Assembly: GCA_021324115.1 (NCBI GenBank)
Contig: JAJPJS010000002.1
Location: 28,613 to 92,612, forward strand
Source of the DNA: Nitrososphaerota archaeon
Lineage (GTDB): Archaea > Thermoproteota > Nitrososphaeria > Conexivisphaerales > DTJL01
DNA: 64,000 nt
Direction of reading: 5' to 3'
Positions 1-64,000 of this stretch are shown here, one piece after another. A program made the translations under genes and the position numbers. The notes beneath the pieces are model-generated. The model was not told the origin of the DNA. It searched no databases and was given only the letters and a program-made list of their open reading frames with translations. Within the stretch, counting starts at the first letter, position 1; each line of letters opens with the position of its first letter.

Positions 1-66
1 TTAGTAGTTTACAATGGGGATATCGTCAACCCCTCGATAAGTTCAGCCATGGAGAAACCAAATTGA
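1..66 (+). CDS. pntAA: NAD(P) transhydrogenase subunit alpha part 1, C-terminal end (partial)
   Basis: Frame 1 is open from the window edge to a TGA at 64-66 and gives the last 21 residues of a protein (LVVYNGDIVNPS...). The stop overlaps the TTG start of the next gene by 4 bp (TTGA). Since the next two genes are the membrane alpha-2 and beta subunits of proton-translocating transhydrogenase, this tail is inferred to be the soluble NAD-binding dI subunit. Too little is present to recognise it by sequence alone, so the call rests on operon position and the translational overlap. Confidence 0.6.
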   Translation, partial: LVVYNGDIVNPSISSAMEKPN

Positions 67-368
67 CAAGTCTGATACAGCAAGACTTGGCTATCAATTT
101 GCTGATATTCGTGCTCGCCACGTTTCTTGGAATTGAGCTTATCCGGCATGTCTCAAGGTTGCTACATACACCTTTGATGGCTTTGACAAACGCAATCTCG
201 TCAGTTTCAATAATCGCAGCTTTGATAGTGATGTCTGAATCTGATAACAGATTAATTTTGATTCTTGTCACGATAGCTGTTGGCCTTGCGTTCACAAACA
301 TCGTCAGCGGGTTCATGATCACTGAGCGGATTCTTAGGATGTTCAGGCGGCACCAGGATAAAAATTGA
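63..368 (+). CDS. pntAB: NAD(P) transhydrogenase subunit alpha part 2 (membrane dII-alpha)
   Basis: Small membrane subunit of the proton-translocating NAD(P)+ transhydrogenase. The 101-residue protein has three to four hydrophobic helices and the family signature TPLMALTNAISSVSIIAAL (about residues 38-56), where the related bacterial proteins read TPLMSVTNAISG. The TTG start at 63 overlaps the stop of the upstream gene, and its own TGA overlaps the TTG start of pntB by 4 bp, so the three cistrons are probably translationally coupled. The complex uses proton-motive force to move hydride from NADH to NADP+, supplying NADPH for biosynthesis. Confidence 0.9.
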   Translation: MTSLIQQDLAINLLIFVLATFLGIELIRHVSRLLHTPLMALTNAISSVSIIAALIVMSESDNRLILILVTIAVGLAFTNIVSGFMITERILRMFRRHQDKN

Positions 369-1747
369 GCCAAGATTTTGTTCAGTACCTGTATATTGCT
401 TCAATCCTACTGTTCGCTCTTTCTCTGAAGTGGATGAGTGGAGTATCGACTTCGCGTCGAGGCAATTGGTCAGCTATTTTGGGAATAGTCATTGCGATTC
501 TGGCTACGTTATTTGCTTTTCAGATTCAGAGAATTGACCTGCTCGTACTGGCCATTGTCGCAGGTAGTGTCGTGGGAGCGCCAATAGGTCTTAAGGTTTC
601 GATGACTGCTGTACCTCAACGAACTGCCGTTTCCCATGCGTTTGGGTCCTTGGCGGTTGCCCTAGTTGGAGTTTCCGAATTCCTTCAAAGAGGTCAAAGT
701 ATTGATTCGGTGACTGTAGCTGTACTAAGTGCTGAGATGATACTCGGGTTTCTCACATTTATTGGAAGCTGCATCGCATTCGCCAAGTTGCAAGGTCTGA
801 TATCAGGAAGGCCAACCGTTTACCGTGGACATAACATAGTTAGTCTTTCAATTCTGGCGGCGGCGATAGCCACAGCTGCCTTTCTTGTTCTATATCCGTC
901 CATGGAGATCTTGCTCTTTTTGATGATAGGCTTCGCATTGATATTCGGATTTTTACTTGTTATGGGGATTGGAGGTGCAGATATGCCTACCGTGATAGCT
1001 ATACTGAATTCTTATGCGGGTCTATCTGCGGCCGCTCTCGGCTTCATACTAGACAATAGACTGTTGATAGTAGCCGGCGCACTTGATGGTTCTTCGGGTC
1101 TAATTTTGGCTATGATCATGAGCCAAGCCATGAACAGGTCATTCCTGAATGTCTTGTTTGGTGGAGTTGGGGCCAAGAAGACGGATGTTGAATATAAAGG
1201 AGGACAGGAGCGTACGGCACAAACTTATGCCATTGAAGATGTTGCTACGGTGCTATCTTCTGCCAAGAGTGTTATAATAGTTCCTGGCTACGGAATGGCG
1301 GTAGCACAAGCGCAGCATGTCGTCAAAGAATTATCAGATGTTTTACTTGAAAGGGGTTGTAATGTCAAATTTGCGATTCATCCCGTTGCGGGTCGTATGC
1401 CAGGCCACATGAATGTTTTATTGGCAGAAGCCAACGTCCCATACGACCAGCTTTGGGAAATGGAGAGAATCAATTCTTTGTTCCGGGAAACCGATGTTGC
1501 AGTTGTCGTTGGAGCCAATGATGTCACGAATCCAGCTGCGAGAACTAGGCCTAATTCTCCCTTATATGGCATGCCAATTCTTGATGTCGATAAAGCCAAA
1601 TCAATAGTTTTTATAAAAAGATCGTTTGGTCCAGGTTTTGCTGGTGTGGAAAACGACCTATTTTACCTACCAAATACCATGATGGTTCTTGGCGATGCCA
1701 AGAATGTACTTACGGAACTCATCGCAAGTCTAAGGAGTATGAAATAG
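365..1747 (+). CDS. pntB: NAD(P) transhydrogenase subunit beta
   Basis: 460 residues, normal family length. The N-terminal roughly 265 residues contain eight to nine hydrophobic helices (dII-beta); the C-terminal part from about residue 285 is the NADP(H)-binding dIII domain with VPGYGMAVAQAQH, VVVGANDVTNPAA and KRSFGPGFAGVENDLFY, all strongly conserved in PntB. It forms the proton channel together with PntAB and exchanges hydride with the soluble alpha-1 subunit. Last gene of the pntAA-AB-B operon; the next gene (PCNA) starts 50 bp later. The split alpha subunit (three-gene form) is common in archaea and many bacteria. Confidence 0.95.
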   Translation: MSQDFVQYLYIASILLFALSLKWMSGVSTSRRGNWSAILGIVIAILATLFAFQIQRIDLLVLAIVAGSVVGAPIGLKVSMTAVPQRTAVSHAFGSLAVALVGVSEFLQRGQSIDSVTVAVLSAEMILGFLTFIGSCIAFAKLQGLISGRPTVYRGHNIVSLSILAAAIATAAFLVLYPSMEILLFLMIGFALIFGFLLVMGIGGADMPTVIAILNSYAGLSAAALGFILDNRLLIVAGALDGSSGLILAMIMSQAMNRSFLNVLFGGVGAKKTDVEYKGGQERTAQTYAIEDVATVLSSAKSVIIVPGYGMAVAQAQHVVKELSDVLLERGCNVKFAIHPVAGRMPGHMNVLLAEANVPYDQLWEMERINSLFRETDVAVVVGANDVTNPAARTRPNSPLYGMPILDVDKAKSIVFIKRSFGPGFAGVENDLFYLPNTMMVLGDAKNVLTELIASLRSMK

Positions 1748-1797
1748 AAAAACTGCATGGCCTTAAATCCTATCGGTAACTACATGTACGATTAGAT

Positions 1798-2637
1798 TTG
1801 GTCGAGGTGGGAATGTCGGAGGATATCAATCAAGATCTGACAACCGATATAAAGGTCATACCTACCTTCAGTTTTAACCTGGGTCATAGATCAGAACTCT
1901 TCCTGCGTCTACTTAAAACCCTGAAATATTTTTCCCGCGACTTCGTTTTAATAATGAAACCTGAATCTATGGAATCTCGCGTGCTGGATGAGAGTCATGT
2001 GTCAATGCTTAATTTTGTTCTTGAAAAAACTGCGTTTGAGACATATTCTATTGAGGGTGGGCAATTTTGTGCCTGTCTTGACGTTGATGAAGTATATTCC
2101 AAACTTTCGCGCGGTTTAAGATCAAACAAACGAGTTCAGATCATTTTCAAGCCAAATGAGCAAGAAGGCGATCTCTGCATGAATTTTGAAGGAAATAGAC
2201 TAATGGAATATACAATGAAGTTTCAAATTGAAAGTGCTTCGCCTCCTGATATTCCGAAGGTGGATTTTAAATCGAAGCTAAGAATGAATGCTTCGTTACT
2301 GAGAGATACTTTAGAGGATATAAGAATAGTTTCTGATAAGGTGAAACTCATTTCAAGTCAGGATGGCCTCGAATTTGTTGCAAGCTCCGATAATGATAGT
2401 GCAAAAAGTGTCATATTGTCTGGATCATATCAAACCTACGACTTTACAGGTGAAGCTAACTGTGAAGCAGAATACGATATTAATAGAATCATAACATTTC
2501 TAGATTCGATGAAGCCGGCTGTCATAGACCTGGAGTTCGGCAATCAGGCGCCGCTAAGAATTCATGAGGAGTTCAGGAGTGGAAGCTATAATTTCGGTTA
2601 TGTAGCTATGTACTTGGCTCCTATGGTCAATGAATAA
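1798..2637 (+). CDS. pcn: DNA polymerase sliding clamp (PCNA)
   Basis: Homotrimeric ring clamp that tethers polymerase, FEN1 and ligase to DNA. Recognisable PCNA motifs include ESRVLDESHVSMLNFVL (about residues 58-74, cf. ..RAMDPSHVAMVDL.. in the family), an interdomain-type segment near 150 and a C-terminal GYVAMYLAPMV, matching the usual ..Y.LAP.. end. At 279 residues (from TTG 1798) it is about 30 longer than typical archaeal PCNA; an ATG at 1813 would shorten it by five, so an N-terminal extension of about 20 residues before the first strand remains either way. It is relatively divergent but intact. Confidence 0.85.
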   Translation: MVEVGMSEDINQDLTTDIKVIPTFSFNLGHRSELFLRLLKTLKYFSRDFVLIMKPESMESRVLDESHVSMLNFVLEKTAFETYSIEGGQFCACLDVDEVYSKLSRGLRSNKRVQIIFKPNEQEGDLCMNFEGNRLMEYTMKFQIESASPPDIPKVDFKSKLRMNASLLRDTLEDIRIVSDKVKLISSQDGLEFVASSDNDSAKSVILSGSYQTYDFTGEANCEAEYDINRIITFLDSMKPAVIDLEFGNQAPLRIHEEFRSGSYNFGYVAMYLAPMVNE

Positions 2638-2677
2638 TTTTCAATTCACTCATGTTAGCTTTATCTATACGTGATAT

Positions 2678-2917
2678 ATGAAATCTGGACGGTCAATGTC
2701 AAAAACCGGCGAGACCTTATTGGCCCTAGGTATAGTACTTCTAATATCAGGAATCATTTTTGCTCTGCAAGGCTATGGACTAGTCGGTGGTTCGTTTATG
2801 AGCGGAAATCCCTTCTGGTTATATGCTGGTACAGGTATAGCATTATTCGGTTTGGCGGTCGCTGCATTAGGCTACATTATGGGTATGAACCTCCCAGTCA
2901 AAGAGAAAAAACAATAA
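2678..2917 (+). CDS. Small two-helix membrane protein
   Basis: 79 residues with a short basic N-terminus, a hydrophobic helix (about 13-31), a glycine-rich linker containing QGYGLVGGSFMSGN, a second helix (about 48-69) and a short charged C-terminus. The linker pattern resembles a family of uncharacterised small membrane proteins seen in archaea and actinobacteria, but no function is known to me. ATG at 2678 is preferred; a second ATG at 2696 is possible. The longer overlapping ORF 2671..3036 in another frame is considered a shadow. Confidence 0.65.
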   Translation: MKSGRSMSKTGETLLALGIVLLISGIIFALQGYGLVGGSFMSGNPFWLYAGTGIALFGLAVAALGYIMGMNLPVKEKKQ

Positions 2918-3235
2918 TTTGCCTTAACCGTAAAGACCATTGCGACGAAGTTCTGAAATTCGATGGTGGATGCGATAATCTATCTATGCAATTTATTCTT
3001 GTTATGCTGGATTCTATACCATTAATGACTGCTTAATCCAATGAAACCTTGATCTGTTTTTGTCTTATTTGCGAGAGATTTTATTTTTGAACGGAATACT
3101 ATTGAGGTTGTCCCGCACAACGCTGTTTTATGGATCGACTCCTTCGGGATTGAAGCATTAAAGCCTTGCATCATCAAAGTAATTCCTTAGGTATTATGGC
3201 AAACAAGTTAAACCTCTTTCTCTTGCGCGGTTGAT
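2918..3235. other. Intergenic region, no gene seen
   Basis: About 320 bp between the small membrane protein and the monooxygenase. The overlapping reading frames are short and unlike any family I know. An AT-rich stretch about 30 bp before the ATG at 3236 could be a promoter. Nothing else is supported. Confidence 0.5.
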
Positions 3236-4141
3236 ATGGATAAACCAAAGTTTGGGGTGCATATAGGAATACAGGAAGAGACCAAAGTGGACGATATTCT
3301 GTCTTTAGCTGAATTCATAGAGAATAGAGGCTTTGATGCCGTGTTTGTTTCGGATAGCTTCTCCACCTATCATGAACCATTAGCCACTTTGGCCATGCTC
3401 GCAACGGGCTCGAAAAAACTATCCTTGGGTACATGTGTGTATATCCTTCCCCAAAGGCATCCGCTTTTGGTGGCTAAACAGACAGCTTTCATCCAACGGA
3501 TTTCAGGAGGAAGGTTGATTTTGGGGATTGGAGTAGGTTGGAGAGACAATGAATTTGAAGCATTAGGTGTGCCATATAATAAAAGAGGGCTGGTTACTGA
3601 TGAGGCTGTAAACATTCTTAAGATGGCGTGGGATAAAGGATATGTAGATTTCTCAGGTACGTGGTTCAAGATTCACGAGATAGAAATCAACACCAAAGTT
3701 CACACTCGACCCAAATTATGGATAGGGGGTAACACGAGTCGTGCGTTGACGCGAGCGGTCAAAATGGGTGATGGTTGGGTCCCAACAGATTTTGCCGTAT
3801 CAGATTATGGTACGTTTTCCTCAAGTTTGACGTCGGGGCTTAAGAAATATGAACGAGATGTAAATGATTTTGTTGTTGCTTCACATTTAATGCTTCTGAC
3901 GTCCAACGATGATACGAAAACAAAACTTATGGCAGATAGAATTGCTACTCAATTTGGGTCAACTCCCGAGGAAATGAAAGAATGGGCTCTTGTGGGAACA
4001 CCTTCTGAGCTGGTTGACAAAATAGTCCAGTATCAAAACGTGGGTGTCACTTACCATGTCTTATCTGTCTGGGGTTTACCCATGGATCAGGTCAAGGAGG
4101 TATTGGATGTATTCGCCTCCAAAGTAATTGAAAGTTTGTAG
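3236..4141 (+). CDS. LLM-class (luciferase-like) F420/flavin-dependent oxidoreductase
   Basis: 301 residues, a TIM-barrel of the bacterial luciferase superfamily. Diagnostic elements: AEFIENRGFDAVFVSDS near residues 26-42, ...HPLLVAKQTAFIQRISGGRLILGIGVGWRDNEFEALG (about 77-113, the GVGW...E..A.G signature of TIGR03619-type F420-dependent enzymes), and the later KLWIGGN, in which the glycines contact the cofactor phosphate. The likely coenzyme in an archaeon is F420, although FMN is possible; the substrate cannot be inferred. Monocistronic; no cofactor gene is adjacent. Confidence 0.85.
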   Translation: MDKPKFGVHIGIQEETKVDDILSLAEFIENRGFDAVFVSDSFSTYHEPLATLAMLATGSKKLSLGTCVYILPQRHPLLVAKQTAFIQRISGGRLILGIGVGWRDNEFEALGVPYNKRGLVTDEAVNILKMAWDKGYVDFSGTWFKIHEIEINTKVHTRPKLWIGGNTSRALTRAVKMGDGWVPTDFAVSDYGTFSSSLTSGLKKYERDVNDFVVASHLMLLTSNDDTKTKLMADRIATQFGSTPEEMKEWALVGTPSELVDKIVQYQNVGVTYHVLSVWGLPMDQVKEVLDVFASKVIESL

Positions 4142-4258
4142 TTTTCTCCTGTGGCATTCTATAGGCATCCCTGTTGGAATGCAAATTTTGCTTGTAATGC
4201 AATAGCCCGGATTGCTTGCAACCAGAAGGAGAAATGTTTAGGCTTCCAGTTCTGTCGT

Positions 4259-5230
4259 TCACAGATCCAGTACGACGCCTGGGATTTTGGGGAATGGTTG
4301 TACTCGTTCTATGTTTTTCGCGTCGCAAAGCCAAGTAACAAGTCTCTCGATTCCTATTCCAGCACCAGCCGAAGGAGCCAGCTTACCTTCTTTCGCTAAA
4401 TACAACAATTCCTTGTACAAGTCTACATTAACACCATCCCGTTTCATTTTGCGTATTATTTTTTCATATTCCCATTCCCTCTTTGCACCTGATAGAATCT
4501 CACCATACTTTGGTACGAAAAGATCGTAATTGTCCCATTTCCCTGTTTCAGTATCTTCGAAATCATAAAATTCGCGTGGAATGTTTCTCACCCAAACCGG
4601 CGTCTTGATTGATCTGATTATTTCATCCTCCCAATATTGGCCGTGCGACCTTTGGAGTTCTTGAGCATCAAATATGGGAAATCCTTTTTTGGGTAATTCT
4701 ATATGTTTAAGCAAACCATTATTCTTTGTGTCATCATAAAGGTCTCTTCTTACATCATGTATCAAATCCTGCAGCAATTTTTCTACCATCTTCTTGACGG
4801 TTTCGAAGTCACCATTCTGTATTTCAAAGTCTAGTTGGGTGAATTCATATGCATGCCAGCCGGTTTTCTGTCTTTCTCTCTTTTCGATTCGCACGTTTGG
4901 GGAGACGATGAATAGTTTAGGATGCAGTAATGAACAAAATACCATTTTATGAATTATCATGCTTGTTGTCATCCTCACTTGGTGGCCGTAGATTTCTGCT
5001 TCGATCCGTTTTTCGATTGAAGCGCCGGGGTCCGGCCACAATGGATCTGTCGATTTTGAGAGAATAACAGGTAGTGTCCAAACAAAACCTGATTCGATCA
5101 GTTTACTGACCAAAGAATTGAGGGTATAACTCAATACTTTAGTTGTCATCCTCTTATATGCTAATGACCGTCGGTCAAGCTCGATCAGGCTTTGCGCTTT
5201 GGACGGGAAAACTCCGATTTCAGTACTCAC
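4259..5230 (-). CDS. asnA: Archaeal asparagine synthetase A (AsnRS-derived)
   Basis: 323-residue class II aminoacyl-tRNA-synthetase catalytic core related to AsnRS/AspRS but without the N-terminal OB anticodon-binding domain. Motif 2 is visible as VRIEKRERQKTGWHAYEFTQLDFEIQ (about residues 116-141) and motif 3 as GAGIGIERLVTW near the C-terminus. This architecture is that of archaeal asparagine synthetase A (described for Pyrococcus), which adenylates aspartate and uses ammonia to make free asparagine. Divergently transcribed from an Lrp/AsnC regulator 105 bp away, an arrangement that parallels the bacterial asnA-asnC pair and supports the assignment. Confidence 0.85.
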   Translation of the reverse strand: MSTEIGVFPSKAQSLIELDRRSLAYKRMTTKVLSYTLNSLVSKLIESGFVWTLPVILSKSTDPLWPDPGASIEKRIEAEIYGHQVRMTTSMIIHKMVFCSLLHPKLFIVSPNVRIEKRERQKTGWHAYEFTQLDFEIQNGDFETVKKMVEKLLQDLIHDVRRDLYDDTKNNGLLKHIELPKKGFPIFDAQELQRSHGQYWEDEIIRSIKTPVWVRNIPREFYDFEDTETGKWDNYDLFVPKYGEILSGAKREWEYEKIIRKMKRDGVNVDLYKELLYLAKEGKLAPSAGAGIGIERLVTWLCDAKNIERVQPFPKIPGVVLDL

Positions 5231-5303
5231 ACAAAAACAGAATCAAGCAATGATTAAAAGCATTATGCCCGATTATCCGGCAAATTGCTATCATATAGCT
5301 AAA

Positions 5304-5312
5304 CTTTATATC
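5304..5312 (+). promoter_or_regulatory. Probable TATA box for the Lrp-family gene
   Basis: CTTTATATC lies 24-32 bp before the ATG at 5336 in the divergent intergenic region, a spacing that predicts a leaderless or near-leaderless transcript. The same 105-bp region must also contain the asnA promoter and is a natural binding site for the regulator. Confidence 0.5.
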
Positions 5313-5335
5313 TATTCTTAGCAATATGCCAGGAC

Positions 5336-5773
5336 ATGGACGAAAAGGATGTCTCAATACTAGAAATGCTGTTACAAGATAGCAGAATCAATGTTACGAA
5401 TATGTCTCAACAATTGGGGATACCAAGAGCCACCATCCAAGACAGAATCAAAAGAATGGTCAAGAAAGGAATCATCAAGAAATTCACGATAAAACCTGAT
5501 TATGGCAAACTCGGTTTGAATGTTACCTCTTATGTGTTTATTGCTTTTGCAGGAAATGTGGAAGTCTCTCAACGATCTTTAGCATATGATATTGCCAAGA
5601 TACCAGGAGTTTATGAAGTCTCCGTAATATCAGGAGAATGGGACATACTGTTGAAGATACGAACTGCAACCGTGGAAGAAGTTGGGACTTTGGTCATTGA
5701 TAGATTAAGAAGCATGCGCGGAATCCTTAAAACAGAAACGTGCGTAAGCTTTCAAACCATAAAGGAAGAATAA
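5336..5773 (+). CDS. Lrp/AsnC family transcriptional regulator
   Basis: 145 residues: N-terminal helix-turn-helix (DSRINVTNMSQQLGIPRATIQDRIKRMVKKGIIKKF, about 15-50) followed by a RAM ligand-binding domain (about 65-140) with the GVYEV..ISGEWDILLKI core. Full family length. It faces asnA across a short intergenic region, so amino-acid-responsive control of asparagine synthesis (and autoregulation) is the reasonable inference; the ligand is not determined by the sequence. Confidence 0.9.
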   Translation: MDEKDVSILEMLLQDSRINVTNMSQQLGIPRATIQDRIKRMVKKGIIKKFTIKPDYGKLGLNVTSYVFIAFAGNVEVSQRSLAYDIAKIPGVYEVSVISGEWDILLKIRTATVEEVGTLVIDRLRSMRGILKTETCVSFQTIKEE

Positions 5774-5848
5774 AAACTACCGTTTTTGTATCGATAAGCT
5801 GTAAATTTTAGAGTGCGCCCTTTATACCGGCGTTTGTAAGTCATATGC

Positions 5849-7168
5849 ATGAATTCACGAAGAAGGGTTCTGATTTTGGGGGCGGCGGGCCGTGACTTTC
5901 ATAATTTCAATGTATTCTTCAGGAATAACGAAGAATATGAAGTTGTAGCCTTTACGGCCACTCAGATTCCATATATCACCAACAGAGTCTATCCAGCCTC
6001 GCTAGCCGGTCACCTTTATCCACATGGAATACCAATCTTCCCTGAAGATCAGCTAGAGAATCTGATCGAAAAACATGATATCAATGATGTGTTCTTCTCA
6101 TACAGCGATGTATCGTATGAGTATGTAATGCGATTAGGTGCAATCGCGATGGCCAAAGGAGCTTCCTATCACTTTATGGGTCCAAAAGATACCATGTTGC
6201 GCTCCTCGAAACCTGTAATCGCAGTGGTGGGGGGAAGGACAGGCGTCGGTAAAAGCACGATATCGAGATTTGTATTTTCTACACTCAAATCTGCAGGTTG
6301 GAATCCTTCTATAGTAAGGCATCCAATGCCGTATGGTTCCTTTGATAGAGAAGTAGAAAGATACGAAACAGTGGAAGATGTACTGAACTCTGGCATAACT
6401 GTTGAAGAGATGGAAGAATATATCCAACATGTCGAAAATGGAGGGGTTGTTTTTTCAGGAGTCGATTATGAAAAGATACTCAAAAGTGCGGAAAGGGAAG
6501 GTGATATAATAATATGGGATGGAGGCAATAATGATATGTCATTCTTTAAGCCAGATTACACCATAACTGTCCTGGATCCTTTGCGTCCGGGCGATGAAGC
6601 GTATTACTATCCAGGTGAGATTAACGTAAAGGCTGCCGACGTTATAGTCATAAACAAGGTTAATGTCGCGAATAAAGAAGATGTTGACAAAGTTGTTAAG
6701 AATGCAATGAAACTGAATCCAACAGCCTCTATATCTTTGGTCGAGTCAATTGAATCATTAGATAAACCAGAACTCGTCAAAGACAAGAATGTTCTTGTCA
6801 TAGAAGATGGACCTTCTGTAACTCATGGTGGACTTAAGGATGGTGTGGGTGCTCGTGCTGCTATGTTGTTTGGAGGCAAGCTGGTAGACCCGCGTCCTTA
6901 TGTCGTAGGCTCCATCAAAGACTCATACTCGAAATTTACCCAAATGGGGTCTGTAATGCCTGCATTGGGATATAGCAAACAGCAACTTCATGACCTCGAA
7001 GTTTCGATAAACAGTGTTCCTTGCGATGCCATAGTATTGGGTACTCCCGTGAATCTCTCTCGAATTCTTTCTATAGAAAAGCCTGTAACCCGTGTAAGAT
7101 TCAACGCTAAAGAGACAGGGGCGACAAGTCTCAGCAAGCTGATATTAGCACGCTTTCAACATAGATAG
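5849..7168 (+). CDS. cpgS: Cyclic 2,3-diphosphoglycerate synthetase family protein
   Basis: 439-residue member of the COG2403 predicted GTPase/cDPG synthetase family. N-terminal Rossmann-like part begins VLILGAAGRDFHNFNVFFR; a P-loop GGRTGVGKST is at about residues 129-138, followed by IIIWDGGNNDMSFF and VIVINKVN, all conserved in this family. The characterised enzyme (Methanothermus) makes cyclic 2,3-diphosphoglycerate, an osmolyte and thermoprotectant, from 2,3-DPG with ATP. Many non-thermophilic archaea and bacteria carry homologues of unproven function, so the reaction is a family-level inference. Confidence 0.8.
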   Translation: MNSRRRVLILGAAGRDFHNFNVFFRNNEEYEVVAFTATQIPYITNRVYPASLAGHLYPHGIPIFPEDQLENLIEKHDINDVFFSYSDVSYEYVMRLGAIAMAKGASYHFMGPKDTMLRSSKPVIAVVGGRTGVGKSTISRFVFSTLKSAGWNPSIVRHPMPYGSFDREVERYETVEDVLNSGITVEEMEEYIQHVENGGVVFSGVDYEKILKSAEREGDIIIWDGGNNDMSFFKPDYTITVLDPLRPGDEAYYYPGEINVKAADVIVINKVNVANKEDVDKVVKNAMKLNPTASISLVESIESLDKPELVKDKNVLVIEDGPSVTHGGLKDGVGARAAMLFGGKLVDPRPYVVGSIKDSYSKFTQMGSVMPALGYSKQQLHDLEVSINSVPCDAIVLGTPVNLSRILSIEKPVTRVRFNAKETGATSLSKLILARFQHR

Positions 7169-7213
7169 ATGGATCTACAACGTATCCCCTTATGAAGTTA
7201 AAACGTGCTTCGG

Positions 7214-7642
7214 TTACAACTCTGTGTATTTCTTGTTCGACCCTTTTGACTTGTCGACAGGATATCTTATCTCATTTAATTTCATCTTTTCCAGAAAAGC
7301 CTCTGTCAGGTCCGTCCCTGTCATCTGAGAAAAACGCAGGATGAAGAAAAGAACGTCCGCTAATTCGTGTTTAATTTGGTTTGCCATCAGCTGGTTTCCT
7401 AGAATTTGTTTTACTTCTTTATCTGTCTTGAAACGAAAAATCGCCAACAATTCAGACCCCTCTGTTACTATGCCGATCGATAGATCCTTCGGGTTGTGAA
7501 ACTTTGCCCAGTCCCTTTTTGTGCTGAATTTATCTGCAACTTCTTTCAAAGCTTGAATCGTGGTCTTATCATCACTTGTTAAAACCAATTTTCTTGAGTG
7601 TTGTCTCTCGTTCTGGCCATATAAAGTGTTTTCATCCTGCAA
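7214..7642 (-). CDS. MazG-like nucleotide pyrophosphohydrolase (DCTPP1/RS21-C6 type)
   Basis: 142 residues with the all-alpha NTP pyrophosphatase fold: RDWAKFHNPKDLSIGIVTEGSELLAIFRF (about 44-72, the E..E motif) and HELADVLFFILRFSQMTGTDL (about 88-108, the E..D motif), ending KYPVDKSKGSNKKYTEL-like with the SSRKYTEL tail known from mammalian dCTP pyrophosphatase 1. The predicted role is hydrolysis of dCTP or modified/non-canonical dNTPs to the monophosphate, cleaning the nucleotide pool. The first 30 residues are weakly conserved and a downstream start is possible. Confidence 0.85.
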   Translation of the reverse strand: MQDENTLYGQNERQHSRKLVLTSDDKTTIQALKEVADKFSTKRDWAKFHNPKDLSIGIVTEGSELLAIFRFKTDKEVKQILGNQLMANQIKHELADVLFFILRFSQMTGTDLTEAFLEKMKLNEIRYPVDKSKGSNKKYTEL

Positions 7643-7807
7643 GGCAACCTACAAACGAATTGGGGGATACGGCCCCTTTTGATGACAAGTCATCCTCAAC
7701 TCAATACGATTCAAACGATTTAGCCTAATGTGACTGAACGATCAAAACCTGTTAATCTGGGAAAAGGCTAAATAGCATAGTTTAGGGGTCACTCAAAGTG
7801 GCTCTAA

Positions 7808-8125
7808 TTGGAATATGTGTACGCTGCGTTAATGCTTCATAAATTGGGGAAACCCGTAAATGAAGAGAGTCTGAAAAATGTGGTATCTGCGGCTGGTGCT
7901 CAACCTGATGATGTTAAGATAAAAGCTCTGGTTGCCGCTCTGAGCGAAGTGAACATAGACGAAGCTCTCAAGACTACGTTTACGATGCCGGTAGCTCCAG
8001 TTGCTGCTCCGTCAGCGACGGGCGCAGGTGCTGGTGAACAGAAGAAAGAAGAAAAGAAAGAAGAGAAAAAGGAAGAGAAGAAGGAAGAGGAAGCACTGGA
8101 AGGTTTAGCGGCGCTCTTCGGTTAA
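7808..8125 (+). CDS. rpl12: Ribosomal protein L12 (P1, archaeal stalk protein)
   Basis: 105 residues: helical dimerisation domain ([20 protein letters not shown]...), a hinge rich in Ala/Pro/Gly, a long Lys/Glu run ([12 protein letters not shown]...) and the conserved factor-binding end [14 protein letters not shown] start at 7808. Multiple L12 dimers bind P0 and recruit elongation factors. Unlike the common archaeal order L11-L1-P0-L12 in one operon, this gene stands alone on the + strand, convergent to P0, with its own promoter region. Confidence 0.97.
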
Positions 8126-8194
8126 ATCCTTCTGATGTATTATTACACTTCAAGTATTCATTACATTAAGGCATTAGCTTATGTAGTATCTTTC

Positions 8195-9076
8195 TTATTC
8201 AGAAAATCCTTTGTTTTTCGCTAACTGTAGGATTGCGTATGCCTGTAGTTCAGCACCCTTTAGAATGGTTTCAGCAGTATCCTTGGTCACATAGTTGGCT
8301 TTTGTGGCCAGACTGAGAGCCTTGGTTACTGAGTCGACCAAAAGTACTGTTGTGACTTCCTTATTAGCTGGATATGCTGAACTGACGGACAGATTAAAGG
8401 CGTTCCTGGCTGCATTAATGAAGTCATTAGTAAATTGAACTATATCTATATGTACATCCTTGCTGGTCAAAATCATGTTATTCCAATAGATCAAGCTCAA
8501 AGTAAGACCAGCCTTGATCGGTTTTATGTTAAGTTTAGAGAGTAAAGAAGCAAGCCTAGGTGTTATAACATCTCCCGGTTGGGCTACAATGGTATCCTTA
8601 GTTACCCATATACTCCCGCCTTCTATTTTCGTAATAACCTTGCAGTCCTTGAATTCACTCAGAACGGGTCCGGGAGCCAGACCCGTATTTCCTGCCGGCA
8701 CGGTAATTGCGTCCGTTGTTACGTCCCCTGCTTTAGCTGGAAGAAGAACCTTGTTCCTCTCAAGCATCAGATTAAGCTTGAAAGGATTCATGTCAGTGAA
8801 TATGTAAAGATATTGACCCTTTATGGAGTCCGTCAAGCTTTTCAGATTGGGTCTGTCGATTTGGGACAATCCTTTAATTGCAATCTTGTTTTTGACCACC
8901 AGAAGCTCAAGTTGGCCTCTCATACTCTTACGCATTTCCATTATTTGAGTTGACCTTACCTTAGTTAAGTTCGCCATAGCTATAACATGATATTTTTGTG
9001 CCAGGGCCATGAGTTTGTTAAGCTGTTTGACCTTCTTTGCAGGATATTGCTTAGAGACGGTTGCCATCCCTTTCAC
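8195..9076 (-). CDS. rplP0: Ribosomal protein P0 (L10)
   Basis: 293 residues. The N-terminal rRNA-binding domain (QYPAKKVKQLNKLMALAQKYHVIAMANL...) and the GNTGLAPGPVLSEFK loop are typical of P0. Archaeal P0 is usually about 330-340 residues and ends with an acidic tail plus the same GLGALFG-type motif as L12; here the protein stops at AYAILQLAKNKGFSE, so that shared C-terminal tail is missing. The spine helices that bind L12 dimers seem to be retained. ATG at 9076 overlaps the stop of rpl1; an ATG three codons in is an alternative start. Confidence 0.95.
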   Translation of the reverse strand: MKGMATVSKQYPAKKVKQLNKLMALAQKYHVIAMANLTKVRSTQIMEMRKSMRGQLELLVVKNKIAIKGLSQIDRPNLKSLTDSIKGQYLYIFTDMNPFKLNLMLERNKVLLPAKAGDVTTDAITVPAGNTGLAPGPVLSEFKDCKVITKIEGGSIWVTKDTIVAQPGDVITPRLASLLSKLNIKPIKAGLTLSLIYWNNMILTSKDVHIDIVQFTNDFINAARNAFNLSVSSAYPANKEVTTVLLVDSVTKALSLATKANYVTKDTAETILKGAELQAYAILQLAKNKGFSE

Positions 9077-9729
9077 TCACCTGCTATTGCAACTTTCTTG
9101 ATTGGGCCCATCGTAAGCTTCACACCTATAGCCTTGACAGACTTCAGTCCATTTGGAACCTTTCTTTCCAAGGCCTCGAGCACCGCCATCGCATTTGATG
9201 CTAATTTATCATCATCCATATCTTCTTCGCCTATCCTGCATGAGATTCCTCCGTGGCCGCGTGCCCTGATTCTTGTGCTTCCCTTGAGGCGTTCAACCAG
9301 TTGATCTACAGGAGACGTAAGTGTTATCGGTAATGGCATCTTCCCACGCGGTCCTAGAAAAGGGCCAAGAGACTTGCCTATCTTTGGCATCAGGCTAGTT
9401 TCTGCCATAAAGAAATCAAAATCGCGTGCAAGCTTCTTGGAGTCTTTTTTGTTAGTGGTAAGCCTATCGATTTCATCGCCCGCAATGACGGTATCGGCTC
9501 CGGCTCGTTTGGCTCTCAATCCAAGTTCGCCAGTCGCGATAACGGCCACGCTTGCCTGTCCTCCAGCGTGCCCGGGTAGCGAGACTATTTCGTTAACATT
9601 CACGTCTTGTAGCTTTACCCTGTGACTGTCTAACATCACGTAAAATTCTACGCTCTGCTTGAATTTCCTGCTTGGTGTCTCTGATTTGGCTTTCTTCACA
9701 AGTTCTACAATCGTGCTCTTATCTATCAA
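9073..9729 (-). CDS. rpl1: Ribosomal protein L1
   Basis: 218 residues, usual archaeal length, with the conserved central segment KSLGPFLGPRGKMPLPIT (about 133-150) and the C-terminal GLKSVKAIGVKLTMGPIKK. Binds 23S rRNA at the L1 stalk, where it helps move deacylated tRNA from the E site; in archaea it also represses its own operon mRNA. Its stop overlaps the rplP0 start (ATGA) and its start overlaps the rpl11 stop, indicating coupled translation. Confidence 0.97.
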   Translation of the reverse strand: MIDKSTIVELVKKAKSETPSRKFKQSVEFYVMLDSHRVKLQDVNVNEIVSLPGHAGGQASVAVIATGELGLRAKRAGADTVIAGDEIDRLTTNKKDSKKLARDFDFFMAETSLMPKIGKSLGPFLGPRGKMPLPITLTSPVDQLVERLKGSTRIRARGHGGISCRIGEEDMDDDKLASNAMAVLEALERKVPNGLKSVKAIGVKLTMGPIKKVAIAGE

Positions 9730-10226
9730 GATCCAACACCTTCATTGAAAAGTGAATCCCATTTTCCTTCATTAATCTCCTTCATAACCTCTCTCGGGTC
9801 CTTGTTTTCCACATTTACTCCCATGCTTATACATGAACCCAGAAGTTCCTTGGCTGCGGCCTTGAGTGATGTGGCATATGTTTTACCGAGTTTAATTCTT
9901 GCTAACTTCAGAAGTTGATCGGCGGTGAGATTACCTATGGACTCCTTCTTTGGGGTGCCCGTTCCTTTAGGAATCTTTGATTCTTTTGCGATTAAAGCTG
10001 ATGAGGTCGGAAGTCCAACCTCTACATCAAAAGATTTGTTTTCTACATTCACGGATACCTTTACAGGTACACGCATCCCAGCATAATCTGCAGTCATCTC
10101 GTTAATTTTCTTAACGACCAGCATGACATTAACACCCAGCGGCCCTAACGCTGGACCGAGCGGGGGGCCTGCATTCGCCTCGCCTCCCGTTACCAATAGA
10201 TTGATTATTTTATCTTCTGGCAACAA
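9726..10226 (-). CDS. rpl11: Ribosomal protein L11
   Basis: 166 residues. The N-terminal domain contains VTGGEANAGPPLGPALGPLGVNVM, the proline-rich signature of L11, and the C-terminal rRNA-binding domain contains NLTADQLLKLARIKLGKTYA. It organises the GTPase-associated centre together with P0/L12. TTG start at 10226; overlaps rpl1 by 4 bp. First ribosomal gene after the 76-bp gap that separates it from spt5. Confidence 0.97.
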   Translation of the reverse strand: MLPEDKIINLLVTGGEANAGPPLGPALGPLGVNVMLVVKKINEMTADYAGMRVPVKVSVNVENKSFDVEVGLPTSSALIAKESKIPKGTGTPKKESIGNLTADQLLKLARIKLGKTYATSLKAAAKELLGSCISMGVNVENKDPREVMKEINEGKWDSLFNEGVGS

Positions 10227-10302
10227 AGCTCACCGACGTAAAGAGTGTTTCGGAAACTCCTTCTTAGCCCCATAATTTAGGGGCTTTTAACCTTATAGAT
10301 TA

Positions 10303-10764
10303 TTATGAACTGAGCTTAAGATAACCCGCATCAATGGTAATTTGAAGTGGATATGGTGCATCGACGAGCGTGACTGTGGCTTCCTTCTTTGCTGAATCAT
10401 ATCTGACTACCTTTGCTTTCATCCCTTTGAATGGACCGCCAACCACCTCAACCATCTGGTCGATTTTCAATTCTTCTATTTGTGTCTTGGTAGCCAGTAA
10501 CCCACTGATTTCATCTACAGTCATCACACCCGGTACGTAACTCCTGACATGTTTGACTCCTGACACGGCATCGCTGACGGCCTGTGCATCCAGGGCTTCC
10601 ACAAGCAGATATCCTTTCATCTTTTCGCTGAATATAATAGAAAATATCTTTATTTTTCTGGTTTCGATTCTATTTGCAACCAAATTGGCAACATTTCTTT
10701 CCTGACCCCCGGTAACCTTCACTACATAAATTCGTGTATTGGACTTCTTCTCTACTGTTGCCAA
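10303..10764 (-). CDS. spt5: Transcription elongation factor Spt5 (NusG homologue)
   Basis: 153 residues: NGN domain (TRIYVVKVTGGQERNVANLVANR..., about 9-95) and a C-terminal KOW domain (VEVVGGPFKGMKAKVVRYDSAKKEATVTL, about 105-135). Clamps RNA polymerase with Spt4 for processivity and couples to the ribosome. Immediately follows secE without a gap, the standard archaeal secE-spt5-L11-L1-L10 order. Confidence 0.97.
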   Translation of the reverse strand: MATVEKKSNTRIYVVKVTGGQERNVANLVANRIETRKIKIFSIIFSEKMKGYLLVEALDAQAVSDAVSGVKHVRSYVPGVMTVDEISGLLATKTQIEELKIDQMVEVVGGPFKGMKAKVVRYDSAKKEATVTLVDAPYPLQITIDAGYLKLSS

Positions 10765-10971
10765 TCAAACCAGCTCTGACAATATCATGATCAGTGCGGC
10801 CAATGGAGCGAGCAATACAGAAGCGATCAGGTGTATTACAAAAGCAATACCACCTACTACAGCCACACCAAGTATTACTAACTTAAGATAGAGACCAAAT
10901 TGTTGCCAGTCAGATTTCTTACTATATTTTAATGTACGTATCATTTCTCTGAGAGAATTGCCTAGATTCAA
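10765..10971 (-). CDS. secE: Protein translocase subunit SecE (Sec61 gamma)
   Basis: 68 residues with an amphipathic N-terminal part (SLREMIRTLKYSKKSDWQQF, the conserved Sec61-gamma cytosolic helix) and one transmembrane helix (about 28-50), with a second hydrophobic stretch to the end. TTG start at 10971. Adjacent to spt5, as in most archaea. It clamps the SecY channel; the beta subunit is encoded at 47.9 kb in this window. Confidence 0.9.
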   Translation of the reverse strand: MNLGNSLREMIRTLKYSKKSDWQQFGLYLKLVILGVAVVGGIAFVIHLIASVLLAPLAALIMILSELV

Positions 10972-11201
10972 ATGTCGGTCTGACTATCGGAATTGTGGTT
11001 TTAAGTGTTTTGGAACTGTTAAGAGGAGTGTATTTCAAGTGTAAAATATGAAATTTGTATGATGGTTTGACCTCCGTAGAACTGGATACTTTGATATTTA
11101 CTGAACTCCGTCAGTAATTTATACATTTCAAATGAAGGATTATCAGATTCTCATTGAAAAGATTTTGTACTACAATGTACTCGGCCACGGTGTGATGTGT
11201 T

Positions 11202-12119
11202 GTGGAAAAAGATTTTCTTTCTATGTCTGATCTGACGAAGCATGATGTGAATGAAATTTTTACTATAGCTTCCAGACTGAAAATGAATAAGTACGGTAGA
11301 CAACTCGAAGACAAGGTTCTCGCACTATTCTTCGAGAAGCCGTCGACTAGAACAAGATTGAGCTTCGAAGCTGGTATCAGACACTTGGGAGGAAGTACGA
11401 TTTATCTTGATGCGGTTACAACTCAGATTTCGCGGGGCGAAAGTCTCGAAGATACAGCACGTATGTTCGAAAGGTTTGTTGATGGTTTGATTGCTCGTGT
11501 ATACAAACATCAAACACTTGAAACCATAGCAAAATATGCCAGAATACCTGTCATAAATGCGCTGTCGGATAAAGAGCATCCATGCCAAGTTCTTTCTGAC
11601 CTGTTCACAATTAAAGAGAAAAAGGGAAGGTTAGAAGATCAGAAGATTGCCTTCATAGGGGACGGAAACAACGTTTGTAATTCATTGTTATTAGGTTGTG
11701 GAATTATGGGTATACCCATTTCTGTTGCAACCCCGCCGGAGTTCAGACCGAGCCAGAAAATTATAGAGCTTTTACAACCCGTTTTGAAGGATCAACTTGT
11801 GATCACGTCAGAACCAGAACAAGCTGTTCGTGATGCTTCAGTAGTGTATACAGATGTTTTTGTAAGTATGGGTGATGAAGCAACAAAAGAGAAGAGACTT
11901 AGTGCGTTCTTACCGAAGTACCAAGTCAACCAGAAACTTATGTCACAGGCTAGGAATGGAGCTATTTTCATGCATTGCCTGCCTGCGCATCGTGGTGAAG
12001 AAGTTCAAGCTGAAGTAATAGATGGCAGCCAATCTGTTGTTTTTGATCAAGCTGAAAACAGAATGCATGTTCAGAAAGCTCTTTTGCTGAAAATGTTCAA
12101 CCTAATATCTTACTTATGA
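11202..12119 (+). CDS. argF: Ornithine carbamoyltransferase
   Basis: 305 residues. Carbamoyl-phosphate binding motif FEKPSTRTRLSFE (about 44-56), HPCQVLSDLFTI (about 126-137) and HCLPAHRGEE (about 263-272), whose HCLP is specific for ornithine rather than aspartate carbamoyltransferase. Makes citrulline from ornithine and carbamoyl phosphate in arginine synthesis. GTG start at 11202. The 3' end overlaps the 3' end of ftsY on the other strand by 23 bp. Confidence 0.96.
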   Translation: MEKDFLSMSDLTKHDVNEIFTIASRLKMNKYGRQLEDKVLALFFEKPSTRTRLSFEAGIRHLGGSTIYLDAVTTQISRGESLEDTARMFERFVDGLIARVYKHQTLETIAKYARIPVINALSDKEHPCQVLSDLFTIKEKKGRLEDQKIAFIGDGNNVCNSLLLGCGIMGIPISVATPPEFRPSQKIIELLQPVLKDQLVITSEPEQAVRDASVVYTDVFVSMGDEATKEKRLSAFLPKYQVNQKLMSQARNGAIFMHCLPAHRGEEVQAEVIDGSQSVVFDQAENRMHVQKALLLKMFNLISYL

Positions 12120-13005
12120 TCCAATCAGGATCAAATGGGATTAAATCGCCATAATCTTGGCCGTTTCCAATATACATGATGGGTCGTTTAGTTACATATG
12201 TTACACTTATTGAAGCTCCACCCTTCACATCCGCATCTGTCTTTGTTAAAATTATGGCATCGAACCCGACCTTTTCCAAAAACTCCCTCGCTTGATAGAT
12301 CAGATCATTACCAGCTAGAGCGTCACCGACAAAAACAGTCAAATCTGGATTTGAAACACGCTTTATTTTAGCCAACTCTTCCATTAGATTGGTCGATGTT
12401 TGCATCCTGCCTGCTGTGTCGATCAAAACCACGTCATAACCATGCTGCAAGGCGTAGGTTTTTGCGTCTCTTGCTACTGCTGCTGGATCAGAACCATACC
12501 TCTGTTTAAGAATCCTTATGCCTAGTCTCTGTGAATGTATCTCAAGCTGTTCTATAGCCCCAGCCCTATAAGTGTCACTGGCAGCCATCAGCACGATGTA
12601 TCCCTTTCTTTTTAACATAGATGATAGTTTTGCTATACTAGTCGTTTTACCTGTTCCATTGATTCCAAGAAATAGTACTGTTGTTGGACTCGATCCTGCA
12701 TGTTTCTTAGTTTCGATTATTGAAAATAAATCAATAGAAGTTGTTGTGCTGAAAAGTGTTTTCAAAATATCCTTCAGTGCATCATCTATTATGGTGTCGA
12801 TTTTTTGTCCCCTTTCGACCTTCCTTCCTACAAGCTTTTCTTTTAATGAGGTTACAATATAGTTTGCCACTTCTACAGCTACTTCGTTTTCAATAAGATT
12901 CAGTTCAAGTTGGGATAAATTATCTGAAAGATCGGTTTCGTCGAGCGTCTTTGTGGTTATGCTCTCGCCGAATTTATGCAATACGTCCCTGATTTTATCA
13001 AACAA
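12097..13005 (-). CDS. ftsY: Signal recognition particle receptor FtsY
   Basis: 302 residues: short N domain helix bundle followed by the SRP-type GTPase with G1 GINGTGKTTSIAKL (about 116-129), DTAGRMQT (G3, about 199-206), TKTDADVKGG (G4 and beyond, about 257-266) and the closing GQDYGDLIPFDPDWII. Receives the SRP-ribosome-nascent chain at the membrane and hands it to SecYEG. Lacks an acidic A domain, as usual in archaea. Starts 4 bp after the pfdA stop, in the rnp4-...-ftsY operon. Confidence 0.96.
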   Translation of the reverse strand: MFDKIRDVLHKFGESITTKTLDETDLSDNLSQLELNLIENEVAVEVANYIVTSLKEKLVGRKVERGQKIDTIIDDALKDILKTLFSTTTSIDLFSIIETKKHAGSSPTTVLFLGINGTGKTTSIAKLSSMLKRKGYIVLMAASDTYRAGAIEQLEIHSQRLGIRILKQRYGSDPAAVARDAKTYALQHGYDVVLIDTAGRMQTSTNLMEELAKIKRVSNPDLTVFVGDALAGNDLIYQAREFLEKVGFDAIILTKTDADVKGGASISVTYVTKRPIMYIGNGQDYGDLIPFDPDWIISKILG

Positions 13006-13009
13006 ATGA

Positions 13010-13450
13010 TTATCCCCGTTGGCCAGATGACATTTCCAGTTGAGCGAGCTGATCCCTTACTATGTTGATTTGTTTCGCTGTTTCATCTTTCTGTTGCAAT
13101 GTAGTAGCTAATGCATTATTGATCTCCTTTCCCCTGTCAAGTAAATATTGAATAGCCTCAGACTTGGGTTTTTCAATCGCTACATCTGCGCTTATATTCA
13201 GAAGTATCTTCTGCGAAGCCTTGAATACTACAGGAAGGTTGGCTCCGCCACCAATAGGTATGGCTAATTGCATGTCTTGTGTATCATCAATTCCTTGTAA
13301 AGCAGCTACTGAGTTTTTGTTTTCCACCAGCAACCGTGTCAATATGTTCTCTCTACTGATCAGATCGTTATAGTACTCTTCAAGAAGTCTGGCTTGGAGC
13401 GCCAGAGATTGTGCTCTTGTTTCGTCGCTTTCCTCAGTCAAGGTTGACAT
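13010..13450 (-). CDS. pfdA: Prefoldin alpha subunit
   Basis: 146 residues forming two long helices (about 10-50 and 105-140) separated by a beta-hairpin insert (DMQLAIPIGGGANLPVVFK...NISADVAIEK) typical of alpha-type prefoldin. With the beta subunit it forms the jellyfish-like chaperone that delivers unfolded proteins to the thermosome. Position between aIF6 and ftsY is conserved in many archaea. Confidence 0.93.
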   Translation of the reverse strand: MSTLTEESDETRAQSLALQARLLEEYYNDLISRENILTRLLVENKNSVAALQGIDDTQDMQLAIPIGGGANLPVVFKASQKILLNISADVAIEKPKSEAIQYLLDRGKEINNALATTLQQKDETAKQINIVRDQLAQLEMSSGQRG

Positions 13451-13462
13451 AGCGTTTTGGAC

Positions 13463-14143
13463 CTACAGTTTAAAGGCTTTTGTTAATATGAATAATTCCG
13501 GACCCGATGTTTGTGTTCCAACTATCGCGCCCTTGGAATTCACTACAATGCCGGACGCCACGAAAGGAATTCCACCATTAATCGACCCAGGTTCACAGTC
13601 CACGTTTAATGCTTCAGACACCCGTTTTACTTCCAACTCCGACGCATTGGGATGTATAATAGCGCCGTTGTTACTAGCACAAACGATAGAGCCAACATAT
13701 GTCACTCCAGCTATATTCGTTCTGAGCACTTTGACTTTTAGCACCTCTTCAATTTGCTTGATCCCTCTGCTTTCGACAAGGTTTGAAGCTATTGCGCCGT
13801 AGTCATTTGCAGATACCAAATTGCCCACTGATGAATATGTTGAATCAAATCTCTCTATTCTGATTTTGGTCGAATTACGCAAGTTATTGATCTCTTCATC
13901 TGTAGCAAACCTTGAGACGAGCATGCCATGACTATTCATTAAAGTCAGAGGTCCGAGCAGCCTAGTATAGCCCACTGAAGCAAAAACAGGCTCTGCTTTG
14001 ATCAATTTTGCTAATCGTTCTGATTTTTGTTTTGCGTAACCCTGAGGTATCAGAAGAAAGTCATCGCTTGCTTTACAAAAGATCCCGACGTTCGAATTGT
14101 TATATATGTCGTAGAGGTAGATTCCCACTGCAACTACATGCAA
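13463..14143 (-). CDS. eif6: Translation initiation factor aIF6
   Basis: 226 residues with the repeating pentein units of the IF6 family: NVGIFCKASDDFLLIP at the N-terminus and repeats with VGSIVCASNNGAIIHP and ASGIVVNSKGAIVG. Binds the 50S subunit near L14/L24 and blocks premature subunit joining. TTG start at 14143 (MHVVAVGIYLYD...). Operon gene between rpl31e and pfdA. Confidence 0.95.
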   Translation of the reverse strand: MHVVAVGIYLYDIYNNSNVGIFCKASDDFLLIPQGYAKQKSERLAKLIKAEPVFASVGYTRLLGPLTLMNSHGMLVSRFATDEEINNLRNSTKIRIERFDSTYSSVGNLVSANDYGAIASNLVESRGIKQIEEVLKVKVLRTNIAGVTYVGSIVCASNNGAIIHPNASELEVKRVSEALNVDCEPGSINGGIPFVASGIVVNSKGAIVGTQTSGPELFILTKAFKL

Positions 14144-14185
14144 AATGGGTATATTATTAGTATGCTGACGGTTGCTAACTCTGTT

Positions 14186-14710
14186 TTAATCTTCGGTTTC
14201 AGAATGGACTTCCTTTGATTTTTCTTCCTTCTTACTACCTTTTCCTTTACGCCCCTTCGGAGGTTCGGTTTTCTTTTCGGATGTTTCTTCATTTACAACT
14301 TTAGATTCCAGATTAGGTGTTGTCTGTATTTCCGAAGACTCAACTGATTCGACTTCATCTGCCTCTGTTTGATTAATCGGGGCTTCTGCTTCCTTTTCTG
14401 TCTCTTCTTTTGCTTCCTTGGATTCGGCTTCTTCTTCCTTTTTAATCTCGCTGGGCAGTTGCACCGTAGTTACACCTTCTTCGTCCTTCTTCATCAAAAC
14501 GGTTATTCGTGGTAAGTAACTTCTACCCCCATGAGACCAGACAAATCTGTTGAGTTCTTCGCTCAATCTTACTTCAGAAGCATCAATCCTTAATTGTTGC
14601 GCTATCTGACCTCTAATTTCAGCAACTATACGCTCGGTTCTACGATAACGTGGTGCGCGTTTTGCCGGCCTCAGATTAAGTGTTAATTCTTTACTCTCAT
14701 TCTCTGACAT
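14186..14710 (-). CDS. rpl31e: Ribosomal protein L31e with long charged tail
   Basis: Residues 1-88 are a standard L31e (LNLRPAKRAPRYRRTERIVAEIRGQIAQQL...RFVWSHGGRSYLPRITVLM). The remaining about 85 residues are a low-complexity tail rich in Glu, Lys, Ser and Thr, ending GRKGKGSKKEEKSKEVHSETED. Archaeal L31e is normally about 80-100 residues, so this is an unusual extension, presumably disordered and solvent-exposed near the exit tunnel. The reading frame continues cleanly to a stop and codon use is normal. Confidence 0.93.
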   Translation of the reverse strand: MSENESKELTLNLRPAKRAPRYRRTERIVAEIRGQIAQQLRIDASEVRLSEELNRFVWSHGGRSYLPRITVLMKKDEEGVTTVQLPSEIKKEEEAESKEAKEETEKEAEAPINQTEADEVESVESSEIQTTPNLESKVVNEETSEKKTEPPKGRKGKGSKKEEKSKEVHSETED

Positions 14711-14719
14711 GAAGTCACA

Positions 14720-14875
14720 CTAATCCTTTAACTTTTGAGAACGCCACTGTCGTTGTTTAGGACTTCTGGTAACTTTCCGGTTTGTCTTAACGGTTATCCA
14801 AGCTGGTGGCGCCGAGTTAGTTTTAACGGCTTTCATCAACCGTTTTTTCTCTCCGAGCGTTTTATTTCTACTCAA
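14720..14875 (-). CDS. rpl39e: Ribosomal protein L39e (missed by the ORF track)
   Basis: A 51-residue ORF starting at TTG 14875 and ending at TAG 14720-14722 reads MSRNKTLGEKKRLMKAVKTN at the N-terminus, then APPAWITVKTNRKV and a basic end RQWRSQKL. Length (usual 51), the MSRNK.LG.K.RL start and the PAWI..KTNRKV core identify L39e, which lines the peptide exit tunnel. It sits exactly in the gap between PDCD5 and L31e, the conserved archaeal neighbourhood. Too short for the supplied ORF list. Confidence 0.95.
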   Translation of the reverse strand: MSRNKTLGEKKRLMKAVKTNSAPPAWITVKTNRKVTRSPKQRQWRSQKLKD

Positions 14876-14889
14876 ATTATATCATATCC

Positions 14890-15174
14890 TCAAGCAAATT
14901 TGATCTTGAATTCCTTCGGCTCTGGGCTCAGCTTGGCGAGGATAGCTTTTAACTCTTCATCATCAAGGGGTTTTTTTAATCGACCGGTCCCACCCAACTG
15001 AATGATCTGATCTTCAACCATGTTTGCAATATCAGGTTTAACGATTCTCAGATTAGATAGTCTCTCTCTGGCTTCGCTTGTGAGAAAGAGTTTGAGGTAA
15101 GCCTCTTTGATCTTGGCTCGCTGCTCCTCTTGTTGTTGTTTATTTGAGCCGGGCGGAACTTGATTATTAGACAT
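14890..15174 (-). CDS. PDCD5-family DNA-binding protein
   Basis: 94 residues, matching the archaeal PDCD5/TFAR19 family: Gln-rich N-terminus (NKQQQEEQRAKIKEAYLKLFLTSEARERLSNLRIVKPDIANMVEDQII) followed by the helical core and a basic end. Family members are small three-helix proteins that bind DNA or possibly prefoldin/chaperonin in eukaryotes; the archaeal role is not settled. Operonic with S19e upstream and L39e downstream, as in many archaea. Confidence 0.93.
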   Translation of the reverse strand: MSNNQVPPGSNKQQQEEQRAKIKEAYLKLFLTSEARERLSNLRIVKPDIANMVEDQIIQLGGTGRLKKPLDDEELKAILAKLSPEPKEFKIKFA

Positions 15175-15187
15175 GACCTAGATCATC

Positions 15188-15661
15188 TCACGAGACAATT
15201 CTAGATAATTCTGGGTTCTGCTTGACGATTTCTTTGAAGATTTCCGTGCTTAACCTATCGCACAACCTTCTGCCTTCGGAGGTTACGATCCTGCCTTTTG
15301 AGGTCTTCTGAATATATCCAGCAGCCTGAAGCTGATTCAGGCATTTCCTTATGGATGAGCTTCCAGCCGGTCTCTGGTGAGCTAAGCCGTACCCTGTCTT
15401 TTTCCTTCCTCCAAAATATGTTTCCAAATCACTTATTCCCATGGGACCATGAAAATATAGCTTACGCAAGACGGCCGCCGCCCTTGTGTACCACCAATCC
15501 CTATTCACTGGAGGTCTTTGAGTGTGAGAACCTGATTTAGCGAATTGCGACCAAGAAGGGGGTTGAATCTGTGGAGTTCGTTTCATATGATTAGCCAATG
15601 ATTCAATTAATTTATCTGGTGGAACATCGTAGGCTGTCGGCAACCTTATTATCCTCATCAC
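15188..15661 (-). CDS. rps19e: Ribosomal protein S19e
   Basis: 157 residues: VPPDKLIESLANHMK near the N-terminus, then RDWWYTRAAAVLRKLYFHGPMGISDLETYFGGRKKTG and a winged-helix end with LNQLQAAGYIQKTSKGRIVTSEGRRL. These are diagnostic of S19e, an archaeal/eukaryotic small-subunit protein required for 40S/30S maturation. Slight N-terminal variation: two consecutive Met codons are possible starts. Confidence 0.96.
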   Translation of the reverse strand: MMRIIRLPTAYDVPPDKLIESLANHMKRTPQIQPPSWSQFAKSGSHTQRPPVNRDWWYTRAAAVLRKLYFHGPMGISDLETYFGGRKKTGYGLAHQRPAGSSSIRKCLNQLQAAGYIQKTSKGRIVTSEGRRLCDRLSTEIFKEIVKQNPELSRIVS

Positions 15662-15674
15662 CGTGAAGTTGTGA

Positions 15675-15986
15675 CTATTTTAAAGTTTGTTGCTTTATCT
15701 CTAGAGGGTGCCTATATATTCCTCCACAAACAGAACAAGAAATGAGTAGTGTTTTTCTTCTAATTCTGATTCTACTTGACAATATCGGTGGAGAAAATTC
15801 CTTGCATTTCTTGCAAAACAACAATTTCAGGTCTAAACTTTTTACTATTCTCGCCTTGGTTTGAATTGAAGATGCTATTTTTGCCTGTTTAACAGCAAGT
15901 TCTGGATTTGTCAAGGCGTTCAAGATCGCAGCATAGGCCCAGTTGTATGATTCAACGCTTAAATGCTCTTTATTTATCAATACCAT
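15675..15986 (-). CDS. rnp4: RNase P protein component 4 (Rpp21)
   Basis: 103 residues: N-terminal helices followed by a zinc ribbon LFCKKCKEFSPP...LISCSVCGGIYRHPL, i.e. two CxxC pairs about 20 residues apart, characteristic of the Rpr2/Rpp21 family. Works with Rpp29 on the specificity domain of RNase P RNA for tRNA 5' maturation. First gene of the operon leading to ftsY; 26 bp from the divergent nep1. Confidence 0.85.
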   Translation of the reverse strand: MVLINKEHLSVESYNWAYAAILNALTNPELAVKQAKIASSIQTKARIVKSLDLKLLFCKKCKEFSPPILSSRIRIRRKTLLISCSVCGGIYRHPLEIKQQTLK

Positions 15987-16012
15987 GAATCAAAAACAAG
16001 TGATTAAAATAG

Positions 16013-16693
16013 TTGAATCGAAGCGTGTATCTCATAATCGCCGAATCAGCGATAGAAACTATTCCTAATGAAATCAAAAATCATCCCGCCATAATGAATG
16101 ATGCGCGAAGGCGAAAGCTTCCACCAGAAGTCCTCTTGCTTGATCGAAGCTTTCATCATGCTGCAATGTTGAGATTATTAGACCAAGAAAAACGCGGTAG
16201 ACCTGACATTGTTTACCACATTTTACTTGATGTGACGAACACGCCAATTTTCAAGAGTGGTGCACTCAAATTGGTTTTTCATACATACAATAATTTAGTT
16301 ATCTGGGTAAAGGAAGGATTACGGCCTCCTCGCTCTTATTATAGATATGAAAATCTAATGGTTCAGTTATTTTCAAAAGGAAGTGTCGAGAACCGACTTC
16401 TTGCAATTGATAAGCTAGATTTTGGAAATTTGATAAAACAAATAAAACCTGACAGAATAATAGGCTTCAGTCGAGTAGCTCCTTACAAGTCACTCAGAGA
16501 AGTGGTTGCTGACTCTGACAAATATGATTCTTGTTCGTTTGTCGTGGGTGGTTTTCCAAAGGGTCATTTTAATGCCACTACCCTAGCTAGCATAGATGAT
16601 TTGTATTCTATAGATGAGTTTCCCATGGATGCGAGTCTGGTTGTTAATAGGCTTGTATATGAACTCGAAAATCAGCAAAGAGTAGCCATCTGA
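16013..16693 (+). CDS. nep1: 16S rRNA pseudouridine N1-methyltransferase Nep1 (Emg1/Mra1)
   Basis: 226 residues with the SPOUT-class Nep1 features: RRKLPPEVLLLDRSFHHAAM (about 35-54), RGRPDIVYHILLDVTNTPIFK (about 62-82), PRSYYRYENLMVQLF and the trefoil-knot SAM-binding end VVGGFPKGHF. Methylates N1 of a pseudouridine in the small-subunit rRNA. TTG start at 16013; divergent from rnp4 by 26 bp, so promoters overlap. Confidence 0.94.
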   Translation: MNRSVYLIIAESAIETIPNEIKNHPAIMNDARRRKLPPEVLLLDRSFHHAAMLRLLDQEKRGRPDIVYHILLDVTNTPIFKSGALKLVFHTYNNLVIWVKEGLRPPRSYYRYENLMVQLFSKGSVENRLLAIDKLDFGNLIKQIKPDRIIGFSRVAPYKSLREVVADSDKYDSCSFVVGGFPKGHFNATTLASIDDLYSIDEFPMDASLVVNRLVYELENQQRVAI

Positions 16694-16800
16694 GATATAC
16701 GACGTATAATTGACAAGTCTTGTTTAAGGGTGTTTTAACAATCCCATCCTCAACTCTTAACTATGGAAGTTTGCTGCGAATACTTCACCTTGCTTTGAGA

Positions 16801-16814
16801 ATATTTATATTAAT
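16801..16814 (+). promoter_or_regulatory. Probable TATA element of tRNA-Gly
   Basis: ATATTTATATTAAT is centred about 30 bp upstream of the mature 5' end of the tRNA, the usual archaeal TATA-to-transcript distance when a few leader nucleotides are present. Confidence 0.4.
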
Positions 16815-16836
16815 AACTTTAAGGCGATTCATTCAT

Positions 16837-16914
16837 GCGACGATCGTCCAGTCTGGTCTAGGACATCAGCCCTCCAAGCTGGTAACGCGGGTTCAAATCC
16901 CGCTCGTCGCACCA
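16837..16914 (+). tRNA. tRNA-Gly (TCC), intronless
   Basis: Full cloverleaf: acceptor GCGACGA/TCGTCGC, D stem GTCC/GGAC, anticodon stem TCAGC/GCTGG with loop CCTCCAA (anticodon TCC), T stem GCGGG/CCCGC with TTCAAAT loop, discriminator A at 16911 followed by CCA. It is the only tRNA in the window without an intron and the only one with an encoded CCA. Position 33 is C rather than U. An integrated element starts at its 3' end. Confidence 0.93.
16901..16911 (+). repeat. att core within tRNA-Gly (left end)
   Basis: CGCTCGTCGCA forms the 3' acceptor strand and end of the T stem of tRNA-Gly. The identical 11 bp recur in direct orientation at 21179-21189, the expected pattern for integrase-mediated insertion into a tRNA 3' end. 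Confidence 0.6.
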
Positions 16915-16933
16915 TAACTACGGGTCTGCTGCT

Positions 16934-17541
16934 ATGTCTTTTAAGTGGAAAGAATCCATTGGAAGTACGAACCAGATAGCGGACATCCACAGGTACGACC
17001 TGAGGGGCGTAAAGGCATTCTCGCATCTTCAATATTCCAGCATACCCGAAGGCGACAAGAAGAAGATAGCCGAGTTCAGTGACGTGCTAAGGACGCAGTG
17101 GGTAAGCCTCGTAAGGGTTGCGAAGTATGTCTGCACCCTGAACACGCTATCCAGATTCTTGACGGAAGCAGGTTGTTCCAATGGGCTCTGTGGGGCAGAT
17201 AAAAATGACGTAAACATGCTGAGTGCACGGATAAGCCAAAGCACATGCTACACTACTCATACGAAGCGAGACTGCGTGGCCAGCCTGAAGCGATTCTACC
17301 AGTGGCTGAAAGCGCCACCGGATGAATGTTCTGCCTGGAGGAGGCGGCACAGGTACCCTGCAGAAGTCAGGATGTCATCACGAACATGAAACTGAATGAA
17401 AGGGCGATCCTCTCGGACCTGCTTTCTGAGGAAGACGTGAGCGGAATAATGTCGAAGGCCGAAAGCCCCATGGTGAAGGCTTACATTTCCCTCTCGGACG
17501 AAGTTGGACCGAGGGTTGGGGAGACAGGCAGAAAGAAATAG
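16934..17541 (+). pseudogene. Tyrosine recombinase/integrase, frameshifted and truncated
   Basis: The first frame (16934-17389) encodes a SAM-like core-binding domain (QWVSLVRVAKYVCTLNTLSRFL...TKRDCVASLKRFYQWLK). After about 17370 the homology moves to another frame, which continues MKLNERAILSDLLSEEDVSGIM...AYISLSDEVGPRVGE, the start of the catalytic domain including the first catalytic Arg box (PRVGE). The frame then ends at GRKK; the HxxR and Tyr boxes are absent. Richer in G+C than its neighbours. It lies just downstream of tRNA-Gly, pointing away from it, as expected for the integrase of the element. A sequencing error could explain the shift but not the missing C-terminus. Confidence 0.8.
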
Positions 17542-17897
17542 AATATAACAATGATCATAACCTCAAACAATAGAATGTGATTCTTCTTCTCAATTACTGG
17601 TCAAATCGAGCCTCCAAATGACTGGCAGGGGCTAGTGATTCATATCCGGTGTGAGCATCGCTGCGCAAGGTAACCTATGCCATGGAATCTGGGATAGCTG
17701 ATAGGCAGGAAGCAGGTGGCATAGGTGCGAAGAGTGAATATCGAGATAGAAACGACGAGAAGAAAAGAGAGCAGTAGCAACCGGGGCGGAATCGCTTGGA
17801 TGTACAAACAGCGGTGCTTACCCTAGGCAAGCCTCACACTAAAATTTGGTATTCTATTAAAGAAATCCGGTCTATGCATAAACTAGCTTTTCGAAAT
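17542..17897. other. Gene-free stretch inside the integrated element
   Basis: About 355 bp with no convincing ORF. A short open stretch around 17670-17780 (+) encodes a charged peptide (SGIADRQEAGGIGAKSEY) that might be a remnant of a mobile-element protein, but I cannot identify it. Confidence 0.4.
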
Positions 17898-18561
17898 CTA
17901 CGCTACTATGCTGAAATGGGTTATCAGGACGTCACCCCACTCATCTCCACCTACGATCGTGAATACTCCAGTTGAGTTTGTGAATAAGACAGGCTCGAGA
18001 ATCATTGTCTCACTCATTACAGCCCTCTGATTATCATTGTATAAGCCAGACGTTATCCACTGAGCCTCATTACTCTTGGGGGCTGAAAATGTAGTAATTC
18101 GTGGAGTATGGAACTGAAATAGGCGGAGCACTACTGTTTGCTGCTCTAATGTAAAAATTACATTCGTTAGGACCGAAAGTGCTTTGGAGGGGGAAAATGT
18201 GCAAGGGCGTTCCTTTCGAAAAATTGTTTAGGTCATAGTACCCACTTATGACCTCTATCCTGAATACGTCATTCTGGGCGCAATTGAATTCACCTACGGT
18301 GCCGCATTGTTCTACGCACTCGGATTGGTTCGTCAATCTCCAAGCTTGCACCCCTGACACATTGTTGGCCCGCCCCAAGGTGTTAAAAAGATTCAAAGAG
18401 ACGGTGAGATTTTCACCCCATTGTATACTAGATGCATTCAATACTAAAGTGAATTCGAGACCGTTGACCGAAGACGAAGGATGGTTTATGGAAGTGCTGA
18501 CTACAATCGTCCCAGCCGCCACCGCTACCAGCACCAACAGTATTATTACCCTAAGCTTCAA
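17898..18561 (-). pseudogene. Secreted protein with DEWG C-terminus, frameshifted
   Basis: The N-terminal frame (18070-18561) has a signal peptide (LRVIILLVLVAVAAGTIVV) and a beta-rich extracellular domain (FTLVLNASSIQWGENLTVSLNLFNTL). Around 18085-18110 the reading continues in a second frame as APKSNEAQWITSGLY... and ends GVFTIVGGDEWGDVLITHF, which resembles the C-terminus of uncharacterised archaeal secreted proteins. The two pieces share the same DNA at YYIFSP/ITTFSAP, so a one-base shift splits the gene. Four cysteines lie in the N-terminal part. Function unknown. Confidence 0.6.
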
Positions 18562-18626
18562 TCCGAGTTAAAGAGAAATAATGACATTCATTTATTAATA
18601 TCGCGAAAAGCTGTCGCAACGCATGA

Positions 18627-18857
18627 ATTTTCCAAACAACCTGGCTACGCTCGGTCAAGTCTGTAACATGGATACTGTTTGCAAAAGGAATCGTGGAGTT
18701 CCTTTATCAGAATAGTCAATCATCTCTCCACGCGCCGCTTAGAATCGTGCAAAAGACGGGTTTGGCAAGGTCGACCGTGATGATTCACCTTAAACATCTC
18801 GAAAAGAATAGCTTGCTCACTAGTGAGGAAATCCTTCAAAGGAAAGCTGGTGGCTGA
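18627..18857 (+). pseudogene. Winged-helix regulator remnant
   Basis: An open stretch without a start codon encodes WILFAKGIVEFLYQNSQSS followed by PLRIVQKTGLARSTVMIHLKHLEKNSLL, a clear helix-turn-helix/wing pattern of the ArsR/MarR-like type. It stops at TGA 18855; a second frame just downstream (KTFYKSSIKLLEKYEKAK) looks like the rest of the wing and C-terminal helix. No usable start is seen upstream. Interpreted as a decayed transcriptional regulator of the element. Confidence 0.45.
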
Positions 18858-18973
18858 AGACTTTCTACAAGTCTTCAATCAAACTTCTTGAAAAATATGA
18901 AAAGGCCAAATCGGGCCAATTCAGAAATTGCACATCACAGCAGATTCCAAGAAAAGATCTTTATGCGAACACT

Positions 18974-19805
18974 TCAAGATGAACTTTCTGTATCTTCGTT
19001 GGACTGAACTGTGTAGAGGTACATCGAACCGTAGCTTTCACCAAACGCATCTAGCACCTTCTGATAAAGGTTTGAGCTTTCGCCAGTTTGCGTATCTTGA
19101 GTTACGCTCGTCATTAGATTATAATTGCTAACCAAGTCGATGTAACCGTAGAATATATGGGTGTTGTACGGGGTGAAGGTGATATGCTGTCCTCGGTTAA
19201 TCCCCACAAGCACGCCTTCCACATATGTAAATTGATAGATGTTGTTAAAGCCAGAAGGCATCGTACACGAAATGGTCTGTGATTGAAATACTGTGCCATT
19301 ATTCCAATCACCTGCGGCATAATAAAGTTTGAATGTGCTAGTTGATGTGAGAAACAATTCCACGAGGGCGTAGTATCCTACTGTGTTTACATTTGCACTT
19401 GTTTGAGGGACGTAATAACAAGGAGTCTTGTATGTTCCTGTGGCATACACCGAAAGAAAAACATCATTTATCCAATATGGTCCGTATCCTGAATTGAGAG
19501 GATTGATAATAGCCTGAAGCCGTGGACAAGCTTGGTCACCAGAACTGCCAAGGTTGCATCCGTTAGTAATGATATTCAGTTGATACGAATAGCTACTGCT
19601 AAGCGACCCATTGGTACTGAATGTGTGGGTCGTTTCCACAGAAAGGCGTGTCCAAGAGTTGACATCATTATTCTCGTTTATAGATCATATCTGCCGATTC
19701 GGACTTTGTGTCTGAAGCCCTAGCAGTATTCGCGGTCAACATAATGCTATTGACAAGTAGCACTGTGAAGCCAACGAGGATTAGCGTCTTCTTGATTTGA
19801 TTCAA
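18974..19805 (-). pseudogene. Secreted protein, frame broken after the signal peptide
   Basis: A TTG at 19805, preceded by a strong Shine-Dalgarno, opens a signal peptide (NQIKKTLILVGFTVLLVNS...ANTARA) that runs into TAA after about 44 codons. The following frame, open from just upstream of the annotated GTG at 19639, continues as NDVNSWTRLSVETTHTFSTN and a 200-residue Tyr/Asn/Ser/Thr-rich beta-type extracellular domain with paired cysteines. A one-base change near 19670 would join them. The 221-aa ORF alone would lack a secretion signal, so I treat the pair as one broken gene. Function unknown. Confidence 0.55.
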
Positions 19806-19812
19806 GTCAATT

Positions 19813-19820
19813 ACCTCCCT
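19813..19820 (-). promoter_or_regulatory. Shine-Dalgarno AGGGAGGT before the TTG at 19805
   Basis: AGGGAGGT lies 7 bp upstream of TTG 19805 on the minus strand and 1 bp after the neighbouring 192-aa ORF end. It decides the start of the broken secreted-protein gene and implies cotranscription with the 192-aa gene. Confidence 0.6.
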
Positions 19821-19821
19821 G

Positions 19822-20400
19822 TCAAGGTAGTCCACCCTGGTAGTGAATTTCGATAGCGGAGATGTTATAGGACCCAGACTTTGTAATCGGCACTAGCACA
19901 TTGAGTATGCCCTCTAGTTGGGGGATGGCGCTCTTGGGGATTCCATTACATGCAGCAACTTGCCCACTGAAGGCTGCGAATTCCAAATAGGTGTAAGTGA
20001 CATTGCTGACTAACACGCCAGGATTTCCTTTGGCGTTTGCAGTGACCGTCTCATTGTTAGCCCCCATCGGAACTCCCGTGGCGTTGGCGTAAGTGGCAAC
20101 CGTTTCATTCTCAGCGTTGACAAGCAAGTAGTTGAGGCCCTTCTCTGCCGTAATAAAGCTTGGATCTTCCTCGACCTCACGAACTAGGGTATTCGTGGAT
20201 GGAGACAAACCACATGAGCTGCCAGCCTGCTCGACGCCTTTGCCGGAAGTCTGGGCCGATACCCCAGTTTGCTGTTGGAGTTGCGAAATGCTAGATGATG
20301 CACTAGGAGTCGCGAATGAACCGAGATTGAACTCGATGTAAGCGAGTGAAATCAGTAACAATGTACTCAATAGAATGAACCCAAGTACTTTGGTATCCAT
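19822..20400 (-). CDS. Secreted or membrane-anchored protein of unknown function
   Basis: 192 residues beginning with a hydrophobic signal or anchor (VLGFILLSTLLLISLAYIEF, about 5-24), a Ser/Gln-rich linker, then a domain with FITAEKGLNYLLVNAENETVATYANATG and ending NISAIEIHYQGGLP. Two or three cysteines. It is the only apparently intact gene of the integrated element and is followed after a few bases by the broken secreted protein, suggesting a two-gene unit. I do not recognise the family. Confidence 0.6.
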   Translation of the reverse strand: MDTKVLGFILLSTLLLISLAYIEFNLGSFATPSASSSISQLQQQTGVSAQTSGKGVEQAGSSCGLSPSTNTLVREVEEDPSFITAEKGLNYLLVNAENETVATYANATGVPMGANNETVTANAKGNPGVLVSNVTYTYLEFAAFSGQVAACNGIPKSAIPQLEGILNVLVPITKSGSYNISAIEIHYQGGLP

Positions 20401-21178
20401 TTATTTCGGTAGTAATTTTATGATGCGGCATCTTAAAAACTCTCCTATAATTCTGGAGGTCGGACGCGTAATCACTACTTGCTTGGTCGGAATTGCACTG
20501 CCTACAGCTTTCTTCATGCTAATTATTGTCACTGGTTCCTTCTGATTCACCTGAGCAGTTCTTCATGTCTTGTGACTTATCACGCCATAACCCCGGAAAT
20601 ACCTCATAAATCTTGGAGTGCTTTATTCCCTACATGACTCTGCCTCGGCCAAGTGTCTTAGGTTTTGCTGCGTTGTGGATCTTTGTCGGTGTGGGCACAA
20701 GAGGATTCGAATACTTGATTTTTGATTTCTTTCCAGAATTCGAATGACCGTAGACTCTTCAGATGTCTTCGTAGACTCGAGTCTGTTGCACAGCACTTTG
20801 GGGCATACATCGCATGAGCACATTCTCGAGTCCAACCCGACCCGCAACTAGTGCCATGTTCGATTTGAGCTCGGGTTCTGGTCAATGATATTAGACATAT
20901 CCTGTCCGGCTCGAAGTAGAGGCGGAGACTCATTCCATCCACGACCAGTTCGCAAGCTTGATTCGAGAGTAGATGGGTAAGCTAGCATCACGGACTCTGA
21001 CAAAATACCCAACAAGAGGACAGCAGAAAAGCCAAGACGATAATGAATATCTTTTGACGGACATCATTCGAATGGTGACGGTGTGCTTGGCCGGGTTTCT
21101 AAGCATGTTGCATACCACAGAAAGTCAATGAGCGATCTCAACGAACTGACATCGCAACGAACCTATGGTATTGGTGCG
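20401..21178. other. Gene-free right part of the integrated element
   Basis: About 780 bp with only unconvincing ORFs. The minus-strand frames at 20623-20942 are Cys/Arg-rich, overlap each other and match nothing I know, so they look like decayed coding sequence or chance. Ends at the second att copy. Confidence 0.5.
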
Positions 21179-21189
21179 CGCTCGTCGCA
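21179..21189 (+). repeat. att core, right end of element
   Basis: CGCTCGTCGCA, identical to 11 bp at the 3' end of tRNA-Gly (16901-16911) and in the same orientation. By chance such a match within 4.3 kb is very unlikely. It lies just 3' of icd, marking the probable former junction. Confidence 0.6.
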
Positions 21190-21209
21190 TTTGTATCACA
21201 GAAGATTTC

Positions 21210-22433
21210 TTATTTTTGATGCGATTTCCATATACTTTCCAAGTTATTATTATTCAAAGTCTCAATGAGGTAGTCAGTAAATTGGCCAGAAGAGGCTCCG
21301 TCTATTCTCCCAGTAACTTTTAGCTTGGCTTCATATTGACAACAAATATCCAATGCGTGATGCAGTTTGATTGATTTCTCATGGAATCCGATGTGCTCTA
21401 ACATCATGGCGGCTGCGCGCATCAAGCTGCTTGGGTCTGCATAATCACCCCTGCCTTCTTCTATCATTCTTGGAGCGCTACCATGGATCGCTTCGAACAT
21501 GGCATATTTCATTCCGATGTTTGCACTGCCTGCGGTTCCCACTCCTCCCTGGAACTCTGCTGCTTCATCGGTCACTATATCACCATAAAGGTTTGGTAAT
21601 ACGACAACCTTGAAGTCTCTTCTTCGCTTAGGATCTATTAGCTTGGCAGAAAAAACATCAATGTACCAGGAATCCCACTTTACTTCTGGATACTTTTTAG
21701 CAACGTCTCTTGCTGTTTCCAGAAACAGTCCGTCCGTTGTTTTTATAACGTTCGCTTTTGTGACAACTGTTACGTGATTAGCTCCAGTACGTCTCGCATA
21801 ATCGAATGCCATTTCGATTATTCTTTTCGAACCCTGCCTCGTTATCACTTTGAAATCCAGTGCTAAATCTTCAGTCACCATTAAACCCCTGCTTCCCAGG
21901 ATGTACTCACCTTCTGTGTTTTCTCTGAAAAAAGTCCAATCGATTCCCTGTGATGGAACCCTTATTGGTCTAACGTTGGCAAAGAGATCGAACGCCTTTC
22001 TGATTGCGACGTTCGCACTTTCTAGATTAGGGTAGGGTCCTCCTGCTTCAGGTGTAGTGGTTGGCCCCTTTAGAAGAACATGACATTGTCGAAACTCTTG
22101 CATTACGACATCAGGTATTGCTTTCATCTCCTTGATTCTATTCTCTAAGGTGAGACCTTCGATTTCCTTCAAGCTTATCTTCCCCGAATCTAGGTCATCT
22201 CTCAGAAGCATCCTTAGAACGCGCGCAGTTTGTTTCATGATGATTGGGCCGATTCCATCCCCGCCAGCCAGTCCTATAACAATGGGTTTGACTTTGGAAT
22301 AGTCAACGTGACCTTCCTCTCGCTGAATTTTCTTCAGTCTGTCAAACTGTTCTACGAGTATCGAACCTAGGTGATCCTTTGCCTTGTTTATAGTCTCATT
22401 CTCGTTTGGTGCTGTCAACTTAAAACGGTTCAT
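21210..22433 (-). CDS. icd: Isocitrate dehydrogenase (isocitrate/isopropylmalate DH family)
   Basis: 407 residues. Beta-decarboxylating dehydrogenase core: IGLAGGDGIGPIIMKQT near 53-69, substrate-loop LESANVAIRKAFDLFANVRPIR (the S..N..R pattern of isocitrate enzymes), TEGEYILGSRG, and the cofactor end MFEAIHGSAPRMIEEGRGDYADPSSL. The length, the S-x-N-x-x-x-R active site and the extra N-terminal 45 residues favour isocitrate over isopropylmalate dehydrogenase. The NAD versus NADP preference is not obvious to me. TCA-cycle enzyme producing 2-oxoglutarate. Confidence 0.85.
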   Translation of the reverse strand: MNRFKLTAPNENETINKAKDHLGSILVEQFDRLKKIQREEGHVDYSKVKPIVIGLAGGDGIGPIIMKQTARVLRMLLRDDLDSGKISLKEIEGLTLENRIKEMKAIPDVVMQEFRQCHVLLKGPTTTPEAGGPYPNLESANVAIRKAFDLFANVRPIRVPSQGIDWTFFRENTEGEYILGSRGLMVTEDLALDFKVITRQGSKRIIEMAFDYARRTGANHVTVVTKANVIKTTDGLFLETARDVAKKYPEVKWDSWYIDVFSAKLIDPKRRRDFKVVVLPNLYGDIVTDEAAEFQGGVGTAGSANIGMKYAMFEAIHGSAPRMIEEGRGDYADPSSLMRAAAMMLEHIGFHEKSIKLHHALDICCQYEAKLKVTGRIDGASSGQFTDYLIETLNNNNLESIWKSHQK

Positions 22434-22487
22434 TGAGCGTCAAAATTTTGTATTTAAGTCTTGTTTAATGTTTCATGCCTTGGTGTA

Positions 22488-22802
22488 TCATACCAAGAGA
22501 AGTCCCAGCAAGATGTGTATTTCGTCATCGCTACATTCGACTGTTACGTACTCGTTGTTACTTCGGGCCATCTTTACAGCCAATGCATGATAACACATCT
22601 CTGCTTCTCCACGAATTCTTTTAAAGAAGGATTGAGGACAACTACATACGCCTCTATCTGGAAACTGAATATATTCTCCTTCAGACCCAACTACAGTCCA
22701 TAACTCTAAACCGCTTGGATTGAATAAGTGCCTTTTTACTCCCCCCGATGATATTATTTTAGATGTTTTATCCTCAGGTGTAACCTCCTTGTTTTTAGAC
22801 AT
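22488..22802 (-). CDS. SWIM zinc-finger protein
   Basis: 104 residues built around a SWIM motif CSCPQSFFKRIRGEAEMCYHALA (CxC...CxH, about 53-75). SWIM domains bind zinc and act in protein or nucleic-acid contacts; the archaeal stand-alone versions are uncharacterised. The short intergenic spacing of 26 bp to the divergent phosphoesterase suggests a shared promoter region and perhaps a DNA-related role, but that is inference. Confidence 0.75.
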   Translation of the reverse strand: MSKNKEVTPEDKTSKIISSGGVKRHLFNPSGLELWTVVGSEGEYIQFPDRGVCSCPQSFFKRIRGEAEMCYHALAVKMARSNNEYVTVECSDDEIHILLGLLLV

Positions 22803-22828
22803 GATGACCGCATACTTATGATTCTGAG

Positions 22829-23524
22829 TTGCATTTAACCTTCATCGACGGAAAGCCCGCGCTCTTGGTAGTATCAAAGAAAGAAAGGTGGATAGTAATA
22901 TCTGATATTCATATTGGCTTTGCTGTTTTGTCTGGTCTTGGTCATGAATATGATATGGATGAGGCAACAACTATGAGTAGACGCATCATTAAATTGGGCG
23001 AAGATTACAAATGTAATAAGTTGTTGCTCCTTGGAGACCTGAAGCATTCAATTGGTAACCCTACCACCTATGAAAAAAACCAGCTTGAATTGTTTTTCAA
23101 GATTTTGACGGGTAAATTTTACATCTGGATAACCTTGGGCAATCATGATGCTGGGGTGGAAAGTTTTGCTGACAAACGAGTCTTTATAGCAGGCAAGAAT
23201 GGAATCGTATTGGATGATGTTTTATTCTGCCATGGGCACTCTGTGCCTAATGGTTTTCTAAAATATCGTGCGATAGTCATGGGGCATATTCACCCCCATG
23301 CATTGATCGGGGTTGAAAATACGCCTGTTTGGGCCATCTTCGTTAACAAGCATAAAACCAAACCAAACCGAATCGTTGTAGTACCACACTTCAATGATGT
23401 TTTGACTCAGAGAAACTATTCGCCGGGCAATCCAACGACTTTGTCTCCTCTGTTTCGCAAGCTGGATATTACAGAGTTTAGATTAGAGCAAAGGAGCCTA
23501 TTTGGAGAAAAAATCATTGCATAA
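22829..23524 (+). CDS. Calcineurin-like metallophosphoesterase (SbcD-related archaeal type)
   Basis: 231 residues with all five phosphoesterase motifs: SDIHIG (about 26-31), LLGDLKH, LGNHDAG, CHGHS and MGHIHPH. Layout and length match the small archaeal SbcD-related phosphoesterases (TIGR00024 type), which in bacteria and haloarchaea are linked to DNA-repair helicases. Active-site residues are all present, so it is predicted to be an active metal-dependent phosphodiesterase. TTG start at 22829. Confidence 0.85.
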   Translation: MHLTFIDGKPALLVVSKKERWIVISDIHIGFAVLSGLGHEYDMDEATTMSRRIIKLGEDYKCNKLLLLGDLKHSIGNPTTYEKNQLELFFKILTGKFYIWITLGNHDAGVESFADKRVFIAGKNGIVLDDVLFCHGHSVPNGFLKYRAIVMGHIHPHALIGVENTPVWAIFVNKHKTKPNRIVVVPHFNDVLTQRNYSPGNPTTLSPLFRKLDITEFRLEQRSLFGEKIIA

Positions 23525-23573
23525 TCGTTGTCCACATATTAAAGATAAGTACATGAGTTTCACATCCACCTTG

Positions 23574-23664
23574 TGGGGTCGGCCGGATTTGAACCGGCGA
23601 TCTCAAGCGAACTTGCATTTCTGACCCAAGGCTTGAAGCCTAGACCAGACTAGCAGACGACCCC
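23574..23664 (-). tRNA. tRNA-Pro (TGG) with canonical 15-nt intron
   Basis: Acceptor GGGGTCG/CGACCCC, anticodon stem CAAGC/GCTTG, T stem GCCGG/CCGGC with TTCAAAT; discriminator A, CCA not encoded. The loop is enlarged by a 15-nt intron at 37/38 (23610-23624): central helix CTTG/CAAG, bulges GGT and TTC, the canonical BHB geometry; splicing gives loop CTTGGGC with anticodon TGG. The D stem is weak (TGCT/GGCT). Confidence 0.88.
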
Positions 23665-23896
23665 CATTAATTCCGCGTCTTTCAATACACATTTAAGTTT
23701 ATTCTGCACCAGTCCCTCTTCTATTGTATGTCTGAATCTATGCTCATTATATATTAGAAATTTTATATTCCGATTTGCATTTTATACGATGTAAAATTTT
23801 ATGGATGCTGGTGCATCATGCACCAATATCGCCCAAGCACTTCGTAACGATATCAAAGTCAAAAGTTTCTTATGGATTCATCCAGAATTACTGGTA

Positions 23897-24241
23897 CTAT
23901 GAATTATTTTTTGGTATATTGACGAGTATATTTACCGATAAAACCTTGACTTCATAAAGCGTTAAGTTGCCTGTCTTTCTCCAATTACCATACTTTGATG
24001 AGTAAGGGATCCTAGTTGGTTTGCCAGAGATAACATTGAATTCATAACCATGCCAAGGGCATTTGATCGTTAATCCTTTGAGCTCTCCTTCTTGCAAAGG
24101 TCCTCCTTTATGCGGACAAGAAGAGTTGAATGCGAATAACTTCGTTCCGTTCTTGCCTAATACTATTCGAACTCCTGCAATCTCCCTGCAGATCATTTTT
24201 GAATTTTCAAATTCTGAAATCTTGGCTACTCTGAACCACAC
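23897..24241 (-). CDS. Rieske [2Fe-2S] ferredoxin
   Basis: 114 residues with the Rieske cluster motifs SCPHKGG (CxH) and CPWHGYEF (CxxH), 18 residues apart, and the spacing and length of the biphenyl-dioxygenase-type soluble Rieske ferredoxins. No membrane anchor. It could be an electron donor for an oxygenase or reductase; a flavin reductase-like gene lies 1.5 kb away and a Dps-like ferritin immediately upstream. Confidence 0.88.
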   Translation of the reverse strand: MWFRVAKISEFENSKMICREIAGVRIVLGKNGTKLFAFNSSCPHKGGPLQEGELKGLTIKCPWHGYEFNVISGKPTRIPYSSKYGNWRKTGNLTLYEVKVLSVNILVNIPKNNS

Positions 24242-24295
24242 TTGAACGTCGCCTAGGCTTGGTATATAGTTGGTCTGAATAGTTATTATAAAAAT

Positions 24296-24871
24296 TCATT
24301 CAGGGAATCTTTTTGAATGCGGACCCTCACCTGGGAATCTGCGTCTGAAGTGACCAGAAGGTCTACCATACAGTAACTCCAAGAACCACGCTTCGTGTTC
24401 AACCTCTTCTTGCACTATTCTCTGAGCAAGGTCGTATGTACGAGGATCCTTTCCGAGAGTTAGATTACACACTTCTGTCCAGACACGAATTGCGCATTGT
24501 TCTGCTTTGAGTAACACTTCGAGAATTGATTTCGGGTCTTCCCAATTCTTCGGGAGATATGCATCTGGACAAGCGGCCATGTCTGCGAACTTTCTAATAT
24601 CGCTTGGCAAGCGTCCTCCGAGCTCATAAATTCTGGGTGTCATTAGCTCAAAATGCATCCTATCTTCCAATCGTGCGTCCTCGGCTATCTCCTTAAGTCC
24701 CTCACCTTCCATTCCTGTAAGATGCATTCTCAGGATTGTATAGTAATAGTATGTTGTCAATTCTGCAGCAACTCCCCTTACAAGCTTGTCAATCAGTTGA
24801 TCCACATTTACTCCTGCTTTCTCAATTATGTTTCTTCCAACAACTTCTGGTTTACCGCTTTTTTTCGGCAT
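24296..24871 (-). CDS. Dps-like ferritin (DPSL/thioferritin)
   Basis: 191 residues, four-helix ferritin-like fold with iron ligands in [16 protein letters not shown] and [13 protein letters not shown] (ExxH), and the two conserved cysteines in [20 protein letters not shown] that mark the Dps-like/thioferritin branch. Ends with the characteristic [16 protein letters not shown] tail. Forms a 12-mer cage that consumes peroxide and stores iron. Downstream Rieske gene is 54 bp away on the same strand, suggesting a redox-stress pair. Confidence 0.88.
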
Positions 24872-24990
24872 AAGATGTGTTAATAGATTGATGACTTAAA
24901 GATTTCTATTATCTATTTTATCATATCTTAGTATGATATCAGTATCCCAGATATGAAAAGTTCGAACATAAATGTCGATAAGGTTGGCAA

Positions 24991-25097
24991 AGCCCCGGGC
25001 GAGATTTGAACTCGCGGTCTCTTCCTCTTTGAGACATGAACTTACCAAGGAAGCGCATTAGACCTCTATGCTACCTCGCCCTTCTGGGTACCGGGGC
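24991..25097 (-). tRNA. tRNA-Thr (GGT) with canonical intron and an extra 5' insertion
   Basis: 3' half: anticodon stem CTTCC/GGAAG, T stem GCGAG/CTCGC, acceptor CCGGGGC, discriminator T (usual for archaeal Thr). A 16-nt intron at 37/38 (25027-25042) has central helix TTGG/TCAA with bulges TAA and AGA; splicing leaves anticodon GGT. The D arm GCAT-AGAGGTCTA-ATGC is complete, but about 17 nt separate it from the 5' acceptor strand GCCCCGG, and a second copy of GCCCCGG lies 11 bp further upstream (to 25108). This is best read as another, non-canonical intron near position 7-9, with possible pairing GCCC/GGGC; the exact junction is unresolved. Confidence 0.8.
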
Positions 25098-25166
25098 AAC
25101 TCCGGGGCTCATCTGCATTTGAACTGTTAGTTTTTAAGACTTTTTACTTTGACGCTTAACAAGTGA

Positions 25167-25598
25167 CTATGAGTGTCTGGCTATCCAGACGCCTATGATT
25201 GCTAATAAAATTCCAACCCAATAAAAAGCGTGCGTTAGTATAGAGGAAAATCCGGAGGTTACAAGCGAATATCCAAATGTAATGATAAATCCGAATACGC
25301 CTGCACTCCCACCCAGACCCACAAAAACTCTTCCCAACAATACATGTTGCTCGAGTATCAGAAAACCACCTATTATCACCGCAAAGCCCCCTAACCCAAT
25401 GATCAAACTTAAAACCGAAAGTATGATCTCGACCAAAATCTTGGTTGAAGCTGTTAGATATGAAGTGTTTTGACTAACATAATCTATGATTTTGTATGTT
25501 AGTCCTCTTTCGATAAACCCACTGCTGACTATCAATAAACCACCCAGAATCGTAATGGAACCACCCAACTTACGGTTGAGCCTGATATTTCCACTCAT
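25167..25598 (-). CDS. Four-helix membrane protein of unknown function
   Basis: 143 residues with four hydrophobic segments (about 11-28, 54-84, 88-112, 118-140) and little else; Gly-rich helices (IGLGGFAVIIGGF, VFVGLGGSAGVFGF). No motif recognised. Convergent or co-oriented spacing to the neighbouring flavin reductase-like gene (55 bp) allows cotranscription. A conserved function cannot be inferred. Confidence 0.6.
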   Translation of the reverse strand: MSGNIRLNRKLGGSITILGGLLIVSSGFIERGLTYKIIDYVSQNTSYLTASTKILVEIILSVLSLIIGLGGFAVIIGGFLILEQHVLLGRVFVGLGGSAGVFGFIITFGYSLVTSGFSSILTHAFYWVGILLAIIGVWIARHS

Positions 25599-25652
25599 TT
25601 TTTTATTACAACGTATACAGAGAGGAAACTATAAATGGTTTGGCTTTCATAT

Positions 25653-26219
25653 TCACATGTTTCTTTCTTTCTTGGATTTGTTATAAGGTACAAAACCTAT
25701 CGACGAGCCTCCATAGAGTATAGGATTATACTGCTCATACTTCCAATAATCTTCAAAGTCATCAGAAGCATAAACAGAAACAACGTTACAAATGAGCAGT
25801 CTATGATCTCCAGTTTCGAAATCATTTACGACTCTACATTCGAATACTGCAGTAGCTTCGGCAGGTGCTATTAATTTCAGCTTTGGTGTAATGGTTTTAT
25901 GGAATCCTGACGTTCTAAGTTTGTCCTTTGTTCTGTAGCCCAATTCCTTCGATAGAGCAAATAATCGAGGTATGTCTTTTGAGTCGAGTAACGAAATTGT
26001 AAGCTTCCCATTGCGTTTGATAGTTTTGTAGGTAGAATGCTCTGGTGAGATCGATATTCCTAACAATGCTGGTTCATTTGAGAGTGCAATAACAGAAACA
26101 GCCGGCATAGCTGAGATCGTATCTTTTGAGCTGGATACAATCAAAGTTGGCACGGATGGATATAACAACCTATAGCTTATGGATGGATTGATGTTTTTCA
26201 TACTTTTCTTCATCATCAA
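25653..26219 (-). CDS. Flavin reductase-like FMN-binding protein
   Basis: 188 residues of the split-barrel flavin reductase family: SYRLLYPSVPTLIVSSSKDTISAMPAVSVIALSNEPALLGISISPEHSTYKTIKRNGKLTISLL, the phosphate-binding pattern for FMN, and a downstream GDHRLLICNVVSV strand. Reduces flavins with NAD(P)H or F420H2, or binds FMN as an electron carrier. Start is uncertain because of three near N-terminal Met codons. Might serve as an electron source for the LLM monooxygenase or the Rieske protein, but nothing here proves it. Confidence 0.8.
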   Translation of the reverse strand: MMMKKSMKNINPSISYRLLYPSVPTLIVSSSKDTISAMPAVSVIALSNEPALLGISISPEHSTYKTIKRNGKLTISLLDSKDIPRLFALSKELGYRTKDKLRTSGFHKTITPKLKLIAPAEATAVFECRVVNDFETGDHRLLICNVVSVYASDDFEDYWKYEQYNPILYGGSSIGFVPYNKSKKERNM

Positions 26220-26348
26220 TTTTTAATGTGTTTCTAGTTTAAGAGTCTATTTGAAAATGGGTTATCGATGAATCAATCAGATTGCTCTCTTTGCACTTTC
26301 ATTTATACAGTATACGTTTATACGCATTAGCGACATTATAAACGACTA

Positions 26349-27107
26349 TTGAGTATCCGTACAGAACTAGATGATATATTAGCTGATAAGATGAGTGGTT
26401 CTACAATAATTGCTCTAAAAGCTATTAGATTTATTTTAAAATTGAGTAAGGAAGGTAGAGATGTGCTTCCCTTGCTAAAGAAGATGCAGTTCGCAAGACC
26501 CCAAATGGTTGTTCTAGTCAATACTTCCCTATTTTGTCAGAATGCTATAACTCAAGGAAGAAATCCGTATGATATTTTGAGTCATGTTGAAAGAGAATTA
26601 ACTTCATCAATTCAAAATTGTGCGACCACTGCCTCCAGATACATACCTGACGGCGCAAAAATAGCTACGCTGAGTTATAGTGAACAGGTCACTGCTGCAT
26701 TCGAATTATCGAAAGAGAAGATTAGTTATGTATTCATCTTTGCTGAAGATGTTGTTAAAGAAGAAAAACATACACGGAAACGGCTCCATAAACTAGGTGT
26801 GAAGTCGTCAATATTTGACTTGGGTTCTGCTAAATATGTAATGCCGGATGTAGATTGCACCATAACGGGTTCTGACATCGTATCCAAAAGATGGTTTGCC
26901 AACAAAAGAGGTACTTTGCGTTTGATTAATGCGTCAAACGCTGCCCAAGTTCCAATTTATGTTCTTACTACTAAATGGAAAATGATCAAGAACAACGTGC
27001 GATTGTTCAAGGAAAAAATCAATGAAGGCCCGTTTGAGAGGATTCCAAACCGCTTGGTCGACCTTTTTATACTTGAAACTGGAGTCTTAAAATCAACCGA
27101 ACTGTGA
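26349..27107 (+). CDS. eIF-2B alpha/beta/delta family protein
   Basis: 252 residues. The C-terminal Rossmann-like half with TLSYSEQVTAAFELSKE..., VDCTITGSDIVSKRWFANKRGTLRLINASNAAQVPIYVL is typical of the eIF2B-related/ribose-1,5-bisphosphate isomerase/MtnA superfamily. The canonical catalytic Cys/Asp pair of the isomerases is not evident to me (an Asp is present in GSDIV). Shorter than most members (about 300). Could be a sugar-phosphate isomerase or a regulatory eIF2B-like protein; unassigned. TTG start at 26349. Confidence 0.7.
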   Translation: MSIRTELDDILADKMSGSTIIALKAIRFILKLSKEGRDVLPLLKKMQFARPQMVVLVNTSLFCQNAITQGRNPYDILSHVERELTSSIQNCATTASRYIPDGAKIATLSYSEQVTAAFELSKEKISYVFIFAEDVVKEEKHTRKRLHKLGVKSSIFDLGSAKYVMPDVDCTITGSDIVSKRWFANKRGTLRLINASNAAQVPIYVLTTKWKMIKNNVRLFKEKINEGPFERIPNRLVDLFILETGVLKSTEL

Positions 27108-27702
27108 TTAATTGATCGACGGTTGTATAACTGCAACCAAATCAAAATAAGCGGCAAAGCTTCGACGTCAAAGCTTTTCGTTCATAAAATAAACCCAACG
27201 GGTCGTTCTGGTTTGCTGACCATCTTTTCCCGCAAGAATTTACATTATATTACAATCGAAGAATGCTTCTCACTAGGACCTAAGAGGAAGTGCACTTTGG
27301 TTCCTACAGAACTCAAAGGAATAAGATCAGGTTAGTAAAAACCAAAACCCGATATGGAAAGCATGATTTAGGAATTTAGATTTTCGGTCTTGTATAGTTA
27401 AAATTACAAATATGCTTCCTCGTTCACTGATAAGATTCGACGAAGTGTATTTTTATAATAATTTTATGCTAATATCAATTGAAAGTTTAAAAGTATTATG
27501 AAAAACAAGTATGCACAAATAATGATGATGTGTAATTGGTTCTTATTGTATAAGTTGCTTTAGTTAGACATTTTGACTTGGGCAGTCCAATAGAAACATG
27601 TTAGTAAGTTTTGTTTGAATATGCATTAACTTGTAACCGCGAATTTTTAAAATTAAAGTGGAGTGAAAACACATAAACAGTCGTATTTGTTGAATCAAAA
27701 TG
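27108..27702. other. Long AT-rich intergenic region
   Basis: About 595 bp. A 70-aa ORF (27123-27335, +) has no recognisable homology or start context and I leave it out. The stretch 27340-27660 is very AT-rich with several TATA-like elements. A short self-complementary GTTGTATAACTGCAAC lies near 27120, which might be the terminator hairpin of the eIF2B-like gene. Nothing else is supported. Confidence 0.4.
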
Positions 27703-27791
27703 AGCCTCGGGAGGGGTTTGGACCCTCGACCCACAGCTTTCTTGATATGCGTTTACAAGACTGTTGCTCTACCAGGCTGAGCTACCGAGGC
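27703..27791 (-). tRNA. tRNA-Thr (TGT) with canonical 15-nt intron
   Basis: Acceptor GCCTCGG/CCGAGGC, D stem GCTC/GAGC, anticodon stem ACAGT/GCTGT, T stem GAGGG/CCCTC (loop TCCAAAC), discriminator T. The intron at 37/38 (27739-27753) shows central helix CTTG/CAAG with bulges TAA and AAA; splicing gives loop CTTGTAA with anticodon TGT. CCA not encoded. Confidence 0.9.
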
Positions 27792-27949
27792 TCGCGTGCC
27801 AATCGAAGTCTATGGATTAAAAGTTTCACTGTATATGTGACATATTAAACGTACAAATGAACAATAAGACTCTGATACTTATATGGTATCCAACATCAAA
27901 TTTATCTGTTACCGCTAGTTTTTTAATGGTCGTCTTCACGGCCTGATTT

Positions 27950-28834
27950 GTGCTAGTCCTTTCTGGATCGAGCGTTCCTAAAGTTGCTCAGAATATAGCT
28001 TCGGAGTTAGGATGTGAATCTGTTGATTACAATACACGCAAGTTTCCAGACGGAGAGAGGTATGTTAGGCTTACAAAGAATGTTAAAGATGAGAAAGTGG
28101 TTGTTATACAATCGATTTTTGGTGATCCAGACTCGCTTCTCTTTGAATATGCTTTGCTTACTGATGCAGCGTGGGGAGCCGGCGCGTCAGAAATCATTGG
28201 AGTTTTCCCATATCTTGCGTATTTGAGACAAGATGAAAGATTTAACCAAGGAGAAGCGCTTTCATCGAAGGTAGTCGTTGATATTATTCAATCTACGCAC
28301 ACCTCAAAGGTTTTTGTGGTTGATCCGCATCTACATAGAGTACACGACATCAATCGATTGTTCAATATACCTGCTTTCAATGTAACGGCTATGTTTCAAA
28401 TGGCTGAATATGCGAAATCCAATCTTGAATTAAGGGATCCCATGGTGATTGCCCCGGACGAGGAAGCCGGTCAATGGGCATCGAAAGTCGCAAATGCTTT
28501 GGAAACCAAGTATGCAATAGCCAAGAAAGTAAGGTTTGGTGATCTGGACGTTCGTATCGATATCGAGGGTGTTGATATACAGGGGCACGATGTCTTGTTA
28601 GTTGATGATATAATTAGTACAGGCGGAACTCTTGCAAATATTAGTCAATCATTGGAGAAGATGGGGGCAAAGAGGGTATTTGCACTGGTCACCCACGGAC
28701 TCTTTGCAACGGGCGCTTATGAGAGAGTTAAGAATTCAGGCATAAAGGAAATAATAACTACAGATACTGTGCCGAACAAGTATAGTCTCGTATCAATAGC
28801 TCCAAGTATAGCGAAAGCGATACAGAATGATTAA
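27950..28834 (+). CDS. prs: Ribose-phosphate pyrophosphokinase
   Basis: 294 residues, typical of archaeal PRPP synthetase. N-terminal VLSGSSVPKVAQNIASELG, RKFPDGERYVRL, the ATP-side YLAYLRQDERFNQGEALSSK, PDEEAGQW and the PRPP loop VLLVDDIISTGGTL (about 214-227) are all present. Converts ribose 5-phosphate plus ATP to PRPP for nucleotide and other biosynthesis. GTG start at 27950. Its 3' end overlaps by 4 bp the stop of a small zinc-ribbon gene on the other strand. Confidence 0.96.
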   Translation: MLVLSGSSVPKVAQNIASELGCESVDYNTRKFPDGERYVRLTKNVKDEKVVVIQSIFGDPDSLLFEYALLTDAAWGAGASEIIGVFPYLAYLRQDERFNQGEALSSKVVVDIIQSTHTSKVFVVDPHLHRVHDINRLFNIPAFNVTAMFQMAEYAKSNLELRDPMVIAPDEEAGQWASKVANALETKYAIAKKVRFGDLDVRIDIEGVDIQGHDVLLVDDIISTGGTLANISQSLEKMGAKRVFALVTHGLFATGAYERVKNSGIKEIITTDTVPNKYSLVSIAPSIAKAIQND

Positions 28835-28995
28835 GGGGACTCCTTAACTTCTATATCGAATTCCTCAGGATTCAATAACGCTCCACACTTTTTACACTTG
28901 CCTTTATACAAACGTAAAATCTGCTTCGGAGATCTTACTTCGTCTCCTGAGTATATTTTTGTGTTACACTTCGGACAAACAATGGCAAACAACAT
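28831..28995 (-). CDS. Small zinc-ribbon protein (missed by the ORF track)
   Basis: 54 residues from ATG 28995 to TAA 28831: MLFAIVCPKCNTKIYSGDEV followed by a basic segment and GKCKKCGALLNPEEFDIEV. Two CxxC pairs 27 residues apart define a zinc ribbon. It fills the gap between prs and topA exactly, and its stop overlaps the prs stop on the opposite strand. Similar tiny zinc proteins are common in archaea; role unknown, perhaps nucleic-acid or protein binding. Confidence 0.75.
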   Translation of the reverse strand: MLFAIVCPKCNTKIYSGDEVRSPKQILRLYKGKCKKCGALLNPEEFDIEVKESP

Positions 28996-29061
28996 TATGG
29001 GGTTCACAAAGGCTCAATTTAAGTTTAATAGTGATCGCTTTAACGTGATACGACCCGAATT

Positions 29062-31122
29062 ATGGAAGATGCTGGCGGAAACCGTATACTGGTCATTGCT
29101 GAAAAGCCAGATGCTGCTCATCATATTGCTACTGCGTTGGATAGTCGAAGCAAAGAAATCAAAACTTACTCGTGGAGATACTGGGTAGCAAATCGAAATG
29201 GCTTAGAGTATGTTGTCTGCCCGGCTTCGGGTCATTTATACGATATAGGCTCAAGAAAGGGCAGCAGCAGTATTTATCCTGTTTTTGATGTTTTTTGGAA
29301 AGAGTCAAAATCAAAGACTCAAAATCGAATATTTCGCTCACTTTCTAGAAGTGCGAACAAACTAATTGTGGCATGTGATTATGATATCGAAGGTGATACG
29401 ATTGGATATAATATCATCAAATATGCTTGCTTGGCTGACCCGAGTGCTGCATTTCGGGCAAAATTCTCTACTTTGACTTCAGATGATATTTTATCAGCTT
29501 TTGATTCTATCGACCAAACAGGGTCCTGGCCTCTGGCGATGGCAGGTAGAGCAAGGCATCTTGTTGATTTTATTTGGGGAGTTAATGCATCGAGAGCGTT
29601 ATCTTTGTCTGCTTCCCCAGGTCGTTACTCCAAATTGAGTCTTGGGCGAGTTCAAGGTCCAACTCTTAATTATATTTATGAGAGAAATAAGGAGAAAAAT
29701 CTCCATCTACCTATGCCTTACTGGAAGATATATTCTGCAGCCACTGTTGATGATCAACACCTACAGCTTGAATACGAAGAAGCGTGCAAAAGGAAGATGG
29801 AGGCGGAGGTAATCAAGAATGCTGTTGAGGACAAAAATGGAATCGTGGACAATGTAATCAAAAATAGGTTCGTCAGACTCCCTGCACCAGCCTTCAATCT
29901 GAGTGATTTACAAAATGAGGCATATGAGATTCTACATATGAATCCATCTACAACGCTGAAAATAGCTGAATCACTCTACTTGGATGCACTGATTTCATAC
30001 CCTAGAACTAATTCACAGAAGTTGCCTGCTTCAATAAACTTGAATCGTATTCTACGCGGTCTTTCTGCAAATCACAATTACGAGCCTTATATACAAAGTC
30101 TTATTGATAGGAAACCTGTTCAAGGGAAGCGCGACGATCCTGCCCATCCCGCAATATTTCCAACTGGTTTACAACCTGTAAATCTAGATCGAGAACGTCT
30201 TCGATTATATGATCTTATTGTAAGGAGATTTTTGGCATCTTTTTCGAAGCCATGTATCAAGGAAAGGATGCATATAGAGGTCATGAATGGACCGTATCGT
30301 TTCTTTGCAGATTTTGAAAGGGTAGTTTATTCAGGATTTTTGTATATATATAATTTCAGAAATGCGGCCGAAGCATGGCCTAAAGTTGAGCTCAAAAAGG
30401 GGTCTACAATCAAATTTGATTCTGTAAAAATCGATGAAGGTTATACTCAACCTCCACCATTCTACAATCCGGCTTCTCTATTATCAAAAATGGAAAAAGA
30501 TGAGATCGGCACAAAAGCCACGCGGTCAGATATTATTGATTTATTGTACAAAAGAAGATACATCGATGGTCAAACTATACATATAACCGATCTTGGAATG
30601 GGCATAATAGAAATTGCTAAACAGTCCTATCCCAAATTAATCTCAATTGAAACAACAAGAGAACTGGAAAGAGATCTTTCTGAAATTGAAAAAGATCCAA
30701 AGCGATACAATGATGTTGTTCTTCAATGTGCTTACAATGTATTGGATGCTCTTGAAACGTTTGAAATGAATAAAATGTCATCTGGGAATATTGAATTGAT
30801 GCAGCATACTTCTCTATTAACTAATAAGAATCTACTAGGAAAATGTCCAGTCTGCGGGACAGGTTCACTTATAATAATCAAGTCGCGTAAATCTGGTAAA
30901 AGGTTCGTGGGTTGTACTAATTATACGAAAGGTTGCCGTGCATCGGCGCCTCTTCCTCAACGAGGTTCGATCAATTACAAAGGAAATACGTGCAAAGAGT
31001 GTGGCTGGCCAATTGTGTTGGTTTTCTTCCCTCGAAGACGTTACCCATGGCGTATATGTATTAATATGAAATGTCCAAGAAAACTACAAAAAATGCGTTT
31101 AGAGACAAAACAAAAATCATAG
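29062..31122 (+). CDS. topA: DNA topoisomerase I (type IA)
   Basis: 686 residues. N-terminal Toprim domain (ILVIAEKPDAAHHIA, ...VACDYDIEGDTIGYNI with the DxD pair and catalytic Glu), core with GRVQGPTL, and the active-site tyrosine in DALISYPRTNSQKLP (about residues 308-322). The C-terminal part holds zinc-finger-like modules (CPVCGTG...CTNYTKGC; CKECGWP...CINMKC). Relaxes negatively supercoiled DNA through single-strand passage. The end overlaps the end of the exchanger gene on the opposite strand by 6 bp. No reverse-gyrase helicase domain, consistent with a non-hyperthermophile. Confidence 0.94.
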   Translation: MEDAGGNRILVIAEKPDAAHHIATALDSRSKEIKTYSWRYWVANRNGLEYVVCPASGHLYDIGSRKGSSSIYPVFDVFWKESKSKTQNRIFRSLSRSANKLIVACDYDIEGDTIGYNIIKYACLADPSAAFRAKFSTLTSDDILSAFDSIDQTGSWPLAMAGRARHLVDFIWGVNASRALSLSASPGRYSKLSLGRVQGPTLNYIYERNKEKNLHLPMPYWKIYSAATVDDQHLQLEYEEACKRKMEAEVIKNAVEDKNGIVDNVIKNRFVRLPAPAFNLSDLQNEAYEILHMNPSTTLKIAESLYLDALISYPRTNSQKLPASINLNRILRGLSANHNYEPYIQSLIDRKPVQGKRDDPAHPAIFPTGLQPVNLDRERLRLYDLIVRRFLASFSKPCIKERMHIEVMNGPYRFFADFERVVYSGFLYIYNFRNAAEAWPKVELKKGSTIKFDSVKIDEGYTQPPPFYNPASLLSKMEKDEIGTKATRSDIIDLLYKRRYIDGQTIHITDLGMGIIEIAKQSYPKLISIETTRELERDLSEIEKDPKRYNDVVLQCAYNVLDALETFEMNKMSSGNIELMQHTSLLTNKNLLGKCPVCGTGSLIIIKSRKSGKRFVGCTNYTKGCRASAPLPQRGSINYKGNTCKECGWPIVLVFFPRRRYPWRICINMKCPRKLQKMRLETKQKS

Positions 31123-32103
31123 GTTAAAGATGTAGATTGCGAAGATGGAAAAGAATATGATGCCTGAATATAGTATGTAAATTGGGACTTTTTGCATTCT
31201 CACGTACACAAGGAGTATGATAGATATTATGGTTGTAAATATAATGCTCATATCTGAGTATTGGTTGTTTATCCATTGAATGGAGAAAAGTCCAATAGCA
31301 GGATAGAATGTACTATAAAGTGCTTTTTCGCCTACTAACGAAGAAATAGATAGAGAATCCTCTCCTCTGAATGCCCAGATCATAGAGCTCAGTGTTTCTG
31401 GTATGGAAGTTGCCACGGGAACTATCAGTATTGACAATCCCAGTGCATTTATGCCCAAGCTAGCTGAAAGTGAAACTAACGAATTCACCATATAAGTGGA
31501 ACCGACATATAGTCCGACGATGATTGCTATAATCTGAACAAGTAAGGCAACTTTAGATGGCAAAGCTTTCCTGAATATCAATGAAGAATAAGTTGATCCT
31601 TCGAGCTGGGTGCGTTTCTTATACATGGTGAACACAAATAAAAAGTATGATGCCAAGAATATACAACCCAATATATACTGTAGTAATATGAAATTGATGA
31701 TGCTGGGTAGTAGCAAGAACGGAAATAAGATGGATATGAATACGTAAGGTATAGCTAGATTTTTGTCGACATGCATAGTAGTATATTTTCTATTGTGAGT
31801 TATGAATCCTAGAGCAACTGCAATACCAACCAAACCATATGATATGGTAGCTGTCATGAAAGGTTGTCCGAACAGTGTGCCGATTCCTATTTCATGTCCC
31901 TTCTCACCTTGTACTGCTAAGATTGATGTGAGAAAGACCACCAATTCTGGAAAGGACGTAAATAAGGGTGCTACAATCGATCCTACAAACGACCGGCCAA
32001 GATTTGTTTTGTTTTGAATGTGTTCTACCAGATTGGTGAGAAGAAATGACGCTGTAAAGGTTATGAGTATGCCAGCAACTAATTCAGCTAAATCGTAAAA
32101 CAA
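31117..32103 (-). CDS. Sodium/calcium exchanger family (CaCA) transporter
   Basis: 328 residues, about ten transmembrane helices in two homologous halves. The alpha repeats are visible as GSIVAPLFTSFPELVVFLTS (about 42-61) and LSILIVPVATSIPETLSSMIWAFRG (about 224-248), each with the S/T-x-P-E cation-site pattern. Predicted cation/H+ or cation/Na+ antiporter exporting Ca2+ or another divalent ion. Lies between topA and valS; no functional link. Confidence 0.85.
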   Translation of the reverse strand: MFYDLAELVAGILITFTASFLLTNLVEHIQNKTNLGRSFVGSIVAPLFTSFPELVVFLTSILAVQGEKGHEIGIGTLFGQPFMTATISYGLVGIAVALGFITHNRKYTTMHVDKNLAIPYVFISILFPFLLLPSIINFILLQYILGCIFLASYFLFVFTMYKKRTQLEGSTYSSLIFRKALPSKVALLVQIIAIIVGLYVGSTYMVNSLVSLSASLGINALGLSILIVPVATSIPETLSSMIWAFRGEDSLSISSLVGEKALYSTFYPAIGLFSIQWINNQYSDMSIIFTTIISIILLVYVRMQKVPIYILYSGIIFFSIFAIYIFNL

Positions 32104-32145
32104 TTCAATGTCGCCATATAGACTTGTTTGGCAATATATTGATTC

Positions 32146-34506
32146 TCAATTTGTTATGTTATGCATCAATACAAGATCAGAACTAAAAGGTGCCAGCTCT
32201 GACGGAATATCGATTTTTATTGGGCTTTTCAAAGACAGGTTGTTTTGTTTCTTTTGATTCCAGACTTTTGAGTTAAAATTGATGAGGTTTTCTGTGAGTT
32301 TTGTATATTCAGATTTGAAGTTGAATGATGGCATTGATTCTATATGTATGCTTCTATTTCCATATAATGCCCTCCAGAAGTAGTCTGTAATGAAAGGTAC
32401 TAGTGGCGATAGTAAAATGAGTGTATTTTTGAATATGGTATGCAATCCATACCATGCTGCCTTTTGTTGTTGTTCTGATACATTTCCTGCGCCGTATGCC
32501 CGAGGTTTTACTAATTCCACATAATGATCTGCGAATATGTTCCACATAAAATTACGGAGCGATAATGCTGCCTTGTTTATGTTGTATTCTCCTATTGCAT
32601 CAATTACTTCAGATAATGTTCTAGTTAGCTCAGATAGAATCCACTCTTCACTGGCTGTTTCGCTCGCTTCCTCGACCACCGGAAATGATGATATTAGTCT
32701 ACCCAGATTCCAAAGTTTGGTTAAAAATTTTCCCGCCCCTTCAGCTCGTTGATTTGAGTACCTTATGTCTCCAGTTAATATGTTACCTTCCGTAAAGGCC
32801 CAGATTCTGAAGACTTCGGCTCCATACTTGTCTATAAGTTGACGTGGGTCGATCACATTCCCTAAACTTTTGCTCATCTTTTCTCCCTTTTCATCAACAA
32901 CATGAAAATTGATTAAAACATCTTTGAATGGTTGTTTTCCGAATAGAAGATAGGATTTAAGAATTGTAAAATACAACCAGCTTCTTACGATTTCCTTTCC
33001 TTGAGGTCGAAGCGAGCAGGGGAAGTTGCTTTTAAAAAACTCCCTATTCCATAAATATCCAAGAATGTACTGTTCACTACTGCTTGAATCAAACCAAGTA
33101 TCGAATATCCTAGTTTCTCCTTTAAATTTACTAGCACCGCATCTAGGGCAACTTTGTATAGGAGGTCTTTCTTTCCAAGGAATATAATATCTACCAGGTT
33201 CTGGAACTATCGTTTCTCCACAATTCTCACAATACCAAAGCGGGATTTCAGTACCATAGTACCTTCGACGAGAGATCACCCAGTCAACTGAGATGCTGTT
33301 GATCCAGTCTATCAGAAGTTTTTTGCTTTCGCTATCATAAAAGTTCATATCATTGATTAGTGACAGCAACTGATCTTTGTACTCAACTTGTTTCAAATAA
33401 ATTTCATTTGTCGGAATGAATTCTATTGGATTCTTGGATCTCCAGCATATAGGTTCGTCATGCGTAATATCTTCTTCTTTTATGAGGAGATTGTTTGCTT
33501 TCAGGTCCTTTATTATTTCTCTTCTTGCTTCTTTGATTGTCAAGCCTTCATATTTACCTGATCGAGAATTCATCCTGCCATTTTGATCGATGACATAGGT
33601 TGGTTGTATGTTTAACTCTCTTAAGATTCGTATGTCGGTGTAATCGCCAAAACTACAGATCATAACCAACCCTGTTCCAAATTCTTTATTTGCAGCTGTA
33701 TGTGCTCTTACTCTAACTTTGAAATTATACAGTGGGACTATGACTTCTTTCCCTTCTAGACGTTCATATCTTTCGTCATTTGGGTTATAAATGATCAGTT
33801 TGCAGGCAGCTAACAATTCAGGTCTGGTTGTGGCCACCGTAAGTTGTTCTCCATCATCAGTTCGAAATGTGATAAAGTTAAGATGCGTATTGGTTTGCTC
33901 ATATTCTACTTCAGCATCCGAGATCACTGTTTTACATACAGGGCAATAGTTGGATGTTCTTTCTGCCTCATATACAAGTCCCTTCTTATATAATTGTATG
34001 AATGTATCTTGGGTTAACCTGCGATATTCCGGGTCGTCTGTGCGATAACTTCCCCCAAGCTCGTAATTTAATCCCCAGCTATTGTAACTATGTCCCAATT
34101 CTTTCAATATATTAATTGAAGTGTCACCGGCTTTATCGAGCAACTCTTTTGCTCTGTCGATAAATTCCTGTCTACTGACATCAGATATTTTTATGTGATA
34201 TTCCTTTTCCACCTGAATTTCTATGGGAAGTCCATTCCGATCCATCCCCAACGGAAACAATACGTTAAAGCCAAGCAATCTTTTGTAGCGTGCTATCGCA
34301 TCCATCCACGTAAAGGTAAAGGCTTGGCCGATGTGAATAGGTGTGTTGACATAAGGTGGTGGTGTGTCTATCGAATAGATCGGCTTTTCAAGTGAATCAT
34401 TAAATGCATATAGCTTCTCCCTATCCCACAAAGACAGAATTTCCTTTTCTAACTTGGAAGACCAAACCTTTTCTTGAATCTTAGGAGTAAACGAAGGGGT
34501 TGACAT
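32146..34506 (-). CDS. valS: Valyl-tRNA synthetase
   Basis: 786 residues. Class I motifs: HIGQAFTFTWMDAIARYKR (HIGH variant, about 58-76) and GEKMSKSLGNVIDPRQL (about 530-546). The CP1 editing domain (VATTRPELLAACKLIIYNP...) and two zinc modules (CPVCKTVISDAE; CENCGE...CPRCGA) are present, followed by an anticodon-binding helical domain. The PPYVNTPIHIGQ and GMDRNGLPIEIQVEK patterns fit the archaeal ValRS subfamily rather than IleRS or LeuRS. Somewhat shorter than bacterial ValRS because it lacks the C-terminal coiled coil. Confidence 0.93.
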   Translation of the reverse strand: MSTPSFTPKIQEKVWSSKLEKEILSLWDREKLYAFNDSLEKPIYSIDTPPPYVNTPIHIGQAFTFTWMDAIARYKRLLGFNVLFPLGMDRNGLPIEIQVEKEYHIKISDVSRQEFIDRAKELLDKAGDTSINILKELGHSYNSWGLNYELGGSYRTDDPEYRRLTQDTFIQLYKKGLVYEAERTSNYCPVCKTVISDAEVEYEQTNTHLNFITFRTDDGEQLTVATTRPELLAACKLIIYNPNDERYERLEGKEVIVPLYNFKVRVRAHTAANKEFGTGLVMICSFGDYTDIRILRELNIQPTYVIDQNGRMNSRSGKYEGLTIKEARREIIKDLKANNLLIKEEDITHDEPICWRSKNPIEFIPTNEIYLKQVEYKDQLLSLINDMNFYDSESKKLLIDWINSISVDWVISRRRYYGTEIPLWYCENCGETIVPEPGRYYIPWKERPPIQSCPRCGASKFKGETRIFDTWFDSSSSEQYILGYLWNREFFKSNFPCSLRPQGKEIVRSWLYFTILKSYLLFGKQPFKDVLINFHVVDEKGEKMSKSLGNVIDPRQLIDKYGAEVFRIWAFTEGNILTGDIRYSNQRAEGAGKFLTKLWNLGRLISSFPVVEEASETASEEWILSELTRTLSEVIDAIGEYNINKAALSLRNFMWNIFADHYVELVKPRAYGAGNVSEQQQKAAWYGLHTIFKNTLILLSPLVPFITDYFWRALYGNRSIHIESMPSFNFKSEYTKLTENLINFNSKVWNQKKQNNLSLKSPIKIDIPSELAPFSSDLVLMHNITN

Positions 34507-34562
34507 TGACTTGCTAACCGCATTGTGCAGGAAATAGGAGAATTAAGTGTTTTAATCCGGTC

Positions 34563-35816
34563 TCAGCTTCTGAATCTCAGTATTGCACCTATCCCTCCAA
34601 AGCTCTTGAACATCTGACCATGTTCACTTTTACCAGAAACTATTTCGACTTTTGTTCCTACTACAGACGCTTTATCTGTTAGGTAATCTACAACGTCTTC
34701 TTCTTTCACATCCCAATCTTTTGAGTTACAGTTTGAGCATGGAGCGCTTAGTTGCTCTGCTTTTACTGCGAAGACATCAGTCTTCTTGATGAATTTTTCT
34801 ACAATATTACCGCATTTTCTACAGACGAAAGTCAAGTGTAGCATTCCAAGATCTTCAGAAATTATAATTGTATCGGCAGAGTTGTTGTTAATAGCATCAA
34901 TGACGTTCTGTAAACCGTATGTAGCTAACCCATAATCCTTAGATGCCTCACTGATGAATTTATCGATTAAATTGTCTTCCTGAACCAACCGTATGTCTTG
35001 AAGTGTAGAACCGGCCTTTTGTACGATTTCTCTTATTCCTTCTTCGCCGGTATATGAAGTATCAATTATGCTTACAATCGCCTTCTGTAAACGATAATCA
35101 AGGTAATTTCCTTTATAAAAGTCGTCCTTTGTAGGACCTGGTCCACCAAGCAATAATTTTTTTACATTTCTTTCTTCAATGAATGCCTTTTGTGCATGTT
35201 CGGCTACCCTAACAAAAAATCCATTGACTTCATTCTCGCGCAATCTTTCAAATCTTCGTGCAGATTGCCCTCCTTGTCTGTGCTTTCCTGCTATTCCGGA
35301 CGTAAGTATTTCTATAACTTGAAGATTGCTCCCGACCAATTCACCTAAAGCAGCTTCTGATGTATCAATGGAGATAATCCCAATAATTTCTTCTTCCTTG
35401 AGTGTTTCGCGTAATAAATCTAAATGAAAATGATCATCACATCGATATAGATATGTATTGATAGGTTTAGGAGGCATTATTTCATAGATTTGTATGGTTT
35501 CTGTGTTTGGACCAGATACAGGCAAGGCTCCGCAGAAGATTACAAGGCCGTTTTCTGGGGGATTTTTGTATAACTTTAACCTTTGTGTGACTCTCGTAAG
35601 TGCATCTAAAACGTGATTCCGAGTAGTATCGCTTTTGATGTTTGAAGCTGTTCCGGCTTCGTCTCTGAGGTTATTTATTACGTCGTATATCGGTTTCTTG
35701 GGAGGAATATAGAGTGAAATTAGTTCTGTACCTCTACCCTGCTTGCTTCCCAGGTCAGAGAGTAATCTACGAATCTTGTATGTTTGAATAGAATCGTATT
35801 TGGACATATTAATCAT
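34563..35816 (-). CDS. prf1: Peptide chain release factor aRF1
   Basis: 417 residues. Stop-codon recognition motif NIKSDTTRNHVLDAL (about 59-73), the GGQ motif in RQGGQSARRFERLRE (about 179-193) that triggers peptidyl-tRNA hydrolysis, and a C-terminal CRKCGN...CSNCNSKD zinc element in a minidomain. Standard archaeal/eukaryotic class 1 release factor reading all three stops. Starts MINMSKYDSI; the ATG three codons in is an alternative. Divergent from pyrH by 46 bp. Confidence 0.96.
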   Translation of the reverse strand: MINMSKYDSIQTYKIRRLLSDLGSKQGRGTELISLYIPPKKPIYDVINNLRDEAGTASNIKSDTTRNHVLDALTRVTQRLKLYKNPPENGLVIFCGALPVSGPNTETIQIYEIMPPKPINTYLYRCDDHFHLDLLRETLKEEEIIGIISIDTSEAALGELVGSNLQVIEILTSGIAGKHRQGGQSARRFERLRENEVNGFFVRVAEHAQKAFIEERNVKKLLLGGPGPTKDDFYKGNYLDYRLQKAIVSIIDTSYTGEEGIREIVQKAGSTLQDIRLVQEDNLIDKFISEASKDYGLATYGLQNVIDAINNNSADTIIISEDLGMLHLTFVCRKCGNIVEKFIKKTDVFAVKAEQLSAPCSNCNSKDWDVKEEDVVDYLTDKASVVGTKVEIVSGKSEHGQMFKSFGGIGAILRFRS

Positions 35817-35862
35817 GAACCCCTATCCTTTTATCGTTGTATTATGAAAGGTTGAAGAGCAA

Positions 35863-36543
35863 TTGAAGAGTATAGTAATTAAAATAAGCGGTTCTGTGTT
35901 CTATTGGAACAAGATTCAAGACTCTCTGCCGCCACTGCTCGATGTTATCAAGGGGTTTGTAGATAAACAATATGCTTCTTTCTGTTTAGTAACGGGAGGC
36001 GGGGAGCCTGCCAGACAGTATATCAGAGTTGGAAGAGCTTTTGGAGGAAATGAGGGTATTTTAGATGATTTAGGTCTTCGGGCTGCACAGTTGAATGCTG
36101 AACTTGTGATATCTTATCTTAAGTCTTATTCATACCCTGTTGTTCCGAAAACTGTAGATCAAGCAATTGAAACGTTTGTGCATAATAAGGTTACCGTAGT
36201 GGGAGGTTTTCATCCTGGACATAGTACTAACGCAGTAGCCGCACTTTTATCTGAAAGATTGAATGCTGATCTATTCATTAACATGACTGATGTAGATGGT
36301 GTTTATTCAAGTGATCCACACAAACACCCTGATGCGAAAAAGCTGTCTACGATATCTGTCAAACAACTTCGAAACTTGATTAAGCAAGGTAAAATGTTAG
36401 CTGGCTCGTACGAATTGATGGATATCGTTGCGATTAACATAATTGAAAGATCCAAAATAAACACGAGAATAATTGAGTGCAGTCCCTCAAGTTTGAATAA
36501 AGCCATTAAAGGTGAGCGTGTAGGTACAGAAATCATGGTGTGA
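35863..36543 (+). CDS. pyrH: Uridylate (UMP) kinase, archaeal type
   Basis: 226 residues of the amino-acid kinase fold: KISGSVFYW at the N-terminus, CLVTGGGEPARQYI (about 42-55), the UMP-site ILDDLGLRAAQLNAELV, and TDVDGVYSSDPHKHPDAKKL. The archaeal PyrH is shorter and lacks the bacterial allosteric features. Phosphorylates UMP to UDP in pyrimidine synthesis. TTG start at 35863; tRNA-Leu follows 68 bp later. Confidence 0.92.
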   Translation: MKSIVIKISGSVFYWNKIQDSLPPLLDVIKGFVDKQYASFCLVTGGGEPARQYIRVGRAFGGNEGILDDLGLRAAQLNAELVISYLKSYSYPVVPKTVDQAIETFVHNKVTVVGGFHPGHSTNAVAALLSERLNADLFINMTDVDGVYSSDPHKHPDAKKLSTISVKQLRNLIKQGKMLAGSYELMDIVAINIIERSKINTRIIECSPSSLNKAIKGERVGTEIMV

Positions 36544-36611
36544 TTTGTTATCCTACCTGTGTTCAAAGACTACTAGAAATCTAATATACTCACAATTGTG
36601 TTGATTTTGAT

Positions 36612-36732
36612 GCGGGGGTTCCCGAGCTAGGTCAAAGTTCGTTATGACGAACGATTAAAGGGGGCAGGCTACTGACCCAAACTCAAGATCTGCTGGTGTA
36701 GGCCTTCGTGGGTTCAACTCCCACCCCCCGCA
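36612..36732 (+). tRNA. tRNA-Leu (CAA) with two non-canonical introns
   Basis: Acceptor GCGGGGG/CCCCCGC, T stem GTGGG/CCCAC, class II variable arm, discriminator A. A 23-nt intron sits in the D-loop (36636-36658): central helix GGTC/GATT, bulges AAA and AAA, inner hairpin GTTCGT/ACGAAC, perfect BHB shape. A second 13-nt insert (36668-36680) lies at 30/31; removing it gives anticodon stem GCAGA/TCTGC and loop CTCAAGA (CAA), with near-BHB pairing GGGC/ACCC. Spliced length is 85 nt, the same as tRNA-Leu(CAG) at 56.3 kb. Confidence 0.88.
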
Positions 36733-36766
36733 TATTCATTCTTTTGTAGGTTAGAAATGTAAGGTA

Positions 36767-37354
36767 TTAATTTTTGTTAAAGTAATTATGTATTTCTTCT
36801 GGGGTATCAAAATCCATTAATGATGTTAGCTGAGGATCTAAGTGCCTCAAATGTTCTGTTGATATGAAAAGGGGTTTTGGAGCAAGGGTAAGCAAGGAAC
36901 TAACTTGATAGAGGTTCTTGTTCCACATCATTTCGAGTATTGGTGTTAATTTCTGTCTATCATATGCGGCATGTATGATTTCTGGCTTTCCCGACTCCCA
37001 CATTGGAATAACAGATGAGAACGTAGGTAAGTAGTCTAGCATGTACCTTATGACGTTCAAATTGATTTCTGGAGAATCGGCTGTCGTGACAAAGATCTTT
37101 TCATGTTTTATTTTCATACACACAGAAAGCATTCCCAACAATGGCGTTCGTGGTGAAGAATGTATGTCTTTAATACAGTTCTTGAATCCTTCCAGGTGTT
37201 TATCATGTACAGAAATATAGATTGGCAAATTCAGTTGTTTTAGTCGATGAACAGTGTATCTTAACATTGGCATTCCTTTAAATTGAATATTAAGTTTATT
37301 TGTCCCCATTCGTGTTGATAGGCCACCTGCTAACACAACTATAGCTGCTTCCAT
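36767..37354 (-). CDS. MobA-like nucleotidyltransferase
   Basis: About 195 residues from ATG 37354 (MEAAIVVLAGGLSTRMGTNKLNIQFKGMPMLRY). The LAGG.S.RMG.NK signature is that of molybdenum cofactor guanylyltransferase and related NTP-transferases, and TTADSPEINLNVIRYML corresponds to the metal-binding D-x-P motif. Could make Mo-bis-MGD or be the F420-pathway CofC-like/other nucleotidyltransferase; no moa genes are nearby. The ORF track's longer start (37399) would overlap the divergent DP1 gene and is not preferred. Confidence 0.75.
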   Translation of the reverse strand: MEAAIVVLAGGLSTRMGTNKLNIQFKGMPMLRYTVHRLKQLNLPIYISVHDKHLEGFKNCIKDIHSSPRTPLLGMLSVCMKIKHEKIFVTTADSPEINLNVIRYMLDYLPTFSSVIPMWESGKPEIIHAAYDRQKLTPILEMMWNKNLYQVSSLLTLAPKPLFISTEHLRHLDPQLTSLMDFDTPEEIHNYFNKN

Positions 37355-37363
37355 GACTAAAAT

Positions 37364-38818
37364 TTGGATATCCAAATAAATAAAGAGTCCTTGGAGCACA
37401 TGTGTTACAATTTGGATGTTAATGAAAAATCACGTTTGATAAGAAAAGTTTTGGACATGGGCTATCAAGTTGATCCTGGAGTGTTGAACTCCTTATGTTC
37501 TACACGTAGTTTTGATGAGGTTTTATCTATTTTAATTGGAATAATAAAGAATAAGAAATCGATTGGTGATAAAAATATGTATATCGTAGATAATGATGTA
37601 AATTATTTATTTTCAAGGGAAGACTTTAAGACATTGAAAGCAAGTGTATTAGAAGATCATTCAAAAATAATATTTGATGCGTCTTCCTCCATTACTACTT
37701 CTCATGAGTTTGGAAATTATTCAATGTACCTTAGAAGTCGGTTTGACAGATTAAATGCATTATTAAAGGAACACCTTGATTGGAAAGATATAATTCCTAT
37801 AAATCTGTTGGGTAGAAATATAAAAAAAGGTCACGATAAAAATAAAATTTCAGGTTTCGTATTTGATAAGAGAATTGCTAAAAAATCATCTTATCTTATT
37901 TTAGAGGATAGTACTAATCTGATAAAAATTATGGTGCCACCAAGTTTGATCAACAGATTAAGGGAAATTCTGCTTGATCAATATGTTATTGTTGAAGTTA
38001 TGTTCCGAGAGAATATTACTCAAGCTGTATCCATCAATCCACTCGATATCTCTTCAGAAAAAAGACATCGTTCTGTCGAAGATGTTAATGTTATTGTAAT
38101 ATCTAATTTACTTGTTGGAAGTCCGCAGTTTGATTTGAAAGGCTGGGACAATTTCGTTTCTTGGTTAAATGGGGACTTTGGTGAATTAAATATTGTGTCG
38201 CGAATAAAATACATGATAATAAATGGAGATTTGATTGATCCTAGCTTTTCGCAACAGCTGTCTATTGCTGATAAATACAAAATGTTATATGAATTGGTTG
38301 GTAAAATTCCCTCCAACATTAGAATCTTTTTGATACCAGGTGAATGTGATGCTACCCGTACTGCTCTCCCTCAACCTGCGGTTATTAGGTCATTTGCAAG
38401 ACACTTGTATAGTCTGAAGAATGTTGTTATGTTGGGAAACCCTTCAACAATATTGCTAGATGGTGTTTTTGTGTTGATGTACCATGGACAAAGTCTTGAT
38501 GATGTTAAACAACAGATAGAGACTGGTGGAAAAGAGAGACGGGTAACTGACATGATGGAATCTTTGCTGAAAGCAAGACATTTAGCTCCTTCTCTTGGAA
38601 TGAATACTTCGATCGCTCCGGATCAGGATGATAATCTCGTGATTCAACAAGTACCAGATTTGTTTATTTGCAGTCACCTAGGAGAATCCGATGTTAATTA
38701 TTACAAGGGAACCATGTTGTTAAGTTGTCCCAGTTGGACTAGTACCGGAATCGGCCTGGAGAAAAGTAGAGCTGCTGTTGTAAGCTTGAAGACGTTTGAT
38801 GTGATATGGCGTGGATAA
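37364..38818 (+). CDS. polB: DNA polymerase D small subunit DP1, nuclease site lost
   Basis: 484 residues. The second half aligns with the DP1 phosphoesterase domain, retaining IINGDLIDPS, ALPQPAVIRSFA, YHGQSLDD, the HLAPSLG block and SIAPDQDDNLVIQQVPDLF. The metal ligands of the Mre11-like 3'-5' exonuclease are mostly replaced: SDIH-type motif reads SNLL, GNHD reads GECD, and GHVH reads SHLG. So the protein looks like a structural subunit with no proofreading nuclease, similar in concept to eukaryotic polymerase B subunits. An OB-fold is expected at about 155-230. Divergent from the mobA-like gene, convergent with cdc6. Confidence 0.88.
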   Translation: MDIQINKESLEHMCYNLDVNEKSRLIRKVLDMGYQVDPGVLNSLCSTRSFDEVLSILIGIIKNKKSIGDKNMYIVDNDVNYLFSREDFKTLKASVLEDHSKIIFDASSSITTSHEFGNYSMYLRSRFDRLNALLKEHLDWKDIIPINLLGRNIKKGHDKNKISGFVFDKRIAKKSSYLILEDSTNLIKIMVPPSLINRLREILLDQYVIVEVMFRENITQAVSINPLDISSEKRHRSVEDVNVIVISNLLVGSPQFDLKGWDNFVSWLNGDFGELNIVSRIKYMIINGDLIDPSFSQQLSIADKYKMLYELVGKIPSNIRIFLIPGECDATRTALPQPAVIRSFARHLYSLKNVVMLGNPSTILLDGVFVLMYHGQSLDDVKQQIETGGKERRVTDMMESLLKARHLAPSLGMNTSIAPDQDDNLVIQQVPDLFICSHLGESDVNYYKGTMLLSCPSWTSTGIGLEKSRAAVVSLKTFDVIWRG

Positions 38819-38827
38819 GTTAAAAAT

Positions 38828-40063
38828 TTAATTTATGATTTGACGGATTACGTTGTCTTCTTTCAAACCAGCGATAACGGTGTCAACCAATGCAATAAGA
38901 TGGATTTTTTTAGATCTACCTAAACGGCCTTGGCTGATGACCGGTGCTGATATAAGACCGAATGTATCTAATTCATTTAGGATAGAGCTTATTCTCCTTT
39001 GGGTAAGCTGTTCTATTCCCAAACGTTTACAGAATTGAGAATATTGTGAGTAAATTGAACCTGTTGATGGCCATTCGTTAGCTCTCGATATTGTGTAAAG
39101 TACAATCTTGGCGTGAAGAGGTAAAGATCTTGTCGCTTCGAATACTCTATCTTGTTCTATACTCTTTGTGGCTGATCTCACATGAACGTCTTCTATAATC
39201 GAGGCTCCTTCACGCTCAGCGAGTTCAGCTGCCACTCGTAGCAGGTCAACAGCACGACGTGCATCTCCATGCTCTGCACCTGCTAAGGCAGCACATAAAT
39301 TAATAGCAGATTGATTTATTGCATTTTCGTTAAACGCAAGTTTCGCCCTTTGAGTTAGGATTTGCTGTAATTCTTCTACCGTATATGGTGTAAAGACGAT
39401 TTCTTCTTCATTCAAAGAGCTTAAAGTTCTAGGGTCAAGTGCTTCTTTGAATTGAAGATCATTTGATATACCGATTAATGAAATGAAGGATGGTGCTGGT
39501 AGATTTTCGTTTGCGCGTGTTAACTCATATAGTATGTTAGCTTCGAAGTTACGAACCAAAAAATCTATTTCATCTATTGTAAACACAACCATGCGTTTTT
39601 TCTCTTTGATCGTCTGGAGAATTCTACTAAAAGCTTCACTTATTGATAAACCAGTAAAAGGAAGTTGAATGTTCAATGTTGATGCTAGCTCCACAAGAAT
39701 TCTGTATTCTGTTGAGGCATTACGTGCGTTAACATATGCAAAATCGAGTTGGTTTCCTACGTTGCTTGCTCGTTCTTGAAGTCTTTTAAGTACAAATTTG
39801 GTTACTACCGTCTTTCCAGTACCAGTTTTTCCGTAGAGCAGTATATTCGAAGGTTTATGGCCTATCAGGAGGGGAGCTGTAATTTGTGCAATAGATGTCA
39901 TTTGAGCATTCCTGAATTGAATGTTATCTGGAATATACTCATTTCTAAGTACATTGCGGTCTTTGAATATGTTGCTTTTGGATAACGTGTTATTGAATAT
40001 ACTATCTATAATATCATTATTTTGTTTTGCATTCAAGTCAGATCCCTCCCCCATAATTTCCAC
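38828..40063 (-). CDS. cdc6: Cdc6/Orc1 replication initiator
   Basis: About 408-411 residues, AAA+ ATPase with Walker A LYGKTGTGKTVVTKFVLKRL (about 76-95), Walker B VVFTIDEIDFLVR (about 160-172), sensor region LIGISNDLQFKEALDPRTLSSL, a C-terminal lid (GDARRAVDLLRVAAELAE) and a winged-helix domain. It binds origin boxes and recruits MCM. The tracked GTG start (40063) lies inside an origin box; the ATG at 40054 (MGEGSD) is a likelier start. The putative origin lies immediately upstream, as is usual for archaeal cdc6 genes. Confidence 0.96.
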   Translation of the reverse strand: MEIMGEGSDLNAKQNNDIIDSIFNNTLSKSNIFKDRNVLRNEYIPDNIQFRNAQMTSIAQITAPLLIGHKPSNILLYGKTGTGKTVVTKFVLKRLQERASNVGNQLDFAYVNARNASTEYRILVELASTLNIQLPFTGLSISEAFSRILQTIKEKKRMVVFTIDEIDFLVRNFEANILYELTRANENLPAPSFISLIGISNDLQFKEALDPRTLSSLNEEEIVFTPYTVEELQQILTQRAKLAFNENAINQSAINLCAALAGAEHGDARRAVDLLRVAAELAEREGASIIEDVHVRSATKSIEQDRVFEATRSLPLHAKIVLYTISRANEWPSTGSIYSQYSQFCKRLGIEQLTQRRISSILNELDTFGLISAPVISQGRLGRSKKIHLIALVDTVIAGLKEDNVIRQIIN

Positions 40064-40065
40064 TG
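40048..40065 (-). promoter_or_regulatory. Origin recognition box 1 (ORB-like)
   Basis: Minus strand CAGTGGAAATTATGGGGG. Shares CAGTGGAAA plus a following G-run with boxes 2 and 3 and with the known archaeal ORB (CCAGTGGAAAC..GGGG). It overlaps the start of cdc6, suggesting autoregulation. Confidence 0.65.
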
Positions 40066-40214
40066 TAAGGTAAGAGGTTAATATCTATTATATTCTATTC
40101 AAAAGGTAAGAGCGCTAAAAGTGTTCTATTGTTATAATTATCTTAATAGGTAATACTAATTAGACTAGATGGCATAAATTATTTGCCATACTGACCATAC
40201 TTAAACACAATCTG

Positions 40215-40231
40215 CAGTGGAAACATAAGGG
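40215..40231 (+). promoter_or_regulatory. Origin recognition box 2 (ORB-like)
   Basis: CAGTGGAAACATAAGGG, the closest of the three to the archaeal ORB/mini-ORB consensus, inverted relative to boxes 1 and 3. Confidence 0.65.
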
Positions 40232-40325
40232 TCTCCCACTGATCTCTTTAACATCATATAATGCAAAATCTGAACAGGATCGAGGAATCATTAACAGTGG
40301 TTAACATCATACGAGCTCACTTTGA

Positions 40326-40342
40326 CCCCATAATTTCCACTG
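40326..40342 (-). promoter_or_regulatory. Origin recognition box 3 (ORB-like)
   Basis: The plus strand CCCCATAATTTCCACTG is identical over 17 bp to box 1 (minus-strand CAGTGGAAATTATGGGG). Confidence 0.65.
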
Positions 40343-40498
40343 CAACCATTGGACTAAGCCAAACCAGAGGAATGTTAACAAGAAAACCCAAACGCAGGCT
40401 AAATTTAACATCTATTATAATGTTAACAAAATTTGTATATTGTGTTAATGGATTTTCGCCAACAGTACGTATTAATAACAAATAGAAAGTGAATTTCA

Positions 40499-40924
40499 TT
40501 GCCACCTACGAAAGTAAAGATACAATTTGATGATGGCCAGGGAGGTCACTATTCAATAGTACTAGGTGGAAATGTTACCAAGGATAAGGTAACAAAGATT
40601 ATGGATATCTATAATTTACTAGAAACAAGTGAAGGAAATACAGAAAAACTTATTCCAGATCTAGACACATTATATAATAGGATCCTCAATCTAATTAAAT
40701 CACAATTCAAGGATAAGCAGTTCACTTCGTATGATATACAGGAAGCTTATGAAGATGAATATAATGAACCCATCAAGTTAGCAGCAATAAGCACCTATTT
40801 AGCTAGGTTTAGTGCCCATGGCCACGTTAATAGACACAAAGAAGGTAGACTTTGGATTTACGCTATACCCCCACTCGAACAGAATTCCAATAAAATTTTA
40901 CCCAAAAACATAAACAACCACTAA
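40499..40924 (+). CDS. Origin-proximal winged-helix protein of unknown function
   Basis: 141 residues. N-terminal beta-rich start (KVKIQFDDGQGGHYSIVLGGNVTKDKVTKIMDIYNLLE) followed by a winged-helix-like half (FTSYDIQEAYEDEYNEPIKLAAISTYLARFSAHGHVNRHKEGRLWIYAI, about 79-127). TTG start at 40499, immediately after the putative origin and divergent from cdc6. I believe similar proteins occur in other thaumarchaea but cannot name the family. Location suggests a role in origin or cell-cycle control, which is only inference. Confidence 0.65.
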   Translation: MPPTKVKIQFDDGQGGHYSIVLGGNVTKDKVTKIMDIYNLLETSEGNTEKLIPDLDTLYNRILNLIKSQFKDKQFTSYDIQEAYEDEYNEPIKLAAISTYLARFSAHGHVNRHKEGRLWIYAIPPLEQNSNKILPKNINNH

Positions 40925-40936
40925 GAAAGATATTCA

Positions 40937-41452
40937 CTAAGCATGATCCAAAGATTTCCTTCCTTCTTCAGTAATGCTATAAACAAAAGGTCTCTTTTTA
41001 TCATCTCTTACAACAAAGCCCTGAACAAATAAGCTTTTCATCAGCCTAGCAGCATGTTCTCGCGTGCAACCCAACATATTCATAACATCCACAGCTGTCA
41101 GGTCATTTTTGGTCAATGCTTCTAAAACCATCTTTTCGGAAGATGGTCTATTCTCTCTTAGGTCATGTAATGCATCTTCCTTTTTTGCAATTCGTTCGCC
41201 TAAATCCTCATTTGAAATCAAGCTTTGTGTTAGTTGGCTTCGCTGAAAACTACGCCTATTCATCATAGTTTCAACTATCTCTAGTTTAACCAAAACATCA
41301 GCTAACTTGACATCCTGCTCCTTAATTCTCTTTTCGATGTAGGGAATAAGAACACTAGAATCATTGATCTCATCTGGAAGGCGAGACCTACTCGTATAAA
41401 CGCGAAATAAGAAGTATGCTAATACGCCTTCTACTAGAGCTACGACTATCAA
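40937..41452 (-). CDS. Membrane-anchored winged-helix protein
   Basis: 171 residues: one N-terminal transmembrane helix (IVVALVEGVLAYFLFRVYT), a charged coiled-coil-like middle (about 40-110) and a C-terminal winged helix (SSEKMVLEALTKNDLTAVDVMNMLGCTREHAARLMKSLFVQGFVVRDDKKRPFVYSITEEGRKSL). TTG start at 41452; an in-frame stop lies just upstream so no longer start exists. A membrane-tethered DNA-binding protein near the origin could anchor DNA or sense signals; function unknown. Confidence 0.7.
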   Translation of the reverse strand: MIVVALVEGVLAYFLFRVYTSRSRLPDEINDSSVLIPYIEKRIKEQDVKLADVLVKLEIVETMMNRRSFQRSQLTQSLISNEDLGERIAKKEDALHDLRENRPSSEKMVLEALTKNDLTAVDVMNMLGCTREHAARLMKSLFVQGFVVRDDKKRPFVYSITEEGRKSLDHA

Positions 41453-41527
41453 AGCTATTTCTAATGAATTTATCGTATCAAAAGTATGATGTGATGTATA
41501 TCATAAATGTTACTAATCACAATCACA

Positions 41528-41974
41528 TCAAATCATATCATTCACATAATCGCGTATGAGTGTTATTGCTTCCTTCCTAAGATTATCATCACTATTTCCA
41601 GCAAGCTCCTTCAGTATCCTCAACAACCTTTCTAAATCAGAAATAGAATTTTGATCTATCAGCTCCAGCATTGCAGCGAATAGAATAGTGATCAAACTTC
41701 TCTTTATAACTATCATTCCCTGTCTGCATGATCTATCAAAAGAACCAAAACTGACAAGTTTATCCCTAAATTTAATCGCTTCACCTACGTTCATTCCATT
41801 TTCTTTGCAATACTTCCTGCAAAGTAAAGAATCTAACTGAGCAGATTTAAACCATGACGACTTGTACAGAAAATTTATGAGGTCATTCTCGACTACTCTA
41901 TCTAACAATCTTAACATTAATACAATATTGTATATATAAGATTTTTCTCTAACTATTGGACTTGGTAATATCAT
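41528..41974 (-). CDS. Helical protein of unknown function
   Basis: 148 residues, or about 129 if the Met in MLRLLDRVVENDLINFLYKSSW is the true start, which begins the more conserved-looking part. Predicted all-helical, with leucine-rich C-terminal ISDLERLLRILKELAG. Three cysteines. No domain recognised. Convergent or tandem with the membrane-anchored winged-helix gene, 75 bp apart. Confidence 0.5.
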   Translation of the reverse strand: MILPSPIVREKSYIYNIVLMLRLLDRVVENDLINFLYKSSWFKSAQLDSLLCRKYCKENGMNVGEAIKFRDKLVSFGSFDRSCRQGMIVIKRSLITILFAAMLELIDQNSISDLERLLRILKELAGNSDDNLRKEAITLIRDYVNDMI

Positions 41975-42031
41975 ACAGTTGGAAGCTAATACGTTTATAG
42001 CACTTTAAACAATAGGTGACCGCGAACAACA

Positions 42032-42286
42032 TTGGGAAGACGAAGACGTAAGGTATATCGACCAGTTCGAAAGACTTTGCCTAAGATTTTTGGATGCCCC
42101 AGGTGCGGAAGCATATCAGTTAAAATCGTACCTATGAACGACGAGTCTAGAGGTGATTACTATCATATAGTATGTGGTAATGAGAAATGTCATTTGATAG
42201 ATGATATCACAACATCACAAGCTCCAAGTACGATTGATGCTTACAATCGCTTCATTGATGACTTTAATAAGAAAATAATAGGTTGA
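42032..42286 (+). CDS. elf1: Transcription elongation factor Elf1-like zinc protein
   Basis: 84 residues: basic N-terminus MGRRRRKVYRPVRKTLPKIF, then zinc ribbon CPRCGSISVKIV...YYHIVCGNEKCHLID (CxxC...CxxxxC), and an acidic helix with AYNRFIDDFNKK. These match Elf1, which in eukaryotes travels with elongating Pol II; archaeal homologues are assumed to do the same. TTG start at 42032; followed 7 bp later by the GGGPS gene. Confidence 0.85.
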   Translation: MGRRRRKVYRPVRKTLPKIFGCPRCGSISVKIVPMNDESRGDYYHIVCGNEKCHLIDDITTSQAPSTIDAYNRFIDDFNKKIIG

Positions 42287-42293
42287 ATCACGT

Positions 42294-43028
42294 TTGACGG
42301 TTGAGGATAGAATCAAGCAAAACATCAAGAAAAAGAATCATCTCCTGTTCTCTTTAGTTGATACAGAAAATATATCTGATCTTTCAGATCTCGTAACTAA
42401 CCTCGAAGCATCCAACGTAGACGCCATACTGGTGGGAGGTAGCACCATTGCAGATCAAGTTCATCTTGACAATGCTGTGAAGATTATCAAATCACGGACA
42501 TCGATGCCTGTGATATTATTTCCTGGTAACATCACTGGAATATCACGTCATGCAGATGCTATATTATTCAGTTCACTGCTCAATTCCAATGATCCATATT
42601 TCTTGATTGGTGCTCAGGCTATAGCTTCTCATACTGTTTGGAAATATAAGCTGGAAGCTATCCCAATGGCTTATTTGATCGCTGGCGAAGGAGTTAGTGC
42701 GGGTTTTATTGGTAACGCCAGAATATTTCCGAAAGAGAAACCAGAATTAATTGTTGCATATGCGTTAGCTGCACAATATTTAGGCATGAGATTTCTGTAT
42801 TTAGAGGCCGGTTCCGGTGCGAGAAAATCGATTCCACCAAGTGTGATCAAGTTAGTTAGATCATATTACAATGGAATAATGATAGTAGGCGGTGGTATTC
42901 GAAACCCTGAAACTGCAAAAGCGGTAGCAAATGCGGGAGCCGATATAATTGTAGTGGGAAATCTGTTGGAAACCTCAGATTATTTCCCAAAGCTTAAAAA
43001 TATATCAAATGCAATTCACTCGCATTAA
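42294..43028 (+). CDS. Geranylgeranylglyceryl phosphate synthase (PcrB/GGGPS family)
   Basis: 244 residues, TIM barrel with NVDAILVGGSTIADQ, MPVILFPGNITGISRHADAILFSSLLNS, IPMAYLIAGEGVSAGFIG, RFLYLEAGSGARKSIP and the phosphate-binding VGGGIRNPETAKAVANAGADIIVVG. Joins geranylgeranyl diphosphate to sn-glycerol-1-phosphate, the first committed step of archaeal ether lipids. TTG start at 42294. Between elf1 and DP2 on the same strand with short gaps, so probably one transcript. Confidence 0.93.
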   Translation: MTVEDRIKQNIKKKNHLLFSLVDTENISDLSDLVTNLEASNVDAILVGGSTIADQVHLDNAVKIIKSRTSMPVILFPGNITGISRHADAILFSSLLNSNDPYFLIGAQAIASHTVWKYKLEAIPMAYLIAGEGVSAGFIGNARIFPKEKPELIVAYALAAQYLGMRFLYLEAGSGARKSIPPSVIKLVRSYYNGIMIVGGGIRNPETAKAVANAGADIIVVGNLLETSDYFPKLKNISNAIHSH

Positions 43029-43053
43029 AAGACATTTTTCATGGTAATAATAC

Positions 43054-46000
43054 ATGACTTCTCCTTTAATCAATGGGTTAACAGATTACCTCAAATCTAT
43101 AGAATCGAACTTCAATGACAGTTTATCGGTTGCTTCCAATAGCAGATCTAAAGGGTATGATCCAACGCTTCGCGTAGAAGTTCAAATAGTTAGACCTGAT
43201 TATTATGACATTATAAACAAACCTGCATCTGAATTGAGAAATATAGACAATCATTCTGTATCTATTTTAAATTTCTATAAATCAGCTTTGTTAATGTCAA
43301 TTAACGAAGCTAAAAAAACATTTGGATTCATCGAACCAATAAACGATTATATCAATAGAACTCTAAAATATGGTTTAAATCTAATCACAAACGACCAACA
43401 AATATATGAAACAAATATAGTCAATTTTTCAATAGAGAAAGATCAACATGGAAATGAATACTTCGTTATTACATTTAACCAAGCAACACATTATCTGACA
43501 AGTTACCAAATTGTTTTTATATTATTGTTGGGAAATGAACTCAGAAAAATTATAGGTTTAGGTAAAACCATAAGTAAATATGATGATATACTAATTAATC
43601 TTATAATCAAAAAGATAATGTATACAGAAGCGATAGGTGAGTTAAGATATGAAACTGACAGTTCCAAGATAACTACTATCCTACAAAATTTACCAATTTA
43701 TTTGGTTGAAAGGCCAAATGATATAACAAATGAAACTGAGGTGGATACTGATCGTTTTAATCATTATGATGTTGATTTAGCAAAAATAATCAGCGACATA
43801 ATACTTAACAAATCCAGATTCTTGTTAAGGCTAGCACATTCCGTTGATATCATTGATTGGGATTGGATATCACCGTTTAGCAACTCACCTTATAAAAGAA
43901 ATCAAAACTACATCAAGAAAGCTATTACCTTAGCTGAATCAACTGAAGGCGCTTTTCGGTTAGTGTATGGTAAATCACAAAATACGACAGCAGATACAAT
44001 AGGGATCCACCCTTCAATTGTGGAATTGTTCAACAGCATCCTGACTCCTGGGAGTTTGGTCTTCGTTTCCGGGCTTGGTTACTTTACTGTATCAATAGTG
44101 GACACTTTGGAACCGCCACTGATTAAACTCACCTCGGGGAGCGTAATATATGCAAGAACACCACAAATCATTCGTCAATTCCGGGACCAAATCGAAAGAA
44201 TAATTCAATTTGGCGAAATATTAGTTCCTCCTGTCAGAGTTATGTTGCAGGAAAAATCTATCCCTCAATCTACTTACAGCCTAAACGAATGGATTTATGA
44301 ATTAAAAAGTAACCTGCCAAAGATAACGATCAATCATGATCTGGATTCACAATTGGAGTTAAGCGATTTAATAAATTATACAAAGAAACCGGAATCAATC
44401 AAGCTGAGCTTTGAGCAAGCATTACTTATTTCAAAATCCTTAGATATTCCACTGATGCCAAAATACAATCTAAGTTGGAATTTAATCAAAATAGATGAAT
44501 TGGATAGTTTGATTGAAAAGATTTCTCACAATAAAAACACTGTATTTAATGATTCCATAGTACTTCCTGCAAATGAGGAAACAATCTCTATTCTAGAAAG
44601 GTTGGGTGTCGAATTTTCGCTTGAAGAAAATAAATTGACAATCAAAAAACCCTATTGCGAAGTTCTAACAAAGCTTTCCAACTTAGAGCATAAAGATCAA
44701 TTATCAACAAACTTAACAGATACGTTAGACTATGTCAAAAGCATATTTGGTTGCAAGATAAATGACAAGGTTGGTCATGACGTTGGTCTTTCTATTATAA
44801 TACAAAAGGATATTCTAGCACAACAAAAGAAGACTTTACCACACGTTTTGTTCCCAATTAAAAACAAATCAAGTAACATTAATGATATTATTTCTTATTG
44901 TAAGATGCCGTATCCACAAGAATTTAGACTAAGAAAATGCAGTGATTGCAATAGACTATCGCCTTACTTAACATGTCCCTTCTGTGAAGGAAAAAGTATA
45001 GAAGTATACTTTTGCACCAAATGCAAGGCATATCAACAAGATATCGAATGTAAAACATGTGGAAATACAACCGAAAAGACACATAACGAATTGATTGATT
45101 GGAAGGCTATCATGGAGAATGCAATTCAAAAGCTCCAAGTTCAACCTTATGCTCCTCTGAGGGGAGTTAATAGAAGTAAGTGGAATTTGCAATTTACTGA
45201 AAGATTAGAAAAAGGGATACTTCGTCAACGTAATAATTTGGTAGTTGCTAGAGATGGTACTGTAAAATTCACTATTATAAATTCTCCTTTGGTGTCTTTT
45301 TCACCGAAACAGATTGCTACCGATGTTAGTACCTTGAGGAATCTGGGTTATAACAAAGACATGGACGGTGAACCTCTGGAGCATGATGACCAATTTATAC
45401 TGATTAAACCTCAAGATGTAGTAATTCCATTCTATTTAGCAGATCAATTGAGAAAAGTCGCCGATTACATAGATGAAATGCTGGTAAAAGTTTATGGAGT
45501 TTCACCTTATTACAACATAAAAACCTTAAACGATCTAATTGGGAAACTCATCATTGGTCAATCACAAAGAAGAACTTTCGGATTGCTTGGTCGGATAATT
45601 GGCTTCACAGAGGCAAACGTCTGTTTTGCGCATCCAGTTTGGCATGAAAATAAGGGAAGTAATTGCAGAGGTCGATCCGATTATGTAATGTTATTATTAG
45701 ATTCTTTAATTAATTTTTCCAATGAATATATGGAAATTGCAAGTCCGGATAAAATCGGTACGTTGCAATCGTTGCGTATTTTTGTAACACCTCATTCGAT
45801 GCGCGCTTTGCAAATAGCTGATTTGATCTATAGCCCTAACCTAAATCTCAAGAACGAAAATACCGTTAAAGAGGATTTAGAAAGTGTTAGGAATAACATA
45901 AATTCTATTTTGAATCTCGTTCCCCCCATAACAACATTCTCCTCTACATTAACAGGAGGTCAAAATAGATCATCAACGACAACAGAAATGAATGATTTAG

Positions 46001-46380
46001 ACATCATTAATGCACAAATCAAGATAGCTCGCATCTCATCTTCTATGAACTTACAACAAATCAGCTATAATCTACTTACGAGACGTCTGATACCACTTAC
46101 GTCAAACATCATCAAAAATTACACTAATCAAAGGTTTAGATGCAAAAATTGTGGAAGGAATTATAGAAGACTTACATTAGGCGGTTTGTGTTTGTTCTGT
46201 GAGAAGAAATTACAACCAACTTACACAGTGAGTTATATAGAAAAATATGTGGAAACCATGAACACATTAGCTTCAAATGTAACAGACCCTTCAGTTCAGG
46301 AGATTGTCAAATTGATTAAAGATAACTTTGATTTATTGTTCTATGGAAGAAAACAAACAACATTGTCAGACTATACTTGA
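43054..46380 (+). CDS. polC: DNA polymerase D large subunit DP2, catalytic aspartates lost
   Basis: 1108 residues without stop codons or frameshifts, somewhat shorter than usual DP2 (about 1200-1270 without inteins). Recognisable blocks: N-terminal SIESNFNDSL..., zinc fingers LRKCSDCNRLSPYLTCPFC and YFCTKCKAYQ..ECKTCGN, EKGILRQRNNLVVARDGTVKF, PKQIATDVSTLRNLGYNKDMDGEPL, KVYGVSPYYNI, LLGRIIGFTEANVCFAHPVWH, VMLLLDSLINFS and a C-terminal zinc module (CKNCGRNYRR...LCLFCEKK). The invariant active-site NCDGDED is NCRGRSD, and the next conserved segment (KRGG..DAPLV) has diverged. Probably catalytically inactive but structurally kept. Confidence 0.9.
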   Translation: MTSPLINGLTDYLKSIESNFNDSLSVASNSRSKGYDPTLRVEVQIVRPDYYDIINKPASELRNIDNHSVSILNFYKSALLMSINEAKKTFGFIEPINDYINRTLKYGLNLITNDQQIYETNIVNFSIEKDQHGNEYFVITFNQATHYLTSYQIVFILLLGNELRKIIGLGKTISKYDDILINLIIKKIMYTEAIGELRYETDSSKITTILQNLPIYLVERPNDITNETEVDTDRFNHYDVDLAKIISDIILNKSRFLLRLAHSVDIIDWDWISPFSNSPYKRNQNYIKKAITLAESTEGAFRLVYGKSQNTTADTIGIHPSIVELFNSILTPGSLVFVSGLGYFTVSIVDTLEPPLIKLTSGSVIYARTPQIIRQFRDQIERIIQFGEILVPPVRVMLQEKSIPQSTYSLNEWIYELKSNLPKITINHDLDSQLELSDLINYTKKPESIKLSFEQALLISKSLDIPLMPKYNLSWNLIKIDELDSLIEKISHNKNTVFNDSIVLPANEETISILERLGVEFSLEENKLTIKKPYCEVLTKLSNLEHKDQLSTNLTDTLDYVKSIFGCKINDKVGHDVGLSIIIQKDILAQQKKTLPHVLFPIKNKSSNINDIISYCKMPYPQEFRLRKCSDCNRLSPYLTCPFCEGKSIEVYFCTKCKAYQQDIECKTCGNTTEKTHNELIDWKAIMENAIQKLQVQPYAPLRGVNRSKWNLQFTERLEKGILRQRNNLVVARDGTVKFTIINSPLVSFSPKQIATDVSTLRNLGYNKDMDGEPLEHDDQFILIKPQDVVIPFYLADQLRKVADYIDEMLVKVYGVSPYYNIKTLNDLIGKLIIGQSQRRTFGLLGRIIGFTEANVCFAHPVWHENKGSNCRGRSDYVMLLLDSLINFSNEYMEIASPDKIGTLQSLRIFVTPHSMRALQIADLIYSPNLNLKNENTVKEDLESVRNNINSILNLVPPITTFSSTLTGGQNRSSTTTEMNDLDIINAQIKIARISSSMNLQQISYNLLTRRLIPLTSNIIKNYTNQRFRCKNCGRNYRRLTLGGLCLFCEKKLQPTYTVSYIEKYVETMNTLASNVTDPSVQEIVKLIKDNFDLLFYGRKQTTLSDYT

Positions 46381-47729
46381 ATTCCTTAATTTATAATAAC
46401 TGTATGCTCCCTGCTCATCAAAAGTATATTTCACAGTTCTGAATCTATTTCGCATCTGTCTAACTTCATTGGCGATAATAGAGGGGTCTTTGTGTTTGAT
46501 GATTAGATCCCGTATATAATCCGCTATAATTCTCATGTCCTCTTTAACCATGCCTAGCCTTGTGAGCTCTTGAACTCCAAATCGCAACCCGCCAGGATTA
46601 TCAAAATGACGACCCGCTTTGATATCATCATGGATCATATTACGGTTAACTATGATGTTTGCTTGTTCCAACAGTTTTTCTAGTTTCCCGCCTCCACCAT
46701 ACTCAGAAATATCAATGATGACTTGGTGAGATTTCGTGTAGCCAGCCTTTTCGCCTAACACTTTGAAACCATTAGCGGCTAACTGAACTGCGAATTCATG
46801 AGCATTTTCTATGATTTGAGAAGCATAATCCTTGCCATATGCAAGCATCTCATTGAAAACTACAGCTTTACCTGCAACAGAATGCAGATGATGATTAGAT
46901 AGATTGCTTGGAAACGCAGCCTTCTTTAGTTGATCTGCATATCTCGCCCACGATAGAACGATACCGCCTTGGGGTCCAGGTAGCGTTTTATGTGTACTGC
47001 CAGTCACAACTTCCGCCCCCTCACGTAACGGATCTTGGAACCTGTTACCAGCTATCAAACCTAATACGTGAGCGGAGTCATACATCACAACAGTACCATA
47101 AGATTTGAAGAACGACTCGAGCTCTTTTACAGGATGAGGAAATAAAAATACAGATGCACCAAAAATAGCCAATTTCGGGGTTTTATTACTCTTGGCAAGT
47201 TTTTCTACCTTTAATTTCGTAGAGTCAACATCTATATTCATCATTTCTTCATCAAAACTGAAATATTGAACATCCAGACCACGTACGGCGCCTGCAGTTC
47301 CTCCCAGCTCAAGCTTTCCATATGATATGTGACCGCCATTAGGGATGGATAACGCCAACACCGTATCGCCAGGTTTCGTAAATGCTGTGTAAGCGATTAA
47401 ATTAGAATTGACTCCAGAAACAGGACGAACGTCTACAAATTCTGCATTAAATAGACGTTTACCGGATTCAATGGCCAGATTTTCTACTTTATCAAGGTAG
47501 GTGCAACCAGCATAGACTCTTTCACCGGGCCAACCATGCAGAAGCCAAACTGAAGTGTGGCTTTTTCTGCGTACCGGTTACCAAAATCTGATGCCAGTGC
47601 CTCTTTAACGGCTGCACTTGTCACATTTTCTGATGCAATCATTGGAAGACTTTCGTTGAACCATTGATGATGAAGTGATAGTTGTTCGAATATTTTCTTA
47701 TACATTACGTCAGGCGATTCTTCATACAT
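46366..47729 (-). CDS. glyA: Serine hydroxymethyltransferase, gene split by a 29-nt BHB intron
   Basis: PLP enzyme interconverting serine and glycine with tetrahydro-pterin carriers. Exon 1 (47729-47565) starts [12 protein letters not shown] and runs through [20 protein letters not shown] to GNRYAE; exon 2 (47535-46366) continues [20 protein letters not shown], then [30 protein letters not shown] and the PLP lysine [12 protein letters not shown]. Spliced length is 1335 nt, 444 residues, full family length and in one frame. Unspliced, exon 1 runs into TAG after VAPTLIK. The 14-bp overlap with the DP2 3' end is tail to tail. See the intron entry. Confidence 0.9.
47536..47564 (-). other. Probable bulge-helix-bulge intron in glyA mRNA
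   Basis: The 29 nt between GNRYAE and GWPGE codons. Fold: central 4-bp helix GCAG (exon) with CTGC (intron), 3-nt bulge AAA on the 5' strand, inner helix AAGCC/GGCTT with a 12-nt loop, 3-nt bulge ATG on the 3' strand. This is the same geometry as the tRNA introns in this window. Cutting after the second base of each bulge joins GCAGAA to GGTTGG and restores both frame and a conserved SHMT motif. 29 is not a multiple of three, so the gene needs the excision. Confidence 0.88.
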
Positions 47730-47911
47730 TATACATCGGCCTATAAACAGAAAGGCTTGAATTTTAATCTTACTAGGGAAGATCAGACATAGGATTTTTT
47801 GTAACAACAAACAAGACTAACCAAACCATATCATCAAAACGAGTAGATTCGTGCTCGTACTGGGGGAAAAGCGTAAAAGGAAGCTTTGGGAATGGGTGGA
47901 AGAAGCATTCA

Positions 47912-48097
47912 ATGAGCCAAAAAAAGAAGAAAAACGCTCCATTACCTGCGTCGAGTGCAGGACTTCTTAGGTTCTTCGAAGATGATACCCCTGGTATAAG
48001 GGTTCGACCAGAGTTAACAGTCGGTCTTGGCATCTCATTGATAGCGATTTCGATTTTGTTACTATATTTGGCGTCTATACATGTGCTAGTAACTTGA
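47912..48097 (+). CDS. Preprotein translocase subunit Sec61-beta
   Basis: 61 residues: basic MSQKKKKNAPLP, the family pattern SSAGLLRFFEDDTPGIRVRPELTVGLG, and one C-terminal transmembrane helix (about 37-58). Matches archaeal Sec61-beta (called SecG in archaea), the tail-anchored third subunit of the translocon. The stop overlaps the TTG start of the DUF2070 gene by 4 bp. Confidence 0.93.
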   Translation: MSQKKKKNAPLPASSAGLLRFFEDDTPGIRVRPELTVGLGISLIAISILLLYLASIHVLVT

Positions 48098-49917
48098 CTT
48101 CTGATCAAAAAACAGACGAATCTGATGGGCGAGCCAGCGAAAAGTATACGAAGACATCGAGTGATCTTGTTAGAAATTACAGATTTCTTTTCACACTTCC
48201 ACGCTCAACATGGAAGCTTTACCTTTCAACAATAGTCCTAGCAGGACTCGCATTGATGCTTGAGACATCGAAGGCAGCCTCTTCAGTTAACGGGTTAGCC
48301 GGTATTTTTTTCTCTGGGATTCTCATACAACTGATCTTGATAGAATTTTTTCTCATAATTTTGCGCAGCTCTCCTATCGTTAACAGAAGACGACTAGCTG
48401 GTTCTTTCATGTTTGTGAATCTTATTTGGACATTTTTGGCTCTATCTTCATTGTATATAATCCATAACCCTGAGAGCCTTGTTGCCACGGTATTTTTAAT
48501 TACATGCGTAACATTTTCATTTTCACTATTAATAGTATGGCCATTATTCACACGAAGCTTTTTGATTACGTTTGCTGTTGGTTTGGTCGATTTACTTCCT
48601 CAGTGGATAGTTATTTCCAAAGTAACCAACATACAATTTTACTACTCAACATACTTCATTTCGGTATTCCTTTTAGCGCTTATTTTGGTGATGACTATGA
48701 TAATAACTTTGCACAAAATAAACAACAGTACAAAAGAGAGACTAGGCGATCATTCATTCGACTTCCTTAAAGGATTCATGGATTCGTGGATGAATTCAGA
48801 CTCGAGCCAATTAGAAAGTATGATTTCGAAACAAGGAACAGAAAAAACGGTAAAAACGATCTTATTAGAACTCGTTACAGAAAGCGGAAAGAAGCTATCC
48901 ATTATCATACCATATATTCATCCGGGACCCTTCTACCCCGTAGGTAGTTACGATCTGCCTTCAAAGATAATGTCAAATTTTACCTCCCTCGGGTATGATA
49001 ATTGCTTTGTTTTACATGGTCCGGTAGATCACACATTTAATTTACAATCTAAGCATGATACAGATGAATATGTGCGAAGCCTTAACGTAAATACAATAAA
49101 TGAAAATTTTGGTTACACTCTAGGTCTCCCTATCTGTAAGGATTTCGATTCACACCAATTAATCTCATTGAGATTCGATAATTCTATTCTATTATTCATT
49201 TCTGCCTGGCCTGGTGGATCGGAAGATTATCCTCCTTCATTTACCGAATCAGTTGAAAAATTGATCGATAAGGAAACCAAGATAATAGTGATAGACTCTC
49301 ATAATGCATTAGGTGAAACGCCTGATCAAGATGATGTCAATACAACGATAAAAGCAATCTATGAGGCGATACCAATCGCACAGTCAAATTATACATCAAA
49401 ATTCTATGCATCCTTTTCTTCCATCAGCAAAGCGGAAGCAGCTTTGGGTGATGACGTAGGGACGGGTGGTATAGGTGTATTGTTGATTGAGACAGGAACA
49501 ACGAAAAGTGCATTGGTGGTGGCTGACGCGAATAATGCTACTGCAGAGGTGAAAGATAGATTGAAGCTTGAACTTGTAGCGACAGGTATAGAACTAATAG
49601 AGTTGGCCACTTCAGACACGCATTTTAATGCAACAAGGATTCGCAACGAACGTGGTTATCTTTTATTGGGTGAAAGCACACCACCAGATTACATATCTAA
49701 ACTTGTAGTAGAAGAATGCAAAAAACTTTCCGAAAAGCTCGAGCCTTCAAAATTCAGAACACATGTCTGGACATCAAAAGTAAAAGTGGGTAAAAACAAC
49801 ACCTTTCAAATATTTCGCGATTCAATTCAACGATCAATACGTTATTTGATTTTCGATTTGGTTATATCTGCCATTATAATTTTGTCAGGTTACTTTATAA
49901 TAGGTTTCCTGCTATAA
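48094..49917 (+). CDS. DUF2070 family membrane protein
   Basis: 607 residues. Six to seven transmembrane helices in the first 220 residues and one or two at the extreme C-terminus enclose a large cytosolic domain with IIPYIHPGPFYPVGSYDLPSKI, VLHGPVDHTFNLQSK and ALGDDVGTGGIGVLL. These His/Asp-rich motifs mark DUF2070, an archaea-specific family of unknown function that may be a metal-dependent enzyme. Coupled by overlapping start/stop with Sec61-beta, a linkage seen in other archaea, which hints at a role near secretion. Confidence 0.85.
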   Translation: MTSDQKTDESDGRASEKYTKTSSDLVRNYRFLFTLPRSTWKLYLSTIVLAGLALMLETSKAASSVNGLAGIFFSGILIQLILIEFFLIILRSSPIVNRRRLAGSFMFVNLIWTFLALSSLYIIHNPESLVATVFLITCVTFSFSLLIVWPLFTRSFLITFAVGLVDLLPQWIVISKVTNIQFYYSTYFISVFLLALILVMTMIITLHKINNSTKERLGDHSFDFLKGFMDSWMNSDSSQLESMISKQGTEKTVKTILLELVTESGKKLSIIIPYIHPGPFYPVGSYDLPSKIMSNFTSLGYDNCFVLHGPVDHTFNLQSKHDTDEYVRSLNVNTINENFGYTLGLPICKDFDSHQLISLRFDNSILLFISAWPGGSEDYPPSFTESVEKLIDKETKIIVIDSHNALGETPDQDDVNTTIKAIYEAIPIAQSNYTSKFYASFSSISKAEAALGDDVGTGGIGVLLIETGTTKSALVVADANNATAEVKDRLKLELVATGIELIELATSDTHFNATRIRNERGYLLLGESTPPDYISKLVVEECKKLSEKLEPSKFRTHVWTSKVKVGKNNTFQIFRDSIQRSIRYLIFDLVISAIIILSGYFIIGFLL

Positions 49918-49960
49918 ACGCAATAAATTGATATAAACAGCCCATATTATAATTAGTTGT

Positions 49961-51397
49961 TTGCTGGACGAACGCCTCGAGAGGGTCATAAGGGACATAC
50001 TGGAAAAGAAACCTGAATTCACCAAAGATCAATTAATGAAAATGATTGAACAGAAAAGAGCAAGCGTTGGTTCTGGCTATCTTTCATCCATTGGTGCAGC
50101 ATTGTTAGTAGCTGACGACCTCAACCTTGATGTATCTCGTATTGAACAAAGACAATATAGACTAAGAGACATAGTTCCAGGTCTCAACGGCGTATCGGTG
50201 ACGTGCTATTTTTTAAAATCTTCATCAATAAAGGAATTTACACGCAAAGACGGAACGATTTCTACGTATCGCCGTTCACTCATATTTGATGATGGTTTAA
50301 TCTTTAGGGCCCTCGAGTGGGATGTCACACAGCCTAACAATAGGATTCAGTTTTCTCCTGGAGAACCAATTATAATCAAGAACGTCTTAACACGAGTAGG
50401 ACGTGACGGGAAGGTAGAACTTCACATGAACTCTCAGTCCGATATTTTATTAGATAACGAGCGGAAGCCTGAATCTCTTGACACGATTACTCATGATATA
50501 TCAATCATTACAAAACCAGAAACATCTCAAGTCATAACAGGCATCATAGAACAGATTCCAACCATAATCACTTTCACGAAAAGGGACGGCAAAAAAGGTA
50601 AGGCTTTGCAATTCAATTTGGTTAGCAAATTCCGTAGCGAAATCAAGAGAAGGGTAATAATTTGGTCAGTCGAGGACAAACTTGAGAAACTATTATCAGC
50701 TGGGATGAAGATCAGACTGGTTGACATAGATTCCAGACTATCATCGAAAAATGAAATCGAATTTCACGGCAGTGAACAAACATTATGTGAGATTCTTGAG
50801 ACAAACGTTCCCGTCACAAATACAAAAGAAAACAACAACAAATTCTACTTAATATCAGTTGGACCTCAATTGGAAGGCTCCGATAGGCGGACTGCGTTGT
50901 TGTCTGATACGAACAACTTCTATACGCTAACTCTATCCGGTAAATTAATTGAACTGTTCACCCAAATTACTATAGGAGACATATTGGAGATGACAAATTA
51001 CGTGATAAAGGACGGACAGATATTTGTATCATATTCACCTGATAATATAAAAATAGTTGGAAGCGATGAGCAATACATCTCTCACGCTTTTCGAAAGATT
51101 GATTCTATTGTCAATGAGCAACAGCCTTGTATTATAGAAGCCGTAGCCCTTTCGAAGGCAGCTGAAAAGGTAGTCAACACGAAAAATGGGAAGGTATTGC
51201 AAATCACGCAGTTGATGCTAGGTGATGAAACTGGGGAAATCGAGATCTCTGGTTGGGGAAGATATGGAAGTCAACTGAATGGGATAATGCCTGGAACTAG
51301 ACTGTTGATATATGGCGCAGTACCAATTCGTAGTACTGATGGAATGACGAGGTTGCAATGCAAAGAATACACACAGATCAAGAGGATTACTGTCTAG
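49961..51397 (+). CDS. Replication protein A-like single-stranded DNA-binding protein
   Basis: 478 residues with repeated OB-folds: one at about 68-170 (LRDIVPGLNGVSVTCYFLKSSSIKEF..RKDGTISTYRRSLIFDDG), a second at about 195-275 and a C-terminal one at about 390-475 (IIEAVALSKAAEKVV...LGDETGEIEISGWGRYG). N-terminal helical segment (DERLERVIRDILEKKPEFTKDQLMKMIEQK) as in archaeal RPA. No zinc finger seen. TTG start at 49961. Convergent with Lhr by 4 bp. Confidence 0.8.
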   Translation: MLDERLERVIRDILEKKPEFTKDQLMKMIEQKRASVGSGYLSSIGAALLVADDLNLDVSRIEQRQYRLRDIVPGLNGVSVTCYFLKSSSIKEFTRKDGTISTYRRSLIFDDGLIFRALEWDVTQPNNRIQFSPGEPIIIKNVLTRVGRDGKVELHMNSQSDILLDNERKPESLDTITHDISIITKPETSQVITGIIEQIPTIITFTKRDGKKGKALQFNLVSKFRSEIKRRVIIWSVEDKLEKLLSAGMKIRLVDIDSRLSSKNEIEFHGSEQTLCEILETNVPVTNTKENNNKFYLISVGPQLEGSDRRTALLSDTNNFYTLTLSGKLIELFTQITIGDILEMTNYVIKDGQIFVSYSPDNIKIVGSDEQYISHAFRKIDSIVNEQQPCIIEAVALSKAAEKVVNTKNGKVLQITQLMLGDETGEIEISGWGRYGSQLNGIMPGTRLLIYGAVPIRSTDGMTRLQCKEYTQIKRITV

Positions 51398-54102
51398 TTA
51401 TCCCAGAATTTTTTATACAACACGAAATTTCTTTGTGCCAGATAAAGCTCCCTGTAGAGGTCTTCTTCGGTGAATGAGCGCTTCAACACCCTCGCTGCTG
51501 TATCTTCGCCAACACCATAACATGAGAGGGCTATTATAGCCCTTTTTCCAAACGAAAGGAAAAGTGACGCAGATTTCCAGGCTTTATTGTATCTAAGTCG
51601 TTCTGATGCAGTTAGCACCTTATGTTGAGAGTTTCTCTTCGCGATTCTTTCAGTGTCTTCATCAAACGGAGAACATATAGCAATTATCTTGGATTTACAT
51701 AATGGGCATTTGGCTTGATCAGGTCCTTCAAAGACATCAAAAACCCTTGACCACGAACCGCAGGTCAAGCATACTAATTTTGCTTTCCTGCGCAACAAAG
51801 CTTCTTTTAATGCGCGTATACCAGCCTCATGATTTCCCAGGGACAACATAATTCGATCGTAAGTTAACATATTAGCAAGACTCGAATATTTTTTAACATG
51901 AATAACACTTAATTTAGCAGATTTGGATTTGATCTTCTCTATTATTCTAGTGAGCCCGTCAACATCGTACTTCTTATACAGTAATTCCTGTACCACATCA
52001 TTGAATAAAATAGTCCCACTATATCTCTGGGTTAGGAGTTCTGCGATTCTGTTGTCATATTTGGCCTCACGCATTATTAACCCAAAACGTTTCGCCGAAT
52101 GCCAAATTGTATAATGAAAAGCACGAACGGTAGTCAATTCTGAGATTATGACACGTCTAATATCCTCAACTGCCATTTGTTCAATAGCGTCGACAAAGTA
52201 TGTTTTATCTGAGCCCAATATGAATATTCTATAAGGATCAACCGTCGTTTTTGGAATGCTACCGGTTTTCGCTCTGAATATTCCATTTATGAAAAGTTGC
52301 ATTGCATTATTTATTTTGGTTCCCAAGCATGAATGAAGAACGATACCAGCTTCCCCGGATTCTATCAATAGTCTGGTGATATCAGGTAAATATCCAAGTG
52401 TTTGTTTTGATTCATTCATATAATCAGCTATTTTTTTATTAGTAGAATTTAACATATCATGACGTAACTCACCAACCTTCTTAGAAACTAAAAATTCTAC
52501 TGGGATCATTTCGCCGGTCCAGACGGGGGTGGCTCCGACCAGCGATTGGCTCTTCTCTACATAGATGACAGATTCAACATCATTTATGGACACAATTCGC
52601 CAAGCATCCCCTCTAAGTATTATACTCTGACCATCCTCAAGATTCTCCGCGACAAATTTTTCATCCAATTGGCCGAGTCTCTTTCTTGAAACAAGCTCTT
52701 TAACGTCGTACTTTTCAACATCTGGTATTGTTGAGAGATTTGAGTAAAAGAAATCAAACGCTTTTCTCTTAGGTTTTATTATTTTATCATAATTGGAAAG
52801 CAGACCGGATTTGACCAATAATGATACACACTCTTCGACTTGGGCTTCAGTGACATCACAATATAGCCAAGTTGAATGCAGAAGTTGCATTATTTCTGGG
52901 ATAGTGATGCTGTTCCTCTCTATTGCCAAACTTACAATTTGAACTGCAAGAACATCGGAAGATGGATATGTTTGTACAATCGACTCCATTTTGCCTTCCT
53001 TTAGCAGGGCAACTAGAGCAGAAGCTTCGATGTAATCATCTATAGATTTGCAAATAACCGTTCCATTAGCGGTAGCTCCGAATGCATGGGAACTTCTACC
53101 CACTCTCTGTACGAGCTTGATCACTTGTCTTGGAGAGTCCACTTGGTAGACATAGTCAACATTGCCTACATCTATCCCCAATTCCAAGGACGAAGTACAA
53201 ACCACAACATTTAATTCCCCTTTGCGAAGTTGATTTTCTACTTCCTCACGGCTCTCCTTTGAAAGGGAGCCGTGATGTACTCCCACGTTGAACTTCTTGC
53301 GTTCCTTCATCAGTGCACCAATTATCTCTGCCGAGTCGCGCGTATTACAAAAGACGAGTACTTGGTGTAGTTTACGATTTATGATGTCATCTTCAAGGAA
53401 CTTCACGACACCTTCCATATCACCATCTACAAGCGTTACATCTATTTTGTATCCCCTGACGGAGTTGTCAGCAATGATCGCACACTGTTGATCATTAGTC
53501 AAAAAATGACTTGCTAGTGAATAATCACCCATGGTAGCTGATATTCCTATCCGAATCAACTCATGTTCAGTTATTTTTTGAAGGCGAGAGAGATGTAAAA
53601 GAAGTTGTGATCCTCTTTTATTAGACATCAATTCGTGTAATTCATCTATGATTGCAAATTTTGTGGCTCTAAAATTCTCTTTGAATAGTTTTGAAGATAA
53701 CAAGATGCCTAAGGTTTCAGGGGTTGTAATGAGGAGATGAGGAGGCTGTAACAGTGTTTTACGCCTGATATAGTTAGAGGTATCACCGTGTCGTACTTCG
53801 ACTTCGAGATCCAGTTTTGCTGCATATTCTCTCAAGCGATCTAACAGATTACGATTTAACGACCTGAGAGGAGTGATGTACACAGCTCTCACTCCATGCT
53901 CTCGCCGTGTTTCTTCTGATAACAACATTAATACAGGTAAAATTACAGCTTCCGTTTTCCCGGAACCGGTTGGAGCGCTGATCAAGCAATTTCTGTTCCT
54001 TATGATGACGGGCCACGCCTTCTGCTGGATAGGAGTAGGTACATTGAATCCTAGTTTTGTTGAATACTCGACCAGCTTTTGTTGTAAATCAGCCAGAACC
54101 AA
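51394..54102 (-). CDS. lhr: Lhr-like DEAD/DEAH box helicase
   Basis: 902 residues, superfamily 2 helicase. RecA domain 1: PTPIQQKAWPVI, motif I APTGSGKTE (about 43-51), TPLRSLNR, TTPETL, DELHELM (motif II), GISATMG (motif III). Domain 2: VFCNTRDSAE, TSSLELGIDVG, QRVGRSSHA (motif VI). A WH and Lhr-core domain follow, and a C-terminal zinc element CLTCGSWSRV...CPLCKSKI. 3'-5' DNA/RNA-DNA unwinding in repair is the known role. Shares its 3' end with RPA. Confidence 0.92.
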   Translation of the reverse strand: MVLADLQQKLVEYSTKLGFNVPTPIQQKAWPVIIRNRNCLISAPTGSGKTEAVILPVLMLLSEETRREHGVRAVYITPLRSLNRNLLDRLREYAAKLDLEVEVRHGDTSNYIRRKTLLQPPHLLITTPETLGILLSSKLFKENFRATKFAIIDELHELMSNKRGSQLLLHLSRLQKITEHELIRIGISATMGDYSLASHFLTNDQQCAIIADNSVRGYKIDVTLVDGDMEGVVKFLEDDIINRKLHQVLVFCNTRDSAEIIGALMKERKKFNVGVHHGSLSKESREEVENQLRKGELNVVVCTSSLELGIDVGNVDYVYQVDSPRQVIKLVQRVGRSSHAFGATANGTVICKSIDDYIEASALVALLKEGKMESIVQTYPSSDVLAVQIVSLAIERNSITIPEIMQLLHSTWLYCDVTEAQVEECVSLLVKSGLLSNYDKIIKPKRKAFDFFYSNLSTIPDVEKYDVKELVSRKRLGQLDEKFVAENLEDGQSIILRGDAWRIVSINDVESVIYVEKSQSLVGATPVWTGEMIPVEFLVSKKVGELRHDMLNSTNKKIADYMNESKQTLGYLPDITRLLIESGEAGIVLHSCLGTKINNAMQLFINGIFRAKTGSIPKTTVDPYRIFILGSDKTYFVDAIEQMAVEDIRRVIISELTTVRAFHYTIWHSAKRFGLIMREAKYDNRIAELLTQRYSGTILFNDVVQELLYKKYDVDGLTRIIEKIKSKSAKLSVIHVKKYSSLANMLTYDRIMLSLGNHEAGIRALKEALLRRKAKLVCLTCGSWSRVFDVFEGPDQAKCPLCKSKIIAICSPFDEDTERIAKRNSQHKVLTASERLRYNKAWKSASLFLSFGKRAIIALSCYGVGEDTAARVLKRSFTEEDLYRELYLAQRNFVLYKKFWDN

Positions 54103-54105
54103 GAT

Positions 54106-54258
54106 TCAAGCCTGTTTCTTCCGAGAATAATACTCGTATATGAATGCTGATATCAATCCTAATGCTAGCAGGAAAAACGTCATCGTTGCAGCAATGCTAT
54201 AAAATTCGGATGGAGACAATGGTATTGGACAAGCTGGCTCAACACCTGTTATTAAAAC
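54106..54258 (-). CDS. Possible small single-helix membrane protein
   Basis: An open frame of 51 codons bounded by in-frame stops contains CPIPLSPSEFYSIAATMTFF followed by LLALGLISAFIYEYYSRKKQA, one transmembrane helix with a basic end, just before lhr. No ATG, GTG or TTG occurs before the helix except one internal ATG, so either an unusual start is used or it is not a gene. Confidence 0.3.
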   Translation of the reverse strand, partial: VLITGVEPACPIPLSPSEFYSIAATMTFFLLALGLISAFIYEYYSRKKQA

Positions 54259-54390
54259 TTAGACCAAATACACGAATCTATTTTTTATTATGATAAACAC
54301 AGTTAGAATACGCATATTCAGACTAGTGATAATAGGATATGTGCTTAGAATGGAAAAATAATTAGAAATAAGCGACACAAGACCACATAA

Positions 54391-55242
54391 TCAATTTGCA
54401 GTCATTCTGGAAAGAGCCTTACAAATATCTGTTTTTGTTAACACGCCAACCAATTCGAGAGAATCATTGAGAACAGGCAATCCGCTGATTTCATGTTTTA
54501 TCATAAGACTAGCCCCTTCAGCAGAATCAGCTTCGCTTCGAACCGTTATCACGTTGGTTTTCATTATATCAGCGACGGTCAGATGGGGGAACATTACAGT
54601 GGGAATAACATAATCCGTACCCATGAAGAAAGTTTGATCCTTGGAATAGATTTTTGCAAGCAACAACGGGCTAACTGATGCGAAATCATTCATAGTAATT
54701 ATCCCAACCAGTGAGCTCTCCATAACCACCAGTCTTGATATCTTATTCTTCGTCATCAATTCAGCTGCATAATAGATAGAATTGGCTGGCTGAATGGTTA
54801 TCGCTGGCGAGCTCATACATTCTTTAACTCTGTATTTCCTCGTGATCCTCTCACCATAAAACTTTACAATATCAATTTTAGTAACAATACCGGTCAGATT
54901 ATCCGACTTGTTGGTTATGATTACTGAGCTTATATCGTATTCAAGCATTGATTTAACTACATCTGATACGCTAGCCTTTTCATTTTCTGTTACAAGCGAA
55001 TCTGTCATGCATTCGGAAATTCTTATTTTATCGAGTGTTTGACCAGAGACATCAGAAGACGTAAAACGTATAATATCCTTCTTTGTAACAATACCAACTG
55101 CTGTTTCCCGATCAATTATTATCAGACGATCAATCTTTTTCTGGTTCATCAGGTTAATGGCATCAAGCATCGAAGCTGAAGGACTAATCGTAACCAAACT
55201 CTTTGACATGACATTTTTTACAGCAGTATTTTCAACACCCAT
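54391..55242 (-). CDS. Four-CBS-domain protein
   Basis: 283 residues made of two CBS pairs. Repeats: VKNVMSKSLVTISPSASMLDAINLMNQKKIDRLIIID, ISECMTDSLVTENEKASVSDVVKSMLEYDISSVIIT, VKECMSSPAITIQPANSIYYAAELMTKNKISRLVVM and VADIMKTNVITVRSEADSAEGASLMIKHEISGLPVL. CBS pairs bind adenosyl nucleotides such as AMP/ATP or SAM and usually regulate partner proteins; here there is no attached effector domain. Monocistronic. Confidence 0.9.
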   Translation of the reverse strand: MGVENTAVKNVMSKSLVTISPSASMLDAINLMNQKKIDRLIIIDRETAVGIVTKKDIIRFTSSDVSGQTLDKIRISECMTDSLVTENEKASVSDVVKSMLEYDISSVIITNKSDNLTGIVTKIDIVKFYGERITRKYRVKECMSSPAITIQPANSIYYAAELMTKNKISRLVVMESSLVGIITMNDFASVSPLLLAKIYSKDQTFFMGTDYVIPTVMFPHLTVADIMKTNVITVRSEADSAEGASLMIKHEISGLPVLNDSLELVGVLTKTDICKALSRMTAN

Positions 55243-55578
55243 AATTTAGATGCCAGAACTATAATGGTTAATTCAATCTTCTAAAGCTTTTGTCATATTG
55301 ATTTATGATTATGTCTTTTACAAAGATTTAGTTAAATAATTAGTACAAACTGAATACATAAATAATAAACTCAACAATATAGAATAGTACAAACTCATCT
55401 TATTCACTAATTATATGAAGTCGTCGAAAGTCGATATATCTACCAAAGATCAAAATGGAGCAAAGAATCAAAAGTGAAGAAGATTATGCAATTTATCAAT
55501 GCAAACAAATTCGGATAAAACTGGCAATTCACAAACCAAGAAGCTTAAAATACATTCACCAAAGCCGGTTCAATGAGT
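55243..55578. other. AT-rich intergenic region before tRNA-Met
   Basis: About 335 bp, no gene seen. CTTAAAATAC at about 55542-55551 is positioned roughly 30 bp before the tRNA-Met 5' end and may be its TATA element. Several AT-only runs (55310-55400). Confidence 0.4.
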
Positions 55579-55694
55579 GCCGGGGTAGCTCAGCCTGGTC
55601 AGAGCGCCAGTCTCCATAAATTGGGCGGAACTCATAATCTGGAGATGGTGTCAAAACCAACCAGAAGCCAGGGGTTCGAAACCCCTCCCCGGCA
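55579..55694 (+). tRNA. Elongator tRNA-Met (CAT) with two non-canonical introns
   Basis: Acceptor GCCGGGG/CCCCGGC, D arm GCTC-AGCCTGGTCA-GAGC, T stem AGGGG/CCCCT, discriminator A: elongator Met type. Intron 1 (55611-55629, 19 nt) at 30/31: central helix CGCC/GGCG, bulges AGT and GAA; removal gives stem CCAGA/TCTGG and loop CTCATAA. Intron 2 (55645-55666, 22 nt) in the variable loop: central helix CTGG/CCAG, bulges AGA and AAG, inner TGGT/ACCA; removal gives the 5-nt variable loop AGGCC. The spliced tRNA is 75 nt. No intron at the usual 37/38. Confidence 0.9.
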
Positions 55695-56075
55695 TTATCC
55701 TAACAAAAGCCTCCTGTAGTCATTGACAAGACTTGGATCCACAACACCATAAAGCATCTCTTCAGATCCATCTGACATCACTGCCGGCATTCTAGCTATT
55801 CCTACGGGAAGATCAACGGATGATAAGACATCTTCATGAGTAGAATCAATGAGTTTTGTAGCTGAACTACCCTCAGTCTTAAAACATAAAACTCTTTCAA
55901 TTGTTCTTTGACCGAATCCGGCGGCCCTACCACCTGCTGCGCCAGGCGTTTCGGCGATCATTATTATGAACAGTGTATTGGGACTAGGATTACTAAAATC
56001 AACAATAAGTTCAGAGACGATAATTTTTCTTTTAGGGTCTTTGATGATGTTTTCTAACTCGGACAGATCTTCCAT
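55695..56075 (-). CDS. Conserved-looking protein of unknown function
   Basis: 126 residues, soluble, starting MEDLSELENIIKDPKRKIIVSEL and containing a Gly/Ala-rich loop (ETPGAAGGRAAGFGQ) and GIARMPAVMSDGSEEMLYGVVDPSLVNDYRRLL. The PAVMSDG..MLYG pattern is faintly thioredoxin-like but has no CxxC. I do not recognise the family. Its stop lies directly at the 3' end of tRNA-Met (opposite strand). Confidence 0.6.
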   Translation of the reverse strand: MEDLSELENIIKDPKRKIIVSELIVDFSNPSPNTLFIIMIAETPGAAGGRAAGFGQRTIERVLCFKTEGSSATKLIDSTHEDVLSSVDLPVGIARMPAVMSDGSEEMLYGVVDPSLVNDYRRLLLG

Positions 56076-56344
56076 GCATGCAAGCTAAGATAAGGGATTA
56101 AAAACTCCTTTCATTATCAGATAATTACCTTCATGTGTTATTGTTTGCTGTGATGAGCTTTACTCTGGAATACCTGGATCATGAACAAAATCATCAAAAA
56201 AGATGTAAACAATAAAGGCAGCAAAACAAGAAACATATCAAAGGAAACAAAAGATGAGTTGTGATGACTATTGGTTGGATATCATGTTTGCAGCTGCTTC
56301 AACTTTGTTTTAGTTATCTTTTGTAATTCTTACCTGAAAAGTAA

Positions 56345-56448
56345 TGCGGGGGGTGGGATTTGAACCCACGAACCCCTACGGGATGAGGTCCTGAGCTTCG
56401 TGGCTTGCTTAAGCACTCACGCCTTTGACCAGGCTGGGCGACCCCCGC
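56345..56448 (-). tRNA. tRNA-Leu (CAG) with non-canonical 30/31 intron
   Basis: Acceptor GCGGGGG/CCCCCGC, D stem GCC/GGC, class II variable arm, T stem GTGGG/CCCAC, discriminator A. The 19-nt intron (56397-56415) at 30/31 is a perfect BHB: central helix CGTG/CACG, bulges AGT and AAG, inner hairpin GCTT/AAGC. Splicing gives anticodon stem TGAGG/CCTCA and loop CTCAGGA (CAG). Spliced length 85 nt, no CCA encoded. Confidence 0.92.
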
Positions 56449-56531
56449 GAGAACCGCTCAGATTTCACCATTTCAAAAGCTTTCCTAAACTCGCAGAGGG
56501 TTTTTATCCAATCTTAAACCAAGACTAGGTT

Positions 56532-56858
56532 GTGAAGTTAGACAAGACAAAGGTATACCGTTTGACACGTCAGGTGCCAGCAGGAAGAGTGACCACGTAT
56601 GGTGCTCTGGCCAAGGCCGCAGGGAATCCCAAGGCCACTCGAGGCATTGGAATGCTCATGCATGTTAATCCAGATGCGCCCCGTACCCCCTGTCATCGCG
56701 TAGTCATGTCGAACGGAAAGGTGGGTGGATATGGTTCGAAGAAGGGCGTTAGCCAGAAAATAGAACGCCTCAAGGCAGAAGGAGTCAATGTCATAAATGG
56801 CAAAGTAGTTAACTTTGACAGGAAGCTCTTCACTGAGTTTGAAATAGAAACAGATTGA
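56532..56858 (+). CDS. ogt: O6-alkylguanine-DNA alkyltransferase domain protein
   Basis: 108 residues, only the DNA-binding/active-site domain of the MGMT family. VYRLTRQVPAGRVTTYGALAKAAGNPKATRGIGM...NPDAPRTPCHRVVMSNGKVGGYGSKKGVSQKIERLKAEGV with the PCHRVV acceptor cysteine (about residue 54). The usual N-terminal domain is absent, as in short archaeal Ogt forms and in alkyltransferase-like proteins; because the Cys is present it should be a true methyltransferase. Preceded by a TATA-like TTTTTAT about 30 bp upstream. Confidence 0.85.
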   Translation: MKLDKTKVYRLTRQVPAGRVTTYGALAKAAGNPKATRGIGMLMHVNPDAPRTPCHRVVMSNGKVGGYGSKKGVSQKIERLKAEGVNVINGKVVNFDRKLFTEFEIETD

Positions 56859-56912
56859 AAGGTTTATGAAGCGCCTTTCCGCCCCGCAAGTCCAGCCGTT
56901 ACCATAGTATAG

Positions 56913-57356
56913 GTGATGTTATTGAAAATTGATGGACCTCTGATCGTTATAATATTAATAGCTCTTGTGACGGCAACTGGATTCGCAGCCGCCGCCATCA
57001 ATTACAATTCCTCCGAATTCTATCCTCCCTGGGTTCACGCAAATACAAACAAACCAGCTCTTCTGTACGTGCCTGTAATCAATGGCACAACGAACCTTTC
57101 TGCTTCGTTGTATGACGCGTATGGTAACCTCATTGTAAACTTGACTCAGGTCTCCAGCAACGCTTCATACGTTGAATTTTCGACAGGCTCCTATCAGATT
57201 CATACGAATTATGCATATAAAGTGTGGGTGCCTCAACAGAATATAGTCTATGATTTTGGGCTTCAGAACCCATCGATCGGTGAGTTGAAGGATACCTACT
57301 ATCATGTGATCCTCACTCCTACCATGCAGGACCAATACTGGCGTCCAACTTCATGA
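56913..57356 (+). CDS. Membrane-anchored extracellular protein of unknown function
   Basis: 147 residues. An N-terminal hydrophobic helix (PLIVIILIALVTATGFAAAA, about 9-28) serves as signal or anchor; the rest is beta-rich with several N-glycosylation-type sequons (NGT, NLS, NLT, NAS) and looks like an Ig-like extracellular domain (NGTTNLSASLYDAYGNLIVN). GTG-ATG starts are adjacent. No family recognised. Confidence 0.6.
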   Translation: MMLLKIDGPLIVIILIALVTATGFAAAAINYNSSEFYPPWVHANTNKPALLYVPVINGTTNLSASLYDAYGNLIVNLTQVSSNASYVEFSTGSYQIHTNYAYKVWVPQQNIVYDFGLQNPSIGELKDTYYHVILTPTMQDQYWRPTS

Positions 57357-57408
57357 AAGTATTCCGTATCAAACTTACTATGTTAAAAGCCATAAAATTA
57401 AATCTAAT

Positions 57409-58611
57409 GTGATGGTAAAGGGTAGATCTCCATCCTTTAACGACCTCGGATACATCATGCTCGGTAAAGGCTGCCGAGTGTTCGTATTCGGCATGGCAAG
57501 CATCATGACTCCAGTTTATCTTGCTTTCCTTGGTTATTCTGCTTTCACCATCGGGGCGTTTTTAGCCGTTATGATTGGAGGGAATATAGTATCAAACATC
57601 ACCCTCCTATGGTTTGAGCATCATATAGGAAGGAAAGTCTCTCTGCTTCTCTTCAGTAGTCTGATGTTGTTAGCTGGAGTATTGTTGTTTCTTACCACAG
57701 ACCTTTACGTAATGACGATTGCATTCTTTATAAGTAATATGAGTACGACCGGGACCGAGGCTGGTCCCTTTCAATCAATTGAAACTGGTGTACTTCCTCG
57801 CATAGTTTCCGTAGGTAAAAGAAATGCAGCTTTCGGATACTATAACCTAATAGGATATGCCGCCTCATCCGTAGGCGCTTTCGCAGCCTCCTTACCCGCA
57901 TATTTCGGAAACCATCTGACCGTTTTTCATTACATGTATCTTCTCTACGGTCTGGTGGGATTTCTACTCATAGTTGTATATTTGCAACTTGGTAACGTAG
58001 AAACGGCCCAAGTTGGAGCTAATCATAAGAACCTGCTCAATATATCTGAAAAAGCCAGACACAACATTACAAAGCTATCCACATTGTTTGCGATCGATGC
58101 TTTTGGAGGAGGGTTAGTATCTCAGGCCCTGCTCTCATACTGGTTCTTTTTTGTATATGGGGTATCACTCAAAGACCTTGGATTGATATTCTTCATTGCA
58201 AACATCATAACCGCTTTTTCAATGATAGGAGCTTCTTACATAGCAGGAAGGTTGGGAAATCTGAGGACTATGGTATTCAGTCATATAATATCTAATTTGT
58301 TTCTGATATTAATACCCTTGGTAGGCACCCTGTCCGGTGCCGTATCCTTCTTATTTTTAAGACAGGCTTCATCGCAAATGGATGTGCCTACACGTCAAGC
58401 TTTCATGATGAGTATTTTTGATGATAAGGAAAGGGTGCCTGCAAACGTAGTCACCAACACTTCAAGGATTATAAGTAATATATTTGGCTCTCCGATAACT
58501 GGCGAATTACTCTCGTTAGGGCTCGTTTCTGTTCCTCTTATACTGGCTGGTGTGACCAAGATATTATACGACACACTGATTTATCAATCGTATAGAAAGG
58601 ATTATCGGTAA
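57409..58611 (+). CDS. Major facilitator superfamily transporter
   Basis: 400 residues with about 12 hydrophobic helices and the MFS loop LWFEHHIGRKVSLLLFSSLMLL between helices 2 and 3 (G-x-x-x-GRK/R pattern) and a partly matching repeat after helix 8 (GRLGNLRTMVFSH). Substrate unknown. Close upstream anchored protein (53 bp) is on the same strand and might be cotranscribed. Confidence 0.85.
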   Translation: MMVKGRSPSFNDLGYIMLGKGCRVFVFGMASIMTPVYLAFLGYSAFTIGAFLAVMIGGNIVSNITLLWFEHHIGRKVSLLLFSSLMLLAGVLLFLTTDLYVMTIAFFISNMSTTGTEAGPFQSIETGVLPRIVSVGKRNAAFGYYNLIGYAASSVGAFAASLPAYFGNHLTVFHYMYLLYGLVGFLLIVVYLQLGNVETAQVGANHKNLLNISEKARHNITKLSTLFAIDAFGGGLVSQALLSYWFFFVYGVSLKDLGLIFFIANIITAFSMIGASYIAGRLGNLRTMVFSHIISNLFLILIPLVGTLSGAVSFLFLRQASSQMDVPTRQAFMMSIFDDKERVPANVVTNTSRIISNIFGSPITGELLSLGLVSVPLILAGVTKILYDTLIYQSYRKDYR

Positions 58612-58850
58612 TGCTGGTATCAATTGAACGTCTTTGTATGGCGTGGGTTTTTGGACGGAATATCATGTTGTGAGCCATTAGCTTCAATAACTCCATTCAC
58701 AAACAATCAAAGAACACGGTATAGTAGGTAATAATGGTAATAACACCAAAAATTGTTAACTCTCAACGGCAGCCTTTCATATTCGAATCATGTATAACCT
58801 TCTGGCCTGCCGCATCTGAAAAATCCATCTCAAAGTAAGATGTAAAACAT

Positions 58851-60017
58851 TCAGCTTATGAGTGGCTTGGTTTTTTGCTCGGATATTTTTGCATTAATCA
58901 AGAGAACAAGAGGAATCAGTGGAATGGTACCCACAGCAACCCAGCCCATTGGCCAAGAGTAAAGAGATGCCACGATCGAAAGCAGAGGTAGCACCCACAT
59001 CCCCAAAAGAATCTGTATCGTATTGACTACGGCAAGGGATGCTGTCGCATTCATCGGATCTATATTATGGACATACGCATAAAGCACCGAAATGGACATT
59101 TCATTGAAAAACCCAAGAACTAAAAGGGATGATATCACGATTTGACTGCTTTGAAACCCGAAGAAAGTAGCCGGGAATATTGAAAGTATACCTACAGTGA
59201 AGAGAAGTAGTTTCTTCCTAGAGACCCTATCATAAACCACGGTGGCAAGACCGCCTACTATGCTGGCCAAAAGGAGTGGCGTGGATTCAATCCCTGAAGC
59301 TGATATCGAAGTCTTCAATTCTAACTGCAGATAAGCTGGCAAGAGTTGACCGGCAGCGAAGTACGTCCCCCACGTTCCCAAAAATGCAATCGCACCCTCC
59401 ACGATCCGCGGATTCTTTAATTGAGCCATAGCATCAGAGATGCTGAATCTCCCAACGAGCTCAATTTTCCTTATTGCAGCAAAATTAACTCCGGCGACCA
59501 GTACTCCCAGCATCCCACCAGAAAACATGCTAATTCTCCACCCGAAGTCTTCCTGAATTATCCCCCATGCGAGGCCGAACCCCCCTCCGATAGCAAAGGC
59601 CACATTGTAAAGCCCCATCATGAGACCCGGGCGTGAGGGTTGAAGACCAAGTATCACACCGCCTGCTGAGGCGAAAAATAGGGCTGCACCGATACCGGAT
59701 ATAGCCCTAGTCAAGAAGACCCAAAAGGTAGAAGGTGAAATCACTATCAGCATGTTTCCTAATGAAAGCACAACAAGACCGAGAACATACGTTCTTGTGG
59801 GACCAAACCGTTTTGATACAACACCAGAAGGGACCTGGAAGATACCCGTGGCCGCGTAAAAGGCAACCGGTACCAATCCAAGCATCCAATAGGGGAATCC
59901 CCCCTCGTGAGCTATGGTGGGTAGTGCTGGGGACATCGTGAACCAGTTTAATCCATAAACAGAACGGGCAATGAGCACAAGTGGGATTATGAAGCTGCTA
60001 CTGGTTCTTGACGGCAA
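58851..60017 (-). CDS. Major facilitator superfamily transporter
   Basis: 388 residues, about 12 transmembrane helices. MFS signature VSKRFGPTRTYVLGLVVLSLGNMLIV after helix 2 and Y DRVSRKKLLLFTVGILSIFPAT in the second half; helix 4-5 GIGAALFFASAGGVILGLQPSRPGLMMGLYNVAFAIGGGFG. Unrelated in detail to the MFS protein at 57.4 kb, so not a recent duplicate. Substrate unknown. Confidence 0.85.
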   Translation of the reverse strand: MPSRTSSSFIIPLVLIARSVYGLNWFTMSPALPTIAHEGGFPYWMLGLVPVAFYAATGIFQVPSGVVSKRFGPTRTYVLGLVVLSLGNMLIVISPSTFWVFLTRAISGIGAALFFASAGGVILGLQPSRPGLMMGLYNVAFAIGGGFGLAWGIIQEDFGWRISMFSGGMLGVLVAGVNFAAIRKIELVGRFSISDAMAQLKNPRIVEGAIAFLGTWGTYFAAGQLLPAYLQLELKTSISASGIESTPLLLASIVGGLATVVYDRVSRKKLLLFTVGILSIFPATFFGFQSSQIVISSLLVLGFFNEMSISVLYAYVHNIDPMNATASLAVVNTIQILLGMWVLPLLSIVASLYSWPMGWVAVGTIPLIPLVLLINAKISEQKTKPLIS

Positions 60018-60189
60018 ATTCTTTATGAGCCGCGAAGTGTGTGCGTATTTAAGGATGAATTAATGGGATATGTAACCTTGGATAGCTATCATATTCATAA
60101 ACATGAAGTTAGGATAGGATCGTTTGCCGCCATACAGGTTAACTTAACGCAAACTTATAGCCACGTGATAGATTACTCGCGTCCTGAGA

Positions 60190-60318
60190 GCCGGGGTGGC
60201 GGAGTGGCTGTGGTGAAAATAGCCACCATAAAACGCGTCAGCCTCGAGATCATCGATTGTGGGCCAGCAAGCTGATGGGCCCTAGCGGCCCCCATGGGTT
60301 CAAGTCCCATCCCCGGCG
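60190..60318 (+). tRNA. tRNA-Ser (CGA) with D-loop and canonical introns
   Basis: Acceptor GCCGGGG/CCCCGGC, D stem GCG/CGC, anticodon stem TCAGC/GCTGA, long variable arm GGGCC-CTAGC-GGCCC, T stem ATGGG/CCCAT, discriminator G: class II Ser. D-loop intron of 19 nt (60210-60228): central helix GTGG/CCAC, bulges CTG and CAT; splicing gives a 13-nt D-loop, the same length as in both Leu tRNAs. A second 21-nt intron at 37/38 (60249-60269) leaves loop CTCGAGA (CGA). Spliced length 89 nt. Confidence 0.88.
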
Positions 60319-60350
60319 CTCCTAATCACATTGGAATCGTTAAATCGATT

Positions 60351-60623
60351 CTATCTGTTTTTCTCTCTAGGCGGCAGGAAGAACTTACTCCTCCAAGGGG
60401 AAGTTCCACATGCTCGAACCGCGAGGAGTATAACACCGATAACCATTGTAGCTATCCCCGGAGCATTCCAGATTTCAGGGACCATTCTTGCAGTTATACA
60501 GTATGAAGTTTGAAAGCCCGCACAAGAAACCTGTAGCAAACCTGGAGTCAGACTGAACAAGAGCCAAGTGACACCAAAAAGGAGAAGCACAGTCCCGATA
60601 ATCGAAGATTCTTCAGGTTTCAT
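60351..60623 (-). CDS. Small two-helix membrane protein
   Basis: 90 residues with helices at about 8-32 and 50-68, two to three cysteines in the external loop (SCAGFQTSYC) and a basic C-terminus. No family recognised. ATG start at 60623 and free-standing. Confidence 0.5.
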   Translation of the reverse strand: MKPEESSIIGTVLLLFGVTWLLFSLTPGLLQVSCAGFQTSYCITARMVPEIWNAPGIATMVIGVILLAVRACGTSPWRSKFFLPPREKNR

Positions 60624-60741
60624 ATTGATCTTACAGGTTAAGCTGCGCTAAGTAATTTATAATTTACATTTATAATCACAAAAACTCAATTCGGCGTTAG
60701 GCGTCAAAATCCTAAATACAGCCTTGCCTCTATCAATTCCG

Positions 60742-60894
60742 ATGAACGTCGAGTGGCACAAGGCTCATCGCATGCCAAAGAAACCGACGATAGATGAAAG
60801 GATCAAGTGGCACGTTGAACACGCCGCACAGTGTGGCTGTAGGCCGATTCCGGCTTCCATACTGTCTCGGATGAAGAAATCATCCCGAGCATGA
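60742..60894 (+). CDS. Small conserved WHKAHRMP protein (missed by the ORF track)
   Basis: 50 residues from ATG 60742 to TGA 60892-60894: MNVEWHKAHRMPKKPTIDER, then IKWHVEHAAQCGCRPIP and a basic end. The EWHKAHRMPKNPT...RI.WH.EHA..CGCRP pattern is, as I recall it, a conserved tiny archaeal protein. Many His/Cys (WH, WHVEH, CGC) suggest metal binding. Function unknown. Its TGA is 20 bp from the end of the response-regulator gene on the other strand. Confidence 0.7.
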   Translation: MNVEWHKAHRMPKKPTIDERIKWHVEHAAQCGCRPIPASILSRMKKSSRA

Positions 60895-60913
60895 CCGGTT
60901 ATCCGATACTAGA

Positions 60914-61381
60914 CTACTGGCTCTTCTTTTCTTCGAGGTTCTGCTCAAACGATTTGGCACGAGCTTCTACATACTCTTTGACCTTGTTCTCCGAGTATTC
61001 TCTTTCCTCTTTCTGTTTCTCGAGTTGTTCATTTATCTTCATAAGCAGATTGTCAACGTCGAAGGGTTTGATCACGTATGCATCGGCTCCGAAGTTAACC
61101 GCCTGTACGGCGTTGTTAAGCGTTGGATACCCAGTCACGATTATCTTTCTCATCTTCGGAACCGTATCCTGAATCTTTCTAAGCAGATCCACGCCTTCAA
61201 TATCAGGAAGCTTGATATCAACAAGAACTACATTAAAGAAATTCTTTCTAGTCTTGGCTATAGCCTCCTTCCCATTCTTCGCGGTATCTACATCAAAATC
61301 CTTCTTTTTGAGTACGGCAGCTAATGAAGCTCTTATCCCCTCATCATCGTCTACAATTAATATCCTGATTTTTTCAGCCAA
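60914..61381 (-). CDS. Response regulator receiver domain protein
   Basis: 155 residues: CheY-like receiver (ILIVDDDEGIRASLAAVLKKKDFDVDTAKNGKEA, phospho-acceptor Asp in VVLVDIKLPDIEGVDLLRKI near residue 56, Thr in IIVTGYPT, Lys in VIKPFDVDNL) followed by a charged coiled coil (EQLEKQKEEREYSENKVKEYVEARAKSFEQ, about 118-150). No DNA-binding output domain, so it probably acts through protein interaction. No histidine kinase is adjacent. Confidence 0.92.
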   Translation of the reverse strand: MAEKIRILIVDDDEGIRASLAAVLKKKDFDVDTAKNGKEAIAKTRKNFFNVVLVDIKLPDIEGVDLLRKIQDTVPKMRKIIVTGYPTLNNAVQAVNFGADAYVIKPFDVDNLLMKINEQLEKQKEEREYSENKVKEYVEARAKSFEQNLEEKKSQ

Positions 61382-61533
61382 ACAGTATCTGATTTACATC
61401 CAGAACACGTGTTTAATAATAATTACGCCCGAACTCTCATTTGGGACTAATGCGTCATATGGCAGAGCTACACTATTCCACCACGCGAAAGGTGGAAAGG
61501 TCTAAATGGAAGGACGTATTCATCGAAAATAAT

Positions 61534-61764
61534 ATGGTAAATACTTCAATGGTACTGAAGATTATAGGCATTCTACTGATCATCGGTTCGTTAGCCCTCA
61601 TAGCAATAGACTTGAGTGGGATGGGTGATACTTCAGGCTTGGACTATAAGGACGTAGGCATCTTGGTAGTCGGTGTGATAATTTTGATTTTGGGTTTCGT
61701 CGTCAAACCCAAATCTTCAATTCCGCCTCCATCATCCTCTACTCAGGCAGCTCCATCCAATTAG
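61534..61764 (+). CDS. Small two-helix membrane protein
   Basis: About 76 residues if started at ATG 61534 (MVNTSMVLKIIGILLIIGSLALIAIDL), with two transmembrane helices (about 7-25 and 43-61) and a Pro/Ser-rich tail (KPKSSIPPPSSSTQAAPSN). The track start at 61441 adds a poorly fitting charged N-terminus. Function unknown. Confidence 0.55.
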   Translation: MVNTSMVLKIIGILLIIGSLALIAIDLSGMGDTSGLDYKDVGILVVGVIILILGFVVKPKSSIPPPSSSTQAAPSN

Positions 61765-62257
61765 AATCAACTGCATAAAGTACAACTTTATTTCTGCTTT
61801 AAATTCCTTCGATTAGTATTCGACCTCAGGAACTCCCGAGTGCTATAAGGCTTATGAAAAGACATTCCAAGGTCATGATCACTAAATATTCAATCAAGTT
61901 CTCCTGAAGCACGGGAGACCACATTTTCCTTCGTAATTTGACTTCATTCTTGAGCCCAACATTCACGGCAAGCCGGCAGGAAGCATAAACAGAGCTTGAC
62001 TTTGGTAAATCAACTACAATTTTTCGAAGAACATCTCCCTTAGATGTTGCTTTTGCTTATGCTATGCTATAAGACTTCATACTCCCGTCCACGAGCCTGA
62101 GCTCCTTCACCTCCATTATACTTGCCGAAGCTCTCTCAGACAGCCAGAACGCTATAGGTAATGCTTCATCTCTGTCCAAGATGCAAGCCTGACCAACACT
62201 AATAATTCCACCTTAACTTTGTTATCATAATTGAAGATTCAGATGGAATTGACCTAG
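61765..62257. other. Gene-poor region, decayed sequence
   Basis: About 490 bp with no intact gene. Minus-strand frames around 61900-62200 show short protein-like stretches (e.g. VDLPKSSSVYASCRLAVNVG) interrupted by stops, which may be an old pseudogene I cannot identify. Confidence 0.35.
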
Positions 62258-62605
62258 TCCATCAAAAGATCAATCTATACCTTCCAGGGTCAAGCTTCTG
62301 GTATTACACTAAAGTCACTATACCTCGAAGTTGACTTTGCCTCTGGTACGATTTCGTGCGATGTAAAGATTCAGGCTTCTATGCTCTCGGGGCAGGTTGC
62401 ATCAGTTCGCCGATGGCAAGCAGGAATGCTTCAGGTGATAATCAACCTTCAGCTAATCGGTGAGATTATAAACTCTAACAACTTTAATGGTCAAGTGTCT
62501 CCTATGACTTTATTTGGAGCGAACATGGGTAATACGTTGGCCAACCAAGGGTCGGGCTCCCTTTCTACTTTTGTCGCTATAGGTTCGATATCATTGGGAT
62601 TGTGA
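62258..62605 (+). pseudogene. C-terminal fragment of an unknown protein lacking a start
   Basis: Open frame from just after TAG 62255 to TGA 62603-62605 (about 115 residues): TFQGQASGITLKSLYLEVDF, then SCDVKIQASMLSGQVAS and NGQVSPMTLFGANMGNTLANQGSGSLSTF, a Gly/Ser/Asn-rich beta-type sequence. The tracked ATG (62381) is internal to this frame. No start or signal peptide is found upstream, so it is probably a truncated surface protein gene. Confidence 0.35.
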
Positions 62606-62702
62606 AACAGATAAACCATAAAACGATTTCAAAAATTATTGTATATGTTGTATTATCTAAGCGAATAAATTTATAAAAATATCTCGTTCGTCATCCTTTG
62701 AA

Positions 62703-63206
62703 TTATGTAACTCGAACGATTGCATCGCTGAACGTAATAGGTACCTTATCGCAGGTCCCAGATAAAGTACTTGAACCAGGAGTCACGCTGAGAGTGCATG
62801 ACATATCGCCATCTGTCGAGGTGAAGGTAACTTGGAATGGTGCAGTTGTTGTATCAGAGGTTCCTCTTATAGCCGTGGCGTCATAGACTCCTGCACCCGT
62901 TACAAGATTAACCTCTTCAACGTAGATCGAACCTGCACAGTCGGGGCCGTAAGAGTTTCCACCGCCAGTTGTGCTTTGACACCAAACCCAGAACCCACCA
63001 ATTATGTACAATGTACTCCCACTTGTTATAGGAGGAGTTCCAACTAATTCAGAGGATATGCAACCGTTAGGGACATGGGAACCGGGTGGAGGCGTTGAGC
63101 AGGATAGGATTATCTGGGTCTGGCTAGCTGCCACAGCAGAAGGACCGACCAGTAGAATCGGAAGGATGACAACTATCAGTATAAGAAATAGGGCTGATTT
63201 TTGCAT
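62703..63206 (-). CDS. Secreted protein of unknown function
   Basis: 167 residues with a clear signal peptide (KSALFLILIVVILPILLVGPSAVAAS, cleavage near residue 27), then a Ser/Thr/Gly-rich beta domain with seven cysteines (e.g. LSCSTPPPG, GCISSELVG, VWCQSTTGGG, MSCTLSVTPGSS, GTCDKVPI), likely disulfide-bonded. Released to the cell exterior. No family recognised. Monocistronic and the last protein gene before the rRNA. Confidence 0.65.
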   Translation of the reverse strand: MQKSALFLILIVVILPILLVGPSAVAASQTQIILSCSTPPPGSHVPNGCISSELVGTPPITSGSTLYIIGGFWVWCQSTTGGGNSYGPDCAGSIYVEEVNLVTGAGVYDATAIRGTSDTTTAPFQVTFTSTDGDMSCTLSVTPGSSTLSGTCDKVPITFSDAIVRVT

Positions 63207-63437
63207 CAGTTTTATTTATCATTTGTTAAGTATATAACACTGATGAAGCCACACTTCACAAAGGTGTATACAAAATCTACGTTCCAGGAACATCAGTTTG
63301 ATTTTAGTAGTTAGTTTTCGCTTATTAGTTGCTTGGTCTCATTTGTAAAAAACATCAAGCAAGTATGTCACATCGTAATAGCATTCTATCATCACGCCAT
63401 CCTGTACATTTGTTTGGGGTAGCTTGTAAGGCAAGGC

Positions 63438-63445
63438 TTATATCC
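63438..63445 (+). promoter_or_regulatory. Probable rRNA promoter TATA box
   Basis: TTATATCC in the context AGGCTTATATCC, followed about 10 bp later by a strong hairpin (CCACCACCAGCGGTGGTG) and a GC-rich leader of about 170 bp up to the 16S start. Position and the sharp rise in GC support an rRNA promoter and leader. Confidence 0.5.
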
Positions 63446-63638
63446 ACCACCAGCGGTGGTGTTTGTTTGCACGCTTTATTGGCGGCATCGGTGCCAAGGC
63501 GGGTCTCGCCCGACTATGAAGCATCGACCTCCTGGTGTGCAAACATCATGAGGGTTCAACCCGTCACCGGATTGAATCTGATTACATGGGCTGTTTGCTA
63601 CCTCGCATAAGCCGATAGTGCTGTACTCCCGATAATTG

Positions 63639-64000
<362 letters not shown>

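Follow-up and report, generated by a model that had tools for sequence, protein, structure and literature searches.

A tRNA-Leu(CAA) gene with small introns in the D-loop and at position 30/31 in a Nitrososphaerota archaeon

An interrupted gene and its mature product

A short locus in an archaeal draft genome begins as GCGGGGG and ends as CCCCCGCA, with two inserts in between. Which tRNA does it encode, and where are the inserts bounded? The locus lies at positions 36612-36732 of a 64,000 nt stretch of DNA (the window) from a Nitrososphaerota archaeon (assembly GCA_021324115.1, contig JAJPJS010000002.1, positions 28,613-92,612 of the forward strand); the draft comprises 2.14 Mb in 27 contigs and is 95% complete. 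The tRNAs that ARAGORN in ordinary mode and Rfam at its gathering score pick out of the window do not include this one. A whole-genome scan gives a weak signal from the 3' part only, and ARAGORN reports no gene in the unspliced precursor.

An exhaustive search, to which the answer was not supplied, made every excision of one or two introns that has three or more of the four central pairs and scored the remaining cloverleaf. The top-scoring excision removes 36636-36658 and 36668-36680 and gives the anticodon CAA (score 36.7). The runner-up, with a different anticodon, scores 35.9, and the best single-intron solution 33.3. When the interior was shuffled, 0 of 244 sequences reached 36.7 (mean 32.9, sd 1.0, maximum 35.9). 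The features are as follows.

36580-36590, + strand: TATA-like A/T-rich stretch TCTAATATACT, read by eye; it precedes the mature 5' end by about 22-32 bases
36612-36732, + strand: tRNA-Leu(CAA) gene with two introns, from the sequence read, the exhaustive intron search and orthologues
36612-36635, + strand: exon 1, positions 1-21 (acceptor 5' strand, D-stem 5' strand, D-loop); acceptor pairs 7/7 with 36725-36731; same layout in the intron-free genes L001-L004
36630-36633, + strand: intron 1 central helix, exon strand GGTC; four pairs with GATT at 36653-36656
36636-36658, + strand: intron 1, 23 nt, D-loop, position 21/22, AGTTCGTTATGACGAACGATTAA; bulge-helix-bulge (BHB) by exhaustive search; orthologues have 14-24 nt introns there
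36637-36652, + strand: intron 1 inner hairpin GTTCGT-TATG-ACGAAC; six pairs, probability about 0.97 in the folded precursor
36653-36656, + strand: intron 1 central helix, intron strand GATT; pairs with GGTC and covaries with the exon among relatives
36659-36667, + strand: exon 2, positions 22-30, AGGGGGCAG, from sequence, intron search and orthologues
36662-36665, + strand: intron 2 central helix, exon strand GGGC; three of four pairs with ACCC at 36675-36678
36668-36680, + strand: intron 2, 13 nt, anticodon stem 30/31, GCTACTGACCCAA; exhaustive search, register unique
36675-36678, + strand: intron 2 central helix, intron strand ACCC; fourth pair C x A
36681-36732, + strand: exon 3, position 31 to discriminator A (anticodon loop CTCAAGA, variable arm, T-arm, acceptor 3' strand)
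36684-36686, + strand: anticodon CAA, by ARAGORN on the spliced sequence

Excision of both introns leaves an 85-nt class II tRNA, which includes GGTCAAAGGGGGCAGACTCAAGATCTGC and which ARAGORN names tRNA-Leu(caa); when one intron or neither is taken out, the program reports either nothing or a false tRNA-Ser(act). The 85-nt product has what is expected of an archaeal class II tRNA-Leu, i.e. a full cloverleaf, discriminator A and a Leu anticodon, with a variable region of 14 nt. The acceptor stem GCGGGGG/CCCCCGC forms 7/7 pairs, the T-arm GTGGG-TTCAACT-CCCAC 5/5, and the acceptor, anticodon and T stems are all perfect in the two-intron solution. Searched for as an exact pattern, the anticodon loop has a single occurrence in the genome, and the remaining Leu genes carry UAA, GAG, UAG and CAG; this is thus the sole CAA gene found there. 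The locus is almost certainly a single-copy, presumably essential tRNA-Leu(CAA) gene, with a transcript that would carry two small archaeal introns spliced by endonuclease and RtcB.

Relatives with and without the introns

Do related organisms place the joins at the same points? An exact 32-base pattern search in named genomes gave no match; the predicted mature sequence was used to search 150 related genomes. The genes L001-L004, from another family of class Nitrososphaeria, are intron-free Leu(CAA) genes that read GGTCAAAGGGGACAGACTCAAGATCTG across both joins and reproduce them exactly, the precise absence by which an archaeal tRNA intron is recognized. Both introns are present in Leu(CAA) of all four genomes of the archaeon's own family and of four genomes of a second family of the order; here the D-loop introns span 14-24 nt and the 30/31 introns 11-19 nt, and their sequences vary. 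Six genomes of a further family have the 30/31 intron alone (11-29 nt). Altogether the 30/31 intron interrupts Leu(CAA) at the same point in 13 relatives, with lengths of 11-29 nt. The class I synthetase gene found near Leu(CAA) here is also its neighbour in two same-family genomes, where Leu(CAA) lies 2-3 kb upstream of it in the opposite orientation. The sequence-only reading had proposed a 13-nt insert at 30/31 and a mature CAA anticodon on a perfect stem; orthologues with and without introns agree with both, as do the exhaustive search for the insert boundaries and ARAGORN for the anticodon.

These comparisons also bear on other readings of the locus. Could it be a decayed tRNA-Leu pseudogene? 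Decay would fit the second splice motif, where one pair is broken, and the silence of ordinary scanners, but the acceptor, anticodon and T stems of the mature form pair perfectly, no other gene for anticodon CAA was found in the genome, the position near the class I synthetase gene is the same in two relatives, and a TATA-like element lies upstream; decay is highly improbable. A tRNA-Ser(ACU), with only the D-loop intron and a canonical 13-nt intron, is scarcely credible. The sequence-only reading had warned that without the second, non-canonical splice the loop would be misread as ACT, and this is what occurs: with the D-loop intron alone removed and introns allowed, ARAGORN returns tRNA-Ser(act) with a false 13-nt intron. 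Intron-free class II orthologues at 92% identity, however, are Leu(CAA), the genome's other Leu genes agree with this locus in discriminator A, acceptor and T-arm, and the two-intron Leu(CAA) solution outscores the Ser reading. An A34 in a Ser(ACU) would also be unexpected in archaea. A second intron shifted to TGACCCAAACTCA (36673-36685), with anticodon ACA, ranks second in the exhaustive search (35.9 vs 36.7) but deserves next to no credence, as it matches no orthologue (all relatives have the 30/31 placement, with CTCAAGA intact), would deprive the genome of a Leu(CAA) gene and would put a Cys anticodon on a Leu body. All three readings were rejected, on orthologues, scores and intact stems.

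Splice motifs and the order of splicing

The tRNA-Leu(CAA) gene with two introns raises the question of how each is recognized. Because AAAG is present at both edges of intron 1, five sliding registers give an identical product; the BHB rule, by which the cut follows the second base of the bulge, places it at 36636-36658. The motif has two 3-nt bulges, AAA and AAA, a 4-bp helix between them in which two of the four pairs are G.T, and an inner hairpin. The outer helix is the D-stem, set off by unpaired D-loop bases, so the motif is not a complete symmetric hBHBh'. The 'full BHB geometry' read earlier thus holds for the 23-nt length, the GGTC/GATT helix, the AAA bulges and the six-pair hairpin, and does not extend to the outer helix. 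Of 56 possible pairs in the D-loop helices of 14 genes, 49 form, the third pair being T-A, C-G or A-T with compensatory exon changes. This pair count was matched by 26 of 2000 partner shuffles, a modest support; the genes are related to one another.

The second motif is relaxed and bulge-helix-loop-like. It has three of four pairs and no stable inner hairpin, whereas the intron strand in relatives (GCCT, GCCC or GTCC) makes 4/4 pairs in every relative examined. Over 16 genes, 63 of 64 pairs form in this helix, and the single failure is the C x A of the tRNA-Leu(CAA) described here, in keeping with the three central pairs (GGGC/ACCC) and relaxed character first read from the sequence. The exon strand GGGC is invariant, so compensation cannot be seen at this helix. 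At 30/31 most introns lack the length for a stable inner hairpin, and bulge-helix-loop describes them better. Folding predicts an alternative hairpin, GGGCAG-GCTA-CTG-A-CCC, at the second motif here.

Is one intron removed before the other? Partition-function folding was carried out at 37 and 60 °C on 12 two-intron genes, with energies that refer to RNA free of protein and modification. In full precursors at 37 °C, the mean D-loop helix probability is 0.08 or less in all 12. With the 30/31 intron removed it climbs in four genes (this one, 0.58; two relatives, 0.57 and 0.83; one Leu(UAA), 0.48) and stays low in the remaining two-intron genes. The 30/31 helix has a probability of 0.1-0.99 in 11 of the 12 full precursors, and removal of the D-loop intron raises it here and in one relative only. 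The suggestion that the second motif forms only after loss of the D-loop intron therefore finds no support in the folding of the 12 genes, where the 30/31 helix is usually present already in the precursor. The reverse order, 30/31 intron first, is weakly favoured by the folding models, and not in all genes. A broader proposal is that the introns are coupled, removal at 30/31 first closing the anticodon stem and freeing GGTC for the D-loop motif, and that the matching Leu(CAA) and Leu(UAA) intron pairs across the order arose by intron exchange between isoacceptor genes; taken together this is doubtful.

What enzymes might act on these motifs? The genome encodes two splicing-endonuclease paralogues and an RtcB ligase. 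The first paralogue has 3p1z_B as its nearest solved chain (E 3e-47); it can be aligned over almost its whole length with the catalytic subunit of 3p1z, and the alignment retains Tyr, His and Lys, which we take to be the catalytic residues. The second aligns with the M. jannaschii enzyme and is without the catalytic His. The RtcB gene (L092:19-1791) lies directly upstream of the second paralogue on the same strand. The gene set for a putative heteromeric splicing endonuclease, of the type able to cut relaxed motifs, is thus present. Such an enzyme would recognize the D-loop BHB and cut AA^A at both ends; it would also recognize the relaxed motif at 30/31, with cuts at AG^G and AA^A, and RtcB would join the three exons into the 85-nt class II tRNA reading UUG. 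Heteromeric endonucleases are the kind described from Thaumarchaeota and Crenarchaeota, in which unusual introns abound (PMC4090602).

Other intron-bearing tRNAs and significance

The same two points are interrupted in the Leu(UAA) gene of this genome, by introns of 18 and 16 nt. In this genome and order Leu(UAA) resembles Leu(CAA) in both intron points, with exon helix strands GGCC and GGGC, whereas intron lengths and sequences differ between the two. In two further families Leu(UAA) has the D-loop intron and lacks that at 30/31. In one relative (L086) Leu(UAA) has no D-loop intron; it has one at 30/31 and, close to the canonical site in the anticodon loop, a further predicted one of 21 nt.

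Introns are predicted in 20 or more of the genome's other tRNA genes, a lower bound because the solver leaves some tRNAs with T-arm introns, or three introns, unresolved. Within the window, two introns each are predicted in a Thr(GGU) tRNA (24991-25097, - strand), a CAU (Met-type) tRNA (55579-55694, + strand) and a Ser(CGA) tRNA (60190-60318, + strand), and one in a Leu(CAG) tRNA (56345-56448, - strand). Elsewhere, an apparent tRNA-Lys(UUU) (L064, G000:C19:133960-134270, minus strand) probably has three introns, one in the T-loop. A tRNA-Trp(CCA) (L066, G000:C19:134850-135130) has two predicted introns; that in the anticodon region is 63 nt long and perhaps carries a C/D-box-like guide, as in other archaea.

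Multiple non-canonical tRNA introns are well documented in archaea, including those in Leu(UAA) of Caldiarchaeum, and the present gene is thus a further example of a known phenomenon. Excerpts of published work describe multiple introns in tRNA-Leu(UAA) of Caldiarchaeum subterraneum and D-arm introns in its tRNAs (PMC3293823), and 107 non-canonical introns of Thaumarchaeota genomes in the tRNAscan-SE 2.0 survey (PMC8450103). As far as these excerpts go, multi-intron tRNAs of Thermoproteales, Thaumarchaeota and Caldiarchaeum likewise have short non-canonical introns, BHB or relaxed motifs and two introns per gene; the tRNA-Leu(CAA) described here differs in isoacceptor and lineage. The pair 21/22 plus 30/31 is not named in the portions of the literature on non-canonical archaeal introns that were consulted, and a literature search found no paper on tRNA introns of Conexivisphaera. 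The split tRNA-Lys(CUU) of Nanoarchaeum and Staphylothermus is also interrupted at 30/31 according to an excerpt (PMC4090602), but its halves are separate genes joined in trans, unlike the short cis intron of Leu(CAA).

What does the gene signify? Ordinary gene finders can miss a needed tRNA or misname it, here yielding nothing or Ser-ACU. As the C x A at 30/31 is limited to this gene among those examined, the set provides a naturally occurring series in which to ask how much relaxation of its motif a heteromeric endonuclease tolerates. Across the order, the paired introns vary in length and sequence, while their insertion points and exon-intron helices persist.
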